A DNA stretch of 64,000 bases, from assembly GCA_022072085.1 (NCBI GenBank), contig JAJVII010000021.1, positions 62,001 through 126,000 on the forward strand, given 5' to 3'. Of the stretch, positions 1 through 64,000 are shown piece after piece. Source of the stretch: Phycisphaerae bacterium. Lineage in GTDB: Bacteria > Planctomycetota > Phycisphaerae > JAJVII01. The notes below the pieces were generated by a model, which was not told the DNA's origin, ran no database searches, and saw only the letters and a program-made list of their open reading frames with translations. Numbering within the stretch: position 1 is the stretch's first letter; each line of letters opens with the position of its first letter. The position numbers and the translations under genes are program-made.

Positions 1-765
1 GGTCCACGTACCGCAATTGGCCGGATACCATCGGCGGGCCTCCGTCACTGCGGCATCGTCGGGCGTCAGTCGTCGGACGCGCTTGGCGGATTCGTCGTAG
101 ATCCAATCGCCGACGGCCACCTTCTCCTTCACCTTGCCGACGCGGCCCCACACGCCGCCGCCGCCGAAGACGACGGCCTCATGGTTGACCGGGTCGTAGC
201 AGGCGCCGCACCAGATGGGCATCGGCAGGCCATCGCGGCCGGGCGACGGATTGAAGTCCTTGGACGCGTCCGACATCGAGAGGTCGCCGGCGAGCGGCTC
301 GTAGTCGGCCGACGCGGGGTCCGCCAGCCAGCCTCGCACCTCGGCCCGCTTGCGCTGGTAGTGCCACTGCCGCCGAACCAGCAGGATCTTCTTTAGGCCC
401 GGGAGATAGACGTAACCCAGCGGCGTCTCCCAGAGATCGGGCCGGTAGTCGGGCGGCAGCTTCGTCGGCGTGAACGTCCACTTCGGCTGGGCCAGCGAAA
501 TCGACCAGACGCCGTAATCCACCGGGTGCTCGGTCAGCAGCGGGACCATGACGCCGCAATCGCGGTCGGGAACCCAGAGCAGCCGCGGGCCGACCAGGTT
601 GGGCCAGCCGCTCTTGGGCAGCTCGAACGCCCCGTCGCCCAGGGCCGACCAGCGATTGGCCGGCTGGTCCGCCGAGGCCGCAGGCAGCGGATCGGCTGCC
701 CGGGCCTGGAGAGCTGGAACGAGGAGGATCGTCAGGAACAGGGCGAGAGCGGGCCGGCAATTCAT
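1..765 (-). CDS. Secreted kelch-like beta-propeller protein, 5' part (runs off left edge)
   Basis: An open frame starts with ATG at 765 and stays open to base 1, giving 255 residues of a longer protein. A GAAAGG ribosome-binding site precedes the ATG. The first ~22 residues are a signal peptide (MNCRPALALFLTILLV... ending ALQARA), so export is expected. The visible part has kelch/galactose-oxidase-like blade features: YDPVNHEAVVFGGGGVWG followed by DWIYDE. It follows a PEP-CTERM gene on the same strand by ~240 bp, the same order as the second kelch-like gene at 3322-4686. Function is unknown; such propellers often bind glycans or other surface ligands. The frame and signal peptide are clear; the family call is moderate because only part is visible. 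Confidence 0.75.
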   Translation of the reverse strand, partial: MNCRPALALFLTILLVPALQARAADPLPAASADQPANRWSALGDGAFELPKSGWPNLVGPRLLWVPDRDCGVMVPLLTEHPVDYGVWSISLAQPKWTFTPTKLPPDYRPDLWETPLGYVYLPGLKKILLVRRQWHYQRKRAEVRGWLADPASADYEPLAGDLSMSDASKDFNPSPGRDGLPMPIWCGACYDPVNHEAVVFGGGGVWGRVGKVKEKVAVGDWIYDESAKRVRRLTPDDAAVTEARRWYPANCGTWT

Positions 766-1008
766 GGCGTGCATCCTTTCGTCAGGGATAGCGGGAAGCT
801 TCAGGATAGAAGCCGCAGGCGGTCCGACGCAAGCCCCCATCTACCCAAACCCAGAGCTGACGCATCTCTTTCGGCCAAGCCCCGCTTGCGAACCCCGAAC
901 GCGACAAGGGAATTGGATGCGATTGCCCTACAGCCGACTCGGCACGCGGCGCTGCCGGTGACACGCGAACATGAAGGCTGATCGACGCATACCTCGTGCA
1001 TTCCGATG

Positions 1009-1764
1009 TCACGGCCGGCGGCGTCGGCGAACAGCCGGCCCGACCAGGGCCAGCCCCCCCAGCACCAGCAGCGAGAGCGTCGCCGGCTCGGGGACCGCGG
1101 TGACGGCATACATGTTGTGCAGCGTCGCCCCGGTGAAGGTCGGAACGATCGTCATCGACCGGATGGCCGGCTCGCCGCCGCTGCCGGTGATGGCCCAGGT
1201 GACCGCGGCCTTGCTCGAAGGCGAGCTGGCCGACAGGACCGTGCCGATCTGGTTGGTGTAGTTGTCGTCGGAGTAGAGCTTGATGGTCAGCGTGTGCTGC
1301 GCGTAGCCGCCGATGAGCGTGAAGAAGGAGACGGCCTCGACGGGATCGTCGAACTGCACCCGCCAGGCCGCCGGCGTGTCGTACCACCAGTCGTAGACCT
1401 TATACCCGCTGCGCGAGTCGTGGCGGAGCTGGGTGTAGTTGCTGACGCCCGCGTTGTTGATGTCGAACGAGGCGATCGAAAACCCTGTGTCGCCGCTGCT
1501 GAAGTGATCGTAGGGCGACATGCCGCCCGGGGCTGTCACGTTGATGTTCGCGTTCCAGGCCGAGTAGCCGTCGCCGAGGTTCGTGTCAAAGTCGACCGAG
1601 AGGTCCGCCGACTCGAATCCCGCCGGCGTCGTGCTCATGAACGTGGCGAACCCGCTGCTGCCGGTCGAGCCGGTGGCCTGGAGGATGTAGTCGGCCTGCG
1701 CGGTTCCGACCGCCAGCATCGCGACGGCCGCCATCGCCAGCAGAGAATGGAATGAGGTCCGCAT
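1009..1764 (-). CDS. PEP-CTERM sorting domain protein (cassette copy 1)
   Basis: A 251-residue exported protein. The start at 1764 is chosen because GGAGGG sits just upstream and the N-terminus (MRTSFHSLLAMAAVAML... TAQA) is a signal peptide; the frame is open 39 codons further upstream without a better start. The C-terminus carries the exosortase recognition tail: VPEPATL, a hydrophobic stretch (SLLVLGGLALVG), then RRRRRP. The body is Gly/Ser/Thr/Asn-rich with beta character and no recognised enzyme motif. By family knowledge such proteins are processed at the inner membrane by an exosortase and released or anchored at the surface; no exosortase lies in this window. A perfect sigma-54 promoter lies at 1871-1885, implying a leader of ~95 nt. 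Confidence 0.92.
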   Translation of the reverse strand: MRTSFHSLLAMAAVAMLAVGTAQADYILQATGSTGSSGFATFMSTTPAGFESADLSVDFDTNLGDGYSAWNANINVTAPGGMSPYDHFSSGDTGFSIASFDINNAGVSNYTQLRHDSRSGYKVYDWWYDTPAAWRVQFDDPVEAVSFFTLIGGYAQHTLTIKLYSDDNYTNQIGTVLSASSPSSKAAVTWAITGSGGEPAIRSMTIVPTFTGATLHNMYAVTAVPEPATLSLLVLGGLALVGPAVRRRRRP

Positions 1765-1870
1765 GTGAATCCCTCCGCGATCTTCGTTCGCCCCTGGCAG
1801 TCTTGGTTTCTCCACCGAAATCGACCGCAACAGCCCTTCCGGGCCGAGCAAGCGAGCGTGTTCGTATGTA

Positions 1871-1885
1871 GCAAAGGCCATGCCA
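1871..1885 (-). promoter_or_regulatory. Sigma-54 (-24/-12) promoter of PEP-CTERM gene 1009-1764
   Basis: On the minus strand this reads TGGCATGGCCTTTGC, matching TGGCAYG-N4-TTGC with the GG and GC doublets at the required spacing. The predicted start is near 1860. Confidence 0.85.
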
Positions 1886-2114
1886 GAACCGCCCTAGGCC
1901 CGGCCCTGGACGGCCGGAGACACCCGTAACCATATTTGTGAACAGAAGATATGCCGCATGAGCGGCCGCGGAAATCGCTGCCGCCCACCACCCGTCATGG
2001 GCCGGCCATGATGCACTCAGACAACACAATGTTCCTACCGTGCGCGCATCATGCGGTAAGCCGCTGTAATTGACTGGCTTACATTCTGTTGATATTTCAG
2101 GACACGCGACTTCG
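1886..2114. promoter_or_regulatory. Upstream regulatory spacer of cassette copy 1
   Basis: This gene-free spacer lies between the regulator stop and the sigma-54 promoter. It contains a perfect dyad TCATGG-GCCGG-CCATGA at 1995-2011, about 110 bp upstream of the promoter, at typical enhancer distance. Parts of it align by eye with the equivalent spacer of copy 2 (6320-6538): CACCCGTAAC versus CACCCATAAG near the promoter, and ATGATGnnnnnCAGmAAC next to ACAATGT or GCAATGT further up. This suggests the spacer was duplicated with the genes. No TGTTGC-N6-GCAACA dyad is present. Confidence 0.5.
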
Positions 2115-3224
2115 TCAAAGGCCGGGCGGCGGGCCGACCGAGCCGTGGTCCTGCCAGTCGGTCGGGGCAAGGATGAGGTTGGTGCCGATGTGGCTATGGG
2201 CGCCGCTGAGGACTTCGACCGCGAGTTGGCCCAGCTCTTCGGGGGGCCCCTCGTCGCATCGGCTGAGCCGGTCGAGCATGGCCGCGGGCAGCTCTCGGCG
2301 GTGCATGCCGCAGCTTGTGACGCTCAGTTGCTCGGGCACGCGAATGCCCAGCCGGTCGCAGGCCATCAGCACCTCGCATCCGATGATCTGGTTGGCGGCC
2401 ATGATGGCGGTCGGCGCGGGCGAAGATGCGGCCATCAGCCGTCGCAGGTCGTCGAAGCGCAGATGTCGCTCGTGCATGTCCAGGACCAGGGACTCGTGGA
2501 CGGCGGCGCGGTGGCGCTGGTGGGCCAGGCGGTAGCCGTGGATGCGGTTGATCGGCTGGCCGCCGGGCGCGCGGACGAGCCCGACATAGGCGATGTGTCG
2601 ATGCCCCAGCAGCAGGAGACGCTCGGTGGTCATAAAGGCCGCACCCAGTCCGTCGCTGTTGACGGTGTGGGCTTGCGGATTGACGCCGGGCTGGTCGGCC
2701 AGGACGACGGCCTGGCCCTGCTGCCGCCATGAAGTCAGCACGTCCTCGGTGGGAGAAGTGGCGATGAAGAGCCAGCCGGTGGCCGGGGGCTGGCTGCGGT
2801 CTAGCTGCTCCAGCCAGCTCGACGAGCAGGGATCGGCGTCAGAAACAATCTCCTCCAGGTGCAGCCCCAGGCGGCGGGCCTGCTGATCGGCGCCCAGCAC
2901 GATGGACTGGCAAAAGGATTCGCGCGCCTCGACGCGGGAGATGACGGCGGCAACGCGCCGGACGGCCGGCTGCTGGCGGGCGCGGGCCAGCACGGTGACG
3001 CCGCTGCGCGGCTGGGCCCGGACAAGGCCCTCGTCGGCCAGCATCTCCAGAGTGCGCCGCACCACGCGCATCGACGCGCCGAACTGCCGCACCAGGCTCT
3101 GGTGCGACGGCAGTTGGCTGTCGGGCAGATAGTAGCGGATCTGGCGGCGCAGGGCGTTGGCCAACTCGCCGGCCCGGGCCTCGAGCGATGCCGGCCTGGC
3201 CGTGGAACTCTTGCACTGGCGCAT
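2115..3224 (-). CDS. GntR-type winged-helix / LacI-type effector domain transcriptional regulator (cassette copy 1)
   Basis: A 369-residue regulator. The start at 3224 (MRQCKSS) has a GAGGCG ribosome site and matches the length of the paralogue at 6539-7654. Residues ~15-80 form a GntR-like winged helix: ELANALRRQIRYYLPDSQLPSHQ... RVVRRTLEMLADEGLV. The remainder resembles a periplasmic-binding-protein/LacI effector domain (ERLLLLGHRHIAYVGL, AIMAANQIIGCEVL, PEQLSVTSCGM). This is the AraR-like architecture that normally answers to a sugar. It is encoded directly upstream of PEP-CTERM gene 1, 350 bp away, on the same strand, so local control of the cassette is likely. The ligand and operator are unknown. 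Confidence 0.88.
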   Translation of the reverse strand: MRQCKSSTARPASLEARAGELANALRRQIRYYLPDSQLPSHQSLVRQFGASMRVVRRTLEMLADEGLVRAQPRSGVTVLARARQQPAVRRVAAVISRVEARESFCQSIVLGADQQARRLGLHLEEIVSDADPCSSSWLEQLDRSQPPATGWLFIATSPTEDVLTSWRQQGQAVVLADQPGVNPQAHTVNSDGLGAAFMTTERLLLLGHRHIAYVGLVRAPGGQPINRIHGYRLAHQRHRAAVHESLVLDMHERHLRFDDLRRLMAASSPAPTAIMAANQIIGCEVLMACDRLGIRVPEQLSVTSCGMHRRELPAAMLDRLSRCDEGPPEELGQLAVEVLSGAHSHIGTNLILAPTDWQDHGSVGPPPGL

Positions 3225-3321
3225 GCGCGTCGCCTCGCAGGACGGATCGCAGGCGCACAGGATAGACCGGGCCGCCGCATCGACGCAAGCCCCGGCCGGC
3301 GAGGCGCGACGGCGGCGCCGC

Positions 3322-4686
3322 TTACTTCCCGGCGCCCGTTCCGGCGACGCGGACCACACGGATGCCGCCGTCGTAGAGGACCAGCAGGTTGCGGTCGGTG
3401 TCGTAGTAGCCGACGCTGGTGTGATACGGCCGGGCGTCCAGCGACTCGCTGGCCGTCGCGATCATGCGCCACTTGCCGGTCAAGAGGTCCAGCGCCCGCA
3501 GGTCGCGCTTATACTCCCAGCGGCCCTTGGGGGCGTTGAGCAGCAGGAACAGGTCGGCGGCGCTGTCGTAGACGAAGGTGGTCGTCGCGTCGTGGGCGTA
3601 CTGGTCGTCGACAGTCGAGAGGTGCGACCACTCGTTCTTCGCCAGGTCGTAGACCCAAGTGTCCTTGCCGCCGACGGCGACGAGCTTGCGGCTCCTGGGG
3701 CTGTAGGCCAACTGACTGTCGCTTGATGGAGCCGCCTTCTGGAGCCAGAGGTCGCGGATCGGTTTGCCGCCGTTGGGCTTGAGGTCTTCCCACTTGTTGG
3801 CCACGCCGTTGTAGGCCCACATCGCGAAGTCGTTGGGCGACACGTTCTGAGCGGCGCAGTACCAAATCGTCTTCTTCCACTCGGGGATCCAGGTAAGCGA
3901 GCCGCCCATGCCGTGCAGGTAGGGCCGCGGCCCGTCGCCGAGCTGCCGCTGCCACAGGCCGGTGGTCGGGTCGAGCATGTAGAGGCCCGTGCCGGGCTTG
4001 AGCTGGGCCTTGAGCTTCTCATAGTCCCGGCCGGTGGCGTCGGCGTAGCCCTTGGCCTTTCCGGAGAGGTGGCCGTCGGTGTCCAGCACCGCCCATAGCA
4101 GCCGCCCGGTCGACGGATCCCATGACAGGCCGTCCCACGTGTGCCACGGCTCGACGGGCCCGTGGTTGCGCTTGGTGCGGACGTAGCCGTCAGCCACCTC
4201 GACGTTCTGCTCGTACCACTGCTTGAGCCAGGCTTTGTTCTTCTCGACCTCTTTGCCCTCCTTGATCGCCTGGCGGACGCGGAGCACATGGCCGTGGTCG
4301 CCGCCGTCGCCGGCGCAGAGGCGGATCCAGGTGTTGCTGCCCAGGTGATACTCCCAGGCGTCGTTCAGCCGCGACGGCGCGCCGTGGTTGGCGCCGGCGT
4401 AGAGGGCCGTCTTGCGCGAGGGGGCATAGCACATCTTGTTACAGTAGTCGCGGCCGCCGGGCCCGCGCTTGGCGAAGAACTCGTCCTGGTCGATCCCGTC
4501 GCCGGCGATCTTCGAGGGCCCCAGCCGCAGGACGGTATTGTCCTTGAGGTCGGCCAACTGCTTCACGACAGCCGGGTCGTCCTGGTACGGCGTCTGTGGC
4601 GGGTCGGGCTGCGTGGTCTGGGCCGACGCGACGGCGGCCAGGAGGGACAGGATACAGACGGCCTGCTTCCAAGGGGTGCAATGCAT
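3322..4686 (-). CDS. Secreted kelch-like beta-propeller protein (cassette copy 2)
   Basis: A 454-residue exported protein. The start at 4686 has AGAGGAAAG upstream and opens a signal peptide (MHCTPWKQAVCILSLLAAVASA) followed by a TTQPDPPQ linker. Repeated blade-like units are visible: NDAWEYHLGSNTWIRL, GLYMLDPTTGLWQRQ, MWAYNGVANKWEDL, DTWVYDLAKNEWSHL, ALDLLTGKWRMI. These are kelch-type (D.WxYD...WxxL), so a six- or seven-bladed propeller is likely. No copper-oxidase residues could be assigned, so no galactose-oxidase activity is claimed. It follows PEP-CTERM gene 4848-6197 by 161 bp, with a strong hairpin between them. Confidence 0.85.
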   Translation of the reverse strand: MHCTPWKQAVCILSLLAAVASAQTTQPDPPQTPYQDDPAVVKQLADLKDNTVLRLGPSKIAGDGIDQDEFFAKRGPGGRDYCNKMCYAPSRKTALYAGANHGAPSRLNDAWEYHLGSNTWIRLCAGDGGDHGHVLRVRQAIKEGKEVEKNKAWLKQWYEQNVEVADGYVRTKRNHGPVEPWHTWDGLSWDPSTGRLLWAVLDTDGHLSGKAKGYADATGRDYEKLKAQLKPGTGLYMLDPTTGLWQRQLGDGPRPYLHGMGGSLTWIPEWKKTIWYCAAQNVSPNDFAMWAYNGVANKWEDLKPNGGKPIRDLWLQKAAPSSDSQLAYSPRSRKLVAVGGKDTWVYDLAKNEWSHLSTVDDQYAHDATTTFVYDSAADLFLLLNAPKGRWEYKRDLRALDLLTGKWRMIATASESLDARPYHTSVGYYDTDRNLLVLYDGGIRVVRVAGTGAGK

Positions 4687-4779
4687 GATCGCTTTCCTCT
4701 GGCTGTGGGTGAAATCGTCCGTGAACACCGGACGGCCGCGCGCGATGCGCGTAACCGCCGCCGGCCTCCGATTACGAGG

Positions 4780-4813
4780 GCAGGCGACGCAGAGGACCGC
4801 CTGCGTCGCCTGC
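4780..4813. other. Intercistronic 13-bp perfect hairpin
   Basis: GCAGGCGACGCAG (4780-4792) pairs perfectly with CTGCGTCGCCTGC (4801-4813) around an 8-nt loop. It lies between the PEP-CTERM stop (4848) and the kelch-like start (4686). No T-tract follows on the minus strand, so it looks more like an mRNA-processing or 3'-end-protecting stem than an intrinsic terminator. No equivalent stem was seen in copy 1. Confidence 0.6.
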
Positions 4814-4847
4814 ACTGAGTCTCCCCCGTGACTGCAAACCTTGATAC

Positions 4848-6197
4848 TTAGCTGCGCTGCCGTCGCCGCAGGGCCGATCCGCCCAGGGCCAGTCCGCCAA
4901 GACCCAGCAGCGCCAGCGTGGCCGGCTCGGGCACCTCGGTGGTCGCGGCCTGGAAGACGAAGACCGCCCCGCCCTGGTTGTAGGTGGTGCTGCCGTCGTT
5001 CCAGCCGAAGTTGGCGACGTACATCGTCGAGCCGTCGGCCGAGAAATCGAAGCTGAACGCGCGGAGCAGGTCGGGGATGCCGTCGTTGACGCCGGCCGTT
5101 CCGCTGCGCCAGGTCAGCTCGATGGAGTTGACGCCGGCGGCGTCGGGGTCGAGGTCGACCTGGGCGCCCAGCCCGTTCAGCACAGCGGTGTAGCTGAACG
5201 CGGTCAGGTAGACCCGGTTGTTGGTCAGGTCGTCGCTGAGCACGTAGAGGTTCTGGTTGGCGGGGTTGACCTTGATCTCGTAGGCCGTCGCGCCGCTGGG
5301 CAGGAATGCGGTCACCGAACCGAGCAGCACCTCGGAGCCGTAGCTGCGCGAACCGAAGGTGGACGCCGTGCCGGCGGTCAGAGCCCCGACGGGGAGCACG
5401 CGGATGTTGCCGGACTGATCGAGGGTCAGCAGGTTGAACGCCTCGCTCGCGGTGCCGGCATTGCTCGTCCCGGTCTTCCAGTCGTAGGCGATGGACTCAC
5501 GGTCGCCGGAGGGCCAGACCGTGTTGCTGGCCAGCGCGACGCCCAGGACGTCCGGGACGTTGCCGTCCAGCTCCGGATTGTCGTCGGTGGCAACGGCCTC
5601 GGTGTTCTTGTTGCGCGGCTGCCACTCGCCGATGTTACGGGTCGTCCCGCCGCCGCTGTAGCGCAAGGTGAAGACGCTCTGGGTGACCGGGTTGTAGGTG
5701 GCGTGGCCGATGTCGTGAAAACCGGCGGAACTGGCATAGAACGCCACAACGGAGTTGGGCGCCAGGTTGCCCGAGGTGGTGGTGTATCGCCAGTGGTCGC
5801 GGGCGGGGTCGGTCGTGCTGTAGCTGTTGAAATGGGCCGTGCGCGACGAGTTGGCCTGATAGGCCGCCGCGCCGTTGTTGACCGCGGTGTTCTCGTAGAC
5901 CCCCGACGCATCCATGATGACGGTATCCAGGACGTTGGTAGCCGGGGTCAGGTCCGCGGTGACCACCAGCCGCCCGTTCGGACCGACCGTCAATGCCACC
6001 AGGGCGCCGAAGCCGGGCCTTAAGCCTGCGTTGCCATCGTCGGCCGTCGGGGAGTTGGCCACCCAGCCGTTGAGCACCAGTGGCGCGCCCGATCCGCCGG
6101 TCGTCAGCGTCCAGTCGGGGGCTGCGTTGGCGGTGCCGGCCAGCAGTAGCACCAGTCCCAATGCCGCGATGGCAGTGGTTCTTGTCGTTTTGTTCAT
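4848..6197 (-). CDS. PEP-CTERM sorting domain protein (cassette copy 2)
   Basis: A 449-residue exported protein. The start at 6197 has AAGGAG upstream and encodes a signal peptide (MNKTTRTTAIAALGLVLLL... ANAA). The C-terminus has the full sorting tail VPEPATLALLGLGG... then RRRQRS. The body shows propeller-like units: VTQSVFTLRYSGGG, NLLTLDQSGNIRVLPVG, SADGSTMYVANFGWNDG. It therefore resembles a surface beta-propeller rather than the shorter copy-1 protein, so the two PEP-CTERM members of the duplicated cassette have diverged strongly or been exchanged. A sigma-54 promoter at 6305-6319 gives a ~97-nt leader containing a GCCGGTC...GACCGGC stem. Exosortase processing is inferred from the family. 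Confidence 0.92.
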   Translation of the reverse strand: MNKTTRTTAIAALGLVLLLAGTANAAPDWTLTTGGSGAPLVLNGWVANSPTADDGNAGLRPGFGALVALTVGPNGRLVVTADLTPATNVLDTVIMDASGVYENTAVNNGAAAYQANSSRTAHFNSYSTTDPARDHWRYTTTSGNLAPNSVVAFYASSAGFHDIGHATYNPVTQSVFTLRYSGGGTTRNIGEWQPRNKNTEAVATDDNPELDGNVPDVLGVALASNTVWPSGDRESIAYDWKTGTSNAGTASEAFNLLTLDQSGNIRVLPVGALTAGTASTFGSRSYGSEVLLGSVTAFLPSGATAYEIKVNPANQNLYVLSDDLTNNRVYLTAFSYTAVLNGLGAQVDLDPDAAGVNSIELTWRSGTAGVNDGIPDLLRAFSFDFSADGSTMYVANFGWNDGSTTYNQGGAVFVFQAATTEVPEPATLALLGLGGLALGGSALRRRQRS

Positions 6198-6304
6198 GGT
6201 CGCTTCTCCTTTTCTGTTTCCGACTTTCCTCGATCGCTTCCGTTTCACCCACCTAGCCTGATGCCGGTCAGCGGGGACCGGCGGGCCTGCATCTGAGAGA
6301 GATA

Positions 6305-6319
6305 GCAAACAGCGTGCCA
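6305..6319 (-). promoter_or_regulatory. Sigma-54 (-24/-12) promoter of PEP-CTERM gene 4848-6197
   Basis: On the minus strand this reads TGGCACGCTGTTTGC, a perfect match to TGGCACG-N4-TTGC with correct spacing. The predicted start is near 6294. Confidence 0.88.
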
Positions 6320-6538
6320 GAACCGCCCGGCACGAATCGTCAGCGGATGGACAGCACCCATAAGTATTTTTCAGTAATGCACATACAATTGGAGCTGCGG
6401 CTACGGCCAACGCCCGCCGCCAGCGGGTCAGCAATGCAGGAATGATGAGCCGCAGCAACGCAATGTATTCTCTGTGCATACATACACGCATAAGGCATTG
6501 TTATTAATGTCGTTATGCCGTGTTGATGTTTTCCAACA
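6320..6538. promoter_or_regulatory. Upstream regulatory spacer of cassette copy 2
   Basis: This gene-free spacer has local resemblance to 1886-2114. It contains a perfect dyad GATGTT-TTCC-AACATC near 6525-6540, next to the regulator stop, and a longer-range inverted pair GCTGCGGCT / AGCCGCAGC around 6395 and 6450. Either could serve the regulator or a sigma-54 activator. The assignment is speculative. Confidence 0.4.
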
Positions 6539-7654
6539 TCAGCGGGGTTCGGGCGGAGGGGGCTCCACCGATCCGTGGTCCTGCCACTGGATCGGGGCCA
6601 GCAGAAGGTTGGCGCCGATGCTGCTGTGCACGCCGCAGAGGACCTCCACCGCGAGGTGGCCGAGCTCCTCGGGCGGGCCCTCGTCGCAACGGGTGAGCCG
6701 GTCGAGCCACTCGGCCGGCAGTTCGCGGCGGCGCATGCCGCAACTGGCGACGCTGAGGCGCCCGGGCACGGGCACGCCGAGCTTCTCGCAGGCCGCGAGC
6801 GTCCGGCAGCCGATGTCCTGATTGGCCGTCAGGATGGCGGTGGGGCGGGGCGCGGACGACTCGATCAGCCGTCGCAGGCTTTCCAGGTTCAGGTCCTCTC
6901 GGCGGGTGTCCAGGATCAGGGATTCCTGTATCGCAACGCGATGCCGCTGGTGGGCGAGCTGGAAGCCGTGGAAGCGGCTGACCAGTTGGCTGATGTCCGA
7001 ATTGGCGATGCCGACGTAGGCGACGTGGCGATGGCCCAGCAAGAGCAGCCGTTCGGTGGCCGTGAACGCCGCGCCGCGCCCGTCACTGCTGACCATGTGG
7101 GCCTGGTGGCTGGCGACGGGCTGGTCGATCAGCACGACGCTGCGGCCCTCCTGCCGCCAGGTGGCCAGGACGTCCTCGGTCGGCGCGGTGTCGACGAAAG
7201 CCCATCCGCTGCTGGGGGGCACCTTGCGGTCCAGGCGCTCCAGCCAGTCGACGTCGCAGGGATTGGCCTCGCAGACGATCACCTCCATGTCGACGCGGTG
7301 GTGCCGCGCCTGGCGATCAACGCCCAGGAGGATCGACTGGCACCACGCTTCCTTCGCCCGGCGGCGCGGCAGGATGACGACGAGGTGGCGGGCCGTCGGC
7401 TGAAGCCGGGCCTGGGCCAGCACACGCACCCCGGAACGCGAGCGGGCCTCGATCAGGCCGTCGGTCTCGAGCATCTCCAGCGCCCGCCGCACGACGCGCA
7501 GCGACACGCCGAACTGCTCGATCAGCTCGCGATGGGACGGCAGGCGGCTGCCCGGAAGATAGTAGCGGATCTGGCGGCGCAGGGCGTTGGCCAGCTCGCC
7601 GGCCTTGGACTGGAGTGAGTATGACCGTTCCGCGGGCTGTCCGCGCTGATTCAT
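6539..7654 (-). CDS. GntR-type winged-helix / LacI-type effector domain transcriptional regulator (cassette copy 2)
   Basis: A 371-residue paralogue of the regulator at 2115-3224. The start ATG at 7654 has GAGGGG upstream. The winged helix is nearly identical between the two (AGELANALRRQIRYYLP, LPSH, RVVRR.LEML). The effector domains share GAAF.TTERLLLLGHRH.AYVG, LAHQRHR, CDEGPPEELG.LAVEVL and a closing WQDHGSV.PP. Such conservation across both domains indicates a fairly recent tandem duplication. By family logic it should bind an operator near its cassette and release on a small, probably sugar-like, ligand. It lies 342 bp upstream of PEP-CTERM gene 4848-6197. Confidence 0.9.
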   Translation of the reverse strand: MNQRGQPAERSYSLQSKAGELANALRRQIRYYLPGSRLPSHRELIEQFGVSLRVVRRALEMLETDGLIEARSRSGVRVLAQARLQPTARHLVVILPRRRAKEAWCQSILLGVDRQARHHRVDMEVIVCEANPCDVDWLERLDRKVPPSSGWAFVDTAPTEDVLATWRQEGRSVVLIDQPVASHQAHMVSSDGRGAAFTATERLLLLGHRHVAYVGIANSDISQLVSRFHGFQLAHQRHRVAIQESLILDTRREDLNLESLRRLIESSAPRPTAILTANQDIGCRTLAACEKLGVPVPGRLSVASCGMRRRELPAEWLDRLTRCDEGPPEELGHLAVEVLCGVHSSIGANLLLAPIQWQDHGSVEPPPPEPR

Positions 7655-7706
7655 CGCTGCCCCTCGAGGCGGCTCATTCGCGAGCCGGCGGCTGACAGGA
7701 TCGCGT

Positions 7707-8684
7707 TCAATCGGTGATCAGTTTGCCGGTGTCGACGGCCTGGAAATCGCGGCCCCGCACGCGCTTCAGCCAGTTCAACTCGTCGTCGTTCCACTTGGGA
7801 TTGGGGGCGCCGCTGAGGAACCAGTCGCCGCCGTTGTCAGCCAGGATCATGCCGTACTTCTTGAGCGCGACCAGGATCGGTTGAACGCTCCGCGGCGCCT
7901 GGCTCACGTCGTAGTCCGGGCGCAGCCGAACGCGCAGGCCCATCGGCGGCAGGTTGCGGTCGTTGGTGCGGCTGGCCCAGTGGGTCGCCGGCGGGATGTA
8001 GCCGCGCTGCGTGCGGCGAACGGTGAAGCGGAACGCGTGGTTCACCTCGCGCCTCTCGACGACCTCGTCGTAGCGGACCAGGCCGGGGAAGATCGGCAAC
8101 CCGGCAGCGTCCGCCGACGTCCAGCCGGGCGGCCGAAGCTTGTTACTCGTCAGGTCGAAGACCGCGCCGCTGCCGGCCTTCCAGCCGGCGCCATCGGGGT
8201 AGGTGGACCAGGTCTCGTAGAGCCTCTTGTGGGTGTAGTCGAGCACGAGGATGTGGCGGTCGCCGTCGCTCCTGGGCCCGCCCTCGATCGGCGCGTCGGG
8301 CGGAATCGGATAGGGCCCCGGGTCGCTCTCGTCGGCATACTCGAACTTCACGGGAACCTTCTTCTGGTCCGGGCCGACCACGACGAACGGGATGCCGTTG
8401 GGCGCGCCGTTCCAGACCGTGCCGAAGTCCGGGTGCAGCGGCTTGTCCAGGCCGATCGACTTGAGATAGTCCGCCGACTTCGGATGCACCGGCATCTTGT
8501 CAACCGGCGTGTTCCAGGGGTTGTCAGCCGGGAGGATCTCCAGGTCGCCGAAGGGCGTGTGCAGCATGGGCCCGTGTGGCCCGTCGGGCTGCGACGCAGC
8601 CGGCTGGGAGGTCGGCGCCCCCGGCTGGGCGAACACCGCCGCGGGAAAGAGGCCGACGACGGTGGCGAGCAGAGCGATTCGCAT
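7707..8684 (-). CDS. Secreted protein of unknown function with TSQP linker
   Basis: A 325-residue exported protein. ATG at 8684 is preceded by GAGGAA and opens a signal peptide ([20 protein letters not shown]), then a short linker ([12 protein letters not shown]). The mature part is rich in Trp, Pro and Gly: [60 protein letters not shown], and a C-terminal [21 protein letters not shown]. These blocks look like a conserved extracellular domain, but I cannot name a family or a catalytic set. The next gene on the same strand, 53 bp downstream, is the copy-2 regulator, so a shared transcript is possible. Confidence 0.82.
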
Positions 8685-8779
8685 GGCGGTTCCTCGAAAG
8701 GGATCAGCGGCGAAGTCCCACAGTAATCAACCTGGTCGCCCGAGACAACTCCCTGCCCCCGCGCAGGCGAGCGCGAAGC

Positions 8780-8807
8780 TTGCCAACCGGCAGCCATGGT
8801 TTATAAT
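8780..8807 (+). promoter_or_regulatory. Sigma-70-type promoter of pdxJ
   Basis: TTGCCA (8780-8785), a 16-nt spacer and a perfect TATAAT (8802-8807) lie 38 bp before the pdxJ start. Confidence 0.7.
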
Positions 8808-8844
8808 CGCCGGGCGCGTCGAACGGCGCCCTGGACGAACCACC

Positions 8845-9594
8845 ATGATCAAGCTGGGCGTAAACATCGACCACGTGGCCACCGTGCGGCAGGCCCGCCG
8901 CACCGACGAGCCGGACCCCGTCTGGGCCGCGGTGCAGGCCGAGTTGGGCGGCGCCGATGGCATCACCGTTCACCTGCGCGAGGACCGTCGGCACATCCAG
9001 GACCACGATCTGGAGCGGCTGCGCGGCACGGTGGCCGTTCGGCTGAACCAGGAGCTGGCCTGCGCGGACGAGATACTGGCCATCGCCTGCCGCATCAGGC
9101 CCGACCAGGCAACGCTGGTCCCCGAGAAACGCGAGGAAGTCACCACCGAGGGCGGGCTGGACGTCGTGGGCAACCGCCAACGGGTGGCCGAGGCCGTCCG
9201 GCGGCTGGCCGGCGCGGGCATCCTGGTCTCGCTGTTCATCGACCCGTCGCCCGAGCAGGTGGCTGCGTCGGCCGAGGTCGGCGCCCAGGCCGTTGAATTG
9301 CACACCGGCGCCTACGCCCACGCGTGGCGGAAGGTCGAGCGGGCGACGCCGGACGCGTCCGACCCGATGCAGGTGGAGCTGGGCAAGCTCAGCCGGGCGT
9401 TCGTGCTGGCCCGCCAGTCCGGCATGGACTGCCACGCCGGCCACGGGATCACCTATCGCAACGTCGAGCCGCTGGTGAAGCTGGCCCGATGGGGAGAGTT
9501 CAACATCGGCCATTCGATCGTCGCCCGCAGCCTGTTCGTGGGCCTGGCCGAGGCGGTCCGCGAAATGAAGCGGCTGATGAACCCCGTCAAGTAG
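8845..9594 (+). CDS. pdxJ: Pyridoxine 5'-phosphate synthase PdxJ
   Basis: 249 residues, normal for PdxJ (~240). It condenses 1-deoxyxylulose 5-phosphate with 3-amino-2-oxopropyl phosphate to form pyridoxine 5'-phosphate, the last step of the DXP-dependent vitamin B6 route in the cytoplasm. Family signatures are clear: the N-terminal [16 protein letters not shown], the [11 protein letters not shown] block, a [13 protein letters not shown] loop, a late HAGHGI motif, and [11 protein letters not shown] near the C-terminus. ATG at 8845 matches the conserved N-terminus; longer in-frame starts are not needed. dapA follows after 26 bp, so the two are probably co-transcribed from the promoter at 8780-8807. 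Confidence 0.96.
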
Positions 9595-9620
9595 CAACAA
9601 CTGTTGAGCCGGAGACACCG

Positions 9621-10487
9621 ATGTTCAGAGGAACCTGCACCGCCCTGGTTACGCCGTTTGATGCCGCGGGGAATGTCGACGAGGCCGCGCTTCGCGCGCT
9701 GGTCAAGCGGCAGATCGACCTGGGCATCGACGGGCTGGTCCCCGTCGGCACAACCGGCGAGAGCCCGACGCTCACCCATGCCGAGCACGACCGCGTGATC
9801 GAAGTCGTCGTCGAGGCGGCCGCCGGGCGCGTGCCGGTCATCGCCGGCGCGGGGTCCAACAGCACCGCGGAGGCCCTTCGGCTGACCCGGCACGCCCAGG
9901 AAGTCGGCGCCGCCGCCTGCCTCCAGGTGAACCCGTACTACAACAAGCCCAGCCAGGAGGGGCTCTACCGGCACTTCATGGCCATCGCCGACGTCGGCCT
10001 GCCGGTGGTGCTCTACAACATCCCCGGCCGAACGGGCGTCACGCTGGAGCCGGCGACCATCGCCCGGCTGGCCCGGCACGAGAAGATCGTCGCGGTCAAG
10101 GAGGCCACCGGGAACCTCGACTTCGCCAGCCAGATCGTCGCCGAGACCGACCTGGCCGTTCTCTCCGGCGACGACAGCCTGACGCTGCCGATGGCGGCCG
10201 TCGGCGGGGTCGGCGTGATCAGCGTCATCAGCAACCTGCTGCCCGGCCGCGTGAAGGCCATGACCGCGGCCTTCCTGGGCGGCGACTGGGAGGCGGCCCG
10301 CCGCCTGCACCTCGAGCTGTTCGCGCTGTTCAAGGCCATGTTCATCGAGACCAACCCCGTGCCGGTGAAAACGGCGATGGAGTTGGCCGGCTTCTGCTCG
10401 GCCGCCGTGCGCCTGCCGCTGGCCCCGCTGGCCGACGCCAACCGGGCGAAGCTCGAAGCGATGCTCAGGCAACATGAAGTGATCTGA
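9621..10487 (+). CDS. dapA: 4-hydroxy-tetrahydrodipicolinate synthase DapA
   Basis: 288 residues, typical length. DapA condenses pyruvate with aspartate semialdehyde, the committed step to diaminopimelate and lysine. Visible hallmarks are GTTGESPTL near residue 45, the proton-relay tyrosine in VLYNIPGRTG, the Schiff-base lysine in IVAVKEATGNL, and SGDDSLTLPMAAVGG for substrate binding. GGAG precedes the ATG at 9621. It is 26 bp after pdxJ on the same strand. The stop codon abuts a long inverted repeat (10488-10577) that separates it from the convergent VOC gene and may end both transcripts. Confidence 0.96.
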   Translation: MFRGTCTALVTPFDAAGNVDEAALRALVKRQIDLGIDGLVPVGTTGESPTLTHAEHDRVIEVVVEAAAGRVPVIAGAGSNSTAEALRLTRHAQEVGAAACLQVNPYYNKPSQEGLYRHFMAIADVGLPVVLYNIPGRTGVTLEPATIARLARHEKIVAVKEATGNLDFASQIVAETDLAVLSGDDSLTLPMAAVGGVGVISVISNLLPGRVKAMTAAFLGGDWEAARRLHLELFALFKAMFIETNPVPVKTAMELAGFCSAAVRLPLAPLADANRAKLEAMLRQHEVI

Positions 10488-10577
10488 AGTTTCAAGTTCC
10501 GAGTTTCAAGTGACAAGTGTAAGAGGGATGGACAACTCCCTCCCACTTGAAACTCGAAACTCGAAACTTGTCACTTG
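10488..10577. repeat. Intergenic inverted repeat of short degenerate units (TTTCAAGT/CGAAACT type)
   Basis: The left arm (10488-10519) contains GTTTCAAGTTCCGAGTTTCA then AGTGACAAGTG. The right arm (10544-10577) is its near reverse complement, built of ACTCGAAACT units. The loop is ~24 nt. The stop codon of the minus-strand VOC gene (10571-10573) lies inside the right arm. One of several such elements in this window. Confidence 0.75.
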
Positions 10578-10981
10578 CAGCTTTCCAACGCCTTCACCTG
10601 GGCGCTGTCGGGCGTGTAGCAGTGCAGCTCGATGGGGTTGCCGTCGGGATCCTCGGTCCAGGCCTGCCAGCTCTTGTCGTTGCCCAGTTTCTTGTTCTTG
10701 GCCTCGACGCCGACGGCGGCGAGCTGGGCGATGGCTGCGTCCAGGTCCTCGACCTCCAGGCTGATGTGGCGGTAGGAAACGCCCTCCGGCCGCGGGCCCG
10801 GGGCGCCCTTGAAAAACTCCAGGAACGTCCGCCCGCCGCAAGAGAGGTAGAAGCCGTATCGCTCCCCCGTGTCGCGTTTGAACTCGAAGGCGAGCTTCAT
10901 GCCCAGCCCGTCGCAGTAGAACTTGCGCGTGCGTTCCAGGTCGGCGACGATGAAGCAGGCGTGTGCCAGGGAGCGGATCAT
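10571..10981 (-). CDS. VOC (glyoxalase/bleomycin-resistance) superfamily protein
   Basis: A 136-residue single-domain protein starting at ATG 10981. Two beta-alpha-beta-beta-beta modules are recognisable. The first begins SLAHACFIVADLERTRKFYCDGLGMK. The second begins YRHISLEVEDLDAAIAQLAAVG and ends WTEDPDGNPIELHCYTP. Metal ligands typical of the fold are plausible at H7, E (FLEFF), H (YRHIS) and E (IELH), close to the glyoxalase I pattern (lactoylglutathione lyase). The substrate cannot be deduced. It is the downstream partner of a ferredoxin gene 10 bp away on the same strand. Confidence 0.85.
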   Translation of the reverse strand: MIRSLAHACFIVADLERTRKFYCDGLGMKLAFEFKRDTGERYGFYLSCGGRTFLEFFKGAPGPRPEGVSYRHISLEVEDLDAAIAQLAAVGVEAKNKKLGNDKSWQAWTEDPDGNPIELHCYTPDSAQVKALESCK

Positions 10982-10991
10982 GGGCGGTTCC

Positions 10992-11258
10992 TCATTCGAT
11001 CTTGTCGGCGTAGGCCGGGTTGATCTGGACCTGCTCGGTGGGGACCATCTGGATGCAGTTCCAGGGGCAGACCTGCTCACAGAGCGTGCAGCCGATGCAG
11101 CGCGGCAGGTCGATGGTGCAGACCTTCAGGACGTTGGGGTCGCGTTGGCCGGCGATGATGTCGATGCAGTCGACGGGGCAGACGGTGATGCAGGCCTCGC
11201 ACCCGGTGCAGAGGTCCTCGTCGAGGATCGCCAGTTGCTTGGGCAACTTCTTGGCCAT
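10992..11258 (-). CDS. 2[4Fe-4S] ferredoxin-type protein
   Basis: 88 residues with two cluster motifs: CTGCEACITVCP and CIGCTLCEQVCP (CxxCxxCxxxCP twice), spaced by ~30 residues with an intervening segment longer than in clostridial ferredoxins. It is a soluble low-potential electron carrier; donors and acceptors are unknown. The start ATG at 11258 encodes MAKKLPKQLAILDEDLC. It is 10 bp upstream of the VOC gene, so the two are probably one transcript. An Rnf complex, a possible partner for low-potential ferredoxin, begins at the right end of the window; this link is inference. Confidence 0.93.
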   Translation of the reverse strand: MAKKLPKQLAILDEDLCTGCEACITVCPVDCIDIIAGQRDPNVLKVCTIDLPRCIGCTLCEQVCPWNCIQMVPTEQVQINPAYADKIE

Positions 11259-11323
11259 GGTCCCTTATCTTACCCGTTCCAGGCCGAGGGTAAAGCATGC
11301 CGCCGACCGGGTCGGCCCCCGCC

Positions 11324-11351
11324 TTGCCCGGGGACGCTTCAATGTTAGAAT
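11324..11351 (+). promoter_or_regulatory. Sigma-70-type promoter of the aspartase/fumarase gene
   Basis: TTGCCC (11324-11329), a 16-nt spacer and TAGAAT (11346-11351), followed 33 bp later by the ATG with AAGGAGG between. Confidence 0.6.
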
Positions 11352-11384
11352 GGCCCCCGGTGTGCCTTTGAAGGAGGACAACCT

Positions 11385-12788
11385 ATGGGCAACTCGGATT
11401 TCAGGATCGAAAAGGATTCGATGGGCGAGGTCAAAGTGCCGGCTGACGCCTACTACGGCGTCCAGACCCAGCGCGGCGCAGACAACTTCCCCATCTCCGG
11501 CCTGCGCGAGCACCCGAAGTTCATCGAGAGCTTCGTCGAGCTCAAGCTGGCCGCCGCGATCGTCAACACGAACCTGGGCGCCGTGGACAAGGAGCGTGGC
11601 CAGGCGATCCAGCAGGCCTGCCGCGAAATCCTGGCCGACCTGCCCAAGTGGATCGGCCAATTCGTCATCGACGTCTTCCAGGCCGGCGCGGGCACGAGCT
11701 TCCACATGAACGTCAACGAGGTCGTCGCCAACCGCGCTCTCGAGCTGCTGGGCGACCAGCGCGGCAACTACAAGCGGCTGAGCGCGAACGACCACGTCAA
11801 CTTCGGCCAATCCACCAACGACACCGTGCCGACGACGATCCACGTCACCGCGCTCAAGCTCGGCGGCGAACTGGTTGGCGTGGTGGGCAGGCTGGCCGAC
11901 GCCTTCGCCGCCAAGGCCGAGCAGTTCAAGGGCGTCATCAAGAGCGGCCGAACGCACCTCCAGGACGCCGTGCCGATCACGCTGGGCCAGGAGTTCCGCG
12001 GCTACGCGGCGGCCCTGCGGCAGAGCGCCGAGTTGATCGACGCCGCCACCGTGCCGCTGCGCCAGCTCTGCCTGGGCGGGTCGGCGGTCGGCACCGGGCT
12101 GAACAGTCTGCCGAAGTACCGCGAACTGGTCATCGCCGAGTTGGGCAAGCTGACTCACCTGCCGCTGGCTGTGCCCGACGACCCGCGCCGGGCCATGCAG
12201 AGCATGCAGCCGGTGGCCCACTTCCACGCGACGGTCCGCAACCTGGCACTGGAGCTGACACGGATCGCCAACGACCTGCGGCTGCTCAGCTCGGGCCCGA
12301 CGACCGGGCTGGCCGAGATCGTCCTGCCTGGCGTTCAGCCCGGCAGCAGCATCATGCCCGGCAAAGTGAACCCGGTGATGGCTGAGTGCCTGAACATGGT
12401 CTGCTACGAGGTGATCGGCAACGACGCGACGGTGGCCTACGCGACGCAGGCCGGGCAGATGGAACTGAACGTGATGATGCCGCTGCTGGCCCACAAGGTG
12501 AACAGCAGTTGCGACCTGTTCATCAAGTATCTGCCGCTGTTCGAGGCCTGGTGCGTCCAGGGCATCACCGCCGATGAGGCCCGCTGCCGGATGTATTTTG
12601 AGAGCAGCGTCAGCCTGGCGACGATCCTCAACCCGCTGATCGGCTACCTCAAGGCGGCCGAGGTGGTCAAGGAGGCCGTCAAGACCGGCAAGCCGATCCT
12701 CCAGGTCGTCCGCGAGAAGAACGTCGCCGACCCGGACAAGCTGGCCGAGTTGCTCAAGCCCGAGAACGTCACCGGCCCGCTGCACTGA
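11385..12788 (+). CDS. aspA: Aspartate ammonia-lyase (class II fumarase/aspartase family)
   Basis: 467 residues, standard length. The superfamily signature GSSIMPGKVNPV is present, with SGRTHLQDAVPITLGQEF for substrate binding and FGQSTNDTVPT earlier. The N-terminal block PADAYYGVQTQRGADNFPIS and the late CVQGITADEARC resemble aspartases (YYGVQT, C.nGIT...C) more than fumarases (YWGAQTQRS, GI.PN). On that basis I favour L-aspartate to fumarate plus ammonia. The PGKVNP glycine and MNVNEVVANRA are fumarase-like, so FumC activity cannot be excluded. AAGGAGG and a promoter lie upstream; the gene appears monocistronic, followed by an inverted repeat. Confidence 0.9.
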   Translation: MGNSDFRIEKDSMGEVKVPADAYYGVQTQRGADNFPISGLREHPKFIESFVELKLAAAIVNTNLGAVDKERGQAIQQACREILADLPKWIGQFVIDVFQAGAGTSFHMNVNEVVANRALELLGDQRGNYKRLSANDHVNFGQSTNDTVPTTIHVTALKLGGELVGVVGRLADAFAAKAEQFKGVIKSGRTHLQDAVPITLGQEFRGYAAALRQSAELIDAATVPLRQLCLGGSAVGTGLNSLPKYRELVIAELGKLTHLPLAVPDDPRRAMQSMQPVAHFHATVRNLALELTRIANDLRLLSSGPTTGLAEIVLPGVQPGSSIMPGKVNPVMAECLNMVCYEVIGNDATVAYATQAGQMELNVMMPLLAHKVNSSCDLFIKYLPLFEAWCVQGITADEARCRMYFESSVSLATILNPLIGYLKAAEVVKEAVKTGKPILQVVREKNVADPDKLAELLKPENVTGPLH

Positions 12789-12798
12789 GGGGAGGAAA

Positions 12799-12888
12799 GC
12801 CACAGATGGACACAGATTGACATAGATGGAGATCGAACGGGAAGCCCGGCGCCCCTCCTGTCTGTGCATATCCGTGTGCATCTGTGGC
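12799..12888. repeat. Intergenic inverted repeat (CACAGATGGACACAGATT type)
   Basis: The left arm 12799-12830 (GCCACAGATGGACACAGATT...) pairs imperfectly with the right arm 12859-12888 (TGTCTGTGC...GCATCTGTGGC). Loop ~28 nt. It lies just after the aspartase/fumarase stop. Confidence 0.7.
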
Positions 12889-12928
12889 GATCTCTTTTTC
12901 GCCGCCGGGCAGGTAACAGGAAAGAGCC

Positions 12929-14074
12929 ATGACACCCCGCGAGCGATACATTGCGACGTTGACGTTCGGCAGGCCGGACCGCATTCCGCTTTCACCGGGC
13001 GGGCCTCGGGAATCGACACTCAAGCGGTGGCGCAGCGAAGGGCTGCCCGCAGGCGTGAACTGGTTCGGCCATCTGCTCCAGAAGATCGGCGTCAGCCCCG
13101 AAGCGGCGGGCATCAGCGGCGACCCCGGCGACAAGCCGCGACATCTCGATGCCGACTTCCGCATGATCCCGCAGTTCGAGGAGAAGGTGCTCGAACACCG
13201 CGACGGCCACTACGTCGTGCAGGACTGGAAGGGCAACGTCTGCGAGATCAGCGACCAGTTCGACGTCAGCTACCTGCGCAACGCGATCGACTTCGTTACG
13301 CGGCGGTGGATCAAGTGCCCCGTCGAGACGCGCGACGACTGGGAGGCGATGAAGACGCGTTATGACCTGGACGCGCCGGGCCGCTGGCCGGCGGACTTCG
13401 ACGCCCGCTGTGCCGCGCTGGCCGACCGCAGCCACGTCGTGGGGGTCAGCTTCTCCGGGCCCTTCTGGCAACTCCGTGAGTGGTGCGGTTTTGAGGGGCT
13501 CTGCGAGCTGATGGTAACCGACCCGGGGTTCGTGGACGAGATGGCCGCGTTCTGGACCGACTTCATCGACGCGATGCTGGAGCGGATCCTCGATCGCGTC
13601 GTGGTCGATCACGTGCTCGCGAACGAAGACATGGCCTACAAGGAGCACGCGATGATCTCGCCGGCGATGACGCGGCGGTTCTGCGGTCCGGGCTACGCAC
13701 GGTGGTTCGGACGCTGCCGGGCCGCCGGCGTGCCGGTGATCGACGTGGACAGCGACGGCTTCATCGGCGAGTTGATCCCGATCTGGATCAAGAACGGCGT
13801 CAACTGCTGCTGCCCGATGGAGGTGGCCGCCGGCAACGACATCAACGCGTTCCGGGCGCGGTTCGGACGCTCGATGGCCTACACCGGCGGGGTGGACAAG
13901 CGGAAGATGGCCGCCGGCGGCGCGGAACTGTCGGCCGAGCTGGCTCGCATCGCCCCGGTGATCCGCGACGGCGGCTTCATCCCCGGCTGCGACCACGGCG
14001 TGCCGTCTGACGTGAGTTGGCCGAACTTCGTGGACTACACCCGCCAGTTGGCCGAGCTGACCGGCTGGCTGTGA
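12929..14074 (+). CDS. Uroporphyrinogen decarboxylase (URO-D)-like family protein
   Basis: 381 residues. The N-terminus MTPRERYIATLTFGRPDRIPL is the typical opening of URO-D-like proteins. The domain continues with FVDEMAAFWTDFIDAMLERIL, an EDMAYKEHAMISP block, DVDSDGFIGELIPIWIKNGV, and a closing GGFIPGCDHGVPSDVSWPNFVDYTRQ. In planctomycetes this branch is usually not the haem enzyme; members resemble corrinoid methyltransferases, but no HxCxxC zinc site is obvious, so the substrate is unknown. An AGGAAA ribosome site precedes the ATG at 12929. Flanking inverted repeats (12799-12888 and 14096-14256) isolate it as a single transcription unit. Confidence 0.85.
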   Translation: MTPRERYIATLTFGRPDRIPLSPGGPRESTLKRWRSEGLPAGVNWFGHLLQKIGVSPEAAGISGDPGDKPRHLDADFRMIPQFEEKVLEHRDGHYVVQDWKGNVCEISDQFDVSYLRNAIDFVTRRWIKCPVETRDDWEAMKTRYDLDAPGRWPADFDARCAALADRSHVVGVSFSGPFWQLREWCGFEGLCELMVTDPGFVDEMAAFWTDFIDAMLERILDRVVVDHVLANEDMAYKEHAMISPAMTRRFCGPGYARWFGRCRAAGVPVIDVDSDGFIGELIPIWIKNGVNCCCPMEVAAGNDINAFRARFGRSMAYTGGVDKRKMAAGGAELSAELARIAPVIRDGGFIPGCDHGVPSDVSWPNFVDYTRQLAELTGWL

Positions 14075-14095
14075 CGGAGGAACACAGAGAGGGAG

Positions 14096-14256
14096 CATTT
14101 TTCATAATTCAGTTCGCCGCTGAGGCACAGAGACGCTGAGGGAAAGGACTTGGATGAAAACGGGTATCGGAAGTGATCGAAAGACTCGAACGCAACGCCT
14201 TCCATAAACCATTGTCCCTCTGCGACTCAGCGCCTCAGCGGCCAATTATGAAAAGT
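14096..14256. repeat. Intergenic inverted repeat (CGCTGAGGCACAGAGACGCTGAGGG type)
   Basis: The left arm (14096-14142) runs CATTTTTCATAATTCAG... through CGCTGAGGCACAGAGACGCT. The right arm (14215-14256) is its near reverse complement, ending CCAATTATGAAAAG. The 372-bp spacer 14075-14446 holds this element and the next one and no gene. Confidence 0.75.
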
Positions 14257-14258
14257 CC

Positions 14259-14383
14259 TGAGAGGCAGAGGGACCCGAGAGAGGAACAGAGAAGACAATG
14301 CGAAATGGAGGATAGGAGCATGAGTCGAAAGCCGCTCCGTCCTGCCTCTGTCCCCTCTGCCCCTCTGCGTTCGTCTTCTCTTC
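14259..14383. repeat. Second adjacent inverted repeat (GAGGCAGAGGGA type)
   Basis: The left arm 14259-14298 (CTGAGAGGCAGAGGGACCC...) pairs imperfectly with 14340-14383 (CTGCCTCTGTCCCCTCTGCC...). It is directly adjacent to the previous element. Confidence 0.6.
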
Positions 14384-14446
14384 TCCGCTTGTCGAATCCG
14401 CGCGATCGGCGTAATCTGCGGATTACTTCCCTCTTGGAGATCCGCC

Positions 14447-14833
14447 ATGGCCTTTATTCGCTTTGCCTGCCCGGGGTGTCACAAGACGATCGAGGTGATG
14501 GCCGCACTGGGCGGGCGTCGCGGCAAGTGCCCGGGCTGCGGCACGATGTTCGTCGTGCCCAAACAGAGCGACCCGGCGCTGGCCGAGGAGGAAAAGCAGT
14601 TCCCCCCCGAGCAACTGGCGGAGGCACTCCAGGTGTTCAAGCGGCGGTTGGCGGCCATCCGGCTGGACGACGAATCGCAACTCGGCCACGGGCCCTTCTC
14701 CAGCGGGTCGAAGGCAGCCGGCATGGGCATTCAGCCGCCGCGGGAGTTTCCGCCGGAAATCTGGGAGGCCCTGGTGCGGGCCGGCTCGCTAAAGCGGGCC
14801 CCGGGCGGGCTCTACGAACTGGCCGAGAAGTAG
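14447..14833 (+). CDS. Small zinc-ribbon protein, unknown function
   Basis: 128 residues. The first 40 form a zinc ribbon: IRFACPGCHKTIEV, then GGRRGKCPGCGTMFVVP, two CPGC knuckles 22 residues apart. This N-terminal module is common in planctomycete proteins, where it often heads longer signalling or secreted proteins; here it is followed only by ~85 residues with a predicted helix (EQLAEALQVFKRRLAAIRLDD) and a C-terminal EIWEALVRAGSLKRAPGGLYEL segment. No membrane segment or signal is seen. TTGGAGATCCGCC upstream supplies a GGAG ribosome site. The gene ends 7 bp before the first enhancer-like dyad of the next gene. Confidence 0.85.
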   Translation: MAFIRFACPGCHKTIEVMAALGGRRGKCPGCGTMFVVPKQSDPALAEEEKQFPPEQLAEALQVFKRRLAAIRLDDESQLGHGPFSSGSKAAGMGIQPPREFPPEIWEALVRAGSLKRAPGGLYELAEK

Positions 14834-14840
14834 GCCCCGC

Positions 14841-14878
14841 GTTGCGTCCCGTCAACATCGCTGTTGCGGAAAGTCAAC
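14841..14878. promoter_or_regulatory. Tandem enhancer-like dyads (candidate sigma-54 activator sites)
   Basis: GTTGC-GTCCCG-TCAAC (14841-14856) and TGTTGC-GGAAAG-TCAACA (core 14863-14878), 22 bp apart (two helical turns), ~100 bp upstream of the sigma-54 promoter at 14978. The same dyad type recurs at 16809-16846 and 51777-51824. Confidence 0.65.
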
Positions 14879-14977
14879 ATTCCGGCTGCACGAGTGCCGT
14901 CGGCACGATACGCGGCCAAGGCATAACCACCTTGTGCGGAATATGTTACGAGCGGCACTGCCCACATTCACCGCCGC

Positions 14978-14992
14978 TGGCATGCTGTTTGC
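14978..14992 (+). promoter_or_regulatory. Sigma-54 (-24/-12) promoter of PEP-CTERM gene 15039-15674
   Basis: TGGCATGCTGTTTGC, a perfect match to TGGCAYG-N4-TTGC with correct spacing. The predicted start is near 15004, giving a ~35-nt leader. Confidence 0.88.
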
Positions 14993-15038
14993 ACATCTGA
15001 TCCGAGCCCTGTACCCAGTCCATGGGTGAAGGATCGGT

Positions 15039-15674
15039 ATGAAGCGCTCCGGACGAAATATCTGCATGGCCGTCATGGCGGCGGTCTGCCTGTCAGGCGG
15101 GCCGGCCCGGGCGGCCGTTGTCGGCTACGACTTCGACAGCGATCAGAATCACACCGGCACATGGTACACACAGGCCGGCTGGAACAGCGTTCGGCCGAAT
15201 ACGCTCTACGCCGCCGGCTCGCAGAGCTACGGCTGGGACGCCAGCGTCGGGGTCAACCACCGCGACCGCGGCGCGTTCACCGATCCGATGTCCTACGCGC
15301 TGCGCGACCTGCACTTCGGCCCGAGCGACCGGACCTTCAGCGTCGACGTGGCCAACGGGATCTATGCCGTGACGATCTACTGGCGGGATCCTTCGAGCCT
15401 GCACGACAACATACAGGTGTCGGCTGAGGGGGCGGTCGTGCTGACCGACGTGGATGTGCCGCTCAGTTCGGCGATAACGACACGCAGTTTCGACGTGACG
15501 GTCGTGGACCATCGGCTGGACATCACCATCCACAAGAACACGGGCACCGACCCCAACTGGATCATCAACGGCCTGACGATCGAGCAGATCGCAGCGCCCG
15601 AGCCGGCGACGCTGGCACTGCTGGCCCTGGGCTGGCTGGGGACTGCCGGGATTCGCCTGCGCCGCTGCCGCTGA
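15039..15674 (+). CDS. PEP-CTERM sorting domain protein
   Basis: 211 residues. A signal peptide (MKRSGRNICMAVMAAVCLSGGPARA) starts at ATG 15039 with GAAGGA upstream. The C-terminus ends APEPATLALLALGWLG... RLRRCR, a slightly degenerate but recognisable exosortase tail. The central part is beta-rich (GNSGGTGTWYTQAGW-like start, FSVDVANGIYAVTIYWRDP, HRLDITIHKNTGTDPNWIINGLTIEQI) and resembles a carbohydrate-binding-type jelly roll, as in CBM/malectin-like domains of planctomycete surface proteins; that assignment is tentative. Control by sigma-54 is strongly suggested by the promoter at 14978-14992 and the dyads at 14841-14878. Confidence 0.9.
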   Translation: MKRSGRNICMAVMAAVCLSGGPARAAVVGYDFDSDQNHTGTWYTQAGWNSVRPNTLYAAGSQSYGWDASVGVNHRDRGAFTDPMSYALRDLHFGPSDRTFSVDVANGIYAVTIYWRDPSSLHDNIQVSAEGAVVLTDVDVPLSSAITTRSFDVTVVDHRLDITIHKNTGTDPNWIINGLTIEQIAAPEPATLALLALGWLGTAGIRLRRCR

Positions 15675-15732
15675 CCGCCCACCTGCGGCCACCCTCCTTC
15701 GTCGCACTCGCCGCCCTTCACTGAGACCCCGG

Positions 15733-15763
15733 TTGACAGGTCCGCCCGAACAGCGAAGATAAT
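15733..15763 (+). promoter_or_regulatory. Sigma-70-type promoter of the SRPBCC/receiver pair
   Basis: A perfect TTGACA (15733-15738) and GATAAT (15758-15763) with a long 19-nt spacer, 40 bp before the ATG at 15803. Confidence 0.5.
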
Positions 15764-15802
15764 CAGAGGTCCGCGACGCCGCCGCATCGAAGGGAGCAAG
15801 CG

Positions 15803-16411
15803 ATGGCCAAGGCCCTGCTTCACGGATTGATCGTTGTCCTGGTCGCCCTGCTGGTGATCGGCGCGGTCATGTACGCCCTGGGGGCGCGGACACAGAACGT
15901 CAAGTCGTCGGTGCAGATTTCCCGTCCGCCTGCTGAGGTCTTCGCCTGGGTCACGCAGCCCGACCGCATCGCCCAGTGGCTCGGAGGATGGAAAGAGACC
16001 CGCCCGCTGGACAGCCTGGGCCTGTCAGCCGGCGCCCGCTCGGTCGATGTGATGGAGATCGACGGCCGCCGCTACGAGCTGAACGTGCGGATCGTCAAGG
16101 TCGAACCGCCCTCGCTGCTGCAACTGAAGCTGGAGGGCGAAGGCTTCCAGTCCACCGTGACCTACATGCTCCAGGACGCGGAAAGCGGCGGCACGACGCT
16201 CACCGTCAACAGCGCCAGCCGATACAGCGGGCTGATGCCCAGGCTGATGGGCGCAATGGTCACCTCGGCCGCCAACGAGAAGTTGCACGCGGACCTCGAC
16301 CGGCTGCGTAAGCTGGCCGAGGCACCGCAGGTTCCCACAACCCAGCCGGCGTCGGCCGACGGGACCGGCTCCCTGAGCGCCCTGATCGCCCCCCACTGGA
16401 GTTGCCCGTGA
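15803..16411 (+). CDS. Membrane-anchored SRPBCC (START/polyketide-cyclase-like) domain protein
   Basis: 202 residues. One N-terminal membrane segment (LIVVLVALLVIGAVMYAL) is followed by an SRPBCC domain: VQISRPPAEVFAWVTQPDRIAQWLGGWKETRP near residues 35-68 and GGTTLTVNSASRYSGLMPRL further on. The C-terminal tail carries a VPTTQP linker. SRPBCC domains bind hydrophobic ligands in a helix-grip cavity; the ligand here is unknown. The stop overlaps the next start (GTGA at 16408-16411), so translation of the receiver-like protein is coupled to it. Confidence 0.85.
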   Translation: MAKALLHGLIVVLVALLVIGAVMYALGARTQNVKSSVQISRPPAEVFAWVTQPDRIAQWLGGWKETRPLDSLGLSAGARSVDVMEIDGRRYELNVRIVKVEPPSLLQLKLEGEGFQSTVTYMLQDAESGGTTLTVNSASRYSGLMPRLMGAMVTSAANEKLHADLDRLRKLAEAPQVPTTQPASADGTGSLSALIAPHWSCP

Positions 16412-16800
16412 CCGCACCAGACGCCCCACTAGCCACCAGGCCCGTCATCGGCCTGATCGACGACCTCATCTTCGCCACGCGTGTTTCGGGCACGGCCCGG
16501 CAGCTCGGGCTGGCCTATCAGGGCCTGCTGGGCGTGACGGACCTGGCCGATCGGCTGGTCCGCGGCGGCGCCTGCCTGCTCATCGTGGATCTGGATTTCG
16601 GCAAGGCCGATCCGCTGGCCGCCATTGCCGCCGTCCGCGGCGACGCCCGGCTGGCCGACCTGCCGATCGTGGCCTTCGGCTCGCATGTCCAGGCCGACCG
16701 CCTGGCGGCCGCCCTGGCCGCGGGTGCGACCCAGGCCCTGCCCAGATCGGCATTTACATCCCGGCTGCCCGACCTTCTCACAGGCCTATCCGGCATCTGA
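16408..16800 (+). CDS. Receiver-like (CheY-fold) protein
   Basis: 130 residues with a GTG start at 16408 placed 6 nt after GGAG and overlapping the upstream stop by 4 nt. It is a stand-alone CheY-like fold: IGLIDDLIFAT (acidic pair), CLLIVDLDFGKADPLAAIAAV (candidate phospho-acceptor Asp), LPIVAFGSHVQ, and AAGATQALPRSAF. The invariant receiver lysine (KP motif) is replaced by arginine in LPRSAF, so phosphorylation-driven switching may be lost. No output domain is present and no histidine kinase is nearby. Its partner may be the co-translated SRPBCC membrane protein; this is inference. Confidence 0.8.
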   Translation: MTAPDAPLATRPVIGLIDDLIFATRVSGTARQLGLAYQGLLGVTDLADRLVRGGACLLIVDLDFGKADPLAAIAAVRGDARLADLPIVAFGSHVQADRLAAALAAGATQALPRSAFTSRLPDLLTGLSGI

Positions 16801-16808
16801 GCCCAAGT

Positions 16809-16846
16809 GTTGCGATTTTGCGACATTGGCGTTGCGAAAAAGCAAC
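16809..16846. promoter_or_regulatory. Tandem enhancer-like dyads upstream of the beta-helix operon
   Basis: TGTTGC-GATTTT-GCGACA (core 16809-16824) and GTTGC-GAAAAA-GCAAC (16831-16846), 22 bp apart, ~121 bp upstream of the sigma-54 promoter at 16967. Same dyad type and same spacing as 14841-14878. Confidence 0.68.
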
Positions 16847-16966
16847 ACCACCCGCGGGCAGGGGTCCGGCGGCTCGCCTTTTCACGGCAACGTTTGCCTC
16901 GTAAGCCGTTGGCGTTAAGAATGTTAATTTTGTTTATCGGAGATCGCGGGACTTGGGTTCAAGTTC

Positions 16967-16981
16967 TGGCACGCCATTTGC
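16967..16981 (+). promoter_or_regulatory. Sigma-54 (-24/-12) promoter of the beta-helix/esterase operon
   Basis: TGGCACGCCATTTGC followed by T, a perfect match to TGGCACG-N4-TTGCW. The predicted start is near 16993. Confidence 0.88.
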
Positions 16982-16992
16982 TGATAATGGAA

Positions 16993-17092
16993 ATGCCACG
17001 GGGCGACAGCCCCGGCTGCTCCTTCGGGAGCCGCGAAAGTCACTGAGAGAGACAGGTGGGCCCAGCCTCCAGCCAGAGGCTGGGTTTTTCTT
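16993..17092 (+). ncRNA. Candidate structured leader or small RNA ending in an intrinsic terminator
   Basis: From the predicted sigma-54 start, ~95 nt contain three stems: GGGGC-GACA-GCCCC (17000-17013), GCTCC-TTCG-GGAGC with a UUCG tetraloop (17018-17031), and the terminator stem at 17061-17084. The first gene of the operon starts ~90 nt beyond the terminator. It is either a sigma-54-driven small RNA or a leader that conditionally terminates. I could not match it to a known riboswitch consensus. Confidence 0.55.
17061..17092 (+). terminator. Intrinsic terminator inside the beta-helix operon leader
   Basis: Perfect 9-bp stem CCCAGCCTC/GAGGCTGGG (17061-17069, 17076-17084) with a 6-nt loop, followed by TTTTTCTTTT. 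Confidence 0.85.
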
Positions 17093-17177
17093 TTGGCTTC
17101 TCCGCCTCCCCGCGCGGTGGTATAGGGTTACTTTCTGAAGATGCTCTTTCGTCGCCTGCGCCGAGGGAGGCCCAGCC

Positions 17178-18596
17178 ATGTCGCCCCGCGTCCGTTTCGC
17201 CACCGTCGTCATCATCGCAATGTTGTCCGCACCGGCGCTGGGCCGGGACTACGTCGTCTCCAACGACGGCGACGACGCCAACGCCGGCACGCTGGACAAG
17301 CCGCTGAAGGACCCGATCAAGGCAGCGGCGAAACTCGTGGCCGGCGACCGCCTGGTCTTCCGCGCGGGGCTCTACAAGTGCCGCACCAACGGAACCTGGG
17401 GCCTGGCGCCGTCGCACGACGGGTCGGCTGACGCGCCCATCACCTTCATTAACCACGATAACGAGCACGTCCGCATCGACTGCACCGGCAGCGACTGGGG
17501 CGTCACGCCCAACGGCTACAGCTACGTCGTTTTCGACGGGCTGGACATCACCAACCCCACGCACTACGGCATGAAGATCTCCGCCGCGTCCAGCCGCAAG
17601 AACGCGGACGGCGGCTTCGTCTACAGCAGCCACGTGACGGTCCGCAACTGCGAGGTGCACCACACCGGCATGGAGTGCATCTTCGCCTATGGGACCGAGC
17701 ACCTCACCATCGAGAACAACCACCTGCACGACTCGGCCGGTTCGCACGGGCTCTACCTCCAGTCCGGCTGCCACCACCCGCGCATCCGCTTCAACACCAG
17801 CGAGAACAACCGCGGCAACAGCGGCATGCAGCTCAACGCGGCCGGGCCGAAGGAGGAGAACTTCATCACCGACGCCGTCGTCGAGAACAACCTGCTCCGC
17901 GGCAACGCTCAGGGCTTCTCGCTGATGGCCGTGTGCGACTCGGTATTCCGCCGCAATGTGCTCTATGACAACTGCTTCAACGGCCCGCGCTCCAGTGGGT
18001 ATCGCGAGGTCATCTGCTGGACCTACGGCGACAAGAACGCCGGCAAGCCGGGCAACCCCTGCCGCAACGTCACCTTCGAGCACAACACCATCGTGAACAC
18101 ACGGCCGAAGTACATCAGCCACCTGTTCGACGTGAAGTCCAACACCTCAGGCCTGGTCCTGCGCAACAACATCCTGGCGATCGCCGCCGCCAAGCCGCTG
18201 ATGACCGTCGCCGAGGACAGCGTCGCGGGCATGGTCTGGCAGAACAACCTCTGGCTGACCCCGGCCGCGGCCCAGGTCAACTTCGGCGACAAGCCGCTCG
18301 CTCTCGATGACTTCCTCCGGCAGATCAAGGCCCCAACCGGCGGCAACCTCACCGGTGAGCCGAAGCTGGCCGACCCGGCCAAGGGCGACTTTACGCCCCA
18401 GCCGGGCAGCCCGGCCATCGATGCCGCCGCAAAGGTCGACAACCCGACCGTCGAGGCCGCCGGCAAGGGCCCGGACATCGGCGCCGTCGAAGCCGGCGCC
18501 AAGCCCCCCGTCCGCGTCGGCTGCCTGCTCCCCTGGCGCGACATGCCCAAGCCTCAAGACGACACTGACACGACTCCGCCAGCGACCCCCAAGTGA
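17178..18596 (+). CDS. Secreted right-handed parallel beta-helix protein
   Basis: 472 residues. The signal peptide (MSPRVRFATVVIIAMLSAPALG) is followed by RDYVVSNDGDDANAGTLDKPL, the usual start of pectate-lyase-like parallel beta-helix domains (DUF1565/NosD-like). Repeated rungs are clear: VTVRNCEVHHTGMECI, LTIENNHLHDSAGSHGLYL, AVVENNLLRGNAQGF, VTFEHNTIVNT, LVLRNNILAIAA. The terminal part SPAIDAAAKVDNP...GPDIGAVEA is the characteristic closing motif of this group. It is probably a polysaccharide lyase or glycan-binding protein; catalytic residues are not assignable. GAGGGAGG precedes the ATG. The esterase gene follows after 12 bp, forming an operon read from the sigma-54 promoter through the leader. 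Confidence 0.9.
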   Translation: MSPRVRFATVVIIAMLSAPALGRDYVVSNDGDDANAGTLDKPLKDPIKAAAKLVAGDRLVFRAGLYKCRTNGTWGLAPSHDGSADAPITFINHDNEHVRIDCTGSDWGVTPNGYSYVVFDGLDITNPTHYGMKISAASSRKNADGGFVYSSHVTVRNCEVHHTGMECIFAYGTEHLTIENNHLHDSAGSHGLYLQSGCHHPRIRFNTSENNRGNSGMQLNAAGPKEENFITDAVVENNLLRGNAQGFSLMAVCDSVFRRNVLYDNCFNGPRSSGYREVICWTYGDKNAGKPGNPCRNVTFEHNTIVNTRPKYISHLFDVKSNTSGLVLRNNILAIAAAKPLMTVAEDSVAGMVWQNNLWLTPAAAQVNFGDKPLALDDFLRQIKAPTGGNLTGEPKLADPAKGDFTPQPGSPAIDAAAKVDNPTVEAAGKGPDIGAVEAGAKPPVRVGCLLPWRDMPKPQDDTDTTPPATPK

Positions 18597-18608
18597 CAGG
18601 AGATCCAC

Positions 18609-20195
18609 ATGAAGCGCCTCGCTCTGATCGCAGCCGCCGTCGCCCTGCTCGCCCCGGCTGCCCTGGCTGCCGTCAAGCCGGCCAGCCTGTTCACCGACCA
18701 CGTGGTCCTTCAGCGGGATGCGAAGGTGAATATCTGGGGGACAGCCGACGCGGGGGAGAAGGTGAGCGTGTCGATCGCCGGGCAGAAGGTCGAGACGGCG
18801 GCTGACAAGGACGGCCGCTGGTCCGTGCAACTCGCCCCGATGAAGGCGGCCCGGTCGCTGGAGATAACCATCGCCGGCAGCAACACCGTCACGCTCAAGG
18901 ACGTGGCCGTCGGAGACGTCTGGGTCTGCTCGGGGCAGTCGAACATGCGATTCACGCTGGGCGGGACGCGCGACGCCGCCGAGGCCCTCAAGGCCGCCGA
19001 CCACCCGGACATCCGCCTGTTCCGCGTGCGCGAGCACCCCTCGCCCGAGCCGATGGAGGGGTTCGCAGCCACGCTCGGCTGGGAGCCCTGCACGCCGGCG
19101 TCGGCCAAGGGCATCACCGGCGTCGGATACTTCTTCTGCGTCGAGGTCCAGAAATCGGCCGGCGTGCCGATCGGCCTGCTGGAGAGCAGTTGGGGCGGCA
19201 CGCCAGCGCAGAACTGGACCAGCGCCGCCGGGCTGGCAGGCGATCCGGCGCTGAAGCGTTACCTCGACGCCTTCGAGGCCCAGAAGAAGAACGCCGCCGA
19301 CGCCGTCGCCAGCTACCCCGCCCGGCTGGCCGAGTGGCAGAAGCAGGCCGACCAGGCCAAGGCCGACGGCAAGCCCGCGCCGGCCAAGCCACGCGCCCCG
19401 GTGCAGTGGCAGGGCCCGACCACGCTCTACAACGCCATGATTCACCCGATGGTCCGCTTCCCGATCAAGGGAGCGATCTGGTACCAGGGCGAAGCCAACG
19501 CCTTCAGCATCGGCGACGCGACGCTTTACGCGAAGCTCTTTCCCGCAATGATCGGCAGTTGGCGAACGGCGTGGGGCGCCGAGTTCCCCTTCTTCTTCGT
19601 GCAGTTGCCCAACTACCGCAAGCACGCCGACAAGCCGACCGACACGCCCTGGGCCCGCATCCGCGAGTCGCAGGCGAAGGCCCTGGCCCTGCCTGGCACA
19701 GGCATGGCCTGCACCATCGACGTCGGCGAGAGCGGCAACCTGCACCCGACCGACAAGCACGACGTCGGCCATCGCCTGGCGCTGGTCGCCCGGGCGACCG
19801 TCTACGGCGAAAAGATCGAATACGCCGGGCCGACGTATGACTCAATGAAGGTGGAAGAGGGGAAGGTCCGCGTGAAGTTCACGCACGTCGGGGGCGGCCT
19901 GATCGCCGGCCCGCCCGAGGGCGCCCTGATCGCCCCGCCGGACGAGGCCCCCAAGAGCGGCGCCGACAAACTCGTCGGCTTCGCGGTGGCCGGCGCGGAC
20001 AAGGTCTTCCACTGGGCCGATGCGACGATCGAGCCTTCGACCGGCTCAGGCCAGGGCGGCGACAGCGTCGTCCTCACCTGCCCCGCCGTGAAGGAGCCGG
20101 TCGCGGTCCGCTACGGCTGGGCCGACAGCCCCGAGTGCAACCTCTACAACAAGGCCGGCCTGCCCGCGCCCCCCTTCCGCACGGACGACTGGTGA
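18609..20195 (+). CDS. Secreted sialate O-acetylesterase-family (SGNH) esterase
   Basis: 528 residues with a signal peptide (MKRLALIAAAVALLAPAALA). The family layout is intact: an N-terminal beta domain (LFTDHVVLQRDAKVNIWGTADAGEKV), the nucleophile block VWVCSGQSNMRF with the catalytic serine, VGYFFCVEVQKSAGVPIGLLESSWGGTPAQ, IKGAIWYQGEAN, and the late LHPTDKHDVGHRLA that supplies Asp and His. By family it removes O-acetyl groups from sialic acids or other acetylated sugars outside the cytoplasm. It is translated 12 bp after the beta-helix protein, so the two probably act on the same acetylated polysaccharide. Its 3' end faces the DUF4091 gene 15 bp away. Confidence 0.94.
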   Translation: MKRLALIAAAVALLAPAALAAVKPASLFTDHVVLQRDAKVNIWGTADAGEKVSVSIAGQKVETAADKDGRWSVQLAPMKAARSLEITIAGSNTVTLKDVAVGDVWVCSGQSNMRFTLGGTRDAAEALKAADHPDIRLFRVREHPSPEPMEGFAATLGWEPCTPASAKGITGVGYFFCVEVQKSAGVPIGLLESSWGGTPAQNWTSAAGLAGDPALKRYLDAFEAQKKNAADAVASYPARLAEWQKQADQAKADGKPAPAKPRAPVQWQGPTTLYNAMIHPMVRFPIKGAIWYQGEANAFSIGDATLYAKLFPAMIGSWRTAWGAEFPFFFVQLPNYRKHADKPTDTPWARIRESQAKALALPGTGMACTIDVGESGNLHPTDKHDVGHRLALVARATVYGEKIEYAGPTYDSMKVEEGKVRVKFTHVGGGLIAGPPEGALIAPPDEAPKSGADKLVGFAVAGADKVFHWADATIEPSTGSGQGGDSVVLTCPAVKEPVAVRYGWADSPECNLYNKAGLPAPPFRTDDW

Positions 20196-20210
20196 TCGCA
20201 GGCGGACGGC

Positions 20211-22943
20211 TCAGTCATTGTCCTCATCTTCATCGGCTGGGCGGGGGCGACGGCGGTTGGGGTCGCGGAGGCTCAGCTCCAGCGCCAGGTCGTGATGCAG
20301 CGGCGCCGGGGTGGCTGACGTGTCGCCGCTCCAGATCGTCTCTTCGCCGGAATAGTAAGTCACCTTCACGCTGCCGGCCTTCGCTGCGGGCAGATTGCCC
20401 TTGTCGATCCGGCAATTCAGCATGAACCAGCGGCCTTTGAGCAGGTCCTTGTCTCCGGCGGCCGGGTCGTGCAGGACGATCTCCCGCGTCAGGCCCGGGC
20501 CCAGAACAAACGGCGGCACAAGATCCTCCCCGAACCGCCGCAGCGACACGCGGACCGACCCGGCCCCGGTCGTCTCGGCGACGACCAGCCGAACGACGCG
20601 GTCCTGCCGCGCCTCGGCCTGTCCCGACGACACCGCCAACAGGTTCGCCCGCTCGGCCCCGGCCGGCAGGCCGTTGCGGAGTCGGCCGATCATCATCGAC
20701 AGCGCCTCCCGGAGCGGCGCGAACGTCGGCGTCAGGTCAGCCGATCGGTCGCGGTCGGGCTGCTGCTCGACCCACTGTGCGACCGCGTCGCGGGCGATCA
20801 TGTAGTTCTGCCTGCCGCCGCCGCGAAGCTGGGCGAGCCAGTCGGCGGCCAGTTCGGCCGCGGGCGATTTCGGCTCCTCGGCAATCAGGCGATCGAGCAT
20901 CAGCAGGTAGCGCAGGTCGTCCAGGCCCGCGCGGGCGGCCTGGTATCCGAACGCGGGGATCGGTTCGCCGCAGCTCTCGTATGCCGCGGTCACCCAGCCC
21001 GGCTCGACGCCCGGCCCGATCTCCAGCAGCGGCTCGCCGTCAGTCCAGTGATAGGCCCACCACCAGCGTCCGCGGCTGCCCAGGTTCCAGGTCTGTTCGC
21101 CGATCATGTCGCGGACCCAGGAAGGGTCCATCCACGGCGAGGCGACGCCCCCGCCGTAGGTCCACAGGGTCCGCCCGCGCCGGCGGCAGAGCCGGGCGAT
21201 ATCGCTGAAGCTGCCGTTGGCCACCACGATGTCCGAGCTGTCGACGATCTGCTCGGCCCAGTTCAGCCGGTTCATCGACACGCCGTAAATCCGCACGCCG
21301 GGCAGGGCCTCGTGAATCCGCCGGCAGCGGTCGCGATAGGGCTCGATCAGCCGCTCGGTCGGCTCGTCGTAGGGCAGCAGCACGACCTCGGGCCAGTCGT
21401 TGGCGCGGGCGTTGGCGACCAGTTGCCGCAGGGCCTCGATGTAGAGCCCGTTCAGCCGCTCGTTGCCCGTGTCGATGAAGTGGTTCTCCTTTGTCAGCCC
21501 GGCGATGCCGAACAACTCCCCGATCTGCTGCTCGAGAAACCCCCTGCTGTCGTTGCCCAGCACGATGACCAGCGGGCCGGTCATGCCGGCCGACTTCAGC
21601 CGCCGCACCCACCAGTTCCATCGCGTCCAGTCGCTGGTCAGCCGGCCGCCTTCGTTGCGGATCGGCAGCGGGAACCCGCTGAGGAACATCATGTGGCTGT
21701 TGAGGCCGTGGTCGGCCATGTCCGCCAGCTCGGCTTGCTTGCTCGGACCGTCGGTGAAGGCGCCGGTCGCGACGCCATGTCGCTCCAGCGTGTCCAGCGT
21801 GAACGGGCGGACGGTCAGCTCGACGTCGGCCGACTCGCCCCCGCCGGCCGACCGCAGCGTCAGCCGCCCGCGGTAGACGCCCGGCCGCGTTTCCGGCGGC
21901 ACGGCCACCTCGATCCGCACGCGCGTCGCCCGGCCGGCGGCGACGGCGATCGGGCCGTCGACCCGCGGCAGCCACTGCTCGACGAGGGCGTGGCGTTTGG
22001 CCGGCTTCCAGCGACGCGACGCCTCGTCGTAATCGTAGTCCTGGACGGGAGCGAACAACGAGCGGCGCAGGACGATGCAGCCGGCGCCGATCGTCGCGCC
22101 GTCTGACGCGCGCAGCGGCGTCACGTCGGCAGACAGCGAAAGGTCCTTCAGCGCGTAGAAGGCGGCCGACCCCGAGGCCAACTGCCCGCCGGCCGACCGC
22201 ATGCGGATCGGCGGCAGGCCCCAGCGGTCGTGCGCCGGGCAGCGACCGGGTTCGAGCTGGGCCTCGTCCGGCTGCGTGAAGGGGACAAAGCCCAGCCGCA
22301 CATACCGATCGGGGACGTCGGCCGGCTCGGGCTGGGTCGTCGGGGGCTGGAGGCCCTTCGTCGCCGCGGCCAGGAGTCGCCCATAGGCCTCCCACCGCCG
22401 CTCGCGCGAACGAGCCAGCAGCGCGTCGGTAAGCGGCGCGAAGGCGACGGCCCGCACCTCCAGGCCCGGGGTCGCGGTCGGCTTGTCGATCTCCGGCAAC
22501 TCGCGGCCGAGCCCGCCGATCGACGCCTCGCACCGGCCGTCGTCATCCGACGCCAGGAGTTCCGGGTCAATCGCAAAGACCGCCTGCTTCCAGCGCCCGT
22601 CGCCCGCGCCGCCGAAGTGGCCGACGTAACGGTCGTGGACGCTGGAGAACTGCCGCAGGTGGAGCGTGGACGGCGAGGTCAGCGTGTCGCGATACTCCAG
22701 CGTGATCGCCAGCGGGCCCGGCGCGACGAAACCGTCGCCGGTCCACGGGCGGGGGAAGGCCAGCCGGGCCCGCCGCGTGCCGGCGGTGACCCGCACGCCG
22801 GGGGCGTTGTCGGCCGCCAGCCAGTTGAAGTTGGCCGTCGCGGTCACCGAGGGGTCGGTCAGCGGCAGGCGACGCGCCTGGACGCCGCAGCCGATCAGCC
22901 CGCACGTCGCCGCCGCCATCGCCAACGAGACTGCCATCCGCAT
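20211..22943 (-). CDS. DUF4091 / glycoside hydrolase 123-like lipoprotein
   Basis: 910 residues. ATG at 22943 is chosen since it begins MRMAVSLAMAAATCGLIGC, a lipoprotein signal with a LIGC lipobox; upstream in-frame sequence lacks such a signal. A PPTTQPEP linker lies near residue 200. The middle contains VRIEVAVPPETRPGVYRGRLTLR (N-terminal beta-sandwich typical of GH123/DUF4091 proteins), a TIM-barrel-like region (DHGLNSHMMFLSG, VVLLPYDEP with an acidic pair), and the DUF4091 signature ARAGLDDLRYLLMLDRLI. Substrate unknown; GH123 members cleave N-acetylgalactosaminides by a substrate-assisted mechanism. It is convergent with the esterase and divergent from the aspartoacylase-like gene. Confidence 0.85.
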   Translation of the reverse strand: MRMAVSLAMAAATCGLIGCGVQARRLPLTDPSVTATANFNWLAADNAPGVRVTAGTRRARLAFPRPWTGDGFVAPGPLAITLEYRDTLTSPSTLHLRQFSSVHDRYVGHFGGAGDGRWKQAVFAIDPELLASDDDGRCEASIGGLGRELPEIDKPTATPGLEVRAVAFAPLTDALLARSRERRWEAYGRLLAAATKGLQPPTTQPEPADVPDRYVRLGFVPFTQPDEAQLEPGRCPAHDRWGLPPIRMRSAGGQLASGSAAFYALKDLSLSADVTPLRASDGATIGAGCIVLRRSLFAPVQDYDYDEASRRWKPAKRHALVEQWLPRVDGPIAVAAGRATRVRIEVAVPPETRPGVYRGRLTLRSAGGGESADVELTVRPFTLDTLERHGVATGAFTDGPSKQAELADMADHGLNSHMMFLSGFPLPIRNEGGRLTSDWTRWNWWVRRLKSAGMTGPLVIVLGNDSRGFLEQQIGELFGIAGLTKENHFIDTGNERLNGLYIEALRQLVANARANDWPEVVLLPYDEPTERLIEPYRDRCRRIHEALPGVRIYGVSMNRLNWAEQIVDSSDIVVANGSFSDIARLCRRRGRTLWTYGGGVASPWMDPSWVRDMIGEQTWNLGSRGRWWWAYHWTDGEPLLEIGPGVEPGWVTAAYESCGEPIPAFGYQAARAGLDDLRYLLMLDRLIAEEPKSPAAELAADWLAQLRGGGRQNYMIARDAVAQWVEQQPDRDRSADLTPTFAPLREALSMMIGRLRNGLPAGAERANLLAVSSGQAEARQDRVVRLVVAETTGAGSVRVSLRRFGEDLVPPFVLGPGLTREIVLHDPAAGDKDLLKGRWFMLNCRIDKGNLPAAKAGSVKVTYYSGEETIWSGDTSATPAPLHHDLALELSLRDPNRRRPRPADEDEDND

Positions 22944-23057
22944 GCAGGTTTCCGCCTTCTCCCCCGCAGCCTGGCAGTGTCGCACACGCCGCATCTCCCG
23001 GCAAGCCCAACCGGTCGATCGCTCGACTGCGCGCTTCAGGCGGCCGGGCGGCAGGCT

Positions 23058-23063
23058 TATAAT
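23058..23063 (+). promoter_or_regulatory. -10 element of the aspartoacylase-like gene
   Basis: A perfect TATAAT, 47 bp before the ATG at 23110. The -35 is poor. Confidence 0.5.
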
Positions 23064-23109
23064 GACTTCGCGGCGGCGAACCACGAATCCATCACAGGAG
23101 CTTGCGACG

Positions 23110-24144
23110 ATGGCAAAGTCATTCCTCGGCGTGCGGGCCAAGCCCGGCCAGGTCGCCTATGGGTCGTTCACGCTGGACGACGTCCACATCCCCGTCGTCG
23201 TCGCCGCCGGCGCGAAGGAGGGGCCCACGCTTGCCCTGCACTGCGCCCAGCACGCGACCGAATACCCCGGGTCGGCAATGATCGGCCCGCTGCTGGCCGG
23301 GCTCGACCTGGCGACGCAACGCGGCACGGTCGTCGCGTTGCCGCTGGTCAACATCCCCTACGTCGTCCGCACGCGGCTGCCCAACGCCTATGCCCGGCAG
23401 GACCGTTCCAACGATCCGATACGCAACGGCGTCGAGTTCAACATCAACCGCGTCTGGCCCGGCCAGCCGGACCGGCCGGAGTGGAACCACCGCCTGGCAC
23501 ACGCGCTGACCGGGGGCCTGCTCAAGGACGCCGACGCCGTGCTGGACTACCACAGTTGCCGCATGTGCGACCCGGACTTTGCCGGCTGCTCCAAGGGCCA
23601 CGCGCCCAGCCGGGCGCTGGCCCTGGCGACCGGCCTGGTGGCGATCGACGAGGTTCCCGAGGAGGGCCACTTCCCCGGGCAGATGTATCGCCGCCTGCCG
23701 ATCGAGTTCGGCACCGCCGTCAACCTCATCGAGATGGCGCCGACGAGCCTCAAGACGCAGTTCGACAAGATGCAGCAGGCCCGCCGGATCGCGGTCAACG
23801 TAATGAAGCACCTGGGCATGATCGCCGGGCAGCCGGAGCTGCCGCCGGTGCAGATCGTCTTCCACCGGCTCAGCGAGCAATACACGCTGACTGCCGGCGA
23901 GATGGGGTTCGCGACGTTCTACCAGCCCGAGGCCGCGGCCGTGCGCAAGGGCGACCTGATCTGCGAGGTGCGCAGCCTGAAGGACTTCAGCGTGCTGGAG
24001 CGGCACGTGGCGGCCTGTGACGGCGGTGTCGCTTCGGTCGGACCGGTCGAGAGCCACGTCGTCCTGCCCGGCGAGGAGCTGGCGACGCTCCAGCCCGGCG
24101 CGGAGATCATCCGCAACGCGCCGCCGCGGCGATCGCGTCGCTGA
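23110..24144 (+). CDS. Succinylglutamate desuccinylase/aspartoacylase-family (M14-like) zinc hydrolase
   Basis: 344 residues, cytoplasmic, no signal peptide. Zinc-site features of the family are visible: LALHCAQHATEYPGSAMIG (HxxE), NINRVWPG, and AVLDYHSCRMCD (third His). The C-terminal ~80 residues (QYTLTAGEMGFATFYQPEAAAVRKGDLICEV) form the usual beta domain. The family cleaves N-acyl amino acids or related amides; the substrate here is not known. GGAG precedes the ATG at 23110. The last 38 bp overlap the 3' end of the convergent alpha/beta hydrolase gene. Confidence 0.9.
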   Translation: MAKSFLGVRAKPGQVAYGSFTLDDVHIPVVVAAGAKEGPTLALHCAQHATEYPGSAMIGPLLAGLDLATQRGTVVALPLVNIPYVVRTRLPNAYARQDRSNDPIRNGVEFNINRVWPGQPDRPEWNHRLAHALTGGLLKDADAVLDYHSCRMCDPDFAGCSKGHAPSRALALATGLVAIDEVPEEGHFPGQMYRRLPIEFGTAVNLIEMAPTSLKTQFDKMQQARRIAVNVMKHLGMIAGQPELPPVQIVFHRLSEQYTLTAGEMGFATFYQPEAAAVRKGDLICEVRSLKDFSVLERHVAACDGGVASVGPVESHVVLPGEELATLQPGAEIIRNAPPRRSRR

Positions 24145-24802
24145 CAAAGGCGGCAACAACCTCGGGGTGGCTGAGCGTGATCAGGTGGCCGGCGCCGGGG
24201 ATGACCCGGTCCGGCGGGGGGCTCTGAGCCGACAGCGGGATCATCCGGTCGGCGCTGCCATGGATGTGGCGCACCGTGGCCGGCGGGCGGTTCACGTCGG
24301 GCAGGCCAGGCCAGCCGCTCACGGCCCGGCTGCCCCACCGCAGGAACGCCGGCGGCATGGACGAAACCATCCGCAGGTAGAGCTGGCGGCGCGGCAGCGG
24401 AATCTCGCCGAACTTTCCCACCAGCAGCGGCGCGGCCGCCCGGCCGAGCCGGTAGGCCGCGGTCGGCAGCACGTCGAGCAGTCGGCCGATCGCGCGGACC
24501 GCCGGTTGCAGCGTCGGCATGCGGCGGCAGCTTGCGATCAGTACGACGACGGCCGGAGGGCGCAGCCGGGCGATCTCCAGCGCGAGCATGCCACCCATGC
24601 TCGAACCGCCCAGCACCAGCGGGCCGGGGACGGCCGGGATCGTGTCAGCCAGCCGGGCGGCGTAGTCCGCGAGCGACTCGTTGTCGCGCGGCGTCAGCCA
24701 GGGCGGCGTGTGGATCGTCGGCAGCAGTGGGCGCATCGCGTCGAAGACGCGGGCGTCAGCGCCCAGCCCGGGCAGGAGCACGAGTGTCGGCGCGGGGGGC
24801 AT
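24107..24802 (-). CDS. Alpha/beta hydrolase
   Basis: 231 residues. The fold begins TLVLLPGLGADARVFDAM (oxyanion strand), with the nucleophile elbow GGSSMGGMLAL, a candidate acidic residue in HIHGSADRMIPL and the catalytic His in IPGAGHLITLSHP. It is a compact cytoplasmic esterase-type enzyme; the substrate is unknown. It starts 4 bp after the S41 protease stop on the same strand, so co-transcription is likely. Its 3' end overlaps the convergent aspartoacylase-like gene. Confidence 0.88.
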   Translation of the reverse strand: MPPAPTLVLLPGLGADARVFDAMRPLLPTIHTPPWLTPRDNESLADYAARLADTIPAVPGPLVLGGSSMGGMLALEIARLRPPAVVVLIASCRRMPTLQPAVRAIGRLLDVLPTAAYRLGRAAAPLLVGKFGEIPLPRRQLYLRMVSSMPPAFLRWGSRAVSGWPGLPDVNRPPATVRHIHGSADRMIPLSAQSPPPDRVIPGAGHLITLSHPEVVAAFVSDAIAAAARCG

Positions 24803-24805
24803 CTC

Positions 24806-26317
24806 TTACTGTCCGTCTTCCGGCTCGTCCGGCGCGGTGTCGGGCGCCGGCGTCTGGTCGAGCAGCTTCTTGTAGGTCGCCGGGTCCGTGAGGATCTTCA
24901 TCGCCTCGACCAGTTGCAGATCGGCGTGGAGCAGTCGGTCGGCCAGTTCGTCGGAGGTGACGGCCGGCTGGGTCGTCGGACTCGGCTGAGACGGCGGAGT
25001 CGAGCCGGGCTGCGCGTCGGCCTGCGACGCAGCGCCGGGCGGCGGATAGATCAGGTCCAGGTCGTGGCGCAGACGCATGATCTGTTCGCTCTGCTCGATG
25101 CTCAGTTCCACGGTCACGGTCGGCACGATGCCGCGGCGGCGGCTTTGGAAGGGCTTCGCCTGGCGGGGGTGGTCGAAGTCGGCTGGCGGTTTGATCCGGT
25201 TGATCGACCGCCCGTCGGGCAGGTAGAGGTAGGCGACGGTCATCTTGAGGATCGCCTGACCGCCGTCCACGCCCTCCATCGACTTGGTCACCTGCATCGT
25301 GCCCTTGCCGTAGCTGCGCGTGCCGACCAGCACCGCCCGCTTGTGGCAGGCGAGCGAACCGGCGACGACCTCGCTGGCCGACGCCGATCCGCCGTCGATC
25401 AGCACGACCAGCGGTGGGTAATCCTCCAGCGTGCCGGCGGCGCTGGCCTCGTGTCGATTGATCGGCTGGTGGGCGCCCTGCTCCGAGACGATCACGCCGT
25501 GGGCGACGAAACGGTCGACCATCTTGACGGCCTGGTCGAGCAGCCCGCCGGGGTTGCCGCGCAGGTCGATCACGACGCCGGCGACGTGGGCGTCGCGGCA
25601 GCGCCCCAGCGCCGCCTCGAAGCCGCTCATCGTGCTTTCCTCGTCGTTCTGGATGAAGTCCTTGACGCGGATGTAGCCGACCGGCGGACCGTCGTCGGTC
25701 TGGCGAACGAGGTAGTCCCAGCCTCCGCCGGGCAGCGGGCGGAAGCCCTTGACCGGCGACTGCACCACGCGGGCGCGGATCAGCTTGAACACCAGCGTCT
25801 GGTCGGTCTCGGGACGATAGATCGTCAATTCCACCGGCTGGCCGCTGGGGCCCTTGATGAGCGCCGAGACCTCGGCCAGACTCTTGCCGGCGGCGTTCTC
25901 CTTGTCGACCTTCCTGATCTCGTCGCCCGGACGGACGCCGGCGCGGTAGGCCGGGCTGCCCTCGATCGGGGTGATGACGGTGACGACCTTGTCGATCTCG
26001 TTGAGCTCGACGCCCACGCCTGTGAACTGCCCCGAGAGCTGGGCCTGGAGATCCTTGGCCTCTTCGGGGGTGAAGTACTGGGTGTTGGGGTCCAGCGTCG
26101 AGAGCATCCCGCGGATGGCGCCCTCAATCATGCGGCGGCGGGCGATCGGCTCCATCCGCTCGACATACTCGGTGTCGATGGTCTTGTAGACCTTCAGCAG
26201 CGGGCGGAAGTGCTCCAGCTCGTTGTCGCGCAGCATGGCCGTGTCCGGCAGCCCGAACCACGCCACCAGGGCCGCCAGCACGATGATCAGAATCCACGCC
26301 AGATTGCGCTTGGGCAT
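24806..26317 (-). CDS. S41 family C-terminal processing protease (CtpA/Prc-like)
   Basis: 503 residues. ATG at 26317 gives a membrane-anchoring N-terminus (MPKRNLAWILIIVLAALVAWF). A PDZ domain spans ~95-180 (LSGQFTGVGVELNEIDKVVTVI...SPAYRAGVRPGDEIRKVD). The S41 catalytic core follows: VIDLRGNPGGLLDQAV, nucleophile in DGGSASASEVVAG, general base lysine in GTRSYGKGTMQ. A PTTQP-rich linker and a C-terminal helical tail close the protein. It should cleave C-terminal ends of extracytoplasmic proteins. The protein is typical in length; the hydrolase gene follows by 4 bp. Confidence 0.95.
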   Translation of the reverse strand: MPKRNLAWILIIVLAALVAWFGLPDTAMLRDNELEHFRPLLKVYKTIDTEYVERMEPIARRRMIEGAIRGMLSTLDPNTQYFTPEEAKDLQAQLSGQFTGVGVELNEIDKVVTVITPIEGSPAYRAGVRPGDEIRKVDKENAAGKSLAEVSALIKGPSGQPVELTIYRPETDQTLVFKLIRARVVQSPVKGFRPLPGGGWDYLVRQTDDGPPVGYIRVKDFIQNDEESTMSGFEAALGRCRDAHVAGVVIDLRGNPGGLLDQAVKMVDRFVAHGVIVSEQGAHQPINRHEASAAGTLEDYPPLVVLIDGGSASASEVVAGSLACHKRAVLVGTRSYGKGTMQVTKSMEGVDGGQAILKMTVAYLYLPDGRSINRIKPPADFDHPRQAKPFQSRRRGIVPTVTVELSIEQSEQIMRLRHDLDLIYPPPGAASQADAQPGSTPPSQPSPTTQPAVTSDELADRLLHADLQLVEAMKILTDPATYKKLLDQTPAPDTAPDEPEDGQ

Positions 26318-26624
26318 CTTCGGCTCCGCGAACGGGCGGCCGCACCGCCCGACGACGCAGCCCCGGACCGCTGGACCGGACATCCGCGGCGGAGCGACCG
26401 GTCCACTATCGGCCCTGGCAGGGCGCCTGTCAACGGTTTTGATGCCACGCGGCCCTGATCTGCCCGCCCCCAAAGCCCGGCCAGCACACGAATTGTGCCC
26501 GCCCAAGCAACGTCTTCCCCCGGCCGGCGCGCCCCTGGCCGCCGCCAGGCGGTCGAATTTAGTGGCCGCTCCAGGGGCCTTTTGATAAAATGCCCGCTTG
26601 TCTCAGCATCCAGGAGACGGACGC
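26318..26624. other. Divergent intergenic region
   Basis: 307 bp between the protease start and the GH20-like start. A -10-like TAAAAT at 26586-26591 faces right. No repeat or conserved dyad was recognised in the rest. Confidence 0.4.
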
Positions 26625-28766
26625 GTGGCGCTCTTACCACAACCGAGGAAGTGGCATCGCACCCAGCAACAGGTCGCGATCAGCCGCGACGTGAAGGTCC
26701 GCCGCCCCAATCGCAGCTCCCGACGGGCCAGGCAACCGGGCATGACCCGGCTGCTAGACCGCGCATTATCGGACCTCCTGGAGGCCATGCCCGAGCAGAT
26801 CCCGACAAGAAATCGCGCCAAACTCTGTCCGTCACTTGAGTTAGTGCTTATCGACGAATCCGGCGATGGCCACGGACTAGAAAGCGACGAGGCCTACCGC
26901 ATCACCGTCACCCCGGCGGCTATCCGCATCGTCGGGTCCGACATCCTGGCCATCCGCAACGGACTGGTCACGCTGACCGGGCTGGTGACCGTCCGCGACG
27001 GGGTCGCCTGGCTGCCGGGCGGGGAAATCACCGACTGGCCCGACCTGCCGATGCGTGGGTTCCACCTGGACCTCACCTGCCAGTCGCTGAACTTCGACTA
27101 CGTCTGCTCGCTGCTGCGGCGGTTGGCGGCCTACAAGTACAACGCGGTCCTGCTGGAATGGGGCGACAAGTTCCCCTACCAGGGCCACCGCATCCTGGCC
27201 CACCCGACCGACGCGTTCACCGTGCGGCAGGCAGCCCAGCTCCTGGAGCTGGCCGAGACGCTGGGCCTGGTGGTCATCCCGCTGATCCAGACGCTCACGC
27301 ACGCCGAGTTCATCCTGCGGCATCCGCAGTTTGCGCACCTGTCGGAAGTTCCCGGCGACATCTACCAGTTGGCGACCAGCAACCCCGAGTCGCTGGTGCT
27401 GGCCAAGCAGCTCGTCGACCAGCTCATCGAGAGTCACGCCGAGAGCCCCTACGTCCACCTGGGCGGCTCGCTGGCGCGGCAGCTCGGCGAAGGGGCGTCG
27501 GCCGACGCCGTCGCCGCCAAGGGCAAGAGCCTGGCGTGGGTCGAGTACATGAACGTCATCTGCCGGCACGTCCAGGCCCGCGGCCGCACGCCGATCGTCT
27601 GGACCGACATGCTGGTCGGCCATCCGCAGGCGCTCAACCGCTTCACCCGCGACTGCCTGCTGATGCACTGGAACTACGCGACGACGCAGGCGGTGGCCGC
27701 CGACTTCGAGGACCCCGGCATCGGCCGTGTCAACGCCCGCACCTGCAAGGGCATGGACCCGGAGATCCGCGAGCGCTACGAGCCGTTCTGGAAGCTGGGC
27801 GGCGCCAAACCGCCGCGGACTTTCTACACGCCCGCGCCGGTGGCCTATCTCCAGAACGCCGGCTTCAGCGTCATCGTCGCGGCTTCGGTCCGCAGCCGCG
27901 GCGACAGCTACGCGGCTCCGCGGCTGCGGCACGCCGTGGACAACTGCCTGCTGGCCGCCCACACCGCCGCCGAGCACAACTGCCTGGGCCTGATGGTCAC
28001 GAGCTGGTCGATCCGCCGCACGCCGATCGAGACGACCCTGCCGGCGCTGATCGCCGCCGCCGACATCGCCTGGAACGCCGCCGGCGTCAAGCACAGCAAG
28101 GAATTCGAGAATCGGCTGGCCGAGAGCGTCGCCGCCTCCGGCAAGACCGACCTGATCCCCGCAATGGACGCGGTCGGACGCGAGGGGGCCGCGGCCCTCA
28201 ACGGCGCCGGCGCAACCAACGGCTGGGATCGCCGCCACGAACGCTGGGGCGTGCCGCCGCTGCTGGGACGCCTCCGCCGCGCCGAGCTGGGCAGTCTGAC
28301 CGCCACCAGCGACCCGGTGCGGCTGGTCCGCAAGGTGCAGCGCGACGCCCGCAACGCCGCCCGCCGGCTGGCCCGCGTCACGCCGGCTGAGGGGATGGAC
28401 CGCACCTTCGCCGCCGCGTGGCGATACGCCGCCCGCGAGACCGGCCACAAGGCCGCCCAGTGGCTCTATCTGTGGCAGGTCTGCCGGCTGATCAAGGTCG
28501 ACCGCGGCAGTGCGGAGAAGCTGGCCAAGGAAGGCATGGTCCTGCTGGAGGATCTCCGCCGCTGCCAGCGCGACCTGAAGAAGTCGGTCGGGCCGACGCT
28601 GACGCCCAACGGCCTGGAGGACGAGACGGATATCCGCTTCGGCAGCGAAGCCAGGCTGATCCGCCGGATCGTGAAGATCCTCCGCTCCAGAGCCAGCCGC
28701 GCCGACCAGCGGATGGAGTTGGCCGCCATGATGGGCCTGGCCGAAACCGCCCCCGCCGCCAGTTGA
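26625..28766 (+). CDS. GH20-like protein lacking the catalytic Asp-Glu pair
   Basis: 713 residues from a GTG at 26625, chosen for the AGGAG spaced 8 nt upstream. The N-terminal ~130 residues match a GH20b-type domain (AYRITVTPAAIRIVGSD, LVTLTGLV), followed by ITDWPDLPMRGFHLDLTCQSL and a TIM barrel (LAAYKYNAVLLEWGDKFPYQGH, GLVVIPLIQTLTHAEFILRHPQF). Where GH20-type enzymes have G-x-D-E this protein has YVHLGGSLARQLGEG: Ser282 and Leu283 replace the catalytic pair. The ~200-residue C-terminal part is helical and charged. No signal peptide is evident. It is likely a binding or regulatory derivative, or an enzyme using other residues. Confidence 0.82.
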   Translation: MALLPQPRKWHRTQQQVAISRDVKVRRPNRSSRRARQPGMTRLLDRALSDLLEAMPEQIPTRNRAKLCPSLELVLIDESGDGHGLESDEAYRITVTPAAIRIVGSDILAIRNGLVTLTGLVTVRDGVAWLPGGEITDWPDLPMRGFHLDLTCQSLNFDYVCSLLRRLAAYKYNAVLLEWGDKFPYQGHRILAHPTDAFTVRQAAQLLELAETLGLVVIPLIQTLTHAEFILRHPQFAHLSEVPGDIYQLATSNPESLVLAKQLVDQLIESHAESPYVHLGGSLARQLGEGASADAVAAKGKSLAWVEYMNVICRHVQARGRTPIVWTDMLVGHPQALNRFTRDCLLMHWNYATTQAVAADFEDPGIGRVNARTCKGMDPEIRERYEPFWKLGGAKPPRTFYTPAPVAYLQNAGFSVIVAASVRSRGDSYAAPRLRHAVDNCLLAAHTAAEHNCLGLMVTSWSIRRTPIETTLPALIAAADIAWNAAGVKHSKEFENRLAESVAASGKTDLIPAMDAVGREGAAALNGAGATNGWDRRHERWGVPPLLGRLRRAELGSLTATSDPVRLVRKVQRDARNAARRLARVTPAEGMDRTFAAAWRYAARETGHKAAQWLYLWQVCRLIKVDRGSAEKLAKEGMVLLEDLRRCQRDLKKSVGPTLTPNGLEDETDIRFGSEARLIRRIVKILRSRASRADQRMELAAMMGLAETAPAAS

Positions 28767-28847
28767 CCGCCCCCGTGGTTTGCAGAATGCCCCCGGCCTG
28801 GTCGCTTCAGCGACCCAGGTATTCTCCCGGTCTCTGCGCGGAACCCC

Positions 28848-30032
28848 TCAGGATTGCGACCTCTCCCCTCGCCCGCGCGTAAGCAGGGCGTAGAGGATCA
28901 GGCCGGCTACGGTGACGGCCGCCGCCGCCAGCAGGCCCGGGGCGAACGAGCCGGACAGACGCTGGAGCAGGCCGACCGCCGGCGGGCCGATCATCGGGGC
29001 CAGGCCGTGCGCGAACAGCACCAGCGGGTAGACCGTACCCACCAGCGCCACGCCGTGCAGCCGGGCCGACTCCGGCGCGTAGATCGGGAAGTTGCTGCCG
29101 TAGCAGAGACCCACCCAGACCGCGGCGGCCAGGAACCCTAACCCGCTGTGGCCGGCCAACAGGAGCAGCACGACGCCCGCCGCCATCGCCGCCAGCGAGA
29201 GCAGGATCGCCCGCCGCCCGCCGATGCGATCATAGACGAAGCCGAACAGCACGCGGCCGCTGCTGTTGCCGACGGCCAGCGCGATCACCGCGGCCTCGGC
29301 GATGCCGGCCGAGTTGCCCAGCCAAAGGCCGATCGACTTGAGGTGGCTGATGACCGACGTGCCGGCGACCGCGGAGCAGAAGAAGGTCATGAACATCAGC
29401 CAGAACCGCCGGTCGGTCAGCAGGACGCGGCGGCGGAAGGGCTCGCGCGGGCGGCGGGCCCGCTCGCCCGGCGGCAGGAACATCAGCAGGCCCATCGCGA
29501 CGACGACCAGCCCGTAGCCGACGCCGACCCAGCGGAAGATGCGGTGCACGTCCCAGCCGGCGTCAAACAGCCATCGGCCGATGAGCGTCAGGGCGATGGC
29601 CGCCCCCCCGTAGCCGGCCACCGCGATGCCGCTGACCAGTCCCTTGTGCCGGGGGAACCACTTGAGCGCGGTGGCGATCGGGCAGACGTAGCCGAACCCG
29701 ACCGCGACGCCGGTGAGCAGGCCCGCGCCCAGCCACCAGACGGCGAAGCGTCCGCCGGCAGACCCCGCGAGCAGGTAGCCGGCCGCCAGCAGCAGGCCGC
29801 CGACGACGCTGGGGATGCGCGGGCCGACGCGGTCCTGGAGCGGTCCGACGAAGATGACCGTGAGCGTGAAGACGCACATGTAGGTGCCGAAGATCAGGCC
29901 GGTCTGCCCGCCGGTGAAGCCGTAGTCGCGCTGGAGCGGTGCGGCGAAGACGCTCCAGGCGTAGATGCCCCCCAGGCAGAGCTGCATGAGCACCGCCGCC
30001 GCCAGCACGATGTAGCCCCTGGTCCGGTTCAC
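28848..30032 (-). CDS. MFS transporter, OFA (oxalate/formate antiporter)-like
   Basis: 394 residues with twelve predicted membrane segments. A GTG start at 30032 is preferred because GGAGG lies 5 nt upstream and it directly precedes the first membrane segment (RGYIVLAAAVLMQLCLGGIYAWSVF). The opening GGIYAWSVFAAPLQRDYGFT, the loop FVGPLQDRVGPR and LKWFPRHKGLVSGIAVAGYGGAA are typical of the OFA branch of the major facilitator superfamily, which moves small carboxylates. The actual substrate is unknown. It is convergent with the GH20-like gene; a weak stem (CTGGTCGC/GCGACCCAG) lies between them. Confidence 0.92.
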   Translation of the reverse strand: MNRTRGYIVLAAAVLMQLCLGGIYAWSVFAAPLQRDYGFTGGQTGLIFGTYMCVFTLTVIFVGPLQDRVGPRIPSVVGGLLLAAGYLLAGSAGGRFAVWWLGAGLLTGVAVGFGYVCPIATALKWFPRHKGLVSGIAVAGYGGAAIALTLIGRWLFDAGWDVHRIFRWVGVGYGLVVVAMGLLMFLPPGERARRPREPFRRRVLLTDRRFWLMFMTFFCSAVAGTSVISHLKSIGLWLGNSAGIAEAAVIALAVGNSSGRVLFGFVYDRIGGRRAILLSLAAMAAGVVLLLLAGHSGLGFLAAAVWVGLCYGSNFPIYAPESARLHGVALVGTVYPLVLFAHGLAPMIGPPAVGLLQRLSGSFAPGLLAAAAVTVAGLILYALLTRGRGERSQS

Positions 30033-30187
30033 CGACGCCTCCGCCCGCGCGACGCGGGAATCCGAACAGCCTACGGGAATCGCGAGCAAAGTAAAGCCCG
30101 CCCGCCCGTCGGGTTCTGATGCTGACCATTGCAGCCGGGGCGGTATACTGAGTCGGGCGACCTCTCTTCTTCCAAGGGAGCAACGTG

Positions 30188-30976
30188 ATGCGAATGGCGG
30201 GTCATCGGCCGGCGGCGTGGATTCCGGCCTTGGCGATCGGGCTGGCGGCGACGGTGTGGTTGGGCGGGTGCGGACAGGCGGCCAGCGGCGGAGCGGCAGC
30301 CGGGACCTGGGACGGGCGATTCGCGACGCCCGAGAAGGACCTGCCGGCTGGGCAGCTCGACCTTCAGAAACTGATCAACGAGACGAAGGACGGCGGCGTG
30401 GCGATGGTGCCGCTGGGCCGATACGTCCTGGCCAAACCGCTGACCGTCGCCCGCCGCAAGCAACTGCACATCTCCTTCGCGCCGGGGACGCAGGTCCGCA
30501 TCGCCGACACGGACGCCTGCGTCATCCTGATCGACGGCTGCGAGAAGGTGAAAGTCTCCGGCTGCCGGGCGCGGCACGTCAAACCGCTGCCGGAGTACGA
30601 GTGCAACGCGCCGGTGCTGACCGTCACCAAGAGCAGCCGGGTGGTCATCGAGAACTGCGAACTGAACGGCTGCGGGGCGATGGGAATCAGCGCCTCGGAC
30701 GTCAAGAATTTGAAGGTCGCGAACTGCCACATCCATCACAACACGTTCAACGCCCTGGGCCTGTACAACTGCGACGAGGTCCTGGTCGTCGGCAACATTA
30801 TCGAGGACAACGCCAACCTCCTCCAGTCCGACAACTGCAAGGATCTCTCCTGGTCCGACAACCTGATCCGCAACAACGGCGGCTACTGGCGCAAGGCTCG
30901 GGCCCCGGGGCTGCTGCCCGGCGACAAGCCCGACAGCCGGCCTTGGACCGATGGCGACGATTCCTTCGCGAACTGA
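30188..30976 (+). CDS. Right-handed parallel beta-helix lipoprotein
   Basis: 262 residues. ATG at 30188 has AGGGAG upstream and gives a lipoprotein signal (ATVWLGGC lipobox). The body is a short beta-helix: LQKLINETKDGGVAMVPLGRYVL then rungs VKVSGCRARHV, VVIENCELNGCGAMGI, LKVANCHIHHNTFNALGL, VLVVGNIIEDN, LSWSDNLIRNNGGYW. The rungs contain many Cys and Asn at stacking positions (Asn ladder). Function is unknown; likely a surface glycan-binding or lyase-like protein. A TATACT -10 at about 30142 precedes it. The kinase gene is convergent downstream. Confidence 0.85.
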   Translation: MRMAGHRPAAWIPALAIGLAATVWLGGCGQAASGGAAAGTWDGRFATPEKDLPAGQLDLQKLINETKDGGVAMVPLGRYVLAKPLTVARRKQLHISFAPGTQVRIADTDACVILIDGCEKVKVSGCRARHVKPLPEYECNAPVLTVTKSSRVVIENCELNGCGAMGISASDVKNLKVANCHIHHNTFNALGLYNCDEVLVVGNIIEDNANLLQSDNCKDLSWSDNLIRNNGGYWRKARAPGLLPGDKPDSRPWTDGDDSFAN

Positions 30977-31015
30977 GAAGCCGGCCGCGAGGCCTGGGGC
31001 GGCGGATGGCGGGGG

Positions 31016-32239
31016 TCAGAACAGCAACTGAAGCAGGTTGATGAGGACCGACAGGCCCAGGGCGGCGGCCAGGAGGATCAGCCACAGACGCATCCGGGGG
31101 TCGGCGACGTAGACGACCTCCTGCGGGGTCTGCTGGGCGCCGGCTTCGACCTGGGCCAGGGCGTCGAGCATGCCGCTGGAGTCGGACGCGCCGCGGGCGA
31201 TCATCGGCTGCTCGCCCTTGGCGACCGCTTCGAGGTCCTGGAGCAACTCCCGCGTGCTCTTGTAGCGGTGGTGCCGCTCGCGGGCCATCATCATCTCGAT
31301 GACCTCGGCCATGCCGGCGGACAGCGACTTGTTGATGTGGTCGGGGGGGATCAGTTCTTCCTTCAGATGCTTGTGCATGACGGCGGCCGGCGTCGGCCCG
31401 TCGAAGGGCACGCGCCCGGTGACCATGTGGTAGGCCGTCGCGCCCAGGCTGTAGATGTCGGCGCGGAAGTCGATGTCCATCTCGCCGCGGATCTGCTCGG
31501 GGCTGATGTAGTAGGGCGTGCCGTAGGCCTTGCCGGCTTCGCTGCGGGCGGCCTCCTCGTCGGACGCCTGCCGGGCCAGGCCCATGTCGGCCAGCTTGGC
31601 GACGCGGTCCTTGGTCAGCATGATGTTCTTGGGCTTGACGTCGCGGTGGATGAAGCCGCGCTCGTGGGCGTGCGCCAGGGCCTTGGCCATCTGGATGACG
31701 ATGTCCAGGGCCTCCTTCTCGGAGTAGACCTTGTTCCTGACCAGCTCGTCGTGGACGGTGTGGCCCTCGACGAACTCCATGACGAAATAGTGGTAACCGC
31801 CGGCTTCGCCGACGTCGATCGCCTGGACGATGTTGTTGTGGCTGAGCTGGGCGGCTGCCTTTCCCTCCTTGTAGAACCGCTCGACGAATTCGGGGTCGTT
31901 GGACCACTTCTTGGGCAGGACCTTGATCGCGACGACGCGGTCGAGGCTGAGCTGGCGGGCCTTGTAGACCTTGGCCATCGCCCCGGCGCCGACCTTGGAG
32001 AGGATCTGGTAGCCGGGAATCTGCTGGCTGGGCTTGGCCGTCTCGATCTCGCCGGCCAGACGCTCGACCTGCCCGGGGGTAAGCACCTGGCGCTCGACGA
32101 GGACCTCAGCCAGCGGACGGACCCGCCCGGCCTGCGACTCGGCCAGACGCGCCTCCTGCGCGGCGGCTACCTCCTCCTGGCGGGCCAGCTTGCTCTCGAC
32201 GGCCAGACGGGCGAGTTCGGTATCGTCAGGGTGCGGCAT
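31016..32239 (-). CDS. Membrane-anchored serine/threonine protein kinase
   Basis: 407 residues, start ATG 32239 with GGGGAG upstream. Residues 1-70 form a helical domain (ELARLAVESKLARQEEVAAA, LAEVLVERQVLTPGQVERL) resembling the N-terminal helix-hairpin modules that planctomycete kinases carry. The kinase domain (~75-340) has VGAGAMAKVYKARQ (glycine loop), VAIKVL (Lys), HRDVKPKNIML (catalytic loop), ADMGLAR in place of DFG (DMG), and GTPYYISPEQ. One C-terminal membrane segment (LWLILLAAALGLSVLINLLQLLF) ends the protein with no extracytoplasmic domain, so sensing is probably cytoplasmic or via partners. All core residues are present; DMG is a mild variant. Confidence 0.93.
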   Translation of the reverse strand: MPHPDDTELARLAVESKLARQEEVAAAQEARLAESQAGRVRPLAEVLVERQVLTPGQVERLAGEIETAKPSQQIPGYQILSKVGAGAMAKVYKARQLSLDRVVAIKVLPKKWSNDPEFVERFYKEGKAAAQLSHNNIVQAIDVGEAGGYHYFVMEFVEGHTVHDELVRNKVYSEKEALDIVIQMAKALAHAHERGFIHRDVKPKNIMLTKDRVAKLADMGLARQASDEEAARSEAGKAYGTPYYISPEQIRGEMDIDFRADIYSLGATAYHMVTGRVPFDGPTPAAVMHKHLKEELIPPDHINKSLSAGMAEVIEMMMARERHHRYKSTRELLQDLEAVAKGEQPMIARGASDSSGMLDALAQVEAGAQQTPQEVVYVADPRMRLWLILLAAALGLSVLINLLQLLF

Positions 32240-32491
32240 CGCATCACTCCCCACCGGGGCTGGAAGACGGCAGTGAACTGTCGGCCGCCTGCGGACTTGC
32301 GTACAGAATATCGACCAGCGCCGGCGAAAGGTTTCGTCAAAGGTATCGGCCTGCCTGGGGGGCGTCAATAGATAAGAAACGTTTCAAGACCCGCCATCTG
32401 CCTGCTGCTTGCCAACACGCCGCCGGGCGGCTAACGTTGAACCTGACTCGGCTGTGCCAGGCAGGCGTCACTCTACCGTTCCGGAGCGATC

Positions 32492-33571
32492 ATGGACAAG
32501 TCCGCCCGCGAATTCCTTCGTCAACTGCTGGCCACCCCCTCGCCCTCGGGGTTCGAGCAGAAGATCCAGGCCGTCGTCCGCAAGCGGCTCTCCGGCGCCG
32601 CAGACGAGGTGACCACCGACGTGCATGGCAACGTGATGGCCGTCCTCAACCGCGGCGGCTCGCCGCGAGTGATGCTCGCCGGCCACTGCGACGAGATCGG
32701 CCTGATCGTCACGCACGTCGACGACAAGGGCTTCATCTACTTCGACCGCATCGGCGGTCCGGACCCGGCCTGCATGCTGGGCATGCGCGTGCGGATTCAG
32801 GCCGACGGCGGCGAGGTGCTCGGCGTCATCGGCAAGGCCCCGATCCACCTGGAGTCGGCCGACCAGCGCGGCAAGGGCGTGAAGATCGACGAGCTGGAGA
32901 AGCTGTACGTTGACATCGGCGCCCGCGACAGGAAGGACGCCCTCAAGCGCGTCGCCGTCGGCGACCCGATGGTCTACGATGAGGGGATGATCGAACTGGC
33001 CAACGGGCGCATCGCCGCCCGCGCCTGCGACGACCGCGTCGGCGTCTTCGTCGTGGTCGAGGCGCTGCGGGCGCTGGCCGACGGGAAGGGCGACAAGCTG
33101 AACGCCGAGGTCTGGGCCGTCTCCAGCGTGCAGGAGGAGGTCGGGCTGCGCGGCGCGACGACGGCGGCCTATGCGATCGCCCCCGACGTCGGCATCGCCG
33201 TGGACGTGGGCTTCGCGTCCGACCACCCGGGCGTGGACCCCAAGAAGGTGGGCGAGGTGAAGCTGGGCGGCGGGCCCATGCTGCACCGCGGCGCAAACAT
33301 AAACCCGGTGCTCGAAAAGCTGCTCGCCGACGCCGCGAAGAAGCACAAGATCGACACCCAGACCGTCGGCGAAGGGCGGATCCCCGGCACGGACGCGGCC
33401 GCGATGCAGGTGACCCAGCGCGGCGTGGCCACCGCGATCGTCGGCGTGCCCAACCGCTACATGCACACGCCGGTGGAAGTGGTCAGCACTGACGACCTGG
33501 ACGCCGCGGTCAAGCTGTTGGCCGCCGCGATCCGATCCATGAAGAAGAACCACGACTTCACGCCGAGATAA
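32492..33571 (+). CDS. M42 family metallopeptidase (glutamyl aminopeptidase/TET-like)
   Basis: 359 residues, typical length. Zinc ligands and catalytic residues are in place: MLAGHCDEIGL (His), AARACDDRVGV (bridging Asp), VSSVQEEVGLRG (catalytic Glu and ligand Glu), VDVGFASDHPG (Asp) and GVPNRYMHTPVEV (His). M42 enzymes form dodecameric cytoplasmic aminopeptidases that trim peptides. GGAGCGATC precedes the ATG. The murD gene follows on the same strand after a spacer filled by an inverted repeat. Confidence 0.95.
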   Translation: MDKSAREFLRQLLATPSPSGFEQKIQAVVRKRLSGAADEVTTDVHGNVMAVLNRGGSPRVMLAGHCDEIGLIVTHVDDKGFIYFDRIGGPDPACMLGMRVRIQADGGEVLGVIGKAPIHLESADQRGKGVKIDELEKLYVDIGARDRKDALKRVAVGDPMVYDEGMIELANGRIAARACDDRVGVFVVVEALRALADGKGDKLNAEVWAVSSVQEEVGLRGATTAAYAIAPDVGIAVDVGFASDHPGVDPKKVGEVKLGGGPMLHRGANINPVLEKLLADAAKKHKIDTQTVGEGRIPGTDAAAMQVTQRGVATAIVGVPNRYMHTPVEVVSTDDLDAAVKLLAAAIRSMKKNHDFTPR

Positions 33572-33577
33572 GGCACG

Positions 33578-33725
33578 ACCGCAAAGACGCAAAGGACGCA
33601 AAGAGCACTGAGGAGAAAGATCAGGCTGTTCGGGAATCCGCGACCCGATTCTTCTGTCTTGGCATCCTTCGTGTCCTTGGTGGTTATTCTGTCTCCTTCT
33701 TTGCGCCCTTTGCGCCTTTGCGGTA
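33578..33725. repeat. Intergenic inverted repeat (CGCAAAGACGCAAAGGACGCAAAG type)
   Basis: The left arm (33579-33605) is three CGCAAAG-type units. The right arm (33698-33724) is CTTTGCGCCCTTTGCGCCTT and onward, the reverse complement. The ~90-nt centre includes a further TTCGTGTCCTTGGTGG unit. The element fills the whole M42-murD spacer. Confidence 0.78.
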
Positions 33726-33732
33726 AAACTCC

Positions 33733-35064
33733 ATGATCGACTTCAAGGGCAAGCGCGTCACGGTGATGGGGCTGGGCAGCTTCGGCGGGCAGGTGGCGGC
33801 CGTCCGCTTTCTCGTCGGCCAGGGGGCCCGCGAAATCGTCGTCACCGACCTGAAGGGGGCCGACGAACTGGCCGACGCCGCCGCCGAGGTCCGCGACCTG
33901 CCGGGCGTGGTCCTCAAGCTCGGGCGGCACGACGAAGCCGACTTCGTCGCCGCCGACGCGATCGTCGCCAGCCCGGCTGTCCCGCCGGCTGCCCCGCTGC
34001 TGGAAAAGGCCCGCGCCGCGGGCGTGCCGGTCACCAGCGAGATGAACCTCTTCTTCGAGCGCTGCCGGGCGCCGATCGTCGGGATCACCGGCTCGGTGGG
34101 CAAGAGCACCACGACAGCGATGATTCACGCCGCCGTCGCCGCCGATCCGCCCGGGGGCGGCGCGGTCCGGCTGGGCGGCAACATCGGCCATCGCGCCCTG
34201 CTGCCGATCGTCGAAACGATTGCACCGGCTGACACGGTCATCCTGGAGCTGAGCAGTTTCCAGCTTGAAGTGATCGACGCCGTCGCCCGCTCGCCGCAGG
34301 TCGCGGTCGTGACCAACGTCGCCCCCAACCACCTGGACCGGCACAAGACGATGGCCGCCTACATCGCCGCCAAGCGGAACATCCTGCGCTTCCAGCGTCC
34401 GGCCGACACGGCCATCCTCAACGGCGAGGACGCGGAGGTGGCGGCGTGGGCCCGTCTGACACCGGCCCGCACGGTCCTCTACAAGGCCGACGATGCCGCG
34501 GGGCTCAAGCTTCGCGTCCCCGGGCGGCACAACCGCTCCAACGCGGCCGCGGCGCTGGCCGTCGCCGCCGCCCTGGGCTGCGACGCGGGCAAGGCGGCTG
34601 CGGCGCTGGAGGGTTTCGCCGCCCTGCCCCACCGGCTCCAGCTTGTCCGCGAGGCCGGCGGAATCGCCTACTACAACGACTCCAAGTCCACCACGCCCGA
34701 GGCCGCGCTGACGGCGCTGGCCGCGTTCGAGGGAAAGGGCGTCGTCGTCATCGTCGGCGGCTACGACAAGAAGATCGACCTGGAGCCGCTCTGCCGCGAG
34801 CTGGCCCGGCGAGCCAAGGCCGTCGTCGCCATCGGCCAGACGCGGTCGCTGTTCTGCGAACTCATCAAACGGCACGCCCCGGCTGCCGGCGGCCCGGCAG
34901 TGAAGATGGCAACGGACCTGGCCGGCGCCGTTCGGCTTGCAACGCACTTCGCCGCCCCGGGCGACGTGGTGCTGCTGAGCCCCGCGTCGGCGTCGTACGA
35001 CATGTTCACCAACTACGAAGACCGCGGCGACCAGTTCGCCGAGCTGGTCGGCAGGCTGTTCTAG
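33733..35064 (+). CDS. murD: UDP-N-acetylmuramoylalanine--D-glutamate ligase MurD
   Basis: 443 residues, normal length. MurD adds D-glutamate to UDP-MurNAc-L-Ala in the cytoplasm using ATP. The three-domain Mur layout is clear: an N-terminal Rossmann-like part (KRVTVMGLGSFGGQVAAVRFL), the ATP loop GITGSVGKSTTTAMIH, ELSSFQLEVID and NVAPNHLDRHKTMAAYIAAKRNI in the central domain, and a C-terminal ligase domain (YYNDSKSTTPEAALTAL, VIVGGYDKKIDLEPL, SPASASYDMFTNYEDRGDQF). It stands outside a dcw cluster: neighbours are an M42 peptidase and a secreted beta-helix protein. Its presence supports a peptidoglycan wall. Confidence 0.96.
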   Translation: MIDFKGKRVTVMGLGSFGGQVAAVRFLVGQGAREIVVTDLKGADELADAAAEVRDLPGVVLKLGRHDEADFVAADAIVASPAVPPAAPLLEKARAAGVPVTSEMNLFFERCRAPIVGITGSVGKSTTTAMIHAAVAADPPGGGAVRLGGNIGHRALLPIVETIAPADTVILELSSFQLEVIDAVARSPQVAVVTNVAPNHLDRHKTMAAYIAAKRNILRFQRPADTAILNGEDAEVAAWARLTPARTVLYKADDAAGLKLRVPGRHNRSNAAAALAVAAALGCDAGKAAAALEGFAALPHRLQLVREAGGIAYYNDSKSTTPEAALTALAAFEGKGVVVIVGGYDKKIDLEPLCRELARRAKAVVAIGQTRSLFCELIKRHAPAAGGPAVKMATDLAGAVRLATHFAAPGDVVLLSPASASYDMFTNYEDRGDQFAELVGRLF

Positions 35065-35178
35065 ACCTCGTCGGCGTCACCGGCGCCCGATGCGCGGGTT
35101 CAACCGAGAGGGGGCGTCGGCTGGCGCTGCGGCCTTGCACGCGCCGGCCAATCCCGCGAGAATGCCTTTAGGAACGCT

Positions 35179-37527
35179 ATGCCCATGAGACGGACCGCAC
35201 GCTGCATCCTGGCCGCCCTCGCCGCCCTCCTGGTCGCGTCCGCCCGTCCCGCGTTCGCGGGCCCGCTGGACCCGATCACGGCAACGAAGCTCTCGACCGA
35301 CCTGGGCCGACTGGAGGCGATGATCGCGCTGGGCTGGTGGGAGCGGGCCCAGTCGGCCTACGACGACCTGGCCGGCCAGATCAAGTTCAAGAACATCGCC
35401 AACAACGTCGTCGCCGACCGGATGGCGCGGGCCAAGACGGCCCTCGACGCCCGGGCCGCCGGGCCCAGCCCCGGCGGCGACTCGGCGCGTTTCGACGCGC
35501 TGCTCAAGCGCATCGGGGACCGCGACCGGCGGTTCCCCGTGGACAAGTACCGCAAGGTGATCGTCGATCCCGACGGGGGCGGCGATTATCGCACGCTGTC
35601 CAACGCCCTGGCGGCCAGTGCCCAGACCGATGTCATCGTCCTGCGGACGGGCATCTATCCGATCTCGAAGTTCGATCTGGAGGGCGACCGCCGCACGCAG
35701 CGGGCCCGCGTCTTCTACGCCGACGCCGGGCACTGGCCTCGCGTCGTACCGGCCAAAGACGAGGACTGGGCCTTCGTGGACCGTTGCTTCGTCGACGGAG
35801 TCGAAGTCCTGCCCGGCAAGCGCGGCGTGAGCAATTCCCAGATGTTGGATCTGGCCAACTGCTACCTGCGGTCGGCGGCCGTGCCCGACCCCAAGGCCGC
35901 CGGACCCGATGGCATTGCCAGCGGCGACCATGTCGAAGTGACCGACACGGTGTTCTGCAACCTGCGCGTGGCGGCGCACTCCCCCCGGCTTGGCTCGCTG
36001 GATAACTGCCTGTTTGTGACCTGCGTCGAGGCAGTAAAGGGCTCCGGGCAGATGCGCGTCTGGCCGAAGCAGTCTGCCTTCTACCGCTGCATGACCGCCC
36101 TGTCGGCGCGGCAGGGCACGGTCGCCGAGTGCCTCTTCTCGCGCGTGCTCAACGTCGCGCTGGACAAGGCCGTCCAGCAGGACCGCTGCGTTGAGAACGA
36201 CGACCCGTTCGTCAATCCGTTCCGCGGCGACTTCCGTATCAAGCCCGCGGTGCAGGTCGAAGGCAAGCCGCCGGGCCCGCGGTGGTCCGACGACCGCTGG
36301 GAACTGTTCATCGCCAACTGGAACCTGGCCCCCGACGCCCCCCCGCAAAGCCTGGCCCGGGTCCGCGACCCGGACGCCGCCGCCCGCCTGGCCGACGCCC
36401 GTCAGGCCGCCGCCGACAAGCAGTGGGCCAAGGCCGCCGCCGATCTGTCCGCGCTGACCGGGCCCTGCCGCGACTGCCCGTCGGCCAAGGCCGCCGCCGA
36501 TGAGATCGGCCGACTCTGCGACGCCACACTCGACGGACTGGTCGCAACCGGGCAGGTACCGACGCCCGCCGCCGCCCAGGCCGCCCGCCAGCAGGCCCAG
36601 GACCTTCTCGCCCAGGCCCGCGCCAGCTACAAGGCCGGCAAGAAGGACGAGGCCGTCGACGCCGCCTCCAAGGCCGTCGAGGCCGACACCGACTTCCTGG
36701 AAGGCCGCATGACGCTGGCCCAGTGGCTGGCCGAGTCCGGCCGACCACGGCAGGCCCGGCTCTATCTCACCCGTGCCGGCGAACTGATCGACGCCTACGC
36801 CGATCGCGTGGACGTGCAGACTCGCAGCAACTTTCTCAAGCTGTCGGCTGAACTCGACCAGAAACTGGTTCACCGCCGCGACTGGGATCACCTGTCGGCC
36901 GACTACGCGGGCAAGTATCTTGCACAGGCCAGCCAGCCGGGCCAGCCCTCGACCGCGCTGTCCCTGCGCCGGGTGGCGCTGCTGAAGGGCCTGGATGAAA
37001 CCCAGCGCAAGCAACTGTCCGACGCCGAGAGCGCGATGGTCCCGCTGATCAAGCGGCCGGCGGACAAGCCCGACCCCAACAAGGCCAAGGAGGACCGCGA
37101 CGAGGCGGGCAAGCTCCTGGCCGGCCAGCAGTACACCCAGGCGATGGACCGCTGGGTCGATGCCTACTCGCTGGACCCCCAGCCGGACGACCTGATCAAG
37201 CTGGCCCAATGCTACATGCGCAAGAAGCAGCCGCAGCAGGCGGCGTTGCTGGCGCTCATCGCCCGCCAGCAGGCGACGGCAGCCAACGATGGGTCATCGG
37301 TGACGGCGGCGGCGGCGATCCTGCGCATCGCCGACCCGGCGCTGGGGCGGATCGAACTGATCGACGCGGACCTGAGCATGGTCGGCGAGCGCAAGGCCGA
37401 CCTGGCCGATAAGTCCGGCGACCAGGAAACCGCCGACGCCATCCGGCGAGCCATGGGCGAACTGGGAAAGATCGACGCCCGGATCCTCTCCAGCCTCAAG
37501 CTGCCCCCGCCTCCCACCAAACAGTGA
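35179..37527 (+). CDS. Secreted protein with pectinesterase-like beta-helix and TPR-like C-terminus
   Basis: 782 residues. A signal peptide (MRRTARCILAALAALLVASARPAFA) follows ATG 35179, with ATG 35185 also possible. Residues ~115-320 start YRKVIVDPDGGGDYRTLSNALAAS, the classic opening of pectin-methylesterase-like beta-helices, with rungs such as LDLANCYLRSAAV and VEVTDTVFCNLRV; catalytic residues are not evident. From ~390 the protein turns helical with TPR-like units (ADARQAAADKQWAKAAADL, ARASYKAGKKDEAVDAASKAVEAD, GKLLAGQQYTQAMDRWVDAYSLDPQPDDL). The combination suggests a periplasmic or surface scaffold. Beta-helix-first, TPR-second fusions are unusual. Spaced 114 bp from murD. Confidence 0.85.
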   Translation: MPMRRTARCILAALAALLVASARPAFAGPLDPITATKLSTDLGRLEAMIALGWWERAQSAYDDLAGQIKFKNIANNVVADRMARAKTALDARAAGPSPGGDSARFDALLKRIGDRDRRFPVDKYRKVIVDPDGGGDYRTLSNALAASAQTDVIVLRTGIYPISKFDLEGDRRTQRARVFYADAGHWPRVVPAKDEDWAFVDRCFVDGVEVLPGKRGVSNSQMLDLANCYLRSAAVPDPKAAGPDGIASGDHVEVTDTVFCNLRVAAHSPRLGSLDNCLFVTCVEAVKGSGQMRVWPKQSAFYRCMTALSARQGTVAECLFSRVLNVALDKAVQQDRCVENDDPFVNPFRGDFRIKPAVQVEGKPPGPRWSDDRWELFIANWNLAPDAPPQSLARVRDPDAAARLADARQAAADKQWAKAAADLSALTGPCRDCPSAKAAADEIGRLCDATLDGLVATGQVPTPAAAQAARQQAQDLLAQARASYKAGKKDEAVDAASKAVEADTDFLEGRMTLAQWLAESGRPRQARLYLTRAGELIDAYADRVDVQTRSNFLKLSAELDQKLVHRRDWDHLSADYAGKYLAQASQPGQPSTALSLRRVALLKGLDETQRKQLSDAESAMVPLIKRPADKPDPNKAKEDRDEAGKLLAGQQYTQAMDRWVDAYSLDPQPDDLIKLAQCYMRKKQPQQAALLALIARQQATAANDGSSVTAAAAILRIADPALGRIELIDADLSMVGERKADLADKSGDQETADAIRRAMGELGKIDARILSSLKLPPPPTKQ

Positions 37528-37581
37528 GTATGTGCTAACTTCTTGATTGCCCCGCCCCCCCCGGCGCGATAGACTGATCCT

Positions 37582-38421
37582 GTGAGCACGCACGGCGACA
37601 GCCCGGGCTACTGGAACCGCAGGGCCGCCCAGTTCTGCATGGACCCCCTGTCGCTGCTGATCCCCGGCTGGGGCGCGCTGATGATGCGCGTCGGACCCGG
37701 CCGCAACAGCCCTCCGCTGGTCACGCCCGGGCGGCTGGAGCGCGGGCTCGTGCTCGTCCTGCCCGGCATCGAAGGTCCCAGCTTCTACGCCGACGCGGTC
37801 CGCCGCGGGCTGGACGCCGCCGGCGTCGGCGCCGCCCTGGAGATCTGCAACTGGGCCGGCGCCTGGCCCGGCACGCTCTTCGCCCTGACCCGCCGCGGCT
37901 CGGACCGCCAGGCCCATGCGGTGGCCGACCGCATCACGGACTACCGCCGCCGCCATGCTGCCCCCCCGGTGGTCCTGGTCGGCCATTCCGGCGGGGCCGC
38001 GATGGTCGTCTTCGTCGCCGAGCTGCTGGGTCCCAAGGCCCCGCTGGCCGGGGCGATCGCGCTGGCCCCGGCGTTGAGCCCGGGCTACGACCTGTCGCGG
38101 GCGCTAGCCGGGGTCGCCGGCGAACTGGTCGTCTGCCACTCGCGGCGGGACGTGCAGCTCCGCATGCTCACCTCGGTCGGCGGGAACTTCGACCGGCGCT
38201 TCGGCCGAACGGCCGGCCAGGAGGGCTTCGCGCACCGAGGCGGCGGCGGGCGGCTGGTCCAGATCGCCTGGACGCGTGCGATGGCGTCGCAGGGGCACAA
38301 CGGCGGGCACATCGCCTGGACGCGGCCGAACTGGGTGCGCGACAACCTGGGCCCGCGGGTGAAACAATGGATCGGCGGGAATAAACCGGCGGCGGGCGCA
38401 TCTCGGGAGCAGGCGGATTGA
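37582..38421 (+). CDS. Serine hydrolase of a local three-member paralogue family (cytoplasmic form)
   Basis: 279 residues from GTG 37582, 54 bp after the previous stop; the ribosome site is weak, so the start is uncertain. It shares with 38509-39402 and 46206-47117 the pattern VLPGIEG, GHSGG (nucleophile), ALSPGYDLSRAL, an acidic position in CHSRRDVQ, and GGHIAWTRPNWV near the end. These supply a Ser-Asp-His triad in an alpha/beta-hydrolase fold. Unlike its paralogues it has no lipoprotein signal; it has a short hydrophobic stretch near residue 22. The substrate is unknown. The lipoprotein paralogue follows 87 bp downstream. Confidence 0.82.
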   Translation: MSTHGDSPGYWNRRAAQFCMDPLSLLIPGWGALMMRVGPGRNSPPLVTPGRLERGLVLVLPGIEGPSFYADAVRRGLDAAGVGAALEICNWAGAWPGTLFALTRRGSDRQAHAVADRITDYRRRHAAPPVVLVGHSGGAAMVVFVAELLGPKAPLAGAIALAPALSPGYDLSRALAGVAGELVVCHSRRDVQLRMLTSVGGNFDRRFGRTAGQEGFAHRGGGGRLVQIAWTRAMASQGHNGGHIAWTRPNWVRDNLGPRVKQWIGGNKPAAGASREQAD

Positions 38422-38508
38422 CCGCGGCGACCGAATTCCTCGCGCGAAAGGCCAGACTGCCGGGAAACGATAGCGAAATCGCTCCGACCATCGGAGAGCA
38501 GGGACGTC

Positions 38509-39402
38509 ATGAACCGTCATCGCGGATACCGAAGCGTCGCGGCCGGCGGGCTGATCCTGGCGGCGGGGCTGATCCTGGCGGGGTCGGCCGGCTGTTCAGC
38601 CAACAACGAGGCCCCCTACGTGACGCCCGAGCGGCTGGACAGCGGGCTGATCGTCATCCTGCCCGGGCTGGAGGGCCCGAGCATGAACAACTCCGACCAG
38701 CAGCAGGGGCTCTACGACAGCGGCCTGCCCTACGCGATCCACATCTACGACTGGATCGGCTCGCAGGTGGGGGTGAGTTACGCGTTCGACCAGCCCGCCT
38801 GCCGGCGCAAGGCGGCCGAGGTGGCCGCCTTCATCGCGGACTACCAGGCACACCACCCCGGCCGACCGGTGTTCCTGCTCGGCCACTCCGGCGGCGGGGC
38901 GATCGCGGTCTTCGCGGCTGAGGCAATGCCGGAGGGGCACGCGCTGGCCGGCTTGGTCACGATGGCCGCCGCGCTGAGCCCGGAATACGACCTCTCCAAA
39001 GCGCTGGTCCACTGCGGCGGGCGGATGGCCAACTTCTACACGCCGACCGACTGGTTCCTGCGCGGGCTGACGGGCATCGGGCAAAACCTAGACGGCGTGC
39101 CGGGAGCGACGGCGGGCTACGACGGGTTCCGCCTGCCGGCCAACGGGTCGGCCCAGCGGGCCCGGTTGTTTTCGAGCCTGCGTCAGATTTCGTGGAACAG
39201 TTCGATGATCCAGCGGGGCAACCTGGGCGGGCATTTCGGCTGGGCCAGCCACAACTGGATCATGGCCGACCTGGCGCCGATCCTGCGCGAATGGGCGCCG
39301 AAATACGCCGCCCGTCCCGCCGGCCAGCCCGCGGCTTCCGCGACGGGCCCGCAGTCGCCGGCCGACCCGGGCATCCCGGGCCAACCGGCGGAGCGTCCAT
39401 AG
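38509..39402 (+). CDS. Serine hydrolase lipoprotein, paralogue 2
   Basis: 297 residues. The N-terminus (GLILAAGLILAGSAGC) is a lipoprotein signal with an SAGC lipobox. Core motifs: VILPGLEGPSM, IHIYDWIG, FLLGHSGGGAIAVFAAEAMP (nucleophile), AALSPEYDLSKALVHCGG, FYTPTDWFL (Asp) and GNLGGHFGWASHNWI (His). It ends in a Pro/Ala-rich tail. It is adjacent to and same-strand as the signal-less paralogue 37582-38421, implying tandem duplication with a change of cellular address. Role unknown; lipases, cutinase-like and other surface esterases share this fold. Confidence 0.85.
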   Translation: MNRHRGYRSVAAGGLILAAGLILAGSAGCSANNEAPYVTPERLDSGLIVILPGLEGPSMNNSDQQQGLYDSGLPYAIHIYDWIGSQVGVSYAFDQPACRRKAAEVAAFIADYQAHHPGRPVFLLGHSGGGAIAVFAAEAMPEGHALAGLVTMAAALSPEYDLSKALVHCGGRMANFYTPTDWFLRGLTGIGQNLDGVPGATAGYDGFRLPANGSAQRARLFSSLRQISWNSSMIQRGNLGGHFGWASHNWIMADLAPILREWAPKYAARPAGQPAASATGPQSPADPGIPGQPAERP

Positions 39403-39455
39403 AGCGGTCAGGCCCATCGCGGCAGCCGCGCTCCCCTTCATGTCGCAGCCGAATG

Positions 39456-41327
39456 CTACTGCCCCAGATCCTCGGTGCGGACCATCTGGCAGCGGCCCTT
39501 GGTGACCTGGGCCAGTTCGCCGAGGTTGCGTTCGCTGGTGGAGTCGGGCAGGCCGATCACGTAGACCGGAATGCTCCGGCGGACCGCGAGCCGAGCGACA
39601 TACTCGACCGTGACCCGGCCCAGCACGTCGTCGGTCACGTAGAAGATGGCTTCCGGCGGACCATCGGCGACGTCCCACGCCTTGCGGAAAGCGGTATTGG
39701 ACGCATCAGCCCGGGTCTGGTTCTTGCCGGCTGACTGATGGGTGACCCAGTCGGCGGCGAAGTCGAGATTCTTCTGATCGCTCTTCTGAAGCCGCGACTC
39801 GTGGTTGATCACCAGGTCAATCGTGCCGTTGTCCCTCGCGAAGATCACGTGGAACGTCTGGGCGGGTCCCAGCTTTCGGATCGTCGCAGCCAGTTCCTCG
39901 CTGATCCGCGGCAGAAGCTGGGCACACCGGGCGCCCAGGTCGACGACAAAGACGATCCGCCGGGCGTCCGGGGGCGTCTGAAGCCCGAACAGCCGCGTGC
40001 CGCCCATCTTCTCCATCTCGCCCTGTATCTGGGCCAGGCGCAGCTTGGCCAGCGTATCGTCGTCGGACCGGCCGCGGTGATCCGCGGCGAACTTGCTCAG
40101 CCGAAGGCGTGCGGCGCGAAGGTAGTAGGCCGGCAGATGTCCAGCAGGCAGTTTGTCGGCGGGCAGGCGGCTGAGGGCGTAAAGGCCCTCGCCCAGCAGG
40201 AAGTCGGTGCGGATAACGTCCTTCTCGTGGGCGGCTTCGTTGAGTTGGGCCCAGGCGGGGTCTTCGATCTTGAGCAGGAACGGCTTGGCGTTTTCGTAAT
40301 CGCCGGCATAGAGAAGGTAGACCGAGGCGATCTGCTTGCGATCGTTCTCGTCGCCGCCGGCGGCCAGCTTGGCGTCGAGGTCCTTGGCCTCCTTGGCCAG
40401 TTCGCTGACGCCCTTGGCCGCCGAGTAGGCGTCGCCCAGCAGGGGGCTCCACGAAATCCTGGCGCCGTCCACGGCGCCGGTGAGCGACTTGACGGCCTCG
40501 TCCGGGTGGCCGCTGCTCAGCCACAGCGCGGCGACCCGCATCGCGCCGCCGTCGATGGCGTCCACGGCATCGTCGCGGACCTTGGCGTCGGCCGACGCGG
40601 ACAGGCCGGCGTGGACGGCCAGGTCCCAGTCCAGCAGCGCCTGCTGGTGAAGCGGATTGTCCTTGTGGCAGCGGCGGGCGAAGTCGTCCCGCAGCCGCTT
40701 GAGGTCCCTGGGGTTGTCAGACTTGAGTTCCAGGTCGCGGGCCGCCTGGAGCATCAGCATGCACAGGCCAGGCCGATCGCTGACGGTCTTCATGGCTTCC
40801 AGCAGTTCGCCCTGCATGGCGGCGCGGGCGGCCGGCGCGCCGCCCAGGGCCGTCTCCACGCGCGTCTGGTAGAACTGCTTGTACATCTGCCGGTCGAAGT
40901 CCGAGATGGGCGGGGCGAAGGGTTCGGCTTCGCAGGGGGCCAGCGGCGAGTAGTTGTCGCGGAAGAACCGCACCAGGTCGGCTCGGTGGTCACTCTTGTC
41001 CAGGTCCGCCAGCGTCGGGCCGCTCACGGAGGCCGGCGTCGCCGGGGCCGTTGTCGTCGGGGGCGTCGGCTGGTCGGGCTGGGTCTGCGGCGCATTGCCG
41101 TCGGGCGGGTACGGCTTCTTCTCCTGGTAGACCACGTCGTGTCGCGGGAAGGTGATCTGCATGGTCACGCCATACTTCTGCATCTCCAGCGTGACGATGC
41201 CGTCCTCCTCCTTGACGATGCGGCCCTCGAAGAACCGTCCGTCCTTGAGCTGGATGACGTCGGCGGCGGCAGTGGCGGCCAGCAGGAGCAGGCAGCCGGC
41301 GGCGATCAGGCGGGATGTGCGTCGCAT
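39456..41327 (-). CDS. Secreted vWA-like protein, degenerate metal site (tandem copy A)
   Basis: 623 residues. The signal peptide (MRRTSRLIAAGCLLLLAATAAA) is followed by DVIQLKDGRFFEGRIVKEEDG, a short SH3-like LKDGR domain seen in planctomycete secreted proteins, then a Pro/Thr/Gln linker. The middle 300 residues are helical. The C-terminal ~180 residues resemble a von Willebrand A domain: RRIVFVVDLGARCAQLL at the MIDAS position, FHVIFARDNGT, AIFYVTDDVLG, IPVYVIGLPD. The DxSxS metal motif is DLGAR here, so metal binding is doubtful. The gene lies 115 bp downstream of a paralogue (41443-43404) with the same layout. Confidence 0.85.
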   Translation of the reverse strand: MRRTSRLIAAGCLLLLAATAAADVIQLKDGRFFEGRIVKEEDGIVTLEMQKYGVTMQITFPRHDVVYQEKKPYPPDGNAPQTQPDQPTPPTTTAPATPASVSGPTLADLDKSDHRADLVRFFRDNYSPLAPCEAEPFAPPISDFDRQMYKQFYQTRVETALGGAPAARAAMQGELLEAMKTVSDRPGLCMLMLQAARDLELKSDNPRDLKRLRDDFARRCHKDNPLHQQALLDWDLAVHAGLSASADAKVRDDAVDAIDGGAMRVAALWLSSGHPDEAVKSLTGAVDGARISWSPLLGDAYSAAKGVSELAKEAKDLDAKLAAGGDENDRKQIASVYLLYAGDYENAKPFLLKIEDPAWAQLNEAAHEKDVIRTDFLLGEGLYALSRLPADKLPAGHLPAYYLRAARLRLSKFAADHRGRSDDDTLAKLRLAQIQGEMEKMGGTRLFGLQTPPDARRIVFVVDLGARCAQLLPRISEELAATIRKLGPAQTFHVIFARDNGTIDLVINHESRLQKSDQKNLDFAADWVTHQSAGKNQTRADASNTAFRKAWDVADGPPEAIFYVTDDVLGRVTVEYVARLAVRRSIPVYVIGLPDSTSERNLGELAQVTKGRCQMVRTEDLGQ

Positions 41328-41442
41328 GGTTTACCTCGATACCGAACGCTTCGGGGACGTGCCGGGCCAGCGCAGGCCCGTGCCCAAGAATATAGGGCGG
41401 TTTCCAGCCTGGGACAACCCGCGGGGCAGCGGGGGCAGGGCC

Positions 41443-43404
41443 TCAGTAGTTCCCGCCGAAGTCTTCCTCGGAGATGAACTTGAATACGCCGTGGTTGTCC
41501 TGGGCGATGGCTTTGAGCATCTTCTCGCCGGCCTTCTCGCGGAAGGCAATCGTGTGAACGCGCGTGCGGCCGCCGGCGTTCAGCTTCTTCACCTGGTCGG
41601 CGGTGGCCAATGGGAGCAGGCCGTCGGTGAGCAAGAAGACCACGTCGGGCGGCCCGCCGGCTGCGTTGAACGCCGCGTCCAGCGCCTTGCTGGGATCGGT
41701 GCGGCCCTGCATCGAGGCGGCCACTCGGGATTCGATCCATTTCCTGGCCGCCGCCTTGTTCTCGGCTGACCCAGCGAACAGGCCTCGATTACCGTCGAGG
41801 GACATTTCGTCCGTGGTATCGGAGAACATGGCAACCAGGAACTTCGCATCGGCAGGCAGGCTGCCGATGGAACGGACCAGTTCCTGCTGCACATACGCGA
41901 AGCCGGCGTTGAACGGCATCGACCCGCTCTTGCTGACGATGTAGACCACCTTCACGCCGGCGGCCTTGTCCTGGATGCCGAAGAACTTGAAGGTGTCCGG
42001 GCGGTCGGCCTGGAGCTTGGCCGTCAGGCGGGCGATCGCCAGCTTGGCTGTCGTCTGGTCGGCCGCCTGCCCCTTGCCCGAGTCCAGGAACCCGCGGTAG
42101 CACCAGACGGCGGCCCGCCGCAGCGGCATCGGGTCGGCGAATTCGTCAGGCCGATCGGACGCGGGCCGGTCGGCCAACTGGGCCAGCCCCTCGCCCAGCA
42201 TGAACAGCGCCTGCGGGACGTCGGTGGCCTTGCCCGCGGCGGCGAGGGTCTTGTAGGTGGCGTCGGGCACGACTGCGAAGTGCCGCCGGGCGGCGCCAAA
42301 ATCGCGGACGTAGCAGGCCATGTAGAGGCCGGTCAGCTTGTTGGCCTCCACGTCGGTCGGGTCGTTGCGGAGCGTGCCGTCGAGTTGACCCAGCCGCTGA
42401 GCCAGCGCAGCCAGCCCCTGGGCGGCCAGGTCGGCCTGCTCGATCTCGTCCGGCGTCGCCTGGGCCAGTGAGTTACAGGCGTCGTGCACGCTCTTGGCGA
42501 CGTAGCGGGCCTCGGAGGCCCGGCCATACTCGATCTGCCAGCGTATCAGCTTGGCGGCGGTGTCTTCCAGGCGGCGCAGCCGCAGGGCAAGCTGGTCCTT
42601 GGAGGCGCTGGCTGAATACTGCCAGGCGGCCTCGTCCCAACTGAACAGACCGGCCAGGTGGCGCGGGTTGTCCATGTCCAGCCCGCGGAGGAATTCGCTG
42701 CGCAGCTCCTCCTGGAAGCTGGTCGCGTCGTCGGGGGCGCTGCCGGTCAGACCCAGCGCCTGCACGAGCAGGGCCCGCTTGACGCTGGCGACCGGCCGGG
42801 CGCGGGCGTCGCGGAAGATCTCGTAGGCCAGCGACAGCCGGGCGCGGTCGCGCCCGGGCCCGGGCCGCATGCCGCGGACCGTGCCGATCTTGGGACCGTA
42901 GGCCCCGCGCATGGCGTTCTCGTCACGCTCGTCGGTGACCGGGGCGTAGTCGTCCCAGGCGCCCTTGCGGTCGTCGGGCAGCTTGGTCTGCTCGCGATAG
43001 GCGACCAGGACCTGGAGCGTCTCGAAATCGCTGGGCAGCGGGGCGGGCGGCTGCTCCGTCGGCGCAGCCGGGGGCGGCGTGCGGGTCGGCGTGGCGGGCG
43101 TGGGCGGTGTCGCCGGAGTCGCCGGCGTCGCGGGCGGCGTGGGCGGGGGCGCCGGCGGCTGGGCGACGGTCGGGGGCACTTCGCCTTTGACGACGCTGAC
43201 GACCTGGTCGCGCGGGAAGCGGACCATGCTGGTCTTCCCGTCGGGCTGCTGGACCTCGAACAGGACCGTCGCGCCGGTCTCGACCAGGAGGGTGCCGGTG
43301 TAGGTGCGTCCGTCCTTCAGCTCGATGGTGTCGGCCCGGGCAGCCGGCAACAGGGCAGCCAGCAGGGCAAGCCCGGCCGCCAGTGCGAACAGTCGCGGCC
43401 TCAT
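41443..43404 (-). CDS. Secreted vWA-like protein, degenerate metal site (tandem copy B)
   Basis: 653 residues, start ATG 43404 with GGAGG upstream; the N-terminus is a signal peptide (MRPRLFALAAGLALLAALLPAARA). Then comes the same short domain as copy A (DTIELKDGRTYTGTLLVETGA), a ~55-residue Pro/Ala/Thr linker, a helical middle and a C-terminal vWA-like domain: VKVVYIVSKSGSMPFNAGF, FLVAMFSDTTDEMSL, DVVFLLTDGLLPLATA, RVHTIAFREKAGEKML. The MIDAS motif keeps SGSM but replaces the leading Asp by Ser (VSKSGSM). Together with copy A this is a clear tandem duplication; one retained part of the site the other lost. Confidence 0.86.
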   Translation of the reverse strand: MRPRLFALAAGLALLAALLPAARADTIELKDGRTYTGTLLVETGATVLFEVQQPDGKTSMVRFPRDQVVSVVKGEVPPTVAQPPAPPPTPPATPATPATPPTPATPTRTPPPAAPTEQPPAPLPSDFETLQVLVAYREQTKLPDDRKGAWDDYAPVTDERDENAMRGAYGPKIGTVRGMRPGPGRDRARLSLAYEIFRDARARPVASVKRALLVQALGLTGSAPDDATSFQEELRSEFLRGLDMDNPRHLAGLFSWDEAAWQYSASASKDQLALRLRRLEDTAAKLIRWQIEYGRASEARYVAKSVHDACNSLAQATPDEIEQADLAAQGLAALAQRLGQLDGTLRNDPTDVEANKLTGLYMACYVRDFGAARRHFAVVPDATYKTLAAAGKATDVPQALFMLGEGLAQLADRPASDRPDEFADPMPLRRAAVWCYRGFLDSGKGQAADQTTAKLAIARLTAKLQADRPDTFKFFGIQDKAAGVKVVYIVSKSGSMPFNAGFAYVQQELVRSIGSLPADAKFLVAMFSDTTDEMSLDGNRGLFAGSAENKAAARKWIESRVAASMQGRTDPSKALDAAFNAAGGPPDVVFLLTDGLLPLATADQVKKLNAGGRTRVHTIAFREKAGEKMLKAIAQDNHGVFKFISEEDFGGNY

Positions 43405-43508
43405 GCGGTCCTCCCGAAAAGCGGGCGTCCGGCCTGCGGGCCGGGCAAAGAGCGCATCATACCACGAATGGACGGGCCTGTGGGGGGCATGCCGGCGCGT
43501 GCGGGGCG

Positions 43509-43778
43509 TCACCGGGGCGGGCGGACGAGCCAGTCCTCGAGGTTGGCAGCCAGGATGGCCGGGTCGCGGCGGGCCAGGATGTGTTGCGAGAGGCTGGGCG
43601 GGGCCTTGAGGTTCTCCAGGTGGGTGGCCACCCGCTTCCAGAGCTGGTCGCGTTTCTTGTCGTTCTCGGCCAGGTAGAGTTCGCTCACGAGTTCCGACAG
43701 CTTCTGTAGGGCGATGCTCTGCCGGTTGTCGTAGTAGCGTCGGATGATGTTCTGCTGATGCTTTGAATACTCAGCCAT
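43509..43778 (-). CDS. Small conserved-type protein, unknown function (pair member 1)
   Basis: 89 residues, ATG 43778. Sequence is charged and helical: MAEYSKHQQNIIRRYYDNR, LSELVSELYLAENDKKRDQLW, HILARRDPAILAANLEDWL. No signal, membrane segment or known motif. From memory, near-identical layouts occur as hypothetical proteins in planctomycetes, which I cannot verify here. Codon use matches the surroundings and the frame sits 62 bp downstream of another small gene of similar style. It precedes the tandem vWA-like genes on the same strand by 104 bp. Confidence 0.72.
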   Translation of the reverse strand: MAEYSKHQQNIIRRYYDNRQSIALQKLSELVSELYLAENDKKRDQLWKRVATHLENLKAPPSLSQHILARRDPAILAANLEDWLVRPPR

Positions 43779-43840
43779 GCGGCGTTCCTGTCGGCGGCTC
43801 GGGGGGGCGTGGGGGCCCGGCGAACGCCGCCGGCCCGCCA

Positions 43841-44074
43841 TCAGACGCCGCGCCTCTTGGCCTGCTCCTTGATGGTCATGCGACTCCGGTGGATTTCCTC
43901 TTTCTGTTCCTTGGCCCAGTCGGCCTGCTGTTGATATATCGGAAACATGCCGGCCAATTCTTCCATCTGACCGAGGAATTTCTCGCAGGCCTTGAGGTAG
44001 TCGTAGCACCTCTGGCAGCGGCGGACCCATTCCTGCCGCGAAGCCGGCGTGAACGGGTTGTTGGCGTCCACCAT
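43841..44074 (-). CDS. Small conserved-type protein, unknown function (pair member 2)
   Basis: 77 residues from ATG 44074, with GGTGGGG upstream; a TTG seven codons earlier is possible but less likely. The sequence MVDANNPFTPASRQEWVRR then CQRCYDYLKACEKFLGQMEEL has a CxxC and another Cys eight residues later, and ends in basic helix IHRSRMTIKEQAKRRGV. It looks like a small soluble helical protein, perhaps metal-binding. It is immediately upstream of pair member 1 and probably co-transcribed. Function unknown. Confidence 0.68.
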   Translation of the reverse strand: MVDANNPFTPASRQEWVRRCQRCYDYLKACEKFLGQMEELAGMFPIYQQQADWAKEQKEEIHRSRMTIKEQAKRRGV

Positions 44075-44222
44075 GTGCCCCACCGGGAATCGCAATCCTC
44101 GGGCTCATCCTGCGCCGCGAGGCCGGCCGGACACAAAAGTCCTTGCATGCCTTCCACCAGCCCCCGAAAATGGCAGTCGTGGCCGGCAGGCCTCTTTCCC
44201 CCTGCCAGACCGGGGGTGTCTG

Positions 44223-45416
44223 ATGCCAATAATGCAACGCCCAGCCCTCTGCCTGCTGCCGGTGATACTGGCTTGGCTGCCGATGACGGGCTGCGACCGG
44301 GCCTGGTTGGCCTACGACGCGGTCCGCCTCGGCGAGCCGGTGCCGGCGGACAACCTGTTGCGGACCGAGGGCCGAGCCCTGAACAACCGCAACGCCTGGG
44401 AGGACGCGGCCGTCCTGCCAGTCCCGCTGATCGCCGCGTCCCACATGGTGCGGACCTTGGAGAACGCGGACGGGCGGGTGCAGGCCAAGTGCTACTACGC
44501 CGCCGCAGCCGGGCACTGGGGGCTGCTCCAGACGCTGGCGGTGCGGTTCGCCGTCGAGGTCCGCGTGCCGCCGGAGTTGATGATCGACCCGCCGGCGGAC
44601 GGGACCGTGGCCGAGGACCGGGCCGACGCGGTCGCCATGCGCCGGTTCAAGCAACTGTTCGACGCCCTCTATCCGCTGTCGGCGGGTGTGCCCGACGGGC
44701 TGAGGGACTTTGAAATGCCCGGGATGTCCTGGCCGCGGACGCTGGCCGGGCAGATGGTTGAGGTGTCCTGCTCGCTCCCGGTGTCGCGCCAGCGCGTTCC
44801 GCCGCCGTTGCAGAAGCTTGCCGCCGAGACGAAGGACGGTGCGACGATCGACCTCAGGCAGCTCGACCTGAGCGGGATCGACCTGCCGGAGGGACTCGTG
44901 AGCGACGGGACGCAGGTCCGGCTGACAGCGGTCGCGCCGGGCGGCTTCTGCCTGCGGATCGTCCGGGCCATCCCCTTCACACCGCCGGACAATGTCCTGG
45001 ACTACCTGCGATTGGGCTGGCGGCTGGTCAGCGACGACGACCTGGTCGAACTGGAGAAGCAGAAGAACATGGAGCAAGTGTTCGCCTGGAGCAGGCTCTT
45101 CTTCGGGTTGGCGATGTACAGCGGGGGACGGGCGGTCACGCTCAGCGAATCCAGCATCGAGTGGGACAAGGTCTCGCTGGCCGGGCTGTCCAAGCCGGGC
45201 TTCGACTGGACGTACACCACGCCGGGCGGCGGAACGCTTCGCATCACCAACCTGGGCGGCGGGCGCATCCGGGCCGAGTCGCGGTTCTCGGTTGCGCTCG
45301 ATCCCTTCTTCCTGCTGGCCTGGCCGATAATGGCCATTGAGGAGCACCGCCAGCCGACCGTCCGCGTCCGGCATCTCCGCGTGGCCGGGCCGACCACCGC
45401 ACCCGATCGGCCGTGA
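44223..45416 (+). CDS. Lipoprotein of unknown function
   Basis: 397 residues starting MPIMQRPALCLLPVILAWLP with lipobox MTGC, so it is anchored in a membrane. ATG 44223 is preferred over far-upstream in-frame starts because of the lipoprotein signal. The mature part is alpha/beta with no recognised family; notable segments are RFAVEVRVPPELMIDPPADG, a conserved-looking LRDFEMPGMSWPRTLAGQMVEV, and FALGLAMYSGG-type hydrophobics near residue 300 (RLFFGLAMYSG). It ends FFLLAWPIMAIEEHRQPTVRVRH. It is divergent from the small-gene pair. The following deaminase gene has its own promoter. Confidence 0.78.
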   Translation: MPIMQRPALCLLPVILAWLPMTGCDRAWLAYDAVRLGEPVPADNLLRTEGRALNNRNAWEDAAVLPVPLIAASHMVRTLENADGRVQAKCYYAAAAGHWGLLQTLAVRFAVEVRVPPELMIDPPADGTVAEDRADAVAMRRFKQLFDALYPLSAGVPDGLRDFEMPGMSWPRTLAGQMVEVSCSLPVSRQRVPPPLQKLAAETKDGATIDLRQLDLSGIDLPEGLVSDGTQVRLTAVAPGGFCLRIVRAIPFTPPDNVLDYLRLGWRLVSDDDLVELEKQKNMEQVFAWSRLFFGLAMYSGGRAVTLSESSIEWDKVSLAGLSKPGFDWTYTTPGGGTLRITNLGGGRIRAESRFSVALDPFFLLAWPIMAIEEHRQPTVRVRHLRVAGPTTAPDRP

Positions 45417-45418
45417 GC

Positions 45419-45446
45419 TTGCCGGGGCGGCGTCGGCCGGTAGAAT
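45419..45446 (+). promoter_or_regulatory. Sigma-70-type promoter of the deaminase gene
   Basis: TTGCCG (45419-45424), a 16-nt spacer and TAGAAT (45441-45446), only 10 bp before the ATG, so the mRNA is almost leaderless. Confidence 0.55.
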
Positions 45447-45455
45447 GGGGGCGCG

Positions 45456-46049
45456 ATGAGCCTGACTTCGCTGAAGATATCGCTGCCGGACTGGGTGGCC
45501 TCTTCGCTGCCCGAGGCCAACGCCGCGTTCGAGACGGCCGAGGAGCGCATGGGGCTGGCCATCGAACTGGCCCTGCGGAACGTGGCCGAGCGGACCGGCG
45601 GGCCCTTCGGGGCCTGCGTGTTTGAAGTCGAGACCGGGCGGCTGCTGGCTGCGGGGGTGAACCTCGTGCAGTCGTCCGGGCTGTCGGTAGCCCACGGCGA
45701 GATCGTCGCGATCGTGGCGGCCCAGCGGGCGATCGGCCACTACGACCTGGCCGCCCCGGGCAGCCCGCCCTACGAGCTGGTGACCAGTTGCGAGCCCTGC
45801 ACGATGTGCCTGGGAGCGGCCGTCTGGTCGGGGGTGCGCCGGCTGATCTGCGGGGCCCGCGAGAGCGACGCCGAGGCCGCCGGCTTTGACGAGGGGCCCA
45901 AGGTCCGCGACTGGCCCGAGCAGTTGGCCGCCCGCGGCATCGAGGTGATCCGCGACGTGCGCCGGGCCGAGGCCGCCGACGTGCTGCGGCAATACGTCGC
46001 CGGCGGCGGGGAAATCTACAACAGCCTCCGCAGCCGCACGGGCGGCTGA
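45456..46049 (+). CDS. Nucleoside/guanine deaminase (CDA superfamily)
   Basis: 197 residues, somewhat longer than tRNA adenosine deaminases. Zinc-site motifs are HGE in GLSVAHGEIVAIVAAQRAIG and PCTMC in VTSCEPCTMCLGAAVWSGVRRLICG. A GGPFGACVFEVETGRLLAAGVN segment is typical of the guanine deaminase/cytosine deaminase branch. The enzyme hydrolyses an exocyclic amine of a purine or pyrimidine in the cytoplasm. HGE rather than HAE is a known variant in guanine-deaminase-like members. The exact substrate is not decided. Confidence 0.9.
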   Translation: MSLTSLKISLPDWVASSLPEANAAFETAEERMGLAIELALRNVAERTGGPFGACVFEVETGRLLAAGVNLVQSSGLSVAHGEIVAIVAAQRAIGHYDLAAPGSPPYELVTSCEPCTMCLGAAVWSGVRRLICGARESDAEAAGFDEGPKVRDWPEQLAARGIEVIRDVRRAEAADVLRQYVAGGGEIYNSLRSRTGG

Positions 46050-46060
46050 TCGGAAACGGC

Positions 46061-46102
46061 TTCCTTCCTCCAATCTCCAATCTGAAATCTTCAATCGACA
46101 AT
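46061..46102. repeat. Short-period pyrimidine-rich repeat (CCAATCTCCAATCTGAAATC type)
   Basis: CCTCCAATCTCCAATCTGAA followed by ATCTTCAATCGACAATG. This is a single arm of the degenerate spacer-repeat type seen elsewhere in the window, with no partner arm. Confidence 0.45.
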
Positions 46103-46205
46103 GTCGCTGAACGATTGCCCCCGGCACTGGCCGAACGGGTCCGTGGCGGGTATGATGGCTCGTTTGTCGAGACGCGAGCTTTTCCGAACCGATATCAGGA
46201 CGACC

Positions 46206-47117
46206 ATGACCACAATGCGAATACACGCGGCCCTGCTGGCGATGGGCGCCGTTACCGGTGCGATGCTGGCCGGCTGCGGCGGGCGATCGGACGGGGCGTT
46301 CGTCACCGAGACGCGGCGGACCGTGGGCACGACCATCGTGCTGCCGGGGATCGAGGGCAAGGGCTACCTCAACCGCTCGATCCGCGACGGCCTGGGCGAA
46401 GGCGGCGTGCCGACCGCCATCGAGATCTACGACTGGACGCTGGGGGCGCCGCTGTTCCTGGTCAACCAGATCAGCGAGAGCCGGGCCCGGCGCAAGGGCG
46501 AAGACCTGGCCGGCTACCTGATGGCCTTCAAGGTCCTCTACCCCGACAAGCCGGTCTTTCTGATCGCCCACAGCGGCGGCTGCGCGGTGGCGGCGTTCGC
46601 CGCCGAGGCCCTGCCCGAGGGCGAGTCGATCGACGGCATCGTCTTCCTGGGGGCGTCGCTGAGCCCGGACTACGACCTGACTCGGGCGTTGCGCCACGTC
46701 AACGGCAAGCTGATCAGCTTCTTCAGCCCGCGCGACGTGAGCTTCCTGGGCGTCGCGACGACCGTGGTGGGCACGATGGACCGCGAGCACGGCAGCGCCG
46801 CCGGACGCGTCGGCTTCAAGCTGCCGCCCAACCCGTCGTCCGAGACGCTGGCCGAGTATCGCAAGGTGACCGAGCGGCAGTGGGAGCCGGCGATGTCGCT
46901 GTCGGGCAACACTGGCGGGCACATGGACTGGGCCGACACTCGCTTCGTCTGCGATTACGTCGCGCCGTACCTCAACGGATGGGTCAAGGGCCTGGCCCAG
47001 CAGTTGAACCCCCTGGCCCCGCCGCCGCCGCTGCCCGCCCTGCCTGGCGCCCCGACCTCCCAGCCGGCCGGCCCCGCCGGCGCGGGCATTTCCCGCCTGA
47101 CGCCCGCGGCGCGATAG
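46206..47117 (+). CDS. Serine hydrolase lipoprotein, paralogue 3
   Basis: 303 residues from ATG 46206 (AGGA upstream). The signal ends in a LAGC lipobox. Family motifs match the pair at 37582-39402: TTIVLPGIEGKGYL, IEIYDWTLG, FLIAHSGGCAVAAFAAEALP (nucleophile), ASLSPDYDLTRALRHVNGKL, FFSPRDVSF (Asp) and GNTGGHMDWADTRFV (His). It is ~7 kb away from the other two, so this is an older or transposed copy. A TATGAT -10 is at 46151-46156. The C-terminal tail is Pro/Ala-rich with PTSQP. Substrate unknown. Confidence 0.85.
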   Translation: MTTMRIHAALLAMGAVTGAMLAGCGGRSDGAFVTETRRTVGTTIVLPGIEGKGYLNRSIRDGLGEGGVPTAIEIYDWTLGAPLFLVNQISESRARRKGEDLAGYLMAFKVLYPDKPVFLIAHSGGCAVAAFAAEALPEGESIDGIVFLGASLSPDYDLTRALRHVNGKLISFFSPRDVSFLGVATTVVGTMDREHGSAAGRVGFKLPPNPSSETLAEYRKVTERQWEPAMSLSGNTGGHMDWADTRFVCDYVAPYLNGWVKGLAQQLNPLAPPPPLPALPGAPTSQPAGPAGAGISRLTPAAR

Positions 47118-47141
47118 CTTGCACGCCCTGACGAGAAGAGA

Positions 47142-49070
47142 CTACTTGCCCGCGGACTGGCGGGCGACCTCGGCGGCCATCGCATAGAGATCGGCGTCGC
47201 GCGCCGCTGCCGCCTTCGCGTAGTCGGTGAAGACCCAGACAGCCGACCGCTTGTTCGGGCCGGCCGCCCAGGCGGCGACCAAGGCCTTGGCGCGGTCGTC
47301 GAGCACCTTGTTGGCGCGGGCAGCCAGGTCGGCCGGCAGTTTCTTGGCCTCGATGGCCTTCTGGATGAAGACCATCGCTTCGCAGAGCTGGATGCCCTCG
47401 CGCATGGCCTCGAATCGCTCGGTGGCGACCGGACCGGCGTCGCCGGCGCCGAGGATCGCCAGCGTGCCGTTGTTGGGGCCCTGTGCGAAAGCGCTCCACT
47501 CGCCCGGGCGATATCGGCCTTTGACCGGTTTGCCGGGGAAGTGATCGGCGCCCAGGCACTCCAGACCGTCGTTGCCCTTGAGCAGCGCCTCCTCGTGCTT
47601 GACGTGGAGCATCCACAGCGACGGATCGGTCGTCTCGCGATACTGCGTGCGGGCATGCGTGCAGTAAGCGGTGCTCGGATCGAATCGGCCGGCGTACTGC
47701 CGCGGGTAAGGCCCGCTGGTCCACTTCTGGTAGGCATCCAGCGTGCCCTCGTTCCACACGGTCGATTGCACGAAGACCTTCGCATAGGCGCCGGTGTCGG
47801 GCAGGTTGTAGCGGAGCACGCGGCCGTGGGTGGTGTCGCACCACCGGGCGCCCGGCCAGATCGAGTTGACCATGCCGGCCAGTTCCTTGGTCATGCCGCC
47901 GCAGTAGCACATCCAGTTGGGCCCGGCCACGTCGAACCAGCCGCGCCTCTCCAGCCGCGTGCGGATCTCGTCCATCACCGGCTTCCAGAAGGCCTTCATC
48001 TCGGGCGAGCCGAGACTGTGCGGACCGTCCAACTGGCTGACCTCGCCGGTGGCTGCGTCGCGCATCAGCACGATCGAGTTGGGGTAGTCGTCGCTCTCGC
48101 CGCCGCCGCCGTTGCGCGGACCGCGCCACAGGTTCAGCCGCACCGGGAACGGCTTGCCGATGACCTTGGCCACGAGGTCGCAGTACTTGTCGAAGACCGT
48201 GAAGTCATAGGTGTAGCTGCCGTCGGGCTGGCGGACCCACTTGATCATCGTGTCGCTGTTGTCGCGAGCCGGATACTTCACAGTCACGTCGATGGCGACG
48301 TGACGGCTGCCCAGTTCGAGCATCCACCGCATCGACTGGCCCATCAGATCGGAGTGCCGGTCCGACCAGAGCGGAACGTCGTAATGCTTGGCCAGGGCCT
48401 CGGGGCTCATCCAGCCCATGGTGCGGACGCGGAAGTCCCTGGGGTCGGGCATCTGCCAGTCACAAACCTTCAGCTTCACCGGAGCCGCCAGGCGGACCAG
48501 ACCGTCGGCCTCGATCGCCAGCGAGCCCGCATAGTCGCCGGGCGTCGCGCCGGCTGGCACGCGGACCGTCACCCAGACCGTGGTCATGGCCACGGGCGTC
48601 GCCTGTTTCGGCTGGTAGCCGCGGACGCCTGAATTGGCCGGGTCGAAGGCGGCAACCTCCGCCGGCGCCTGCTCCACCAGCCGGTCGAAGCGGTAAGCCG
48701 GCATCCAGCTCTTGTCAGCGGCTGCCAGTTCGCCGAACCGCACCTGCACGCAGTCGGCCGGGATGATTTCCGCCCTCCCGTCGCCGGACTTCGCCAACGC
48801 GCCGGCGGACGCCTTGAGCCCCTTGATCGGCCCGTTGTCGCGAGTGACCAGCACATAGCCGGAGCAGACGGCGTTGCGCGTCCCGACCATCTCGATCGGC
48901 GCCAGCGACTTCATCTGCGGATTGACGCCGCAGACGTCGCCGGCTTTGACCGTCTGCCACCGGTCGCAGTTCCACACCTGAACGGGACCGGGATCGGCAG
49001 CGCGGGCCTGCGAAACCGCGCCAGCCAGCAGGAGCAGAGACATCACGCCATGCAATGCGGATCTGGCCAC
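47142..49070 (-). CDS. Secreted glycoside hydrolase 123 / DUF4091-like protein
   Basis: 642 residues from a GTG at 49070, chosen because AAGGG is 6 nt upstream and the N-terminus (VARSALHGVMSLLLLAGAVSQARA) is then a signal peptide. The N-terminal half has the beta-sandwich block TVWVTVRVPAGATPGDYAGSLAIE typical of GH123/DUF4091 proteins; the centre resembles a TIM barrel (RWMLELGSRHVAIDVTVKYP, YDFTVFDKYCDLVAKVIGKPFPVRLNLW); the end is helical (TERFEAMREGIQLCEAMVF). The catalytic acid pair was not identified. It follows a URO-D-like gene by 58 bp on the same strand and is probably co-transcribed with it. Confidence 0.78.
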   Translation of the reverse strand: MARSALHGVMSLLLLAGAVSQARAADPGPVQVWNCDRWQTVKAGDVCGVNPQMKSLAPIEMVGTRNAVCSGYVLVTRDNGPIKGLKASAGALAKSGDGRAEIIPADCVQVRFGELAAADKSWMPAYRFDRLVEQAPAEVAAFDPANSGVRGYQPKQATPVAMTTVWVTVRVPAGATPGDYAGSLAIEADGLVRLAAPVKLKVCDWQMPDPRDFRVRTMGWMSPEALAKHYDVPLWSDRHSDLMGQSMRWMLELGSRHVAIDVTVKYPARDNSDTMIKWVRQPDGSYTYDFTVFDKYCDLVAKVIGKPFPVRLNLWRGPRNGGGGESDDYPNSIVLMRDAATGEVSQLDGPHSLGSPEMKAFWKPVMDEIRTRLERRGWFDVAGPNWMCYCGGMTKELAGMVNSIWPGARWCDTTHGRVLRYNLPDTGAYAKVFVQSTVWNEGTLDAYQKWTSGPYPRQYAGRFDPSTAYCTHARTQYRETTDPSLWMLHVKHEEALLKGNDGLECLGADHFPGKPVKGRYRPGEWSAFAQGPNNGTLAILGAGDAGPVATERFEAMREGIQLCEAMVFIQKAIEAKKLPADLAARANKVLDDRAKALVAAWAAGPNKRSAVWVFTDYAKAAAARDADLYAMAAEVARQSAGK

Positions 49071-49128
49071 AGGGAACCCTTTCGCAATGTTCACGTTTGT
49101 CTCGCTCACGGCGTCGTCGCCGTGAGCG

Positions 49129-50136
49129 TCAGGCGACCGGCTCGGGCAGCGGGGAGCCGTAGACACGCTCGCTGACCGCGCTGAACACATCATACATGAT
49201 TCGCTTACTGCGCGGGACCGTGCCGATCGCGGCGCTGTCGCCGTAGTCGCTGAAAACGAACCCGCCCGCCGGCGTCATCCAGTGCTTCGCGAGCGCCTCG
49301 GCATCGGCGGCGATTCGCGCCGGGTCGGCTGACGGCAGCGTCGCCTGGATATCCGACAGGCTCTCGAACGTGATCCGCCCGCGATAGCGGCGGCCCATCT
49401 CCTCGATGCCCAGCGCCCGCGGCTGCTGGAGGTTGACCACGTTCACGCCCACGTCGATGAACCCCTCGACCAGCTCGTTCACCTTGCCGCAGGAGTGCAA
49501 CCAGACGTCCCAGCCGGCGGCGTGCATCGCGTCGAACAGCCGCCGGTAGCGCGGGGCGAAGAAGTCCATCCACAGCCCGTAGCTGACGAACGCCGCCTGC
49601 TGGCTGCCCCAGTCGTCGGTCATGCCGATGCCGTGGATGCGGCTGCCGAAGTGCGCCCGGTAGCCCTCGATCAGCTTGAGCTGCGTCTCGACGATGCGGT
49701 CGGCCAGCGTCTCCATCGCCGCCCGCTCGCCCAGCAGGCCCATCAGCACGGTGTCCATGCCGCACAGGCTGTGCATCCGCTCGAAGAGGACCATGAAGAT
49801 GCCGGCGGTCATGTACTTGCCCGCGTCGGCCGCCCGGGCCAGGGCTTCCTCCTTGCCGGCGTACCAGTCGTCGCGCGTGTAGTCAGGCATGAGATAGCCG
49901 TCGATCTGCGACAGGTCAGTGATCGGATGGCCTCGGACCTGGCCCATGTTGGCGACCTCGGACTGCTCCCAGCGGCAGCCCCACTGGTCGACGCCGGTTC
50001 CGGTGCCGACGATGCCCGGCGGCAACGTCGGGCCGATGCCCGCGGTGTCGCTGACGCCCAGCCCCTCGAACCGCACCGGCAGCCGCGGCGGCCCCTGCAT
50101 CCGAATCGCCCGCCTGACAATCTCGTACGAGGTCAC
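49129..50136 (-). CDS. URO-D-like family protein with possible metal site
   Basis: 335 residues from GTG 50136 (MTSYEIVRRAIRM), the usual opening of URO-D-like proteins; an ATG 11 codons upstream is the alternative. The barrel shows GIGMTDDWGSQQAAFVS, WDVWLHSCGKVNELVEGFIDVGVNVVNLQQPRALGIEEM, and FVFSDYGDSAAIG at the end. The HSCGKV plus downstream acidic positions resemble the metal-binding region of corrinoid methyltransferases (MtaA/MtbA group) rather than true HemE. Substrate unknown. It is followed 58 bp later by the GH123-like gene, so a catabolic role linked to a sugar ether or methyl group is possible but speculative. Confidence 0.82.
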   Translation of the reverse strand: MTSYEIVRRAIRMQGPPRLPVRFEGLGVSDTAGIGPTLPPGIVGTGTGVDQWGCRWEQSEVANMGQVRGHPITDLSQIDGYLMPDYTRDDWYAGKEEALARAADAGKYMTAGIFMVLFERMHSLCGMDTVLMGLLGERAAMETLADRIVETQLKLIEGYRAHFGSRIHGIGMTDDWGSQQAAFVSYGLWMDFFAPRYRRLFDAMHAAGWDVWLHSCGKVNELVEGFIDVGVNVVNLQQPRALGIEEMGRRYRGRITFESLSDIQATLPSADPARIAADAEALAKHWMTPAGGFVFSDYGDSAAIGTVPRSKRIMYDVFSAVSERVYGSPLPEPVA

Positions 50137-50252
50137 GGTGTCACGTCCTATTTGCCGTCGCCGGCTCATCGCCGGCTCAGTCCAGATGCTTCCGCCCCGG
50201 CTACAGGGGGAGAATATACCGGATTCGCCGATCCGTTCAATGTCCGCTGCCG

Positions 50253-50283
50253 AAAACGAAAGAGGCCGCCCGCAGGCGGCCTC
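50253..50283 (-). terminator. Intrinsic terminator after PEP-CTERM gene 50314-51501
   Basis: Perfect 9-bp stem GAGGCCGCC/GGCGGCCTC (50262-50270, 50275-50283) with a 4-nt loop; on the minus strand it is followed by TTTCGTTTT. Confidence 0.85.
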
Positions 50284-50313
50284 GTGGGGGGCTCTCGGAA
50301 TGCCAAGGCGGTC

Positions 50314-51501
50314 TCAGTCGCGGCGGCGACGGCGGGCAGCCCCGCCGATCATGCCGATCCCGCCGAGGGCCAGCAGTGCCAGCGTCGCCGGTTCGGGAAC
50401 GACCGCGTCGTCGCTGAGCGTGAAGACATGGATGCGGGACGCGGCGCTGCCGCCGGACGTGGTGGCATCCAGGACATAGAGCGTGTTGGTCGCGTCGTCA
50501 TAGCTCAGGTCGCGGATGAAGGAGACCACGCCCGTGTTCTGCCACCAGCCGACGCCGTCAGTGCCGATGCCGTCGGTGCCGCCCTCGATGTAACCCTTGA
50601 TGTCCAGGGTGAAGTCGGGCCCGGCCACCAGGCCGGTGGCCGTCGCGGCATTGAAGAACATCAGCTTGCTGGACCCGGCCTGGTCGTTCCAGTTGCTCAG
50701 GACGTAATACTTGGTCGAGCCGACCTGGAGATACTCCATGCTCATGTGGCGGATGCCCGGCGTGGTGGCGTAGTTGTCGTCCGGGTCATCGACGACGAAG
50801 CGGAAGACGTTGCTGCTGGTCCAGTTGAAGACGTTGGGGTCGCCGGTCGGGGCGCCCTGCACCTGCTTGGTGACGTAGACCGTGTAGCCCAGATCGCCGC
50901 CGTTATTCAGGTAGTTCCAGTCGGTGGTCACCAGCGTGTTGGTCTCGTCCCACTTGTTGGCCACGCCGGCGCCGGTGTAGGTGGAGCCCGGAGAGACGGT
51001 CCATCCCTGAGTGCGGGAGACGCCGGTGCTGCCGGAGGCCCAGACCTCGTTGCTGCCCATCTTCACCAGGCCCACGCCAAAGTTCGTGGTGGTCTGATCG
51101 ACGCCCCTGAGGCCCCAGAGGTAGCCGCCCATGACCTCCAGCGAGCTCCACCCGCCGGCCGAGCCCAGCACCGCCGTGTTGTCCACGAACGTCCCGCCCG
51201 CGCCGGTGGTCACCTGCGTCGCATTGTTCGGCACGCCGCTGGTCACCAGCGCCGGGATGTAGAACTCCCTGATGTAGTCCGTGCTCCCGTGCCCGCCGAC
51301 GGTCAGAATGGTCGGGCCGGTCACCGACGCCGGCCGGTCGCCGTTGCCCACGCCATTGGGCAGGAATGCCATGGCCCGCGGGTAATAGCCCGACGCCGCG
51401 TTGAACGACCCGTCATAGGCGATCGTCACCGCCGCCTGGGCCGCACCGGCCGACAGGATCACAACCCCAAGAACCACTGCCAGCAGTTGGAATCTCTTCA
51501 T
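50314..51501 (-). CDS. PEP-CTERM sorting domain protein
   Basis: 395 residues. ATG 51501 is chosen over 51507 because GGAGG is then 7 nt upstream. Signal peptide MKRFQLLAVVLGVVILSAGAAQA. The tail is canonical: VPEPATLALLALGGIGMIGG then RRRRRD. The body shows propeller-like segments: GTFVDNTAVLGSAGGW, VGLVKMGSNEVWASGS, STGVSRTQGWTVSPG, YLQVGSTKYYVLSNWN, ATNTLYVLDATTSGG. It is monocistronic: a sigma-54 promoter (51641-51655) upstream, a strong terminator 31 bp after the stop. The leader is ~128 nt and contains a TTGTCC/GGACAA stem (51567-51583). Confidence 0.93.
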   Translation of the reverse strand: MKRFQLLAVVLGVVILSAGAAQAAVTIAYDGSFNAASGYYPRAMAFLPNGVGNGDRPASVTGPTILTVGGHGSTDYIREFYIPALVTSGVPNNATQVTTGAGGTFVDNTAVLGSAGGWSSLEVMGGYLWGLRGVDQTTTNFGVGLVKMGSNEVWASGSTGVSRTQGWTVSPGSTYTGAGVANKWDETNTLVTTDWNYLNNGGDLGYTVYVTKQVQGAPTGDPNVFNWTSSNVFRFVVDDPDDNYATTPGIRHMSMEYLQVGSTKYYVLSNWNDQAGSSKLMFFNAATATGLVAGPDFTLDIKGYIEGGTDGIGTDGVGWWQNTGVVSFIRDLSYDDATNTLYVLDATTSGGSAASRIHVFTLSDDAVVPEPATLALLALGGIGMIGGAARRRRRD

Positions 51502-51640
51502 GGCCATCCTCCAAGTTTGCCGCGCCCAGCGCGGGCGTCGTTGAATCTCTCTCACAACCTAAATGCTTGTCCTCTTCGGACAACAGTCTGCGGCACAAAC
51601 AACAATCAGTTGAAAGGCCGATCCAACATTGAATTGTAGA

Positions 51641-51655
51641 GCAAACCGCGTGCCA
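51641..51655 (-). promoter_or_regulatory. Sigma-54 (-24/-12) promoter of PEP-CTERM gene 50314-51501
   Basis: On the minus strand this reads TGGCACGCGGTTTGC, a perfect match to TGGCACG-N4-TTGC with correct spacing. The predicted start is near 51629. Confidence 0.88.
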
Positions 51656-51776
51656 GATTGTCCGAAAGAGCGTATCCGCATTGGGCAGAATGTTCTAAGT
51701 CTTGGGCTATAATAAGATTACGTAGTTGGAATTCTATTTATCATTGGCACACATGGCGCACCGCCCTGAATCCAAT

Positions 51777-51824
51777 GTTGCTTTTGGGCAACACTGCCCA
51801 CACCCAGTGTCGATTTCGGGCAAC
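51777..51824. promoter_or_regulatory. Tandem enhancer-like dyads upstream of PEP-CTERM gene 50314-51501
   Basis: TGTTGC-TTTTGG-GCAACA (core 51777-51792) and TGTCGA-TTTCGG-GCAACA (core 51809-51824), 32 bp apart (three helical turns), 122 bp upstream of the sigma-54 promoter. Same dyad type as 14841-14878 and 16809-16846. The 456-bp spacer 51502-51957 otherwise holds only the leader and the next gene's promoter. Confidence 0.66.
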
Positions 51825-51915
51825 ACCGCCCCGGCGCCCGTCTTCCCGGTCCGCGCGGCCGCCTGTCGGCGGACAGGGGCGATGGCGATGTCTGGCAAGG
51901 CCGGGCGGGTGGCCA

Positions 51916-51921
51916 TATAAT
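51916..51921 (+). promoter_or_regulatory. -10 element of the SMP-30-like gene
   Basis: A perfect TATAAT, 36 bp before the start at 51958. The -35 is weak. Confidence 0.5.
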
Positions 51922-51957
51922 CGGCCCGCGAGTCCTTCCTCTTGCATGGGGCACGGC

Positions 51958-52779
51958 ATGCGCAGCTTCGAGATACTGGCCGACGGGCTCAAGTTCCCCG
52001 AGGGGCCCGTCTTCGACCCGCAGGGGCGGCTCTGGTTCGTCGAGATCGATAACGCCACCGTCGATCGCCTCGAGCCCGGCGGCGGGATCACGCGCTTCCA
52101 CACCGGCGGCCGGCCCAACGGGCTGGCCTGCGACCACCTCGGCCGCATCTACGTCGCCGACAAGGACCGCAAGATTCTCCGCCTCGATCCGCGCTCGGGG
52201 CAGTTCGAGGAGCTGGCGATCGCGCTGGACGGCCGGCCACTGGACGAGCCCAACGACATCTGCTTCGACGACGCGGGCAACCTGCTGTTCACCTGCCCGG
52301 GCGGGTCAGCCAGGAGCGGCACGGGCTACGTCTGCCGCCTGACGCCCGCGGGCAAGCTGTCGGCCATCGCCCGCGGGTTCCGCTATCCCAACGGCCTCGC
52401 ACTGGACCGCTCGGGCAAGCGGCTGTTCGTCGCCGAGTCGGCGCCCAAGAGGCTGCTGGTTGGCGACTACCCCGGCAAGGGCGGCGTGGTCGAACTGACC
52501 CCCTGGGCCGACACCGGCGGCGCTGGCGGGCCGGACGGCTTCGCCCTGGACGCCGAAGGCAACATCTACACCGCCCTGTTCGGCAGCGGAGAGTTGGCCG
52601 TGGTCAGCCCCAGGGGGGCGGTGATCGAGCGGATCGCCCTGGCCGGCAAGAAGCCCACGAACTGCGCGTTCGACCCGTCGGGCAAGCTGGGCCTGGTGGT
52701 CACCGAGGTGGACGCCGGGACCGTGACGAGCATCACGCCGATGCCGCCGGGCCTGTCGATGCGCGACGGGCGGTCGTAA
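51958..52779 (+). CDS. SMP-30/gluconolactonase-like beta-propeller protein
   Basis: 273 residues with no signal peptide. The SMP-30/gluconolactonase fold shows as repeated blades: LKFPEGPVFDPQGRLWFVEI, RPNGLACDHLGRIYVADK, EPNDICFDDAGNLLFTCP, YPNGLALDRSGKRLFVAES, GPDGFALDAEGNIYTALFG, PTNCAFDPSGKLGLVVTE. Metal ligands expected in the family are plausible at E18 (PEGPV), N (EPNDI) and D (GPDGF). By family it hydrolyses sugar lactones. ATG 51958 has GGGGC upstream; an ATG four codons earlier is possible. Confidence 0.9.
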   Translation: MRSFEILADGLKFPEGPVFDPQGRLWFVEIDNATVDRLEPGGGITRFHTGGRPNGLACDHLGRIYVADKDRKILRLDPRSGQFEELAIALDGRPLDEPNDICFDDAGNLLFTCPGGSARSGTGYVCRLTPAGKLSAIARGFRYPNGLALDRSGKRLFVAESAPKRLLVGDYPGKGGVVELTPWADTGGAGGPDGFALDAEGNIYTALFGSGELAVVSPRGAVIERIALAGKKPTNCAFDPSGKLGLVVTEVDAGTVTSITPMPPGLSMRDGRS

Positions 52780-52860
52780 GGGGATAGAATGGCGCGGCCG
52801 GCACGGTCCGAAGACAACCGAAACAAGTTTCCAATGACTACTGAATCCTGTAGAAGCAAT

Positions 52861-52980
52861 CTTCACCACAGAGAACACAGAGAGCACAGAGTCGGGAGTA
52901 TCAAAAAATTCTTGATTTCAGGCATTTCTTGACGCTTCTGACCTCCTCTGTGATCTCGGTGTCCTCTGTGGTGAATGAAG
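52861..52980. repeat. Intergenic inverted repeat (CACCACAGAGAACACAGAGAG type)
   Basis: The left arm 52861-52892 (CTTCACCACAGAGAACACAG...) pairs with the right arm 52943-52980 (ACCTCCTCTGTGATC... CTCTGTGGTGAATGAAG). The loop is A/T-rich. The 424-bp spacer 52780-53203 contains this and the next element and no gene. Confidence 0.8.
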
Positions 52981-53007
52981 ACTTCTCTTGCAGGCCTCAA
53001 TAATGGC

Positions 53008-53153
53008 GAATTCCCGAATGCCGAAAGAAAGTCGAATCACGAATAACGAATGGCCGGGCAAGCGAGATCCCGCCCAGGTCCGGCGTCTGCTTCGTCATTG
53101 GGTACTTGTCATTCATTCGACATTCGACATTCGACATTCGGCATTCGACATTG
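53008..53153. repeat. Intergenic inverted repeat (ATTCGACATTCGACATTCGG type)
   Basis: The right arm (53110-53153) is five ATTCGACATTCGACATTCG-like units. The left arm (53008-53052) contains the complementary CGAATGCCGAAAG and CGAATCACGAATAACGAATG. It is adjacent to the previous element but unrelated in sequence. Confidence 0.72.
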
Positions 53154-53203
53154 ACACAGCCGATCACTCCAGTTACCGACGGCAGACCGTTCACGAATCA
53201 CCC

Positions 53204-53593
53204 ATGCGTGCAAAGGGGCATGAGTTGAAACAGGCGATCTGGACGTGCGCACTGGCGACGGCGCTGCTGCTGGGCGGATGCGGCAGCCGGGTGATCGTGA
53301 CCGACGCAACCACCGGCAGGCCGATCGCCGGCGCGCATGTGGAATTGAACTGGTCCGCCGGGCCGGCTCTGGGCGGCGAGGTCCACACCACCGTCGCCCC
53401 GGACACCAACGCCGGCGGCGTGACCTGGACCGGAGCGGGCCCGGCCGGCATGGGCTTCCTGGTCAACGCGGCCGCCCGCAAGCAAGGCTATCGGCCCGGC
53501 GGCGAATACGGCCACGTGCAGACCGGCGACGGCGGCCCGACGCCGCGCCAGGAGATCCGCATCAGACTTCAACCGGAGGGAAGTCAGCCATGA
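53204..53593 (+). CDS. Lipoprotein with carboxypeptidase-regulatory-like domain (tandem copy 1)
   Basis: 129 residues. ATG 53204 gives a short N-terminus and then a lipoprotein signal (TCALATALLLGGC); a TTG at about 53225 is an alternative start closer to an AAAGGGG. The mature part begins SRVIVTDATTGRPIAGAHVEL, a carboxypeptidase-regulatory-like/Ig motif. The next gene encodes a related protein (VKVLDATTDGPIKGARVSF), indicating tandem duplication. It ends with ATGA overlapping the next start, forming an operon with 53590-53946 and the heparinase gene 53943-56027. Likely a surface anchor or glycan-binding helper. Confidence 0.78.
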   Translation: MRAKGHELKQAIWTCALATALLLGGCGSRVIVTDATTGRPIAGAHVELNWSAGPALGGEVHTTVAPDTNAGGVTWTGAGPAGMGFLVNAAARKQGYRPGGEYGHVQTGDGGPTPRQEIRIRLQPEGSQP

Positions 53594-53946
53594 CGATCGC
53601 GAGGCGTGTCACCGGACGTCTGTTCCTGTTCGCACTGGCGGGGCTGCTGGCAGCCGCCGCCGGCTGCTCAGCCCGGGTGAAGGTGCTGGACGCCACGACT
53701 GACGGGCCGATCAAGGGCGCCCGGGTCAGTTTCCAGAACTTCGCCGACGAGGAACTGGGCGCCGCCACGACCGGCCGCAACGGCGTCGCCTGGGGGCCGC
53801 GCGCCGTCATCGCCGACCGCGCCCGCGTGACGATCACCGGCTACCAGCCGGCGGCCGCCGAATTCGGGCCCGTCCTCCAGTGGGCCACCGTGCGGCTGGC
53901 GCCGGTCGAGATGCCCCTGACCCAGCCGGATGCGGGGTCGCCATGA
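53590..53946 (+). CDS. Lipoprotein with carboxypeptidase-regulatory-like domain (tandem copy 2)
   Basis: 118 residues. ATG 53590 overlaps the previous stop (ATGA). The lipoprotein signal (RLFLFALAGLLAAAAGC) is followed by SARVKVLDATTDGPIKGARVSFQ and GVAWGPRAVIADRARVTITGYQP, matching copy 1 in layout. Its own stop overlaps the heparinase start (ATGA at 53943-53946). Strict 4-bp overlaps on both sides imply translational coupling and fixed stoichiometry with the enzyme. Function inferred only from fold: a small beta-sandwich tethered to a membrane. Confidence 0.8.
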   Translation: MTIARRVTGRLFLFALAGLLAAAAGCSARVKVLDATTDGPIKGARVSFQNFADEELGAATTGRNGVAWGPRAVIADRARVTITGYQPAAAEFGPVLQWATVRLAPVEMPLTQPDAGSP

Positions 53947-56027
53947 GAACCATCCCGGCCATCGCGATGATCGCGGCCCTGCTGGCGGCCGCAGCCGTTC
54001 CCGCGTCGGCCGACGACCCTGCGCCCTCCGCAGCCGCCGTTCGCAAAGGCCACCCGCGCATCTTCGTCACGCCCGACACGCTGGCTGCGCTGCGCGAGAA
54101 GGTCCGCACGGTCGGGGCCGCCGACTTCGCGACCATGCGCAAGGCCGACTGGATCATGAAGGGCAAAGCCGCCCAGGGCTGGAGCGACATCCACAACCTG
54201 CCCTACCCCGCCTTCTGCTGGCTGGTCACCGGCGAAAAGAAATACCTCGACCGCGTGCGCGACTTCCTCGACGCATGGTCCGACCGGCCCGACCAGGACC
54301 AGTACAAGACCCCTGAGATGCTCCGCGCCGCCGCGATGGCCTACGACTGGACCTTCAACGACCTGACGCCCGAGCAGCGCAAGCGCTACGCCGCGGGCCT
54401 GGTGAAGATGGCCGACTACTGCTCGAAGCTCTGGCGGCACTCCGACTTCAACAACCACTTCGTCAACGAATCGCTCTCGGTGCTGTGGGCCGGCGTCGCT
54501 CTGAGCGGCGACGGCATCGACGACGCGTCGGCCGCCCGCTTCCTCAAGATGGGCCGGGCGTACATCGCCTCGGCCGCCGCCGCCGCCAACGAGTCAGCCG
54601 GGGAGGACGGCGGGCAGTTCGAGGGCTTCAGCTACAACGACTGGGGCTTCGCCCGTCCGCTGGCCCTCACCTTCGAGATGTGGCGAACCGCGACCGGCGA
54701 GGACCTCTTCGCGACCTCGACCTTCTTCAAAACGCAGGCCGCCTGGCACGCCTACTGCCTGAGGCCGGACACGGGAACCTTCGTGCGGGCCGAGGACTGC
54801 CCCTCGGGCTTCGGACCCGGCGAGGACATGCGCAATTTCATGCTCCTCTGCGCCGCCCGCTACCACGACCCGCTGGCTGAGTGGGTCGCGGAGCTGGCCG
54901 AGCGGAAATACGTCCAGCACTACTGGATGGACCTGCTCTGGCGCGACTACGGGCTCAAGGCCCGGTCGCCCGCGGAGCTGAAGCTGCCGACCGCCCGGCT
55001 GTTCGCCCGGCTCGGCTGGGTCGCGATGCGCTCGGCCTGGGACGACCCCAGGGCCACCTTCGCCCTGTTCCAGTGCCAGGATTTCTTCGCCGGCCACCAG
55101 CACGCCGACGCCAACAGCTTTGTCATCCACAAGTCCGGTTCACTGGCGATCGACAGCGGCACATACGACGAGAGCCCGCACCGCGGCAACTACTTCTGCC
55201 GCTCGATCGCCCACAACACGGTGCTGGTCTACGACCCGGCGGAGAAGTTCAACGGCGCCACCTGGGGCAGCGGCGCCGGCAAGGGCGACGGCGCCAACGA
55301 CGGCGGCCAGCTCCGCCCGCCGGCCGTCGACCGCGCGGGCCAGTTCAAGGTCGGCGGGCCCAGCGACGTCGGCAACATCGTCGCCTACCGCACCGGCGAG
55401 CACTATGTCTACGTCGCCGGCGACGCCACCAGGGCCTACAGCCGCGACAAGCTCAACGAATTCACCCGCCAGTTCGTCTACCTGCCGCCCAACGTGTTCA
55501 TCTGCTACGACCGCGTGACGACCGCCAAGGCCGACTTCGACACGCGCTGGGTCGTCCACTGCCTCCAGCAACCCCGGCTGCGCGGCGGGACGGCCTTCAT
55601 CCGCGAAGGCCGCACGACGCTGTTCGTCGCGCCGGTCCTGCCGGTCGGCGCCAAGCTCTCGGCCGTCGGCGGGCCGGGCAAGGAGGCCTGGTTCGACGGC
55701 AGAAACTACCCCCCGACGCAGAAGAAGCCCGACCCCCAAGCCGGCGCCTGGCGCGTCGAGGTCGCCCAGCCGCGCCCCGAGCGGCAGCAGCAGTTCCTGG
55801 TCGTGATGGCGGCCATCCCGGCTGACAGCCTGGACCTGCCTCAGCCCAACGGCGGCGGCGACATCGGCCGAGTCGAGATCGCCTTCATCGCCCAGCAGAA
55901 GCACTACACGATCCGCCTGCCGCGGGTCGGCCCGCTGGGCGGCACGCTGATCGTCCGCGACAAGGACGCGACCGGCCCGATCCTGGAAACCGCGGACCTG
56001 GCCACCGGCATCCAGGCCAAGCACTGA
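53943..56027 (+). CDS. Secreted heparinase II/III-family polysaccharide lyase
   Basis: 694 residues with a signal peptide (MRTIPAIAMIAALLAAAAVPASA). The N-terminal alpha-toroid region shows HPRIFVTPDTLAALREKV, MAYDWTFNDLTPEQRKRYAAGL and NDWGFARPLALTFEMW with NNHFVNESLSVLWAG. The C-terminal beta-sandwich has HQHADANSFVIHKSGSLAIDSGTYDES, a typical heparinase II/III segment, and RSIAHNTVLVYDP. Catalytic His/Tyr likely include H in the DFNNHF segment and Y in FSYNDWG. By family it cleaves acidic glycosaminoglycan-like or alginate-like chains by beta-elimination. It is the third gene of an overlapping operon with two small lipoproteins. Confidence 0.93.
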   Translation: MRTIPAIAMIAALLAAAAVPASADDPAPSAAAVRKGHPRIFVTPDTLAALREKVRTVGAADFATMRKADWIMKGKAAQGWSDIHNLPYPAFCWLVTGEKKYLDRVRDFLDAWSDRPDQDQYKTPEMLRAAAMAYDWTFNDLTPEQRKRYAAGLVKMADYCSKLWRHSDFNNHFVNESLSVLWAGVALSGDGIDDASAARFLKMGRAYIASAAAAANESAGEDGGQFEGFSYNDWGFARPLALTFEMWRTATGEDLFATSTFFKTQAAWHAYCLRPDTGTFVRAEDCPSGFGPGEDMRNFMLLCAARYHDPLAEWVAELAERKYVQHYWMDLLWRDYGLKARSPAELKLPTARLFARLGWVAMRSAWDDPRATFALFQCQDFFAGHQHADANSFVIHKSGSLAIDSGTYDESPHRGNYFCRSIAHNTVLVYDPAEKFNGATWGSGAGKGDGANDGGQLRPPAVDRAGQFKVGGPSDVGNIVAYRTGEHYVYVAGDATRAYSRDKLNEFTRQFVYLPPNVFICYDRVTTAKADFDTRWVVHCLQQPRLRGGTAFIREGRTTLFVAPVLPVGAKLSAVGGPGKEAWFDGRNYPPTQKKPDPQAGAWRVEVAQPRPERQQQFLVVMAAIPADSLDLPQPNGGGDIGRVEIAFIAQQKHYTIRLPRVGPLGGTLIVRDKDATGPILETADLATGIQAKH

Positions 56028-56076
56028 GCCTCGAAAGAGAAGACACACCGGCGAGGGAACAGCCGAAGACATCTCA

Positions 56077-56169
56077 CATTGGTCATTGCTCATTCAAGTT
56101 TGGGATCGGGGCCGCCGGCGGCGGCCGGCTGCTTCACCGTGCAATGAAAAATGCGCAATGACCAATGAG
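56077..56169. repeat. Intergenic inverted repeat (CATTGGTCATTGCTCATT type)
   Basis: The left arm 56077-56097 (CATTGGTCATTGCTCATTCAA) pairs with 56141-56169 (GCAATGAAAAATGCGCAATG then ACCAATGAG). Loop ~43 nt. Confidence 0.75.
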
Positions 56170-56252
56170 CGGTTCTTCCTCCCTCGACTTCTCCCTTGAC
56201 CGGATCGCCCCGGCGACGGACCATCCACCGGGTTTGTTCATGGAGTGCCCGC

Positions 56253-57050
56253 ATGCCTGAACTGTCTGTGGTCGGCTGGGCTCTTATCGCGCTAGCCGCC
56301 GTCGTCGTCGGGGTCAGCAAGACCGGCGTGCCGGGGATCGGCATCCTGGCGGTCGTGCTGGCGGCGACAGCCCTGCCCGAGGGCCAGAAGGGCGCCAGCG
56401 TCGGGCTGCTGCTGCCGATGCTCATCATCGGCGACGTGATCGCGGTGATCTGGTATCGCCGGCACGCGAACTGGCGGCTGCTGTTTCGGCTGATGCCCCC
56501 GGCGGCGGTCGGCATCGTGGCGGCGTGGGGACTGGCCCACCTGCTCGGCCAGCAGCGGCCCCACCTGCTGGGCCCGATCATCGGGGGGATCGTGCTGGCG
56601 ATGCTCGCGCTCAACCGCTGGTGGCAGTGGCGGGTGGACCGGCTGGTTCGCGGCGGCCGCGACGCCGCCGACCTCGTGCCGCACCACTGGTCGTTCGCGG
56701 TGGGCGTCGGGGCGGCGGCCGGCGTGGCGACGATGCTCTCCAACGCGGCCGGCCCGCTGATGGTGCTCTACCTGCTGGCACTGCGGTTCGACAAGCACGC
56801 GTTCATCGGCACGGCCGCGTGGTATTTCTTCCTTCTCAACAGCTTCAAAGTGCCCTTCATGCTCGACCTGCACTGGATCACCTTCGGGTCGCTGAAGGTG
56901 GACCTGCTGATGGCGCCGGTGGTGGCAGCCGGGGCGGCCGGGGGCATCGTCCTGTTCAAGAAGATCCCCCAGCAGGCGTTCCGCGTCGCGGTGGAACTGC
57001 TGGCGGCGGTCGGGGCCGCCAAGCTGCTGTGGGACGGGCTGATTCACTGA
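56253..57050 (+). CDS. TauE/SafE family sulfite/sulfonate exporter-like protein
   Basis: 265 residues with about eight membrane segments. ATG 56253 has GGAG 8 nt upstream. The fold signature VGWALIALAAVVVGVSKTGVPGIGILAV opens the first half; VGVGAAAGVATMLSNAAGPLMVLYLLAL opens the second, the internal repeat typical of TauE/SafE. Substrate may be sulfite, sulfoacetate or another organosulfonate; no neighbour decides it. Convergent with the EamA-type exporter, separated by only 16 bp. Confidence 0.9.
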   Translation: MPELSVVGWALIALAAVVVGVSKTGVPGIGILAVVLAATALPEGQKGASVGLLLPMLIIGDVIAVIWYRRHANWRLLFRLMPPAAVGIVAAWGLAHLLGQQRPHLLGPIIGGIVLAMLALNRWWQWRVDRLVRGGRDAADLVPHHWSFAVGVGAAAGVATMLSNAAGPLMVLYLLALRFDKHAFIGTAAWYFFLLNSFKVPFMLDLHWITFGSLKVDLLMAPVVAAGAAGGIVLFKKIPQQAFRVAVELLAAVGAAKLLWDGLIH

Positions 57051-57066
57051 CGCCGGGCAGCCACCG

Positions 57067-58005
57067 TCACCCCTCGCGGATGGACCACTTGCACAGGGCG
57101 GCGCCGGCGACGACCAGGAGGCTGGCCAGCCAGAGGTTGAGCCCCATCGGCACGCCCAGCAGCAGGCAACTGAGCAGCGTGGAAAGCAGCGGCGTGAAGT
57201 AGGAGAGCGCCGCCACCAGGATTATCCGCCCGCGGCGCATCGCCAGATCCCAGAAGACATAGGCCAGCAGCGCCGGGCCGGCGGCCATGTAGGCCAGCCC
57301 GCCGGCGACACCGGGCGTTAAGCGTGTCGGCTCGGCGACGAACAGCCGCAGGACCAGCAGCACCAGGCCGCAGGCCAGCAGAAACAGCGGCATCGCCCCG
57401 CCGCGATACGGACCGGCCAGCCGTCGGCTCAGGTTGGAGTAGAGGCCCCAGCAGACCGCCGCCAGCAGCGCGCAGCCGTAGGGCATCCACTGGCCCGGCG
57501 TCACGGCCGCCAGATCGCGCCAGCCCAAAGCCTCATGCCCGGGCTGCGGCGTCAGCCCGGCAAGCACAATGCCGGCGATCGCGAGCAGCATGCCCGGAAC
57601 CAGCCAGCCGTTGAAGCGCCGCTTGAGGATGGGGACTGAGAACACCAACGTAAAGCTCGGCCAGAGGTAGTTGATGATGCCGACGACCACAACCTGCGTA
57701 TGGTCCGGCGCCAAGCCGATGGCCAGATAAAGCATCGTCGTGTAGAGCACCATCAGCCCGCCGCACAGCAGCAGGTAGCTGCGCGGCAGCGCCAGCGCCC
57801 GCGCCATCGGCTCGCGGCGCAGCAGCAGGAACGCCACCGCCGGCAGGCCGGCCAGCAGGTATATCGCCGCCCCGGCCGTCAGCGTTCCCAACTGCTCGGT
57901 CAATGGCCGCGACACCGCGATCGTCGAACTCCACAGCAGGATCGCGCCCACGCCCAGCAGCGTAGCCGGCGTCGAGGATCCCTTCTGTTCTCCGCTGTCC
58001 GCCAT
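57067..58005 (-). CDS. EamA-family exporter, YddG-like
   Basis: 312 residues, ten predicted membrane segments in two EamA repeats. ATG 58005 (GGGAG upstream) gives MADSGEQKGSSTPATLLGVG. Similarity to the aromatic amino acid exporter YddG is visible in LLGVGAILLWSSTIAVSRPL, VVGIINYLWPSFTLVFSV and ALSYFTPLLSTLLSCLLLGVP at corresponding positions. By analogy it may export aromatic amino acids or related metabolites; this is inference. The gene is divergent from 58209-59156 and convergent with the TauE/SafE gene. Confidence 0.88.
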   Translation of the reverse strand: MADSGEQKGSSTPATLLGVGAILLWSSTIAVSRPLTEQLGTLTAGAAIYLLAGLPAVAFLLLRREPMARALALPRSYLLLCGGLMVLYTTMLYLAIGLAPDHTQVVVVGIINYLWPSFTLVFSVPILKRRFNGWLVPGMLLAIAGIVLAGLTPQPGHEALGWRDLAAVTPGQWMPYGCALLAAVCWGLYSNLSRRLAGPYRGGAMPLFLLACGLVLLVLRLFVAEPTRLTPGVAGGLAYMAAGPALLAYVFWDLAMRRGRIILVAALSYFTPLLSTLLSCLLLGVPMGLNLWLASLLVVAGAALCKWSIREG

Positions 58006-58164
58006 CCGCCTGTCTCCCGACCCCCGCTCGCGCCGCCGCGACAGTCTATCACCTTGCCCGGTCCCGACCACAGGCCCCGCTGCCCGTGCCAGCCCCTTCT
58101 CCCTGCTCCGATGACGTTTCCGAACGGTCGCGATCCGGGCAGGCGTGAACCGCCGCTGCGGAGG

Positions 58165-58170
58165 TATAAT
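58165..58170 (+). promoter_or_regulatory. -10 element of 58209-59156
   Basis: A perfect TATAAT in GAGGTATAATGG, 38 bp before the ATG at 58209. Confidence 0.5.
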
Positions 58171-58208
58171 GGCGCGCACTTGGTGCCCCCCCCGCAGGAG
58201 GACCGCCC

Positions 58209-59156
58209 ATGCGTTGCCTCGCCGCCGCGCTGATTCTCTGGCCCGCCCTGTCGGCGCTGGCCGACGCTCCGGCCGTTCCGCCCCCACCACCCACGACACA
58301 GGCCGACGTGCCGACCACGCAGCCCGATCCGCCGCCGGAGCGACCTCAGGTCGCCCCCTTTCGCTGCCGAATGATCGGCAACATCGAGAAGACCGGTTTC
58401 CCCGAGCCCAGCGGCATCGTCTTTCACCCGAGGCGCAAGACACTGTTCGTCATCAGCGACGAGAGCGGCATCTGCGAGATGAACACCGACGGCCGGATCC
58501 TCCGCCGCAGGGAGTTCCCCACACGCTACGACTGCGAAGGCGTTACGGTCAATCCCGCGACCGGCCTGCTCTACCTCGCCGCCGAGGGCAAGGAGCAGAT
58601 CCTGGAGGTCGATCCGGACAAACTCGACATCCTCCGCGTCTGGCAGATCCCCCGGACCTACAAGGGCGAACTGGTGATGCGCGAGAACGCCTCCACCGGC
58701 ATCGAGGCCATCACCTTCGTCCCCGACGCGAAACACCCGCAGGGCGGGACGTTCCTGGTCGCCAACCAGAGTTTCAGCCTGACGCAGAAGGACGATCGGT
58801 CGGCCGTCTTCCGGCTCGAAGTCCCGCTGCGGCACAAGGGCCCCAACCCGCCGGCGGTGAAGATTCTCAACATGTTCGAGCCGGGCGTGACGGACCTGGC
58901 CGGCCTGCACTGGGACGCGAAGCGGGGGCGGCTCTACATCCTCAGCGACAGCAACCACATCCTGATGGAATCGACGATCGACGGGCGGCTGTATGCCCGC
59001 TGGACGCAGGTGCCGGGCAAGGACACCGAGGGCGTGACGATCGACCCCGACGGCAACCTGTACTTCGCCCAGGACTGCGGCGGGGTCATCAAGGTGAAGT
59101 GGCTGCGGGAAGAGGCGTCGCGCGACGAAAGCACGAAGGACGTGAAGACGCCGTGA
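58209..59156 (+). CDS. Secreted SdiA-regulated-like beta-propeller protein
   Basis: 315 residues with a signal peptide (MRCLAAALILWPALSALA) and a PTTQADVPTTQPDPPPE linker. The fold begins NIEKTGFPEPSGIVFHPRRKTLFVISDE, then YDCEGVTVNPATGLLYLAAEGKEQILEVD, STGIEAITFVPDA, GVTDLAGLHWDAKRGRLYILSD, DTEGVTIDPDGNLYFAQDC. These five blade-like units match the SdiA-regulated/phytase-like esterase propeller group. Function is unknown; calcium-binding or ester hydrolysis are possibilities. AGGAGG precedes the ATG. Confidence 0.86.
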   Translation: MRCLAAALILWPALSALADAPAVPPPPPTTQADVPTTQPDPPPERPQVAPFRCRMIGNIEKTGFPEPSGIVFHPRRKTLFVISDESGICEMNTDGRILRRREFPTRYDCEGVTVNPATGLLYLAAEGKEQILEVDPDKLDILRVWQIPRTYKGELVMRENASTGIEAITFVPDAKHPQGGTFLVANQSFSLTQKDDRSAVFRLEVPLRHKGPNPPAVKILNMFEPGVTDLAGLHWDAKRGRLYILSDSNHILMESTIDGRLYARWTQVPGKDTEGVTIDPDGNLYFAQDCGGVIKVKWLREEASRDESTKDVKTP

Positions 59157-59715
59157 CGCGGAGACGAGAAGAAGATGGCCCACGAAGGGCCACGAACGCG
59201 CACGAAGGGGGGGCATTGGCTCAGACCCCTTCTCCCCTGGCGGGAGAAGGTGGTCTCCGCCCAGCCGTTACAGGATGAGGGACCTCTTAGGAGACTGGTC
59301 CGTTTTTCGCTTCTTAGTCTTAGGGGACTGGTCCGCTTTTCGCGTCTTCGCGAAAAGGGGACCGGTCCCCCTCTCCCCCTCTTGGCTTCGTGGCCCTTCT
59401 CCCCCCTTCATGCCCCTTCGTGTTGAACCCCCTGCAAGAATCCCCCCAAAATTCCGAGAATTTTTCGCCGGGCCAACCGCCGGCCGGCCCGTCACATGGG
59501 CCGTCGGCCGGAATCGGCCCGATTTACGGGCCTTTCGTAACTCCCATTTTCCCCCGGCCGCGACCGTATATACGGAGGGCGTGCCTCTTCTCCCTCTCAC
59601 TCGCCGGTGCGAAGGAGAGGGTAAGAATGGCGGCCCTCCCGCTCGCCAGCGGCGAGCAGTCGAACCGGCAGCAGCCGGGAGAAACGCCCCAGCGGGGCAG
59701 GCCGGCTCACAGATC
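59157..59715. repeat. Repeat-dense spacer: short-period inverted repeat and GGGGAC-type palindromes
   Basis: Reading left to right: an outer inverted repeat whose left arm is GGCCCACGAAGGGCCACGAA (from 59177) and right arm CTTCGTGGCCC...CCCCTTCGTG (59385-59425). Inside it is a near-direct duplicate, GGAGACTGGTCCGTTTTTCG and GGGGACTGGTCCGCTTTTCG. Then a perfect stem CTTTTCGCG-TCTT-CGCGAAAAG, the palindrome GGGGACCGGTCCCC, and a GGCC-rich hairpin CCGGCCGGCCC...GGGCCGTCGGCCGG near 59480-59520. No gene fits. Confidence 0.7.
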
Positions 59716-59832
59716 GCGGCCTTGGAATACGACCCGCTTGGCCGTAGAATCATCAAGGACATCGACAACAGTGGCGACTGGGACGCGACGTATCACTTCT
59801 ACTACGACGGCCAGCAGATGGTCGAGCCCTGA
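59716..59832 (+). pseudogene. RHS/YD-repeat protein C-terminal relic
   Basis: Only ~39 codons remain: ALEYDPLGRRIIKDIDNSG then DWDATYHFYYDGQQMVEP and stop. YDPLGRR plus YYDGQQ are the signature of RHS/YD repeats. Upstream the frame dissolves into repeat sequence without any further YD units, so this is a fragment of a large RHS-type toxin or wall protein, probably left by recombination. Confidence 0.78.
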
Positions 59833-59861
59833 AACCCCATGACCGGTGGAAGGAGACCCCC

Positions 59862-62800
59862 ATGCGGCATCTCCTGTGCGTGAGCGTCATCCTGGCAACC
59901 GTGGCGGCCGCCTGCGTTCAGGCCGCGTCTGGTGACCTAGCGGCTCTGGCCGCGAAAGCCAAGAGCGGGGACATCGAGGCGATCCAGGCGTTGGGCAAGC
60001 TGGGGCCTGACGCGGAGGAGGCCGTGCCCGCCCTCTACGTCGCTTTGCGAGAGGGCAAACCCGAGGCCAGGGCGCAGGCAGCGCTGGCGCTGGGCAAGAT
60101 CGGTAACTCCGCCGTCGAATGCATGCCCCAGATGACCCGTGCGTTGGCCGACACCGATGCGGCCGTTCGTGAAGCGGCGGCGACGGGGCTGGGCGATTGG
60201 GGCAACAAGGCCGCTCGGGCCGGCGGCGCCTTGGTCGATGCGATGCATGATGATCCTGTTCCAGCCGTCCGCCTCGCAGCCATTCGATCGTTGGGTGCGA
60301 TCTTCGCCAAGCGGGGCGACGTTACGCCCCGGATGCAGCAGGCGGCCATGTGCGACCCGGATCCAGGCGTGTGCGATGCAGCCGGCGAAGCCTTAGCTCT
60401 GATGCGGGCGGAGTTGCCCCGCGACCTGGGGCGGGCGATGGCGAAACTCGCCGTTGCCAAGGATCTCCTGACGGGGCTGTTGGACCTGGGAGAGTTCGGC
60501 CCGCTGGCCAAGCCGGCGATTCCGAACGTGCTTGCCGCGTTGAAGGATCCTGATGAATGGACGCGGAACGCTGCGGTGTCATGCATCGGGAAGATGGGGC
60601 CGACCGCGCGGGAGTGCATCCCGCAACTGATCGAGGCGATGAACGACCGTAGCGAGCACGTTCGCCGCTCGGCCGCCGAGGCGCTGGCGGTGATGGGCCC
60701 GTTGGCCAAGGGCGCCATTCCGGCGCTGATCAAGGCGGCCACATCGGACAAGCCTCTGGTCCAGGGCGAGGCGGCCCGCTGCCTTGGCAAGATCGCCGGT
60801 CCGCAGCCGGAGGCCGTCGCCGCGCTCATGACCGCAGTCAACAGCAAGCCGCCGGCCAGGCCTCTGCGGGACGGAAAGGACGTCCGCGCCGGGGGCGCCG
60901 ACGGCTTGAGCTGCTGCGGAGAAGCTGCCGCGCCGGCAGTGCCCACGCTGGTCAAGATGCTCGCCGATCCCGATCCGGAGGTGGTCGCCGCCGCGGCTCG
61001 ATGCCTGGCCCGCGTGGGACCGCCGGGCAAGGCGGCCTCGGGCGCTCTCCTGAAGGTCAACAGCAAGAGCGCCCTGGTCCGCGCGCCGGTGGCCGAAGCC
61101 CTGGGCAACTGCGGCGCGGACGGCGTGCCGGCCCTGACGGACATGCTGGAGAACGGTCCGGTGGAACTGGTCGTCCCCGCGGCCACGGCCTTGGGCCGGA
61201 TCGGCCCGCCCGCGGCGCCCGCGGCGGTGGCCATCGTCAAGGCGGTGGGAAAGGTTGCCGGTAACGCCCGGGCCCGGGAGGCGCTGATGGACGCGCTGGC
61301 GAAGATCGGACCGGCGGCCGTCCCAGGCCTGGCCGTGTGGTTCGAGCAAGCCCGAGCCGGGGAGCGAATCGACCTGTGCGAGGCCCTCGGCAGGATCGGG
61401 TCGAAAGATGCCGTCCCGGCGCTGACGAAAATCGTCCAGGCGCCGGCTGGGCAACCGGAATGGCGAACGGCGGCCATCGCCGCGCTGGATCGGATCACCG
61501 GTCATGTCCATACGCAGGTCCAGCATCAGACGCTGGGGATGCTGTGGCGGTGGGGCGGGGACATCTCCGGCACGGCGTGCAGTCCGGACGGCCGCCGGTT
61601 CGCGCACGTCGCCCGGATCGCCAGGAGCGAGGTGGTGTACGTCGACGGGCAGCGGCTGGCGGACTTCGAGAAGGAACTGGCTGCCGGCGCCGCCGTGCCC
61701 AAGGTCGATCCTTACTCGCTGGGATTCAGCCCGGACGGGACCCGCGTTGTCTACGTGGCGGGCACGCCCCACTTCGTGGTCCTCGACGGCGAGCGGCACA
61801 AGCCCTGGATGCAGGTGCATCCGGACGGGCTGACGTTCAGCCCGGACGGACGCCAACTGGCCTATCGGGCCGGCGTGCTCCAAAACCAGCGGAAGATCTT
61901 CCTTGAGTCAGCCGAAATCGTCGAGAACAGCAGCGCCCCACGTCCGCGGCTGGTGTTCGCCCCGGAGCGGCTTGCCTTCTCGCCCGACAGCAACATCTTT
62001 GCCACGGAGCAGTTCTACGTCAACGCCGACGGCATCCAGGCCCGCGTCTTCCTGCAGCGCCGCGGCGAGCGCGTGACCACGATGAACGGATGCCTTCCTG
62101 TGTTCAGCCCCGACAGCAAGCGGTTTGCCTATGTGGACTACGACCCGGCCAAGAAGAAGAACATTTCGATGGTGGACGGCGCCCGCGGCAAGGTCGAGGG
62201 CCTGACCAGCGAAATCTCGTTCAGCCCCGACAGCCGCAAGTGGGCCTGCGCAGTCACCGACGGCGGGCAGACCTCCGTTGTCATCAACGACCAGGTGGTG
62301 AGCAGCTTCCCGGAGTTCAGCCCGCTGGGACCTGTCGTGTTCAGTCCGGACGGATCTCGCTATGCCTGCGCCGGCACGCGAGGCCGGGGCAGGTGTTTCG
62401 TCGTCCTCGACGGCAAGGAGGACAAGACGTTCTTCACCGTCGCCGAGCGGTCGCTCGTGTTCAGCCCGGACTCCAGGAGATTCGGATATGTCGCAGGGCT
62501 CGACGATAACAAGGCTCAGATGATCCTGAACGGTGTGGCCAGCCCGACCTACACCATCTGCTCCAGTCTCATCTTCAGCCCCGATAGCAAACGGGCGGCC
62601 TTCCTCGGCGGGCGGCACAACCCGGCCACGTCGAGCCGCACGGTCGTCTGCGTCCTGGACGGGGTGGAGTCGGCGCCCTACGTGGACCAGAGGGTCCCAT
62701 CCGGCACGATTCACGTCGATGCCTCCGACCGCGTCGTCTTCAGTTCGGACAGCAAGCACCTGGCCCACGCCGGGACCACCGCGGCGTTCATTGATGGACG

Positions 62801-62927
62801 CAAGATTGGCGACTACGCGTTCCCCAGTCGGGGCTTCCGACTGGCATTCGACGCGCCGGACCGGCTGCGATTCACAGCCTTCGACCTGCCTGGGGTGGTG
62901 AGGGTTGAGGTAAAGGTGAACGAGTAA
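59862..62927 (+). CDS. Large secreted protein with HEAT repeats and a beta-propeller
   Basis: 1021 residues with a signal peptide (MRHLLCVSVILATVAAACVQA). Residues ~25-510 are HEAT/PBS-type helical repeats of ~30-37 residues with the pattern AVPALxxALxD...R..AA.ALGxIG (for example AQAALALGKIGNSAVECMPQ, NAAVSCIGKMGPTARECIPQ, RRSAAEALAVMGPLAKGAIP, VPAATALGRIGPPAAPAAVA). Residues ~530-1000 are a propeller of TolB/WD-like units with FSPDG or FSPDSKR tags (LGFSPDGTRVVYVAGTP, LTFSPDGRQLAYRAG, PVFSPDSKRFAYVDYD, ISFSPDSRKWACAVTD, VFSPDGSRYACAGTRG, VFSPDSRRFGYVAG, IFSPDSKRAAFLGG). A fusion of scaffold and propeller suggests a surface assembly or binding platform; no enzyme motif is seen. Confidence 0.88.
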   Translation: MRHLLCVSVILATVAAACVQAASGDLAALAAKAKSGDIEAIQALGKLGPDAEEAVPALYVALREGKPEARAQAALALGKIGNSAVECMPQMTRALADTDAAVREAAATGLGDWGNKAARAGGALVDAMHDDPVPAVRLAAIRSLGAIFAKRGDVTPRMQQAAMCDPDPGVCDAAGEALALMRAELPRDLGRAMAKLAVAKDLLTGLLDLGEFGPLAKPAIPNVLAALKDPDEWTRNAAVSCIGKMGPTARECIPQLIEAMNDRSEHVRRSAAEALAVMGPLAKGAIPALIKAATSDKPLVQGEAARCLGKIAGPQPEAVAALMTAVNSKPPARPLRDGKDVRAGGADGLSCCGEAAAPAVPTLVKMLADPDPEVVAAAARCLARVGPPGKAASGALLKVNSKSALVRAPVAEALGNCGADGVPALTDMLENGPVELVVPAATALGRIGPPAAPAAVAIVKAVGKVAGNARAREALMDALAKIGPAAVPGLAVWFEQARAGERIDLCEALGRIGSKDAVPALTKIVQAPAGQPEWRTAAIAALDRITGHVHTQVQHQTLGMLWRWGGDISGTACSPDGRRFAHVARIARSEVVYVDGQRLADFEKELAAGAAVPKVDPYSLGFSPDGTRVVYVAGTPHFVVLDGERHKPWMQVHPDGLTFSPDGRQLAYRAGVLQNQRKIFLESAEIVENSSAPRPRLVFAPERLAFSPDSNIFATEQFYVNADGIQARVFLQRRGERVTTMNGCLPVFSPDSKRFAYVDYDPAKKKNISMVDGARGKVEGLTSEISFSPDSRKWACAVTDGGQTSVVINDQVVSSFPEFSPLGPVVFSPDGSRYACAGTRGRGRCFVVLDGKEDKTFFTVAERSLVFSPDSRRFGYVAGLDDNKAQMILNGVASPTYTICSSLIFSPDSKRAAFLGGRHNPATSSRTVVCVLDGVESAPYVDQRVPSGTIHVDASDRVVFSSDSKHLAHAGTTAAFIDGRKIGDYAFPSRGFRLAFDAPDRLRFTAFDLPGVVRVEVKVNE

Positions 62928-62940
62928 GCGGATCACTCCG

Positions 62941-63060
62941 TTGTCACGCTCCCGGTTGGCCAGAATTCCGGGGACAGGGCGGAAAACGGGAGGGCGGAAA
63001 ACGGGACAGGCTACCTTTCCAGCCCCTCGGCACCGACGACCTCACAAGAGTAGCCTGACC
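62941..63060. repeat. Repeat relic with 15-bp direct repeat and GGGGACAGG motif
   Basis: AGGGCGGAAAACGGG occurs twice in tandem (around 62977-63006), flanked by CCAGAATTCCGGGGACAGG and GGGACAGGCTACCTTTCC, with a later AGTAGCCTGACCCCTTCTCC. GAATTCCGGGGACAG blocks of this kind often flank REP-associated Y1 transposase genes; no transposase is present. A short-lived insertion relic is inferred. Confidence 0.5.
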
Positions 63061-63127
63061 CCTTCTCCGAACCTTCAGATTCCCCTTGAAATCAGCCGAT
63101 GGTATGGGCATACTTGGCGGATTAGTT

Positions 63128-63143
63128 TGTGAAATCTGTCACG
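63128..63143. promoter_or_regulatory. CRP/FNR-family-like dyad upstream of the Rnf genes
   Basis: TGTGA-AATCTG-TCACG (63128-63143) matches the TGTGA-N6-TCACA arrangement with one mismatch, 31 bp before the first gene and overlapping TTTATAT (-10-like). It could link the operon to a CRP/FNR-family regulator. Confidence 0.45.
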
Positions 63144-63173
63144 ATTTATATCAGGAACTATCCTTCACATGCC

Positions 63174-63488
63174 ATGAGTCGCCCCCCCGTCTGTCACTCC
63201 GACTGCCCAGGCTGTCCGGCCTCCCCTCAACAGGACGACTCGCAACCTGCTGCTGCGCAAGCGCTTAGCGATAGCTGTGCACCAGCCAGCCCGCTGGCCG
63301 GCGGGCGGTTTGCCCTGTCGGCGGCCTGGGTGTTCGGCGGGCCGCTGGCGGCGTTGATCGCCGCGTCGGCGGCCCTGTCGCGACCGATGGGCGAGTGGGC
63401 GGCCTTGGGCGTGGGGCTGGCGGCCGGCGTGCTGATCGTGATCCCGGCGGCCTGGGTTCTGCGCCGCGGCAAGGAGTGTCGATCGTGA
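63174..63488 (+). CDS. Two-transmembrane Cys-rich protein, RseC-like, leading the Rnf operon
   Basis: 104 residues from ATG 63174; an upstream GTG at 63129 would add 15 residues, so the start is uncertain. The N-terminus carries CHSDCPGCP and another Cys at DSCAP; two membrane segments follow (ALSAAWVFGGPLAALIAASAAL and WAALGVGLAAGVLIVIPAAWVL), ending in a basic RRGKECRS tail. Layout and position recall RseC/RsxE-adjacent SoxR-reducing proteins found beside Rnf genes, although the full RseC domain is missing. It overlaps rnfC by GTGA (63485-63488), so it is co-translated with it. Confidence 0.7.
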   Translation: MSRPPVCHSDCPGCPASPQQDDSQPAAAQALSDSCAPASPLAGGRFALSAAWVFGGPLAALIAASAALSRPMGEWAALGVGLAAGVLIVIPAAWVLRRGKECRS

Positions 63489-64000
63489 GTCTGGCTGACC
63501 TGCTCGTCCGTTTCTCTGACCGCAAGACGTTCGCCCGCGGCATCCATCCGCCCGGCAACAAGGCGTTGTCGGCCGGCGGGGCCATCGAGGTCCTGCCCAC
63601 CCCGGCCAACGTCGTCATCCCCCTGCACCAGCACACCGGCACCCCCTGCGAGGCGGCCGTCAAGCCGCGGGCGGCTCTGAACATCGGCGACGTCGTCGGC
63701 CGATCCAAGGCCGCGGTGTCGGCTGACGTTCACGCGTCGATCGCCGGGTCGGCCAGCGCGGTCACGGCCGTCACGCTGCCCAACGGGCGGCGGTCGCTGG
63801 CGGTGCCGATCAAGGCCGGCGCCCCCAAGGCCGAGCCGGGCGCAGAGCCCGCCCCCGCGCCGCTGGAGGGCCGGGCCCTGTTCGACGACCTCTTCGGCGG
63901 CGACTGGTCCCTGCCGGCGACGCCGCCGGAGCCCGCGGCCATCCTGGAGGCGATCAAGTCGGCCGGGCTGGTCGGCCAGGGCGGGGCCGCCTTCCCCACG
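63485..64000 (+). CDS. rnfC: Electron transport complex subunit RnfC, 5' part (runs off right edge)
   Basis: 172 residues from GTG 63485, with AAGGAG 9 nt upstream. The N-terminal block SDRKTFARGIHPPGNKALSAGGAIEVLPTPANVVIPLHQHTG, the barrel-sandwich-like GDVVGRS...VSADVHASIAGSASAV, and the closing IKSAGLVGQGGAAFPT are diagnostic of RnfC/NqrF-side subunits. RnfC is the soluble NADH- or ferredoxin-facing subunit of the Rnf complex, a membrane ion pump driven by ferredoxin:NAD redox. The rest of rnfCDGEA(B) presumably lies beyond 64000. Co-translation with the upstream two-TM protein is indicated by the 4-bp overlap. Confidence 0.9.
   Translation, partial: MSLADLLVRFSDRKTFARGIHPPGNKALSAGGAIEVLPTPANVVIPLHQHTGTPCEAAVKPRAALNIGDVVGRSKAAVSADVHASIAGSASAVTAVTLPNGRRSLAVPIKAGAPKAEPGAEPAPAPLEGRALFDDLFGGDWSLPATPPEPAAILEAIKSAGLVGQGGAAFPT

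Follow-up and report, generated by a model that had tools for sequence, protein, structure and literature searches.

The locus lies in the window, the 64-kb stretch of DNA analyzed here, from a genome whose gene content suggests a planctomycete-like bacterium, and in this window two putative enhancer sites, a sigma-54 promoter and a predicted leader closed by an intrinsic terminator precede an operon for an exported right-handed beta-helix protein and a carbohydrate esterase (Table 1). The original prediction had placed the start of this operon ~90 nt beyond the terminator, which agrees with the 84 nt that separate the T-run from the start codon of the beta-helix gene. Another sigma-54 promoter, at 14978 (+), neighbors the focal one and precedes a PEP-CTERM gene (15039-15674).

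Table 1. Features at the focal locus, with positions counted from the first nucleotide of the window.
Feature	Position	Strand	Remarks
Enhancer (bEBP) dyad 1, TGTTGCGATTTTGCGACA	16808..16825	+	9/10 match to TGTTG-N8-CAACA
Enhancer dyad 2, CGTTGCGAAAAAGCAACA	16830..16847	+	9/10 match to TGTTG-N8-CAACA
Sigma-54 -24/-12 promoter, TGGCACGCCATTTGCT	16967..16982	+	Consensus match
Predicted terminated transcript of ~100 nt, candidate sRNA/leader	16993..17094	+	Start from -12 spacing, end from terminator
Stem-loop 1, CGGGGC-GACA-GCCCCG	16999..17014	+	Fold prediction
Stem-loop 2, C-UUCG-G cap	17015..17034	+	Fold prediction
Purine linker, GAGAGAGACAGGTGG	17045..17059	+	
Intrinsic terminator hairpin, 9 perfect bp, loop CAGCCA	17061..17084	+	Arms 17061-17069/17076-17084, -18.2 kcal/mol
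Terminator U-tract, TTTTTCTTTT (U5CU4)	17085..17094	+	
Exported right-handed beta-helix protein, 472 aa, operon gene 1	17178..18596	+	PF13229 Beta_helix, 49.3 bits (cut-off 25.9)
SASA-type carbohydrate esterase, 528 aa, operon gene 2	18609..20195	+	PF03629, 66.7 bits (cut-off 24.8)

The focal promoter, TGGCACG-CCAT-TTGCT, has the GG of the -24 and the GC of the -12 element at a distance of 10 nt and is an exact match to the extended consensus of sigma-54-dependent promoters, TGGCAC-N5-TTGC, which bears out the sigma-54 promoter originally placed upstream of the leader. This consensus is found at 66 sites in the genome compared to two in the control, and the longer form TGGCACG-N4-TTGCT has 20 genomic copies, with none for the reversed control. 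The resulting regulon comprises ~60 promoters, many of which precede genes for exported proteins, often with PEP-CTERM signals, and the sister promoters mostly drive the next co-directional gene for such a protein. Besides the focal promoter and that at 14978, the window contains promoters at 51655 (-) and 6319 (-) and a weaker one at 1885 (-). The predicted transcription start, taken as 12 nt beyond the -12 C at 16981, is at ~16993.

The enhancer motif of the regulon was derived de novo by counting words without bias in the regions upstream of 63 sigma-54 promoters; ATGTTGC and GCAACA were the top words and TGTTG-N8-CAACA the top dyad. At a match of at least 9/10, the dyad is present in 35 of the 63 upstream regions, while ~0.4 would be expected from shuffles. 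A genome of the same family also has this regulon of sigma-54 promoters with palindromic enhancers, and the dyad is found there in 22 of 44 upstream regions (0.43 expected). The full palindrome, ATGTTGC-N6-GCAACAT, occurs singly or paired at a distance of 22 or 32 bp, mostly 115-220 bp upstream of the promoter. The two focal dyads, which were absent from the original account of the locus, start at -159 and -137 from the first base of the promoter and are 22 bp apart, a spacing that recurs at promoter 14978 and at one site of the same-family genome. They are putative binding sites for an NtrC-type activator, and because both carry the motif of the regulon, the focal promoter is, as judged from the DNA, a full member of it.

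A related regulon has been described before, in which the PrsK/PrsR system is associated with -24/-12 promoters and an upstream activator motif in front of PEP-CTERM genes; the motifs were reported only in Proteobacteria and the activator motif contains TTTACA (Haft et al., 2006; PMC1569441). The sigma-54 sites of the present genome likewise lie predominantly upstream of genes for PEP-CTERM and other exported proteins, but the activator motif differs, being the palindrome given above, usually at 115-170 bp upstream. Furthermore, the best PrsR-like protein of the genome reaches 418.3 bits against the PrsR model TIGR02915, below its cut-off of 502.6 bits, hence the activator is probably an analogous NtrC-type protein rather than PrsR itself.

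Downstream of the promoter, the fold predicted for the 201-nt region is better than those of 199 out of 200 shuffled versions (z = -2.6). Folding recovered the three stems that had been claimed from the sequence, namely the GACA-loop hairpin, the UUCG-loop hairpin and the perfect 9-bp terminator stem with its T-run, and in the ensemble all pairs of the terminator reach probabilities of 0.99 or more. A short transcript that ends at an intrinsic terminator before any gene is thus the predicted product of the promoter. No fold that would compete with the terminator was found, as the best enforced alternative amounts to -40.8 compared to -49.7 kcal/mol and is 8.9 kcal/mol worse, and the mutually exclusive antiterminator fold of a riboswitch or cis-attenuator was not seen. 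The earlier statement that no known riboswitch is recognizable stands, with zero Rfam matches at gathering score in the whole window. At a relaxed E-value, the anti-hemB RNA (RF02837), which bears a weak likeness in length and shape to 17010-17093, scored 21.8 bits for this segment compared to a gathering score of 49.5, and was set aside as a chance match.

Terminators of this strength are scarce. A strict class, defined by a perfect stem of at least 7 bp and at least seven T in 10 positions, has a single member on both strands of the window and none in 20 shuffles. With one mismatch allowed, four terminators were found in 864 kb of the genome (the window and L159-L198), and a more relaxed definition gave 24. 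The focal terminator is among the strongest in the 0.86 Mb of genome examined, and four strong terminators in 864 kb mean that ordinary genes seldom have a signal of this kind at their 3' ends. This scarcity suggests that most genes may end otherwise, for example by Rho. Among the 66 sigma-54 sites, two are followed immediately by a strong terminator without an intervening gene, namely the focal site and a site beside glmS on contig C30. A further terminator behind a sigma-54-like site (L139) was dropped, as the enhancer dyads there belong to the next promoter. Elsewhere in the genome, an isolated strong terminator (GCCCGGTCTGT..ACAGGCCGGGC-TTTTCTTTTG) lies 584 nt beyond the preceding long open frame (L182:16500-16640, contig C3); its region has no Rfam match and is possibly the site of another small RNA.

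The site on contig C30 (C30:65524; L071:2024-2125; L104:1501-1600) consists of a sigma-54 promoter followed within ~85 nt by a strong terminator, without a gene, and its two enhancer dyads are 32 bp apart, as is usual. It is located between a plus-strand gene and the convergent glmS, as would be expected of a free-standing sRNA gene, and is another candidate for a sigma-54-dependent sRNA on the basis of its sequence. The sequence GAAATGCCA is common to both predicted RNAs at their presumed 5' ends, and in combination with the canonical promoter this 9-mer, noticed after the fact, is restricted to these two sites of the genome. Outside the 9-mer the likeness of the two leaders is not significant (98 of 1000 shuffles reach an equal score), hence homology between them is not established. 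The glmS-linked sRNA is absent from the same-family genome.

Relatives of the focal RNA were sought by comparing the leader DNA against 100 related genomes and in wider sets. No homologue was found in its own genome, in one same-family genome or in about 400 genomes of the class, and no exact 20-mer of the leader occurs in 85k genomes; conservation or covariation of the kind expected of a GlmY- or Qrr-like sRNA was not seen in the own, same-family and class genomes. With no homologue in the same-family genome and the class genomes, nothing indicates that the RNA itself is under selection. When 397 class genomes were scanned for the promoter followed by AAATGCCA, only the two sites of the own genome looked real and the others were near the control level. 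In one genome (G056, L002:1501-1610), a 28-nt stretch matches the focal leader at 93% and is followed by a strong terminator-like hairpin with a T-rich tail. This match is without a sigma-54 promoter, none of the 34 other genomes in the family, among them congeners, has it, and it is probably due to chance; another match (G042, L003) turned out to be sequence without the leader. The proposal of a new regulatory RNA, understood as a conserved structured family, is not supported in view of the missing Rfam match at gathering score and the missing homologues.

Some of the leader sequence has parallels within the regulon. The focal linker contains GAGAGA, which is found in 14 of 61 regulon leaders (5.3 expected), and elements of the same type were also counted in eight of 42 sigma-54 leaders (3.0 expected). 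In the same-family genome, leaders L115 and L146 have a similar GAGAGAG-CAGGTGG block. The enrichment of GAGAGA-type elements in sigma-54 5' UTRs (for example L004, L006, L115, L123, and L146) exceeds what a Shine-Dalgarno function would need.

We consider it slightly better than an even chance, at a probability of about 0.52, that the locus is a sigma-54- and enhancer-dependent gene for an untranslated small RNA of ~100 nt, likely acting in trans, with the operon being expressed mainly otherwise or by leakage. In such a mechanism, an NtrC-type activator would bind the two dyads and switch on the -24/-12 promoter along with the other members of the PEP-CTERM/exported-protein regulon. RNA polymerase would start at the predicted position, transcribe the two hairpins and the purine linker, and stop on the U-tract. 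The RNA would then probably act in trans on a putative target, using its CAGCCA loop, the purine linker or the free 5' end, and would regulate at the post-transcriptional level inside the same envelope programme. Expression of the beta-helix/esterase operon would depend mainly on another source, or on leakage past the terminator. The sequence itself shows the promoter, the enhancer sites, the place in the regulon and how strong and rare the terminator is, while the start, the transcript, the efficiency of stopping, the action in trans and the target are inferred. There is good support for a sigma-54-dependent transcript that has a strong built-in stop. Of the two options left by the original prediction, a small RNA or conditional read-through into the operon, the small RNA is the better one, and nothing speaks positively for conditional read-through, as there is no competing antiterminator fold and the same-family orthologue of the beta-helix gene is without the leader.

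The transcript could also be a 5' leader that belongs to the beta-helix/esterase operon, with the sigma-54 promoter as the regulated promoter of these genes and the terminator attenuating either constantly, in a leaky manner, or under conditions set by an RNA or protein factor, which we regard as rather unlikely. The next co-directional gene does encode a beta-helix protein that is exported, in keeping with the regulon, no sigma-70-like promoter was found in 14.0-20.3 kb, and the 197 nt from the -12 element to the ATG, compared to a regulon median of 106 nt, are still inside the observed range (at least 190 nt at eight of 43 promoters, the focal one either included or additional). However, the strong terminator dominates the ensemble and no alternative fold frees it, no other regulon leader before a nearby gene has a strong terminator, and in the same-family genome the orthologous gene has neither leader nor terminator directly upstream. 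A search with the beta-helix protein in a collection of 85k genomes gave no close relative.

The similarity of the leader to other 5' UTRs would be accounted for if the locus were the remnant of a deleted PEP-CTERM gene, whose promoter and 5' UTR had become joined to the old terminator. The GAGAGAG(-)CAGGTGG block shared with PEP-CTERM 5' UTRs of the same-family genome, the order AATGCCA-hairpin-GAGAGA as in L134, and the ~110 nt from the -12 element to the T-run, which equals the usual leader length, all point in this direction, yet the similarity to L115 is marginal (an equally high score came from one of 60 shuffled sets), the locus showed no residue of a coding sequence, and such terminators very rarely end genes in this genome. 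Moreover, both dyads, the promoter and the terminator appear undecayed, and we judge a remnant to be improbable. A chance pairing, in which the hairpin has nothing to do with the promoter and, for example, ends the upstream genes (15803-16800), is still less credible. These genes are co-directional and end ~260 nt before the hairpin, but only ~0.02 strong terminators are expected within ~130 nt behind 66 promoters, by arithmetic from the strict density, compared to the two that were seen, and a terminator of the upstream genes would stop the sigma-54 transcript too.

Among known systems, the small RNA reading has its closest counterparts in enhancer-dependent sRNAs. GlmY of the Enterobacteriaceae is a short terminated sRNA that depends on sigma-54 and QseF, has sites for this NtrC-type regulator upstream and takes part in envelope-related control (PMC6075780, PMC7073468). 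The focal locus likewise has a predicted short terminated RNA with putative upstream sites for an NtrC-type activator, and it is the second candidate of the genome, on contig C30, that adjoins glmS, an adjacency that is not kept in the same-family genome; unlike for GlmY, no Rfam model matched in sequence or structure at gathering score. Qrr1 of the Vibrionaceae, which depends on sigma-54 together with LuxO and SypG and belongs to an exopolysaccharide and aggregation programme (PMC10162802), is enhancer-dependent like the focal candidate, but belongs to another phylum and has no homology to it. By analogy, the focal RNA is a candidate of a known kind, the sigma-54-dependent sRNAs such as GlmY and Qrr, rather than a new class. 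A described sigma-54-dependent sRNA of a planctomycete was not found in the literature searched.

It is conceivable, though we hold it to be quite improbable, that the focal and C30 RNAs form a small family of sigma-54- and enhancer-dependent sRNAs sharing the 5' end (G)AAAUGCCA, which would be co-induced with the planctomycete PEP-CTERM/exported-protein regulon and act back on it after transcription, perhaps through mimicry of the GAGAGAG elements in its own 5' UTRs, by which an RNA-binding protein would be titrated. The definition of the regulon by its promoter and palindromic enhancer is new relative to the 2006 description of the PEP-CTERM regulon. If the focal RNA is real, it would be an sRNA that belongs to a large programme under enhancer control, for PEP-CTERM and exported proteins, and could offer a route to the post-transcriptional tuning of this programme.
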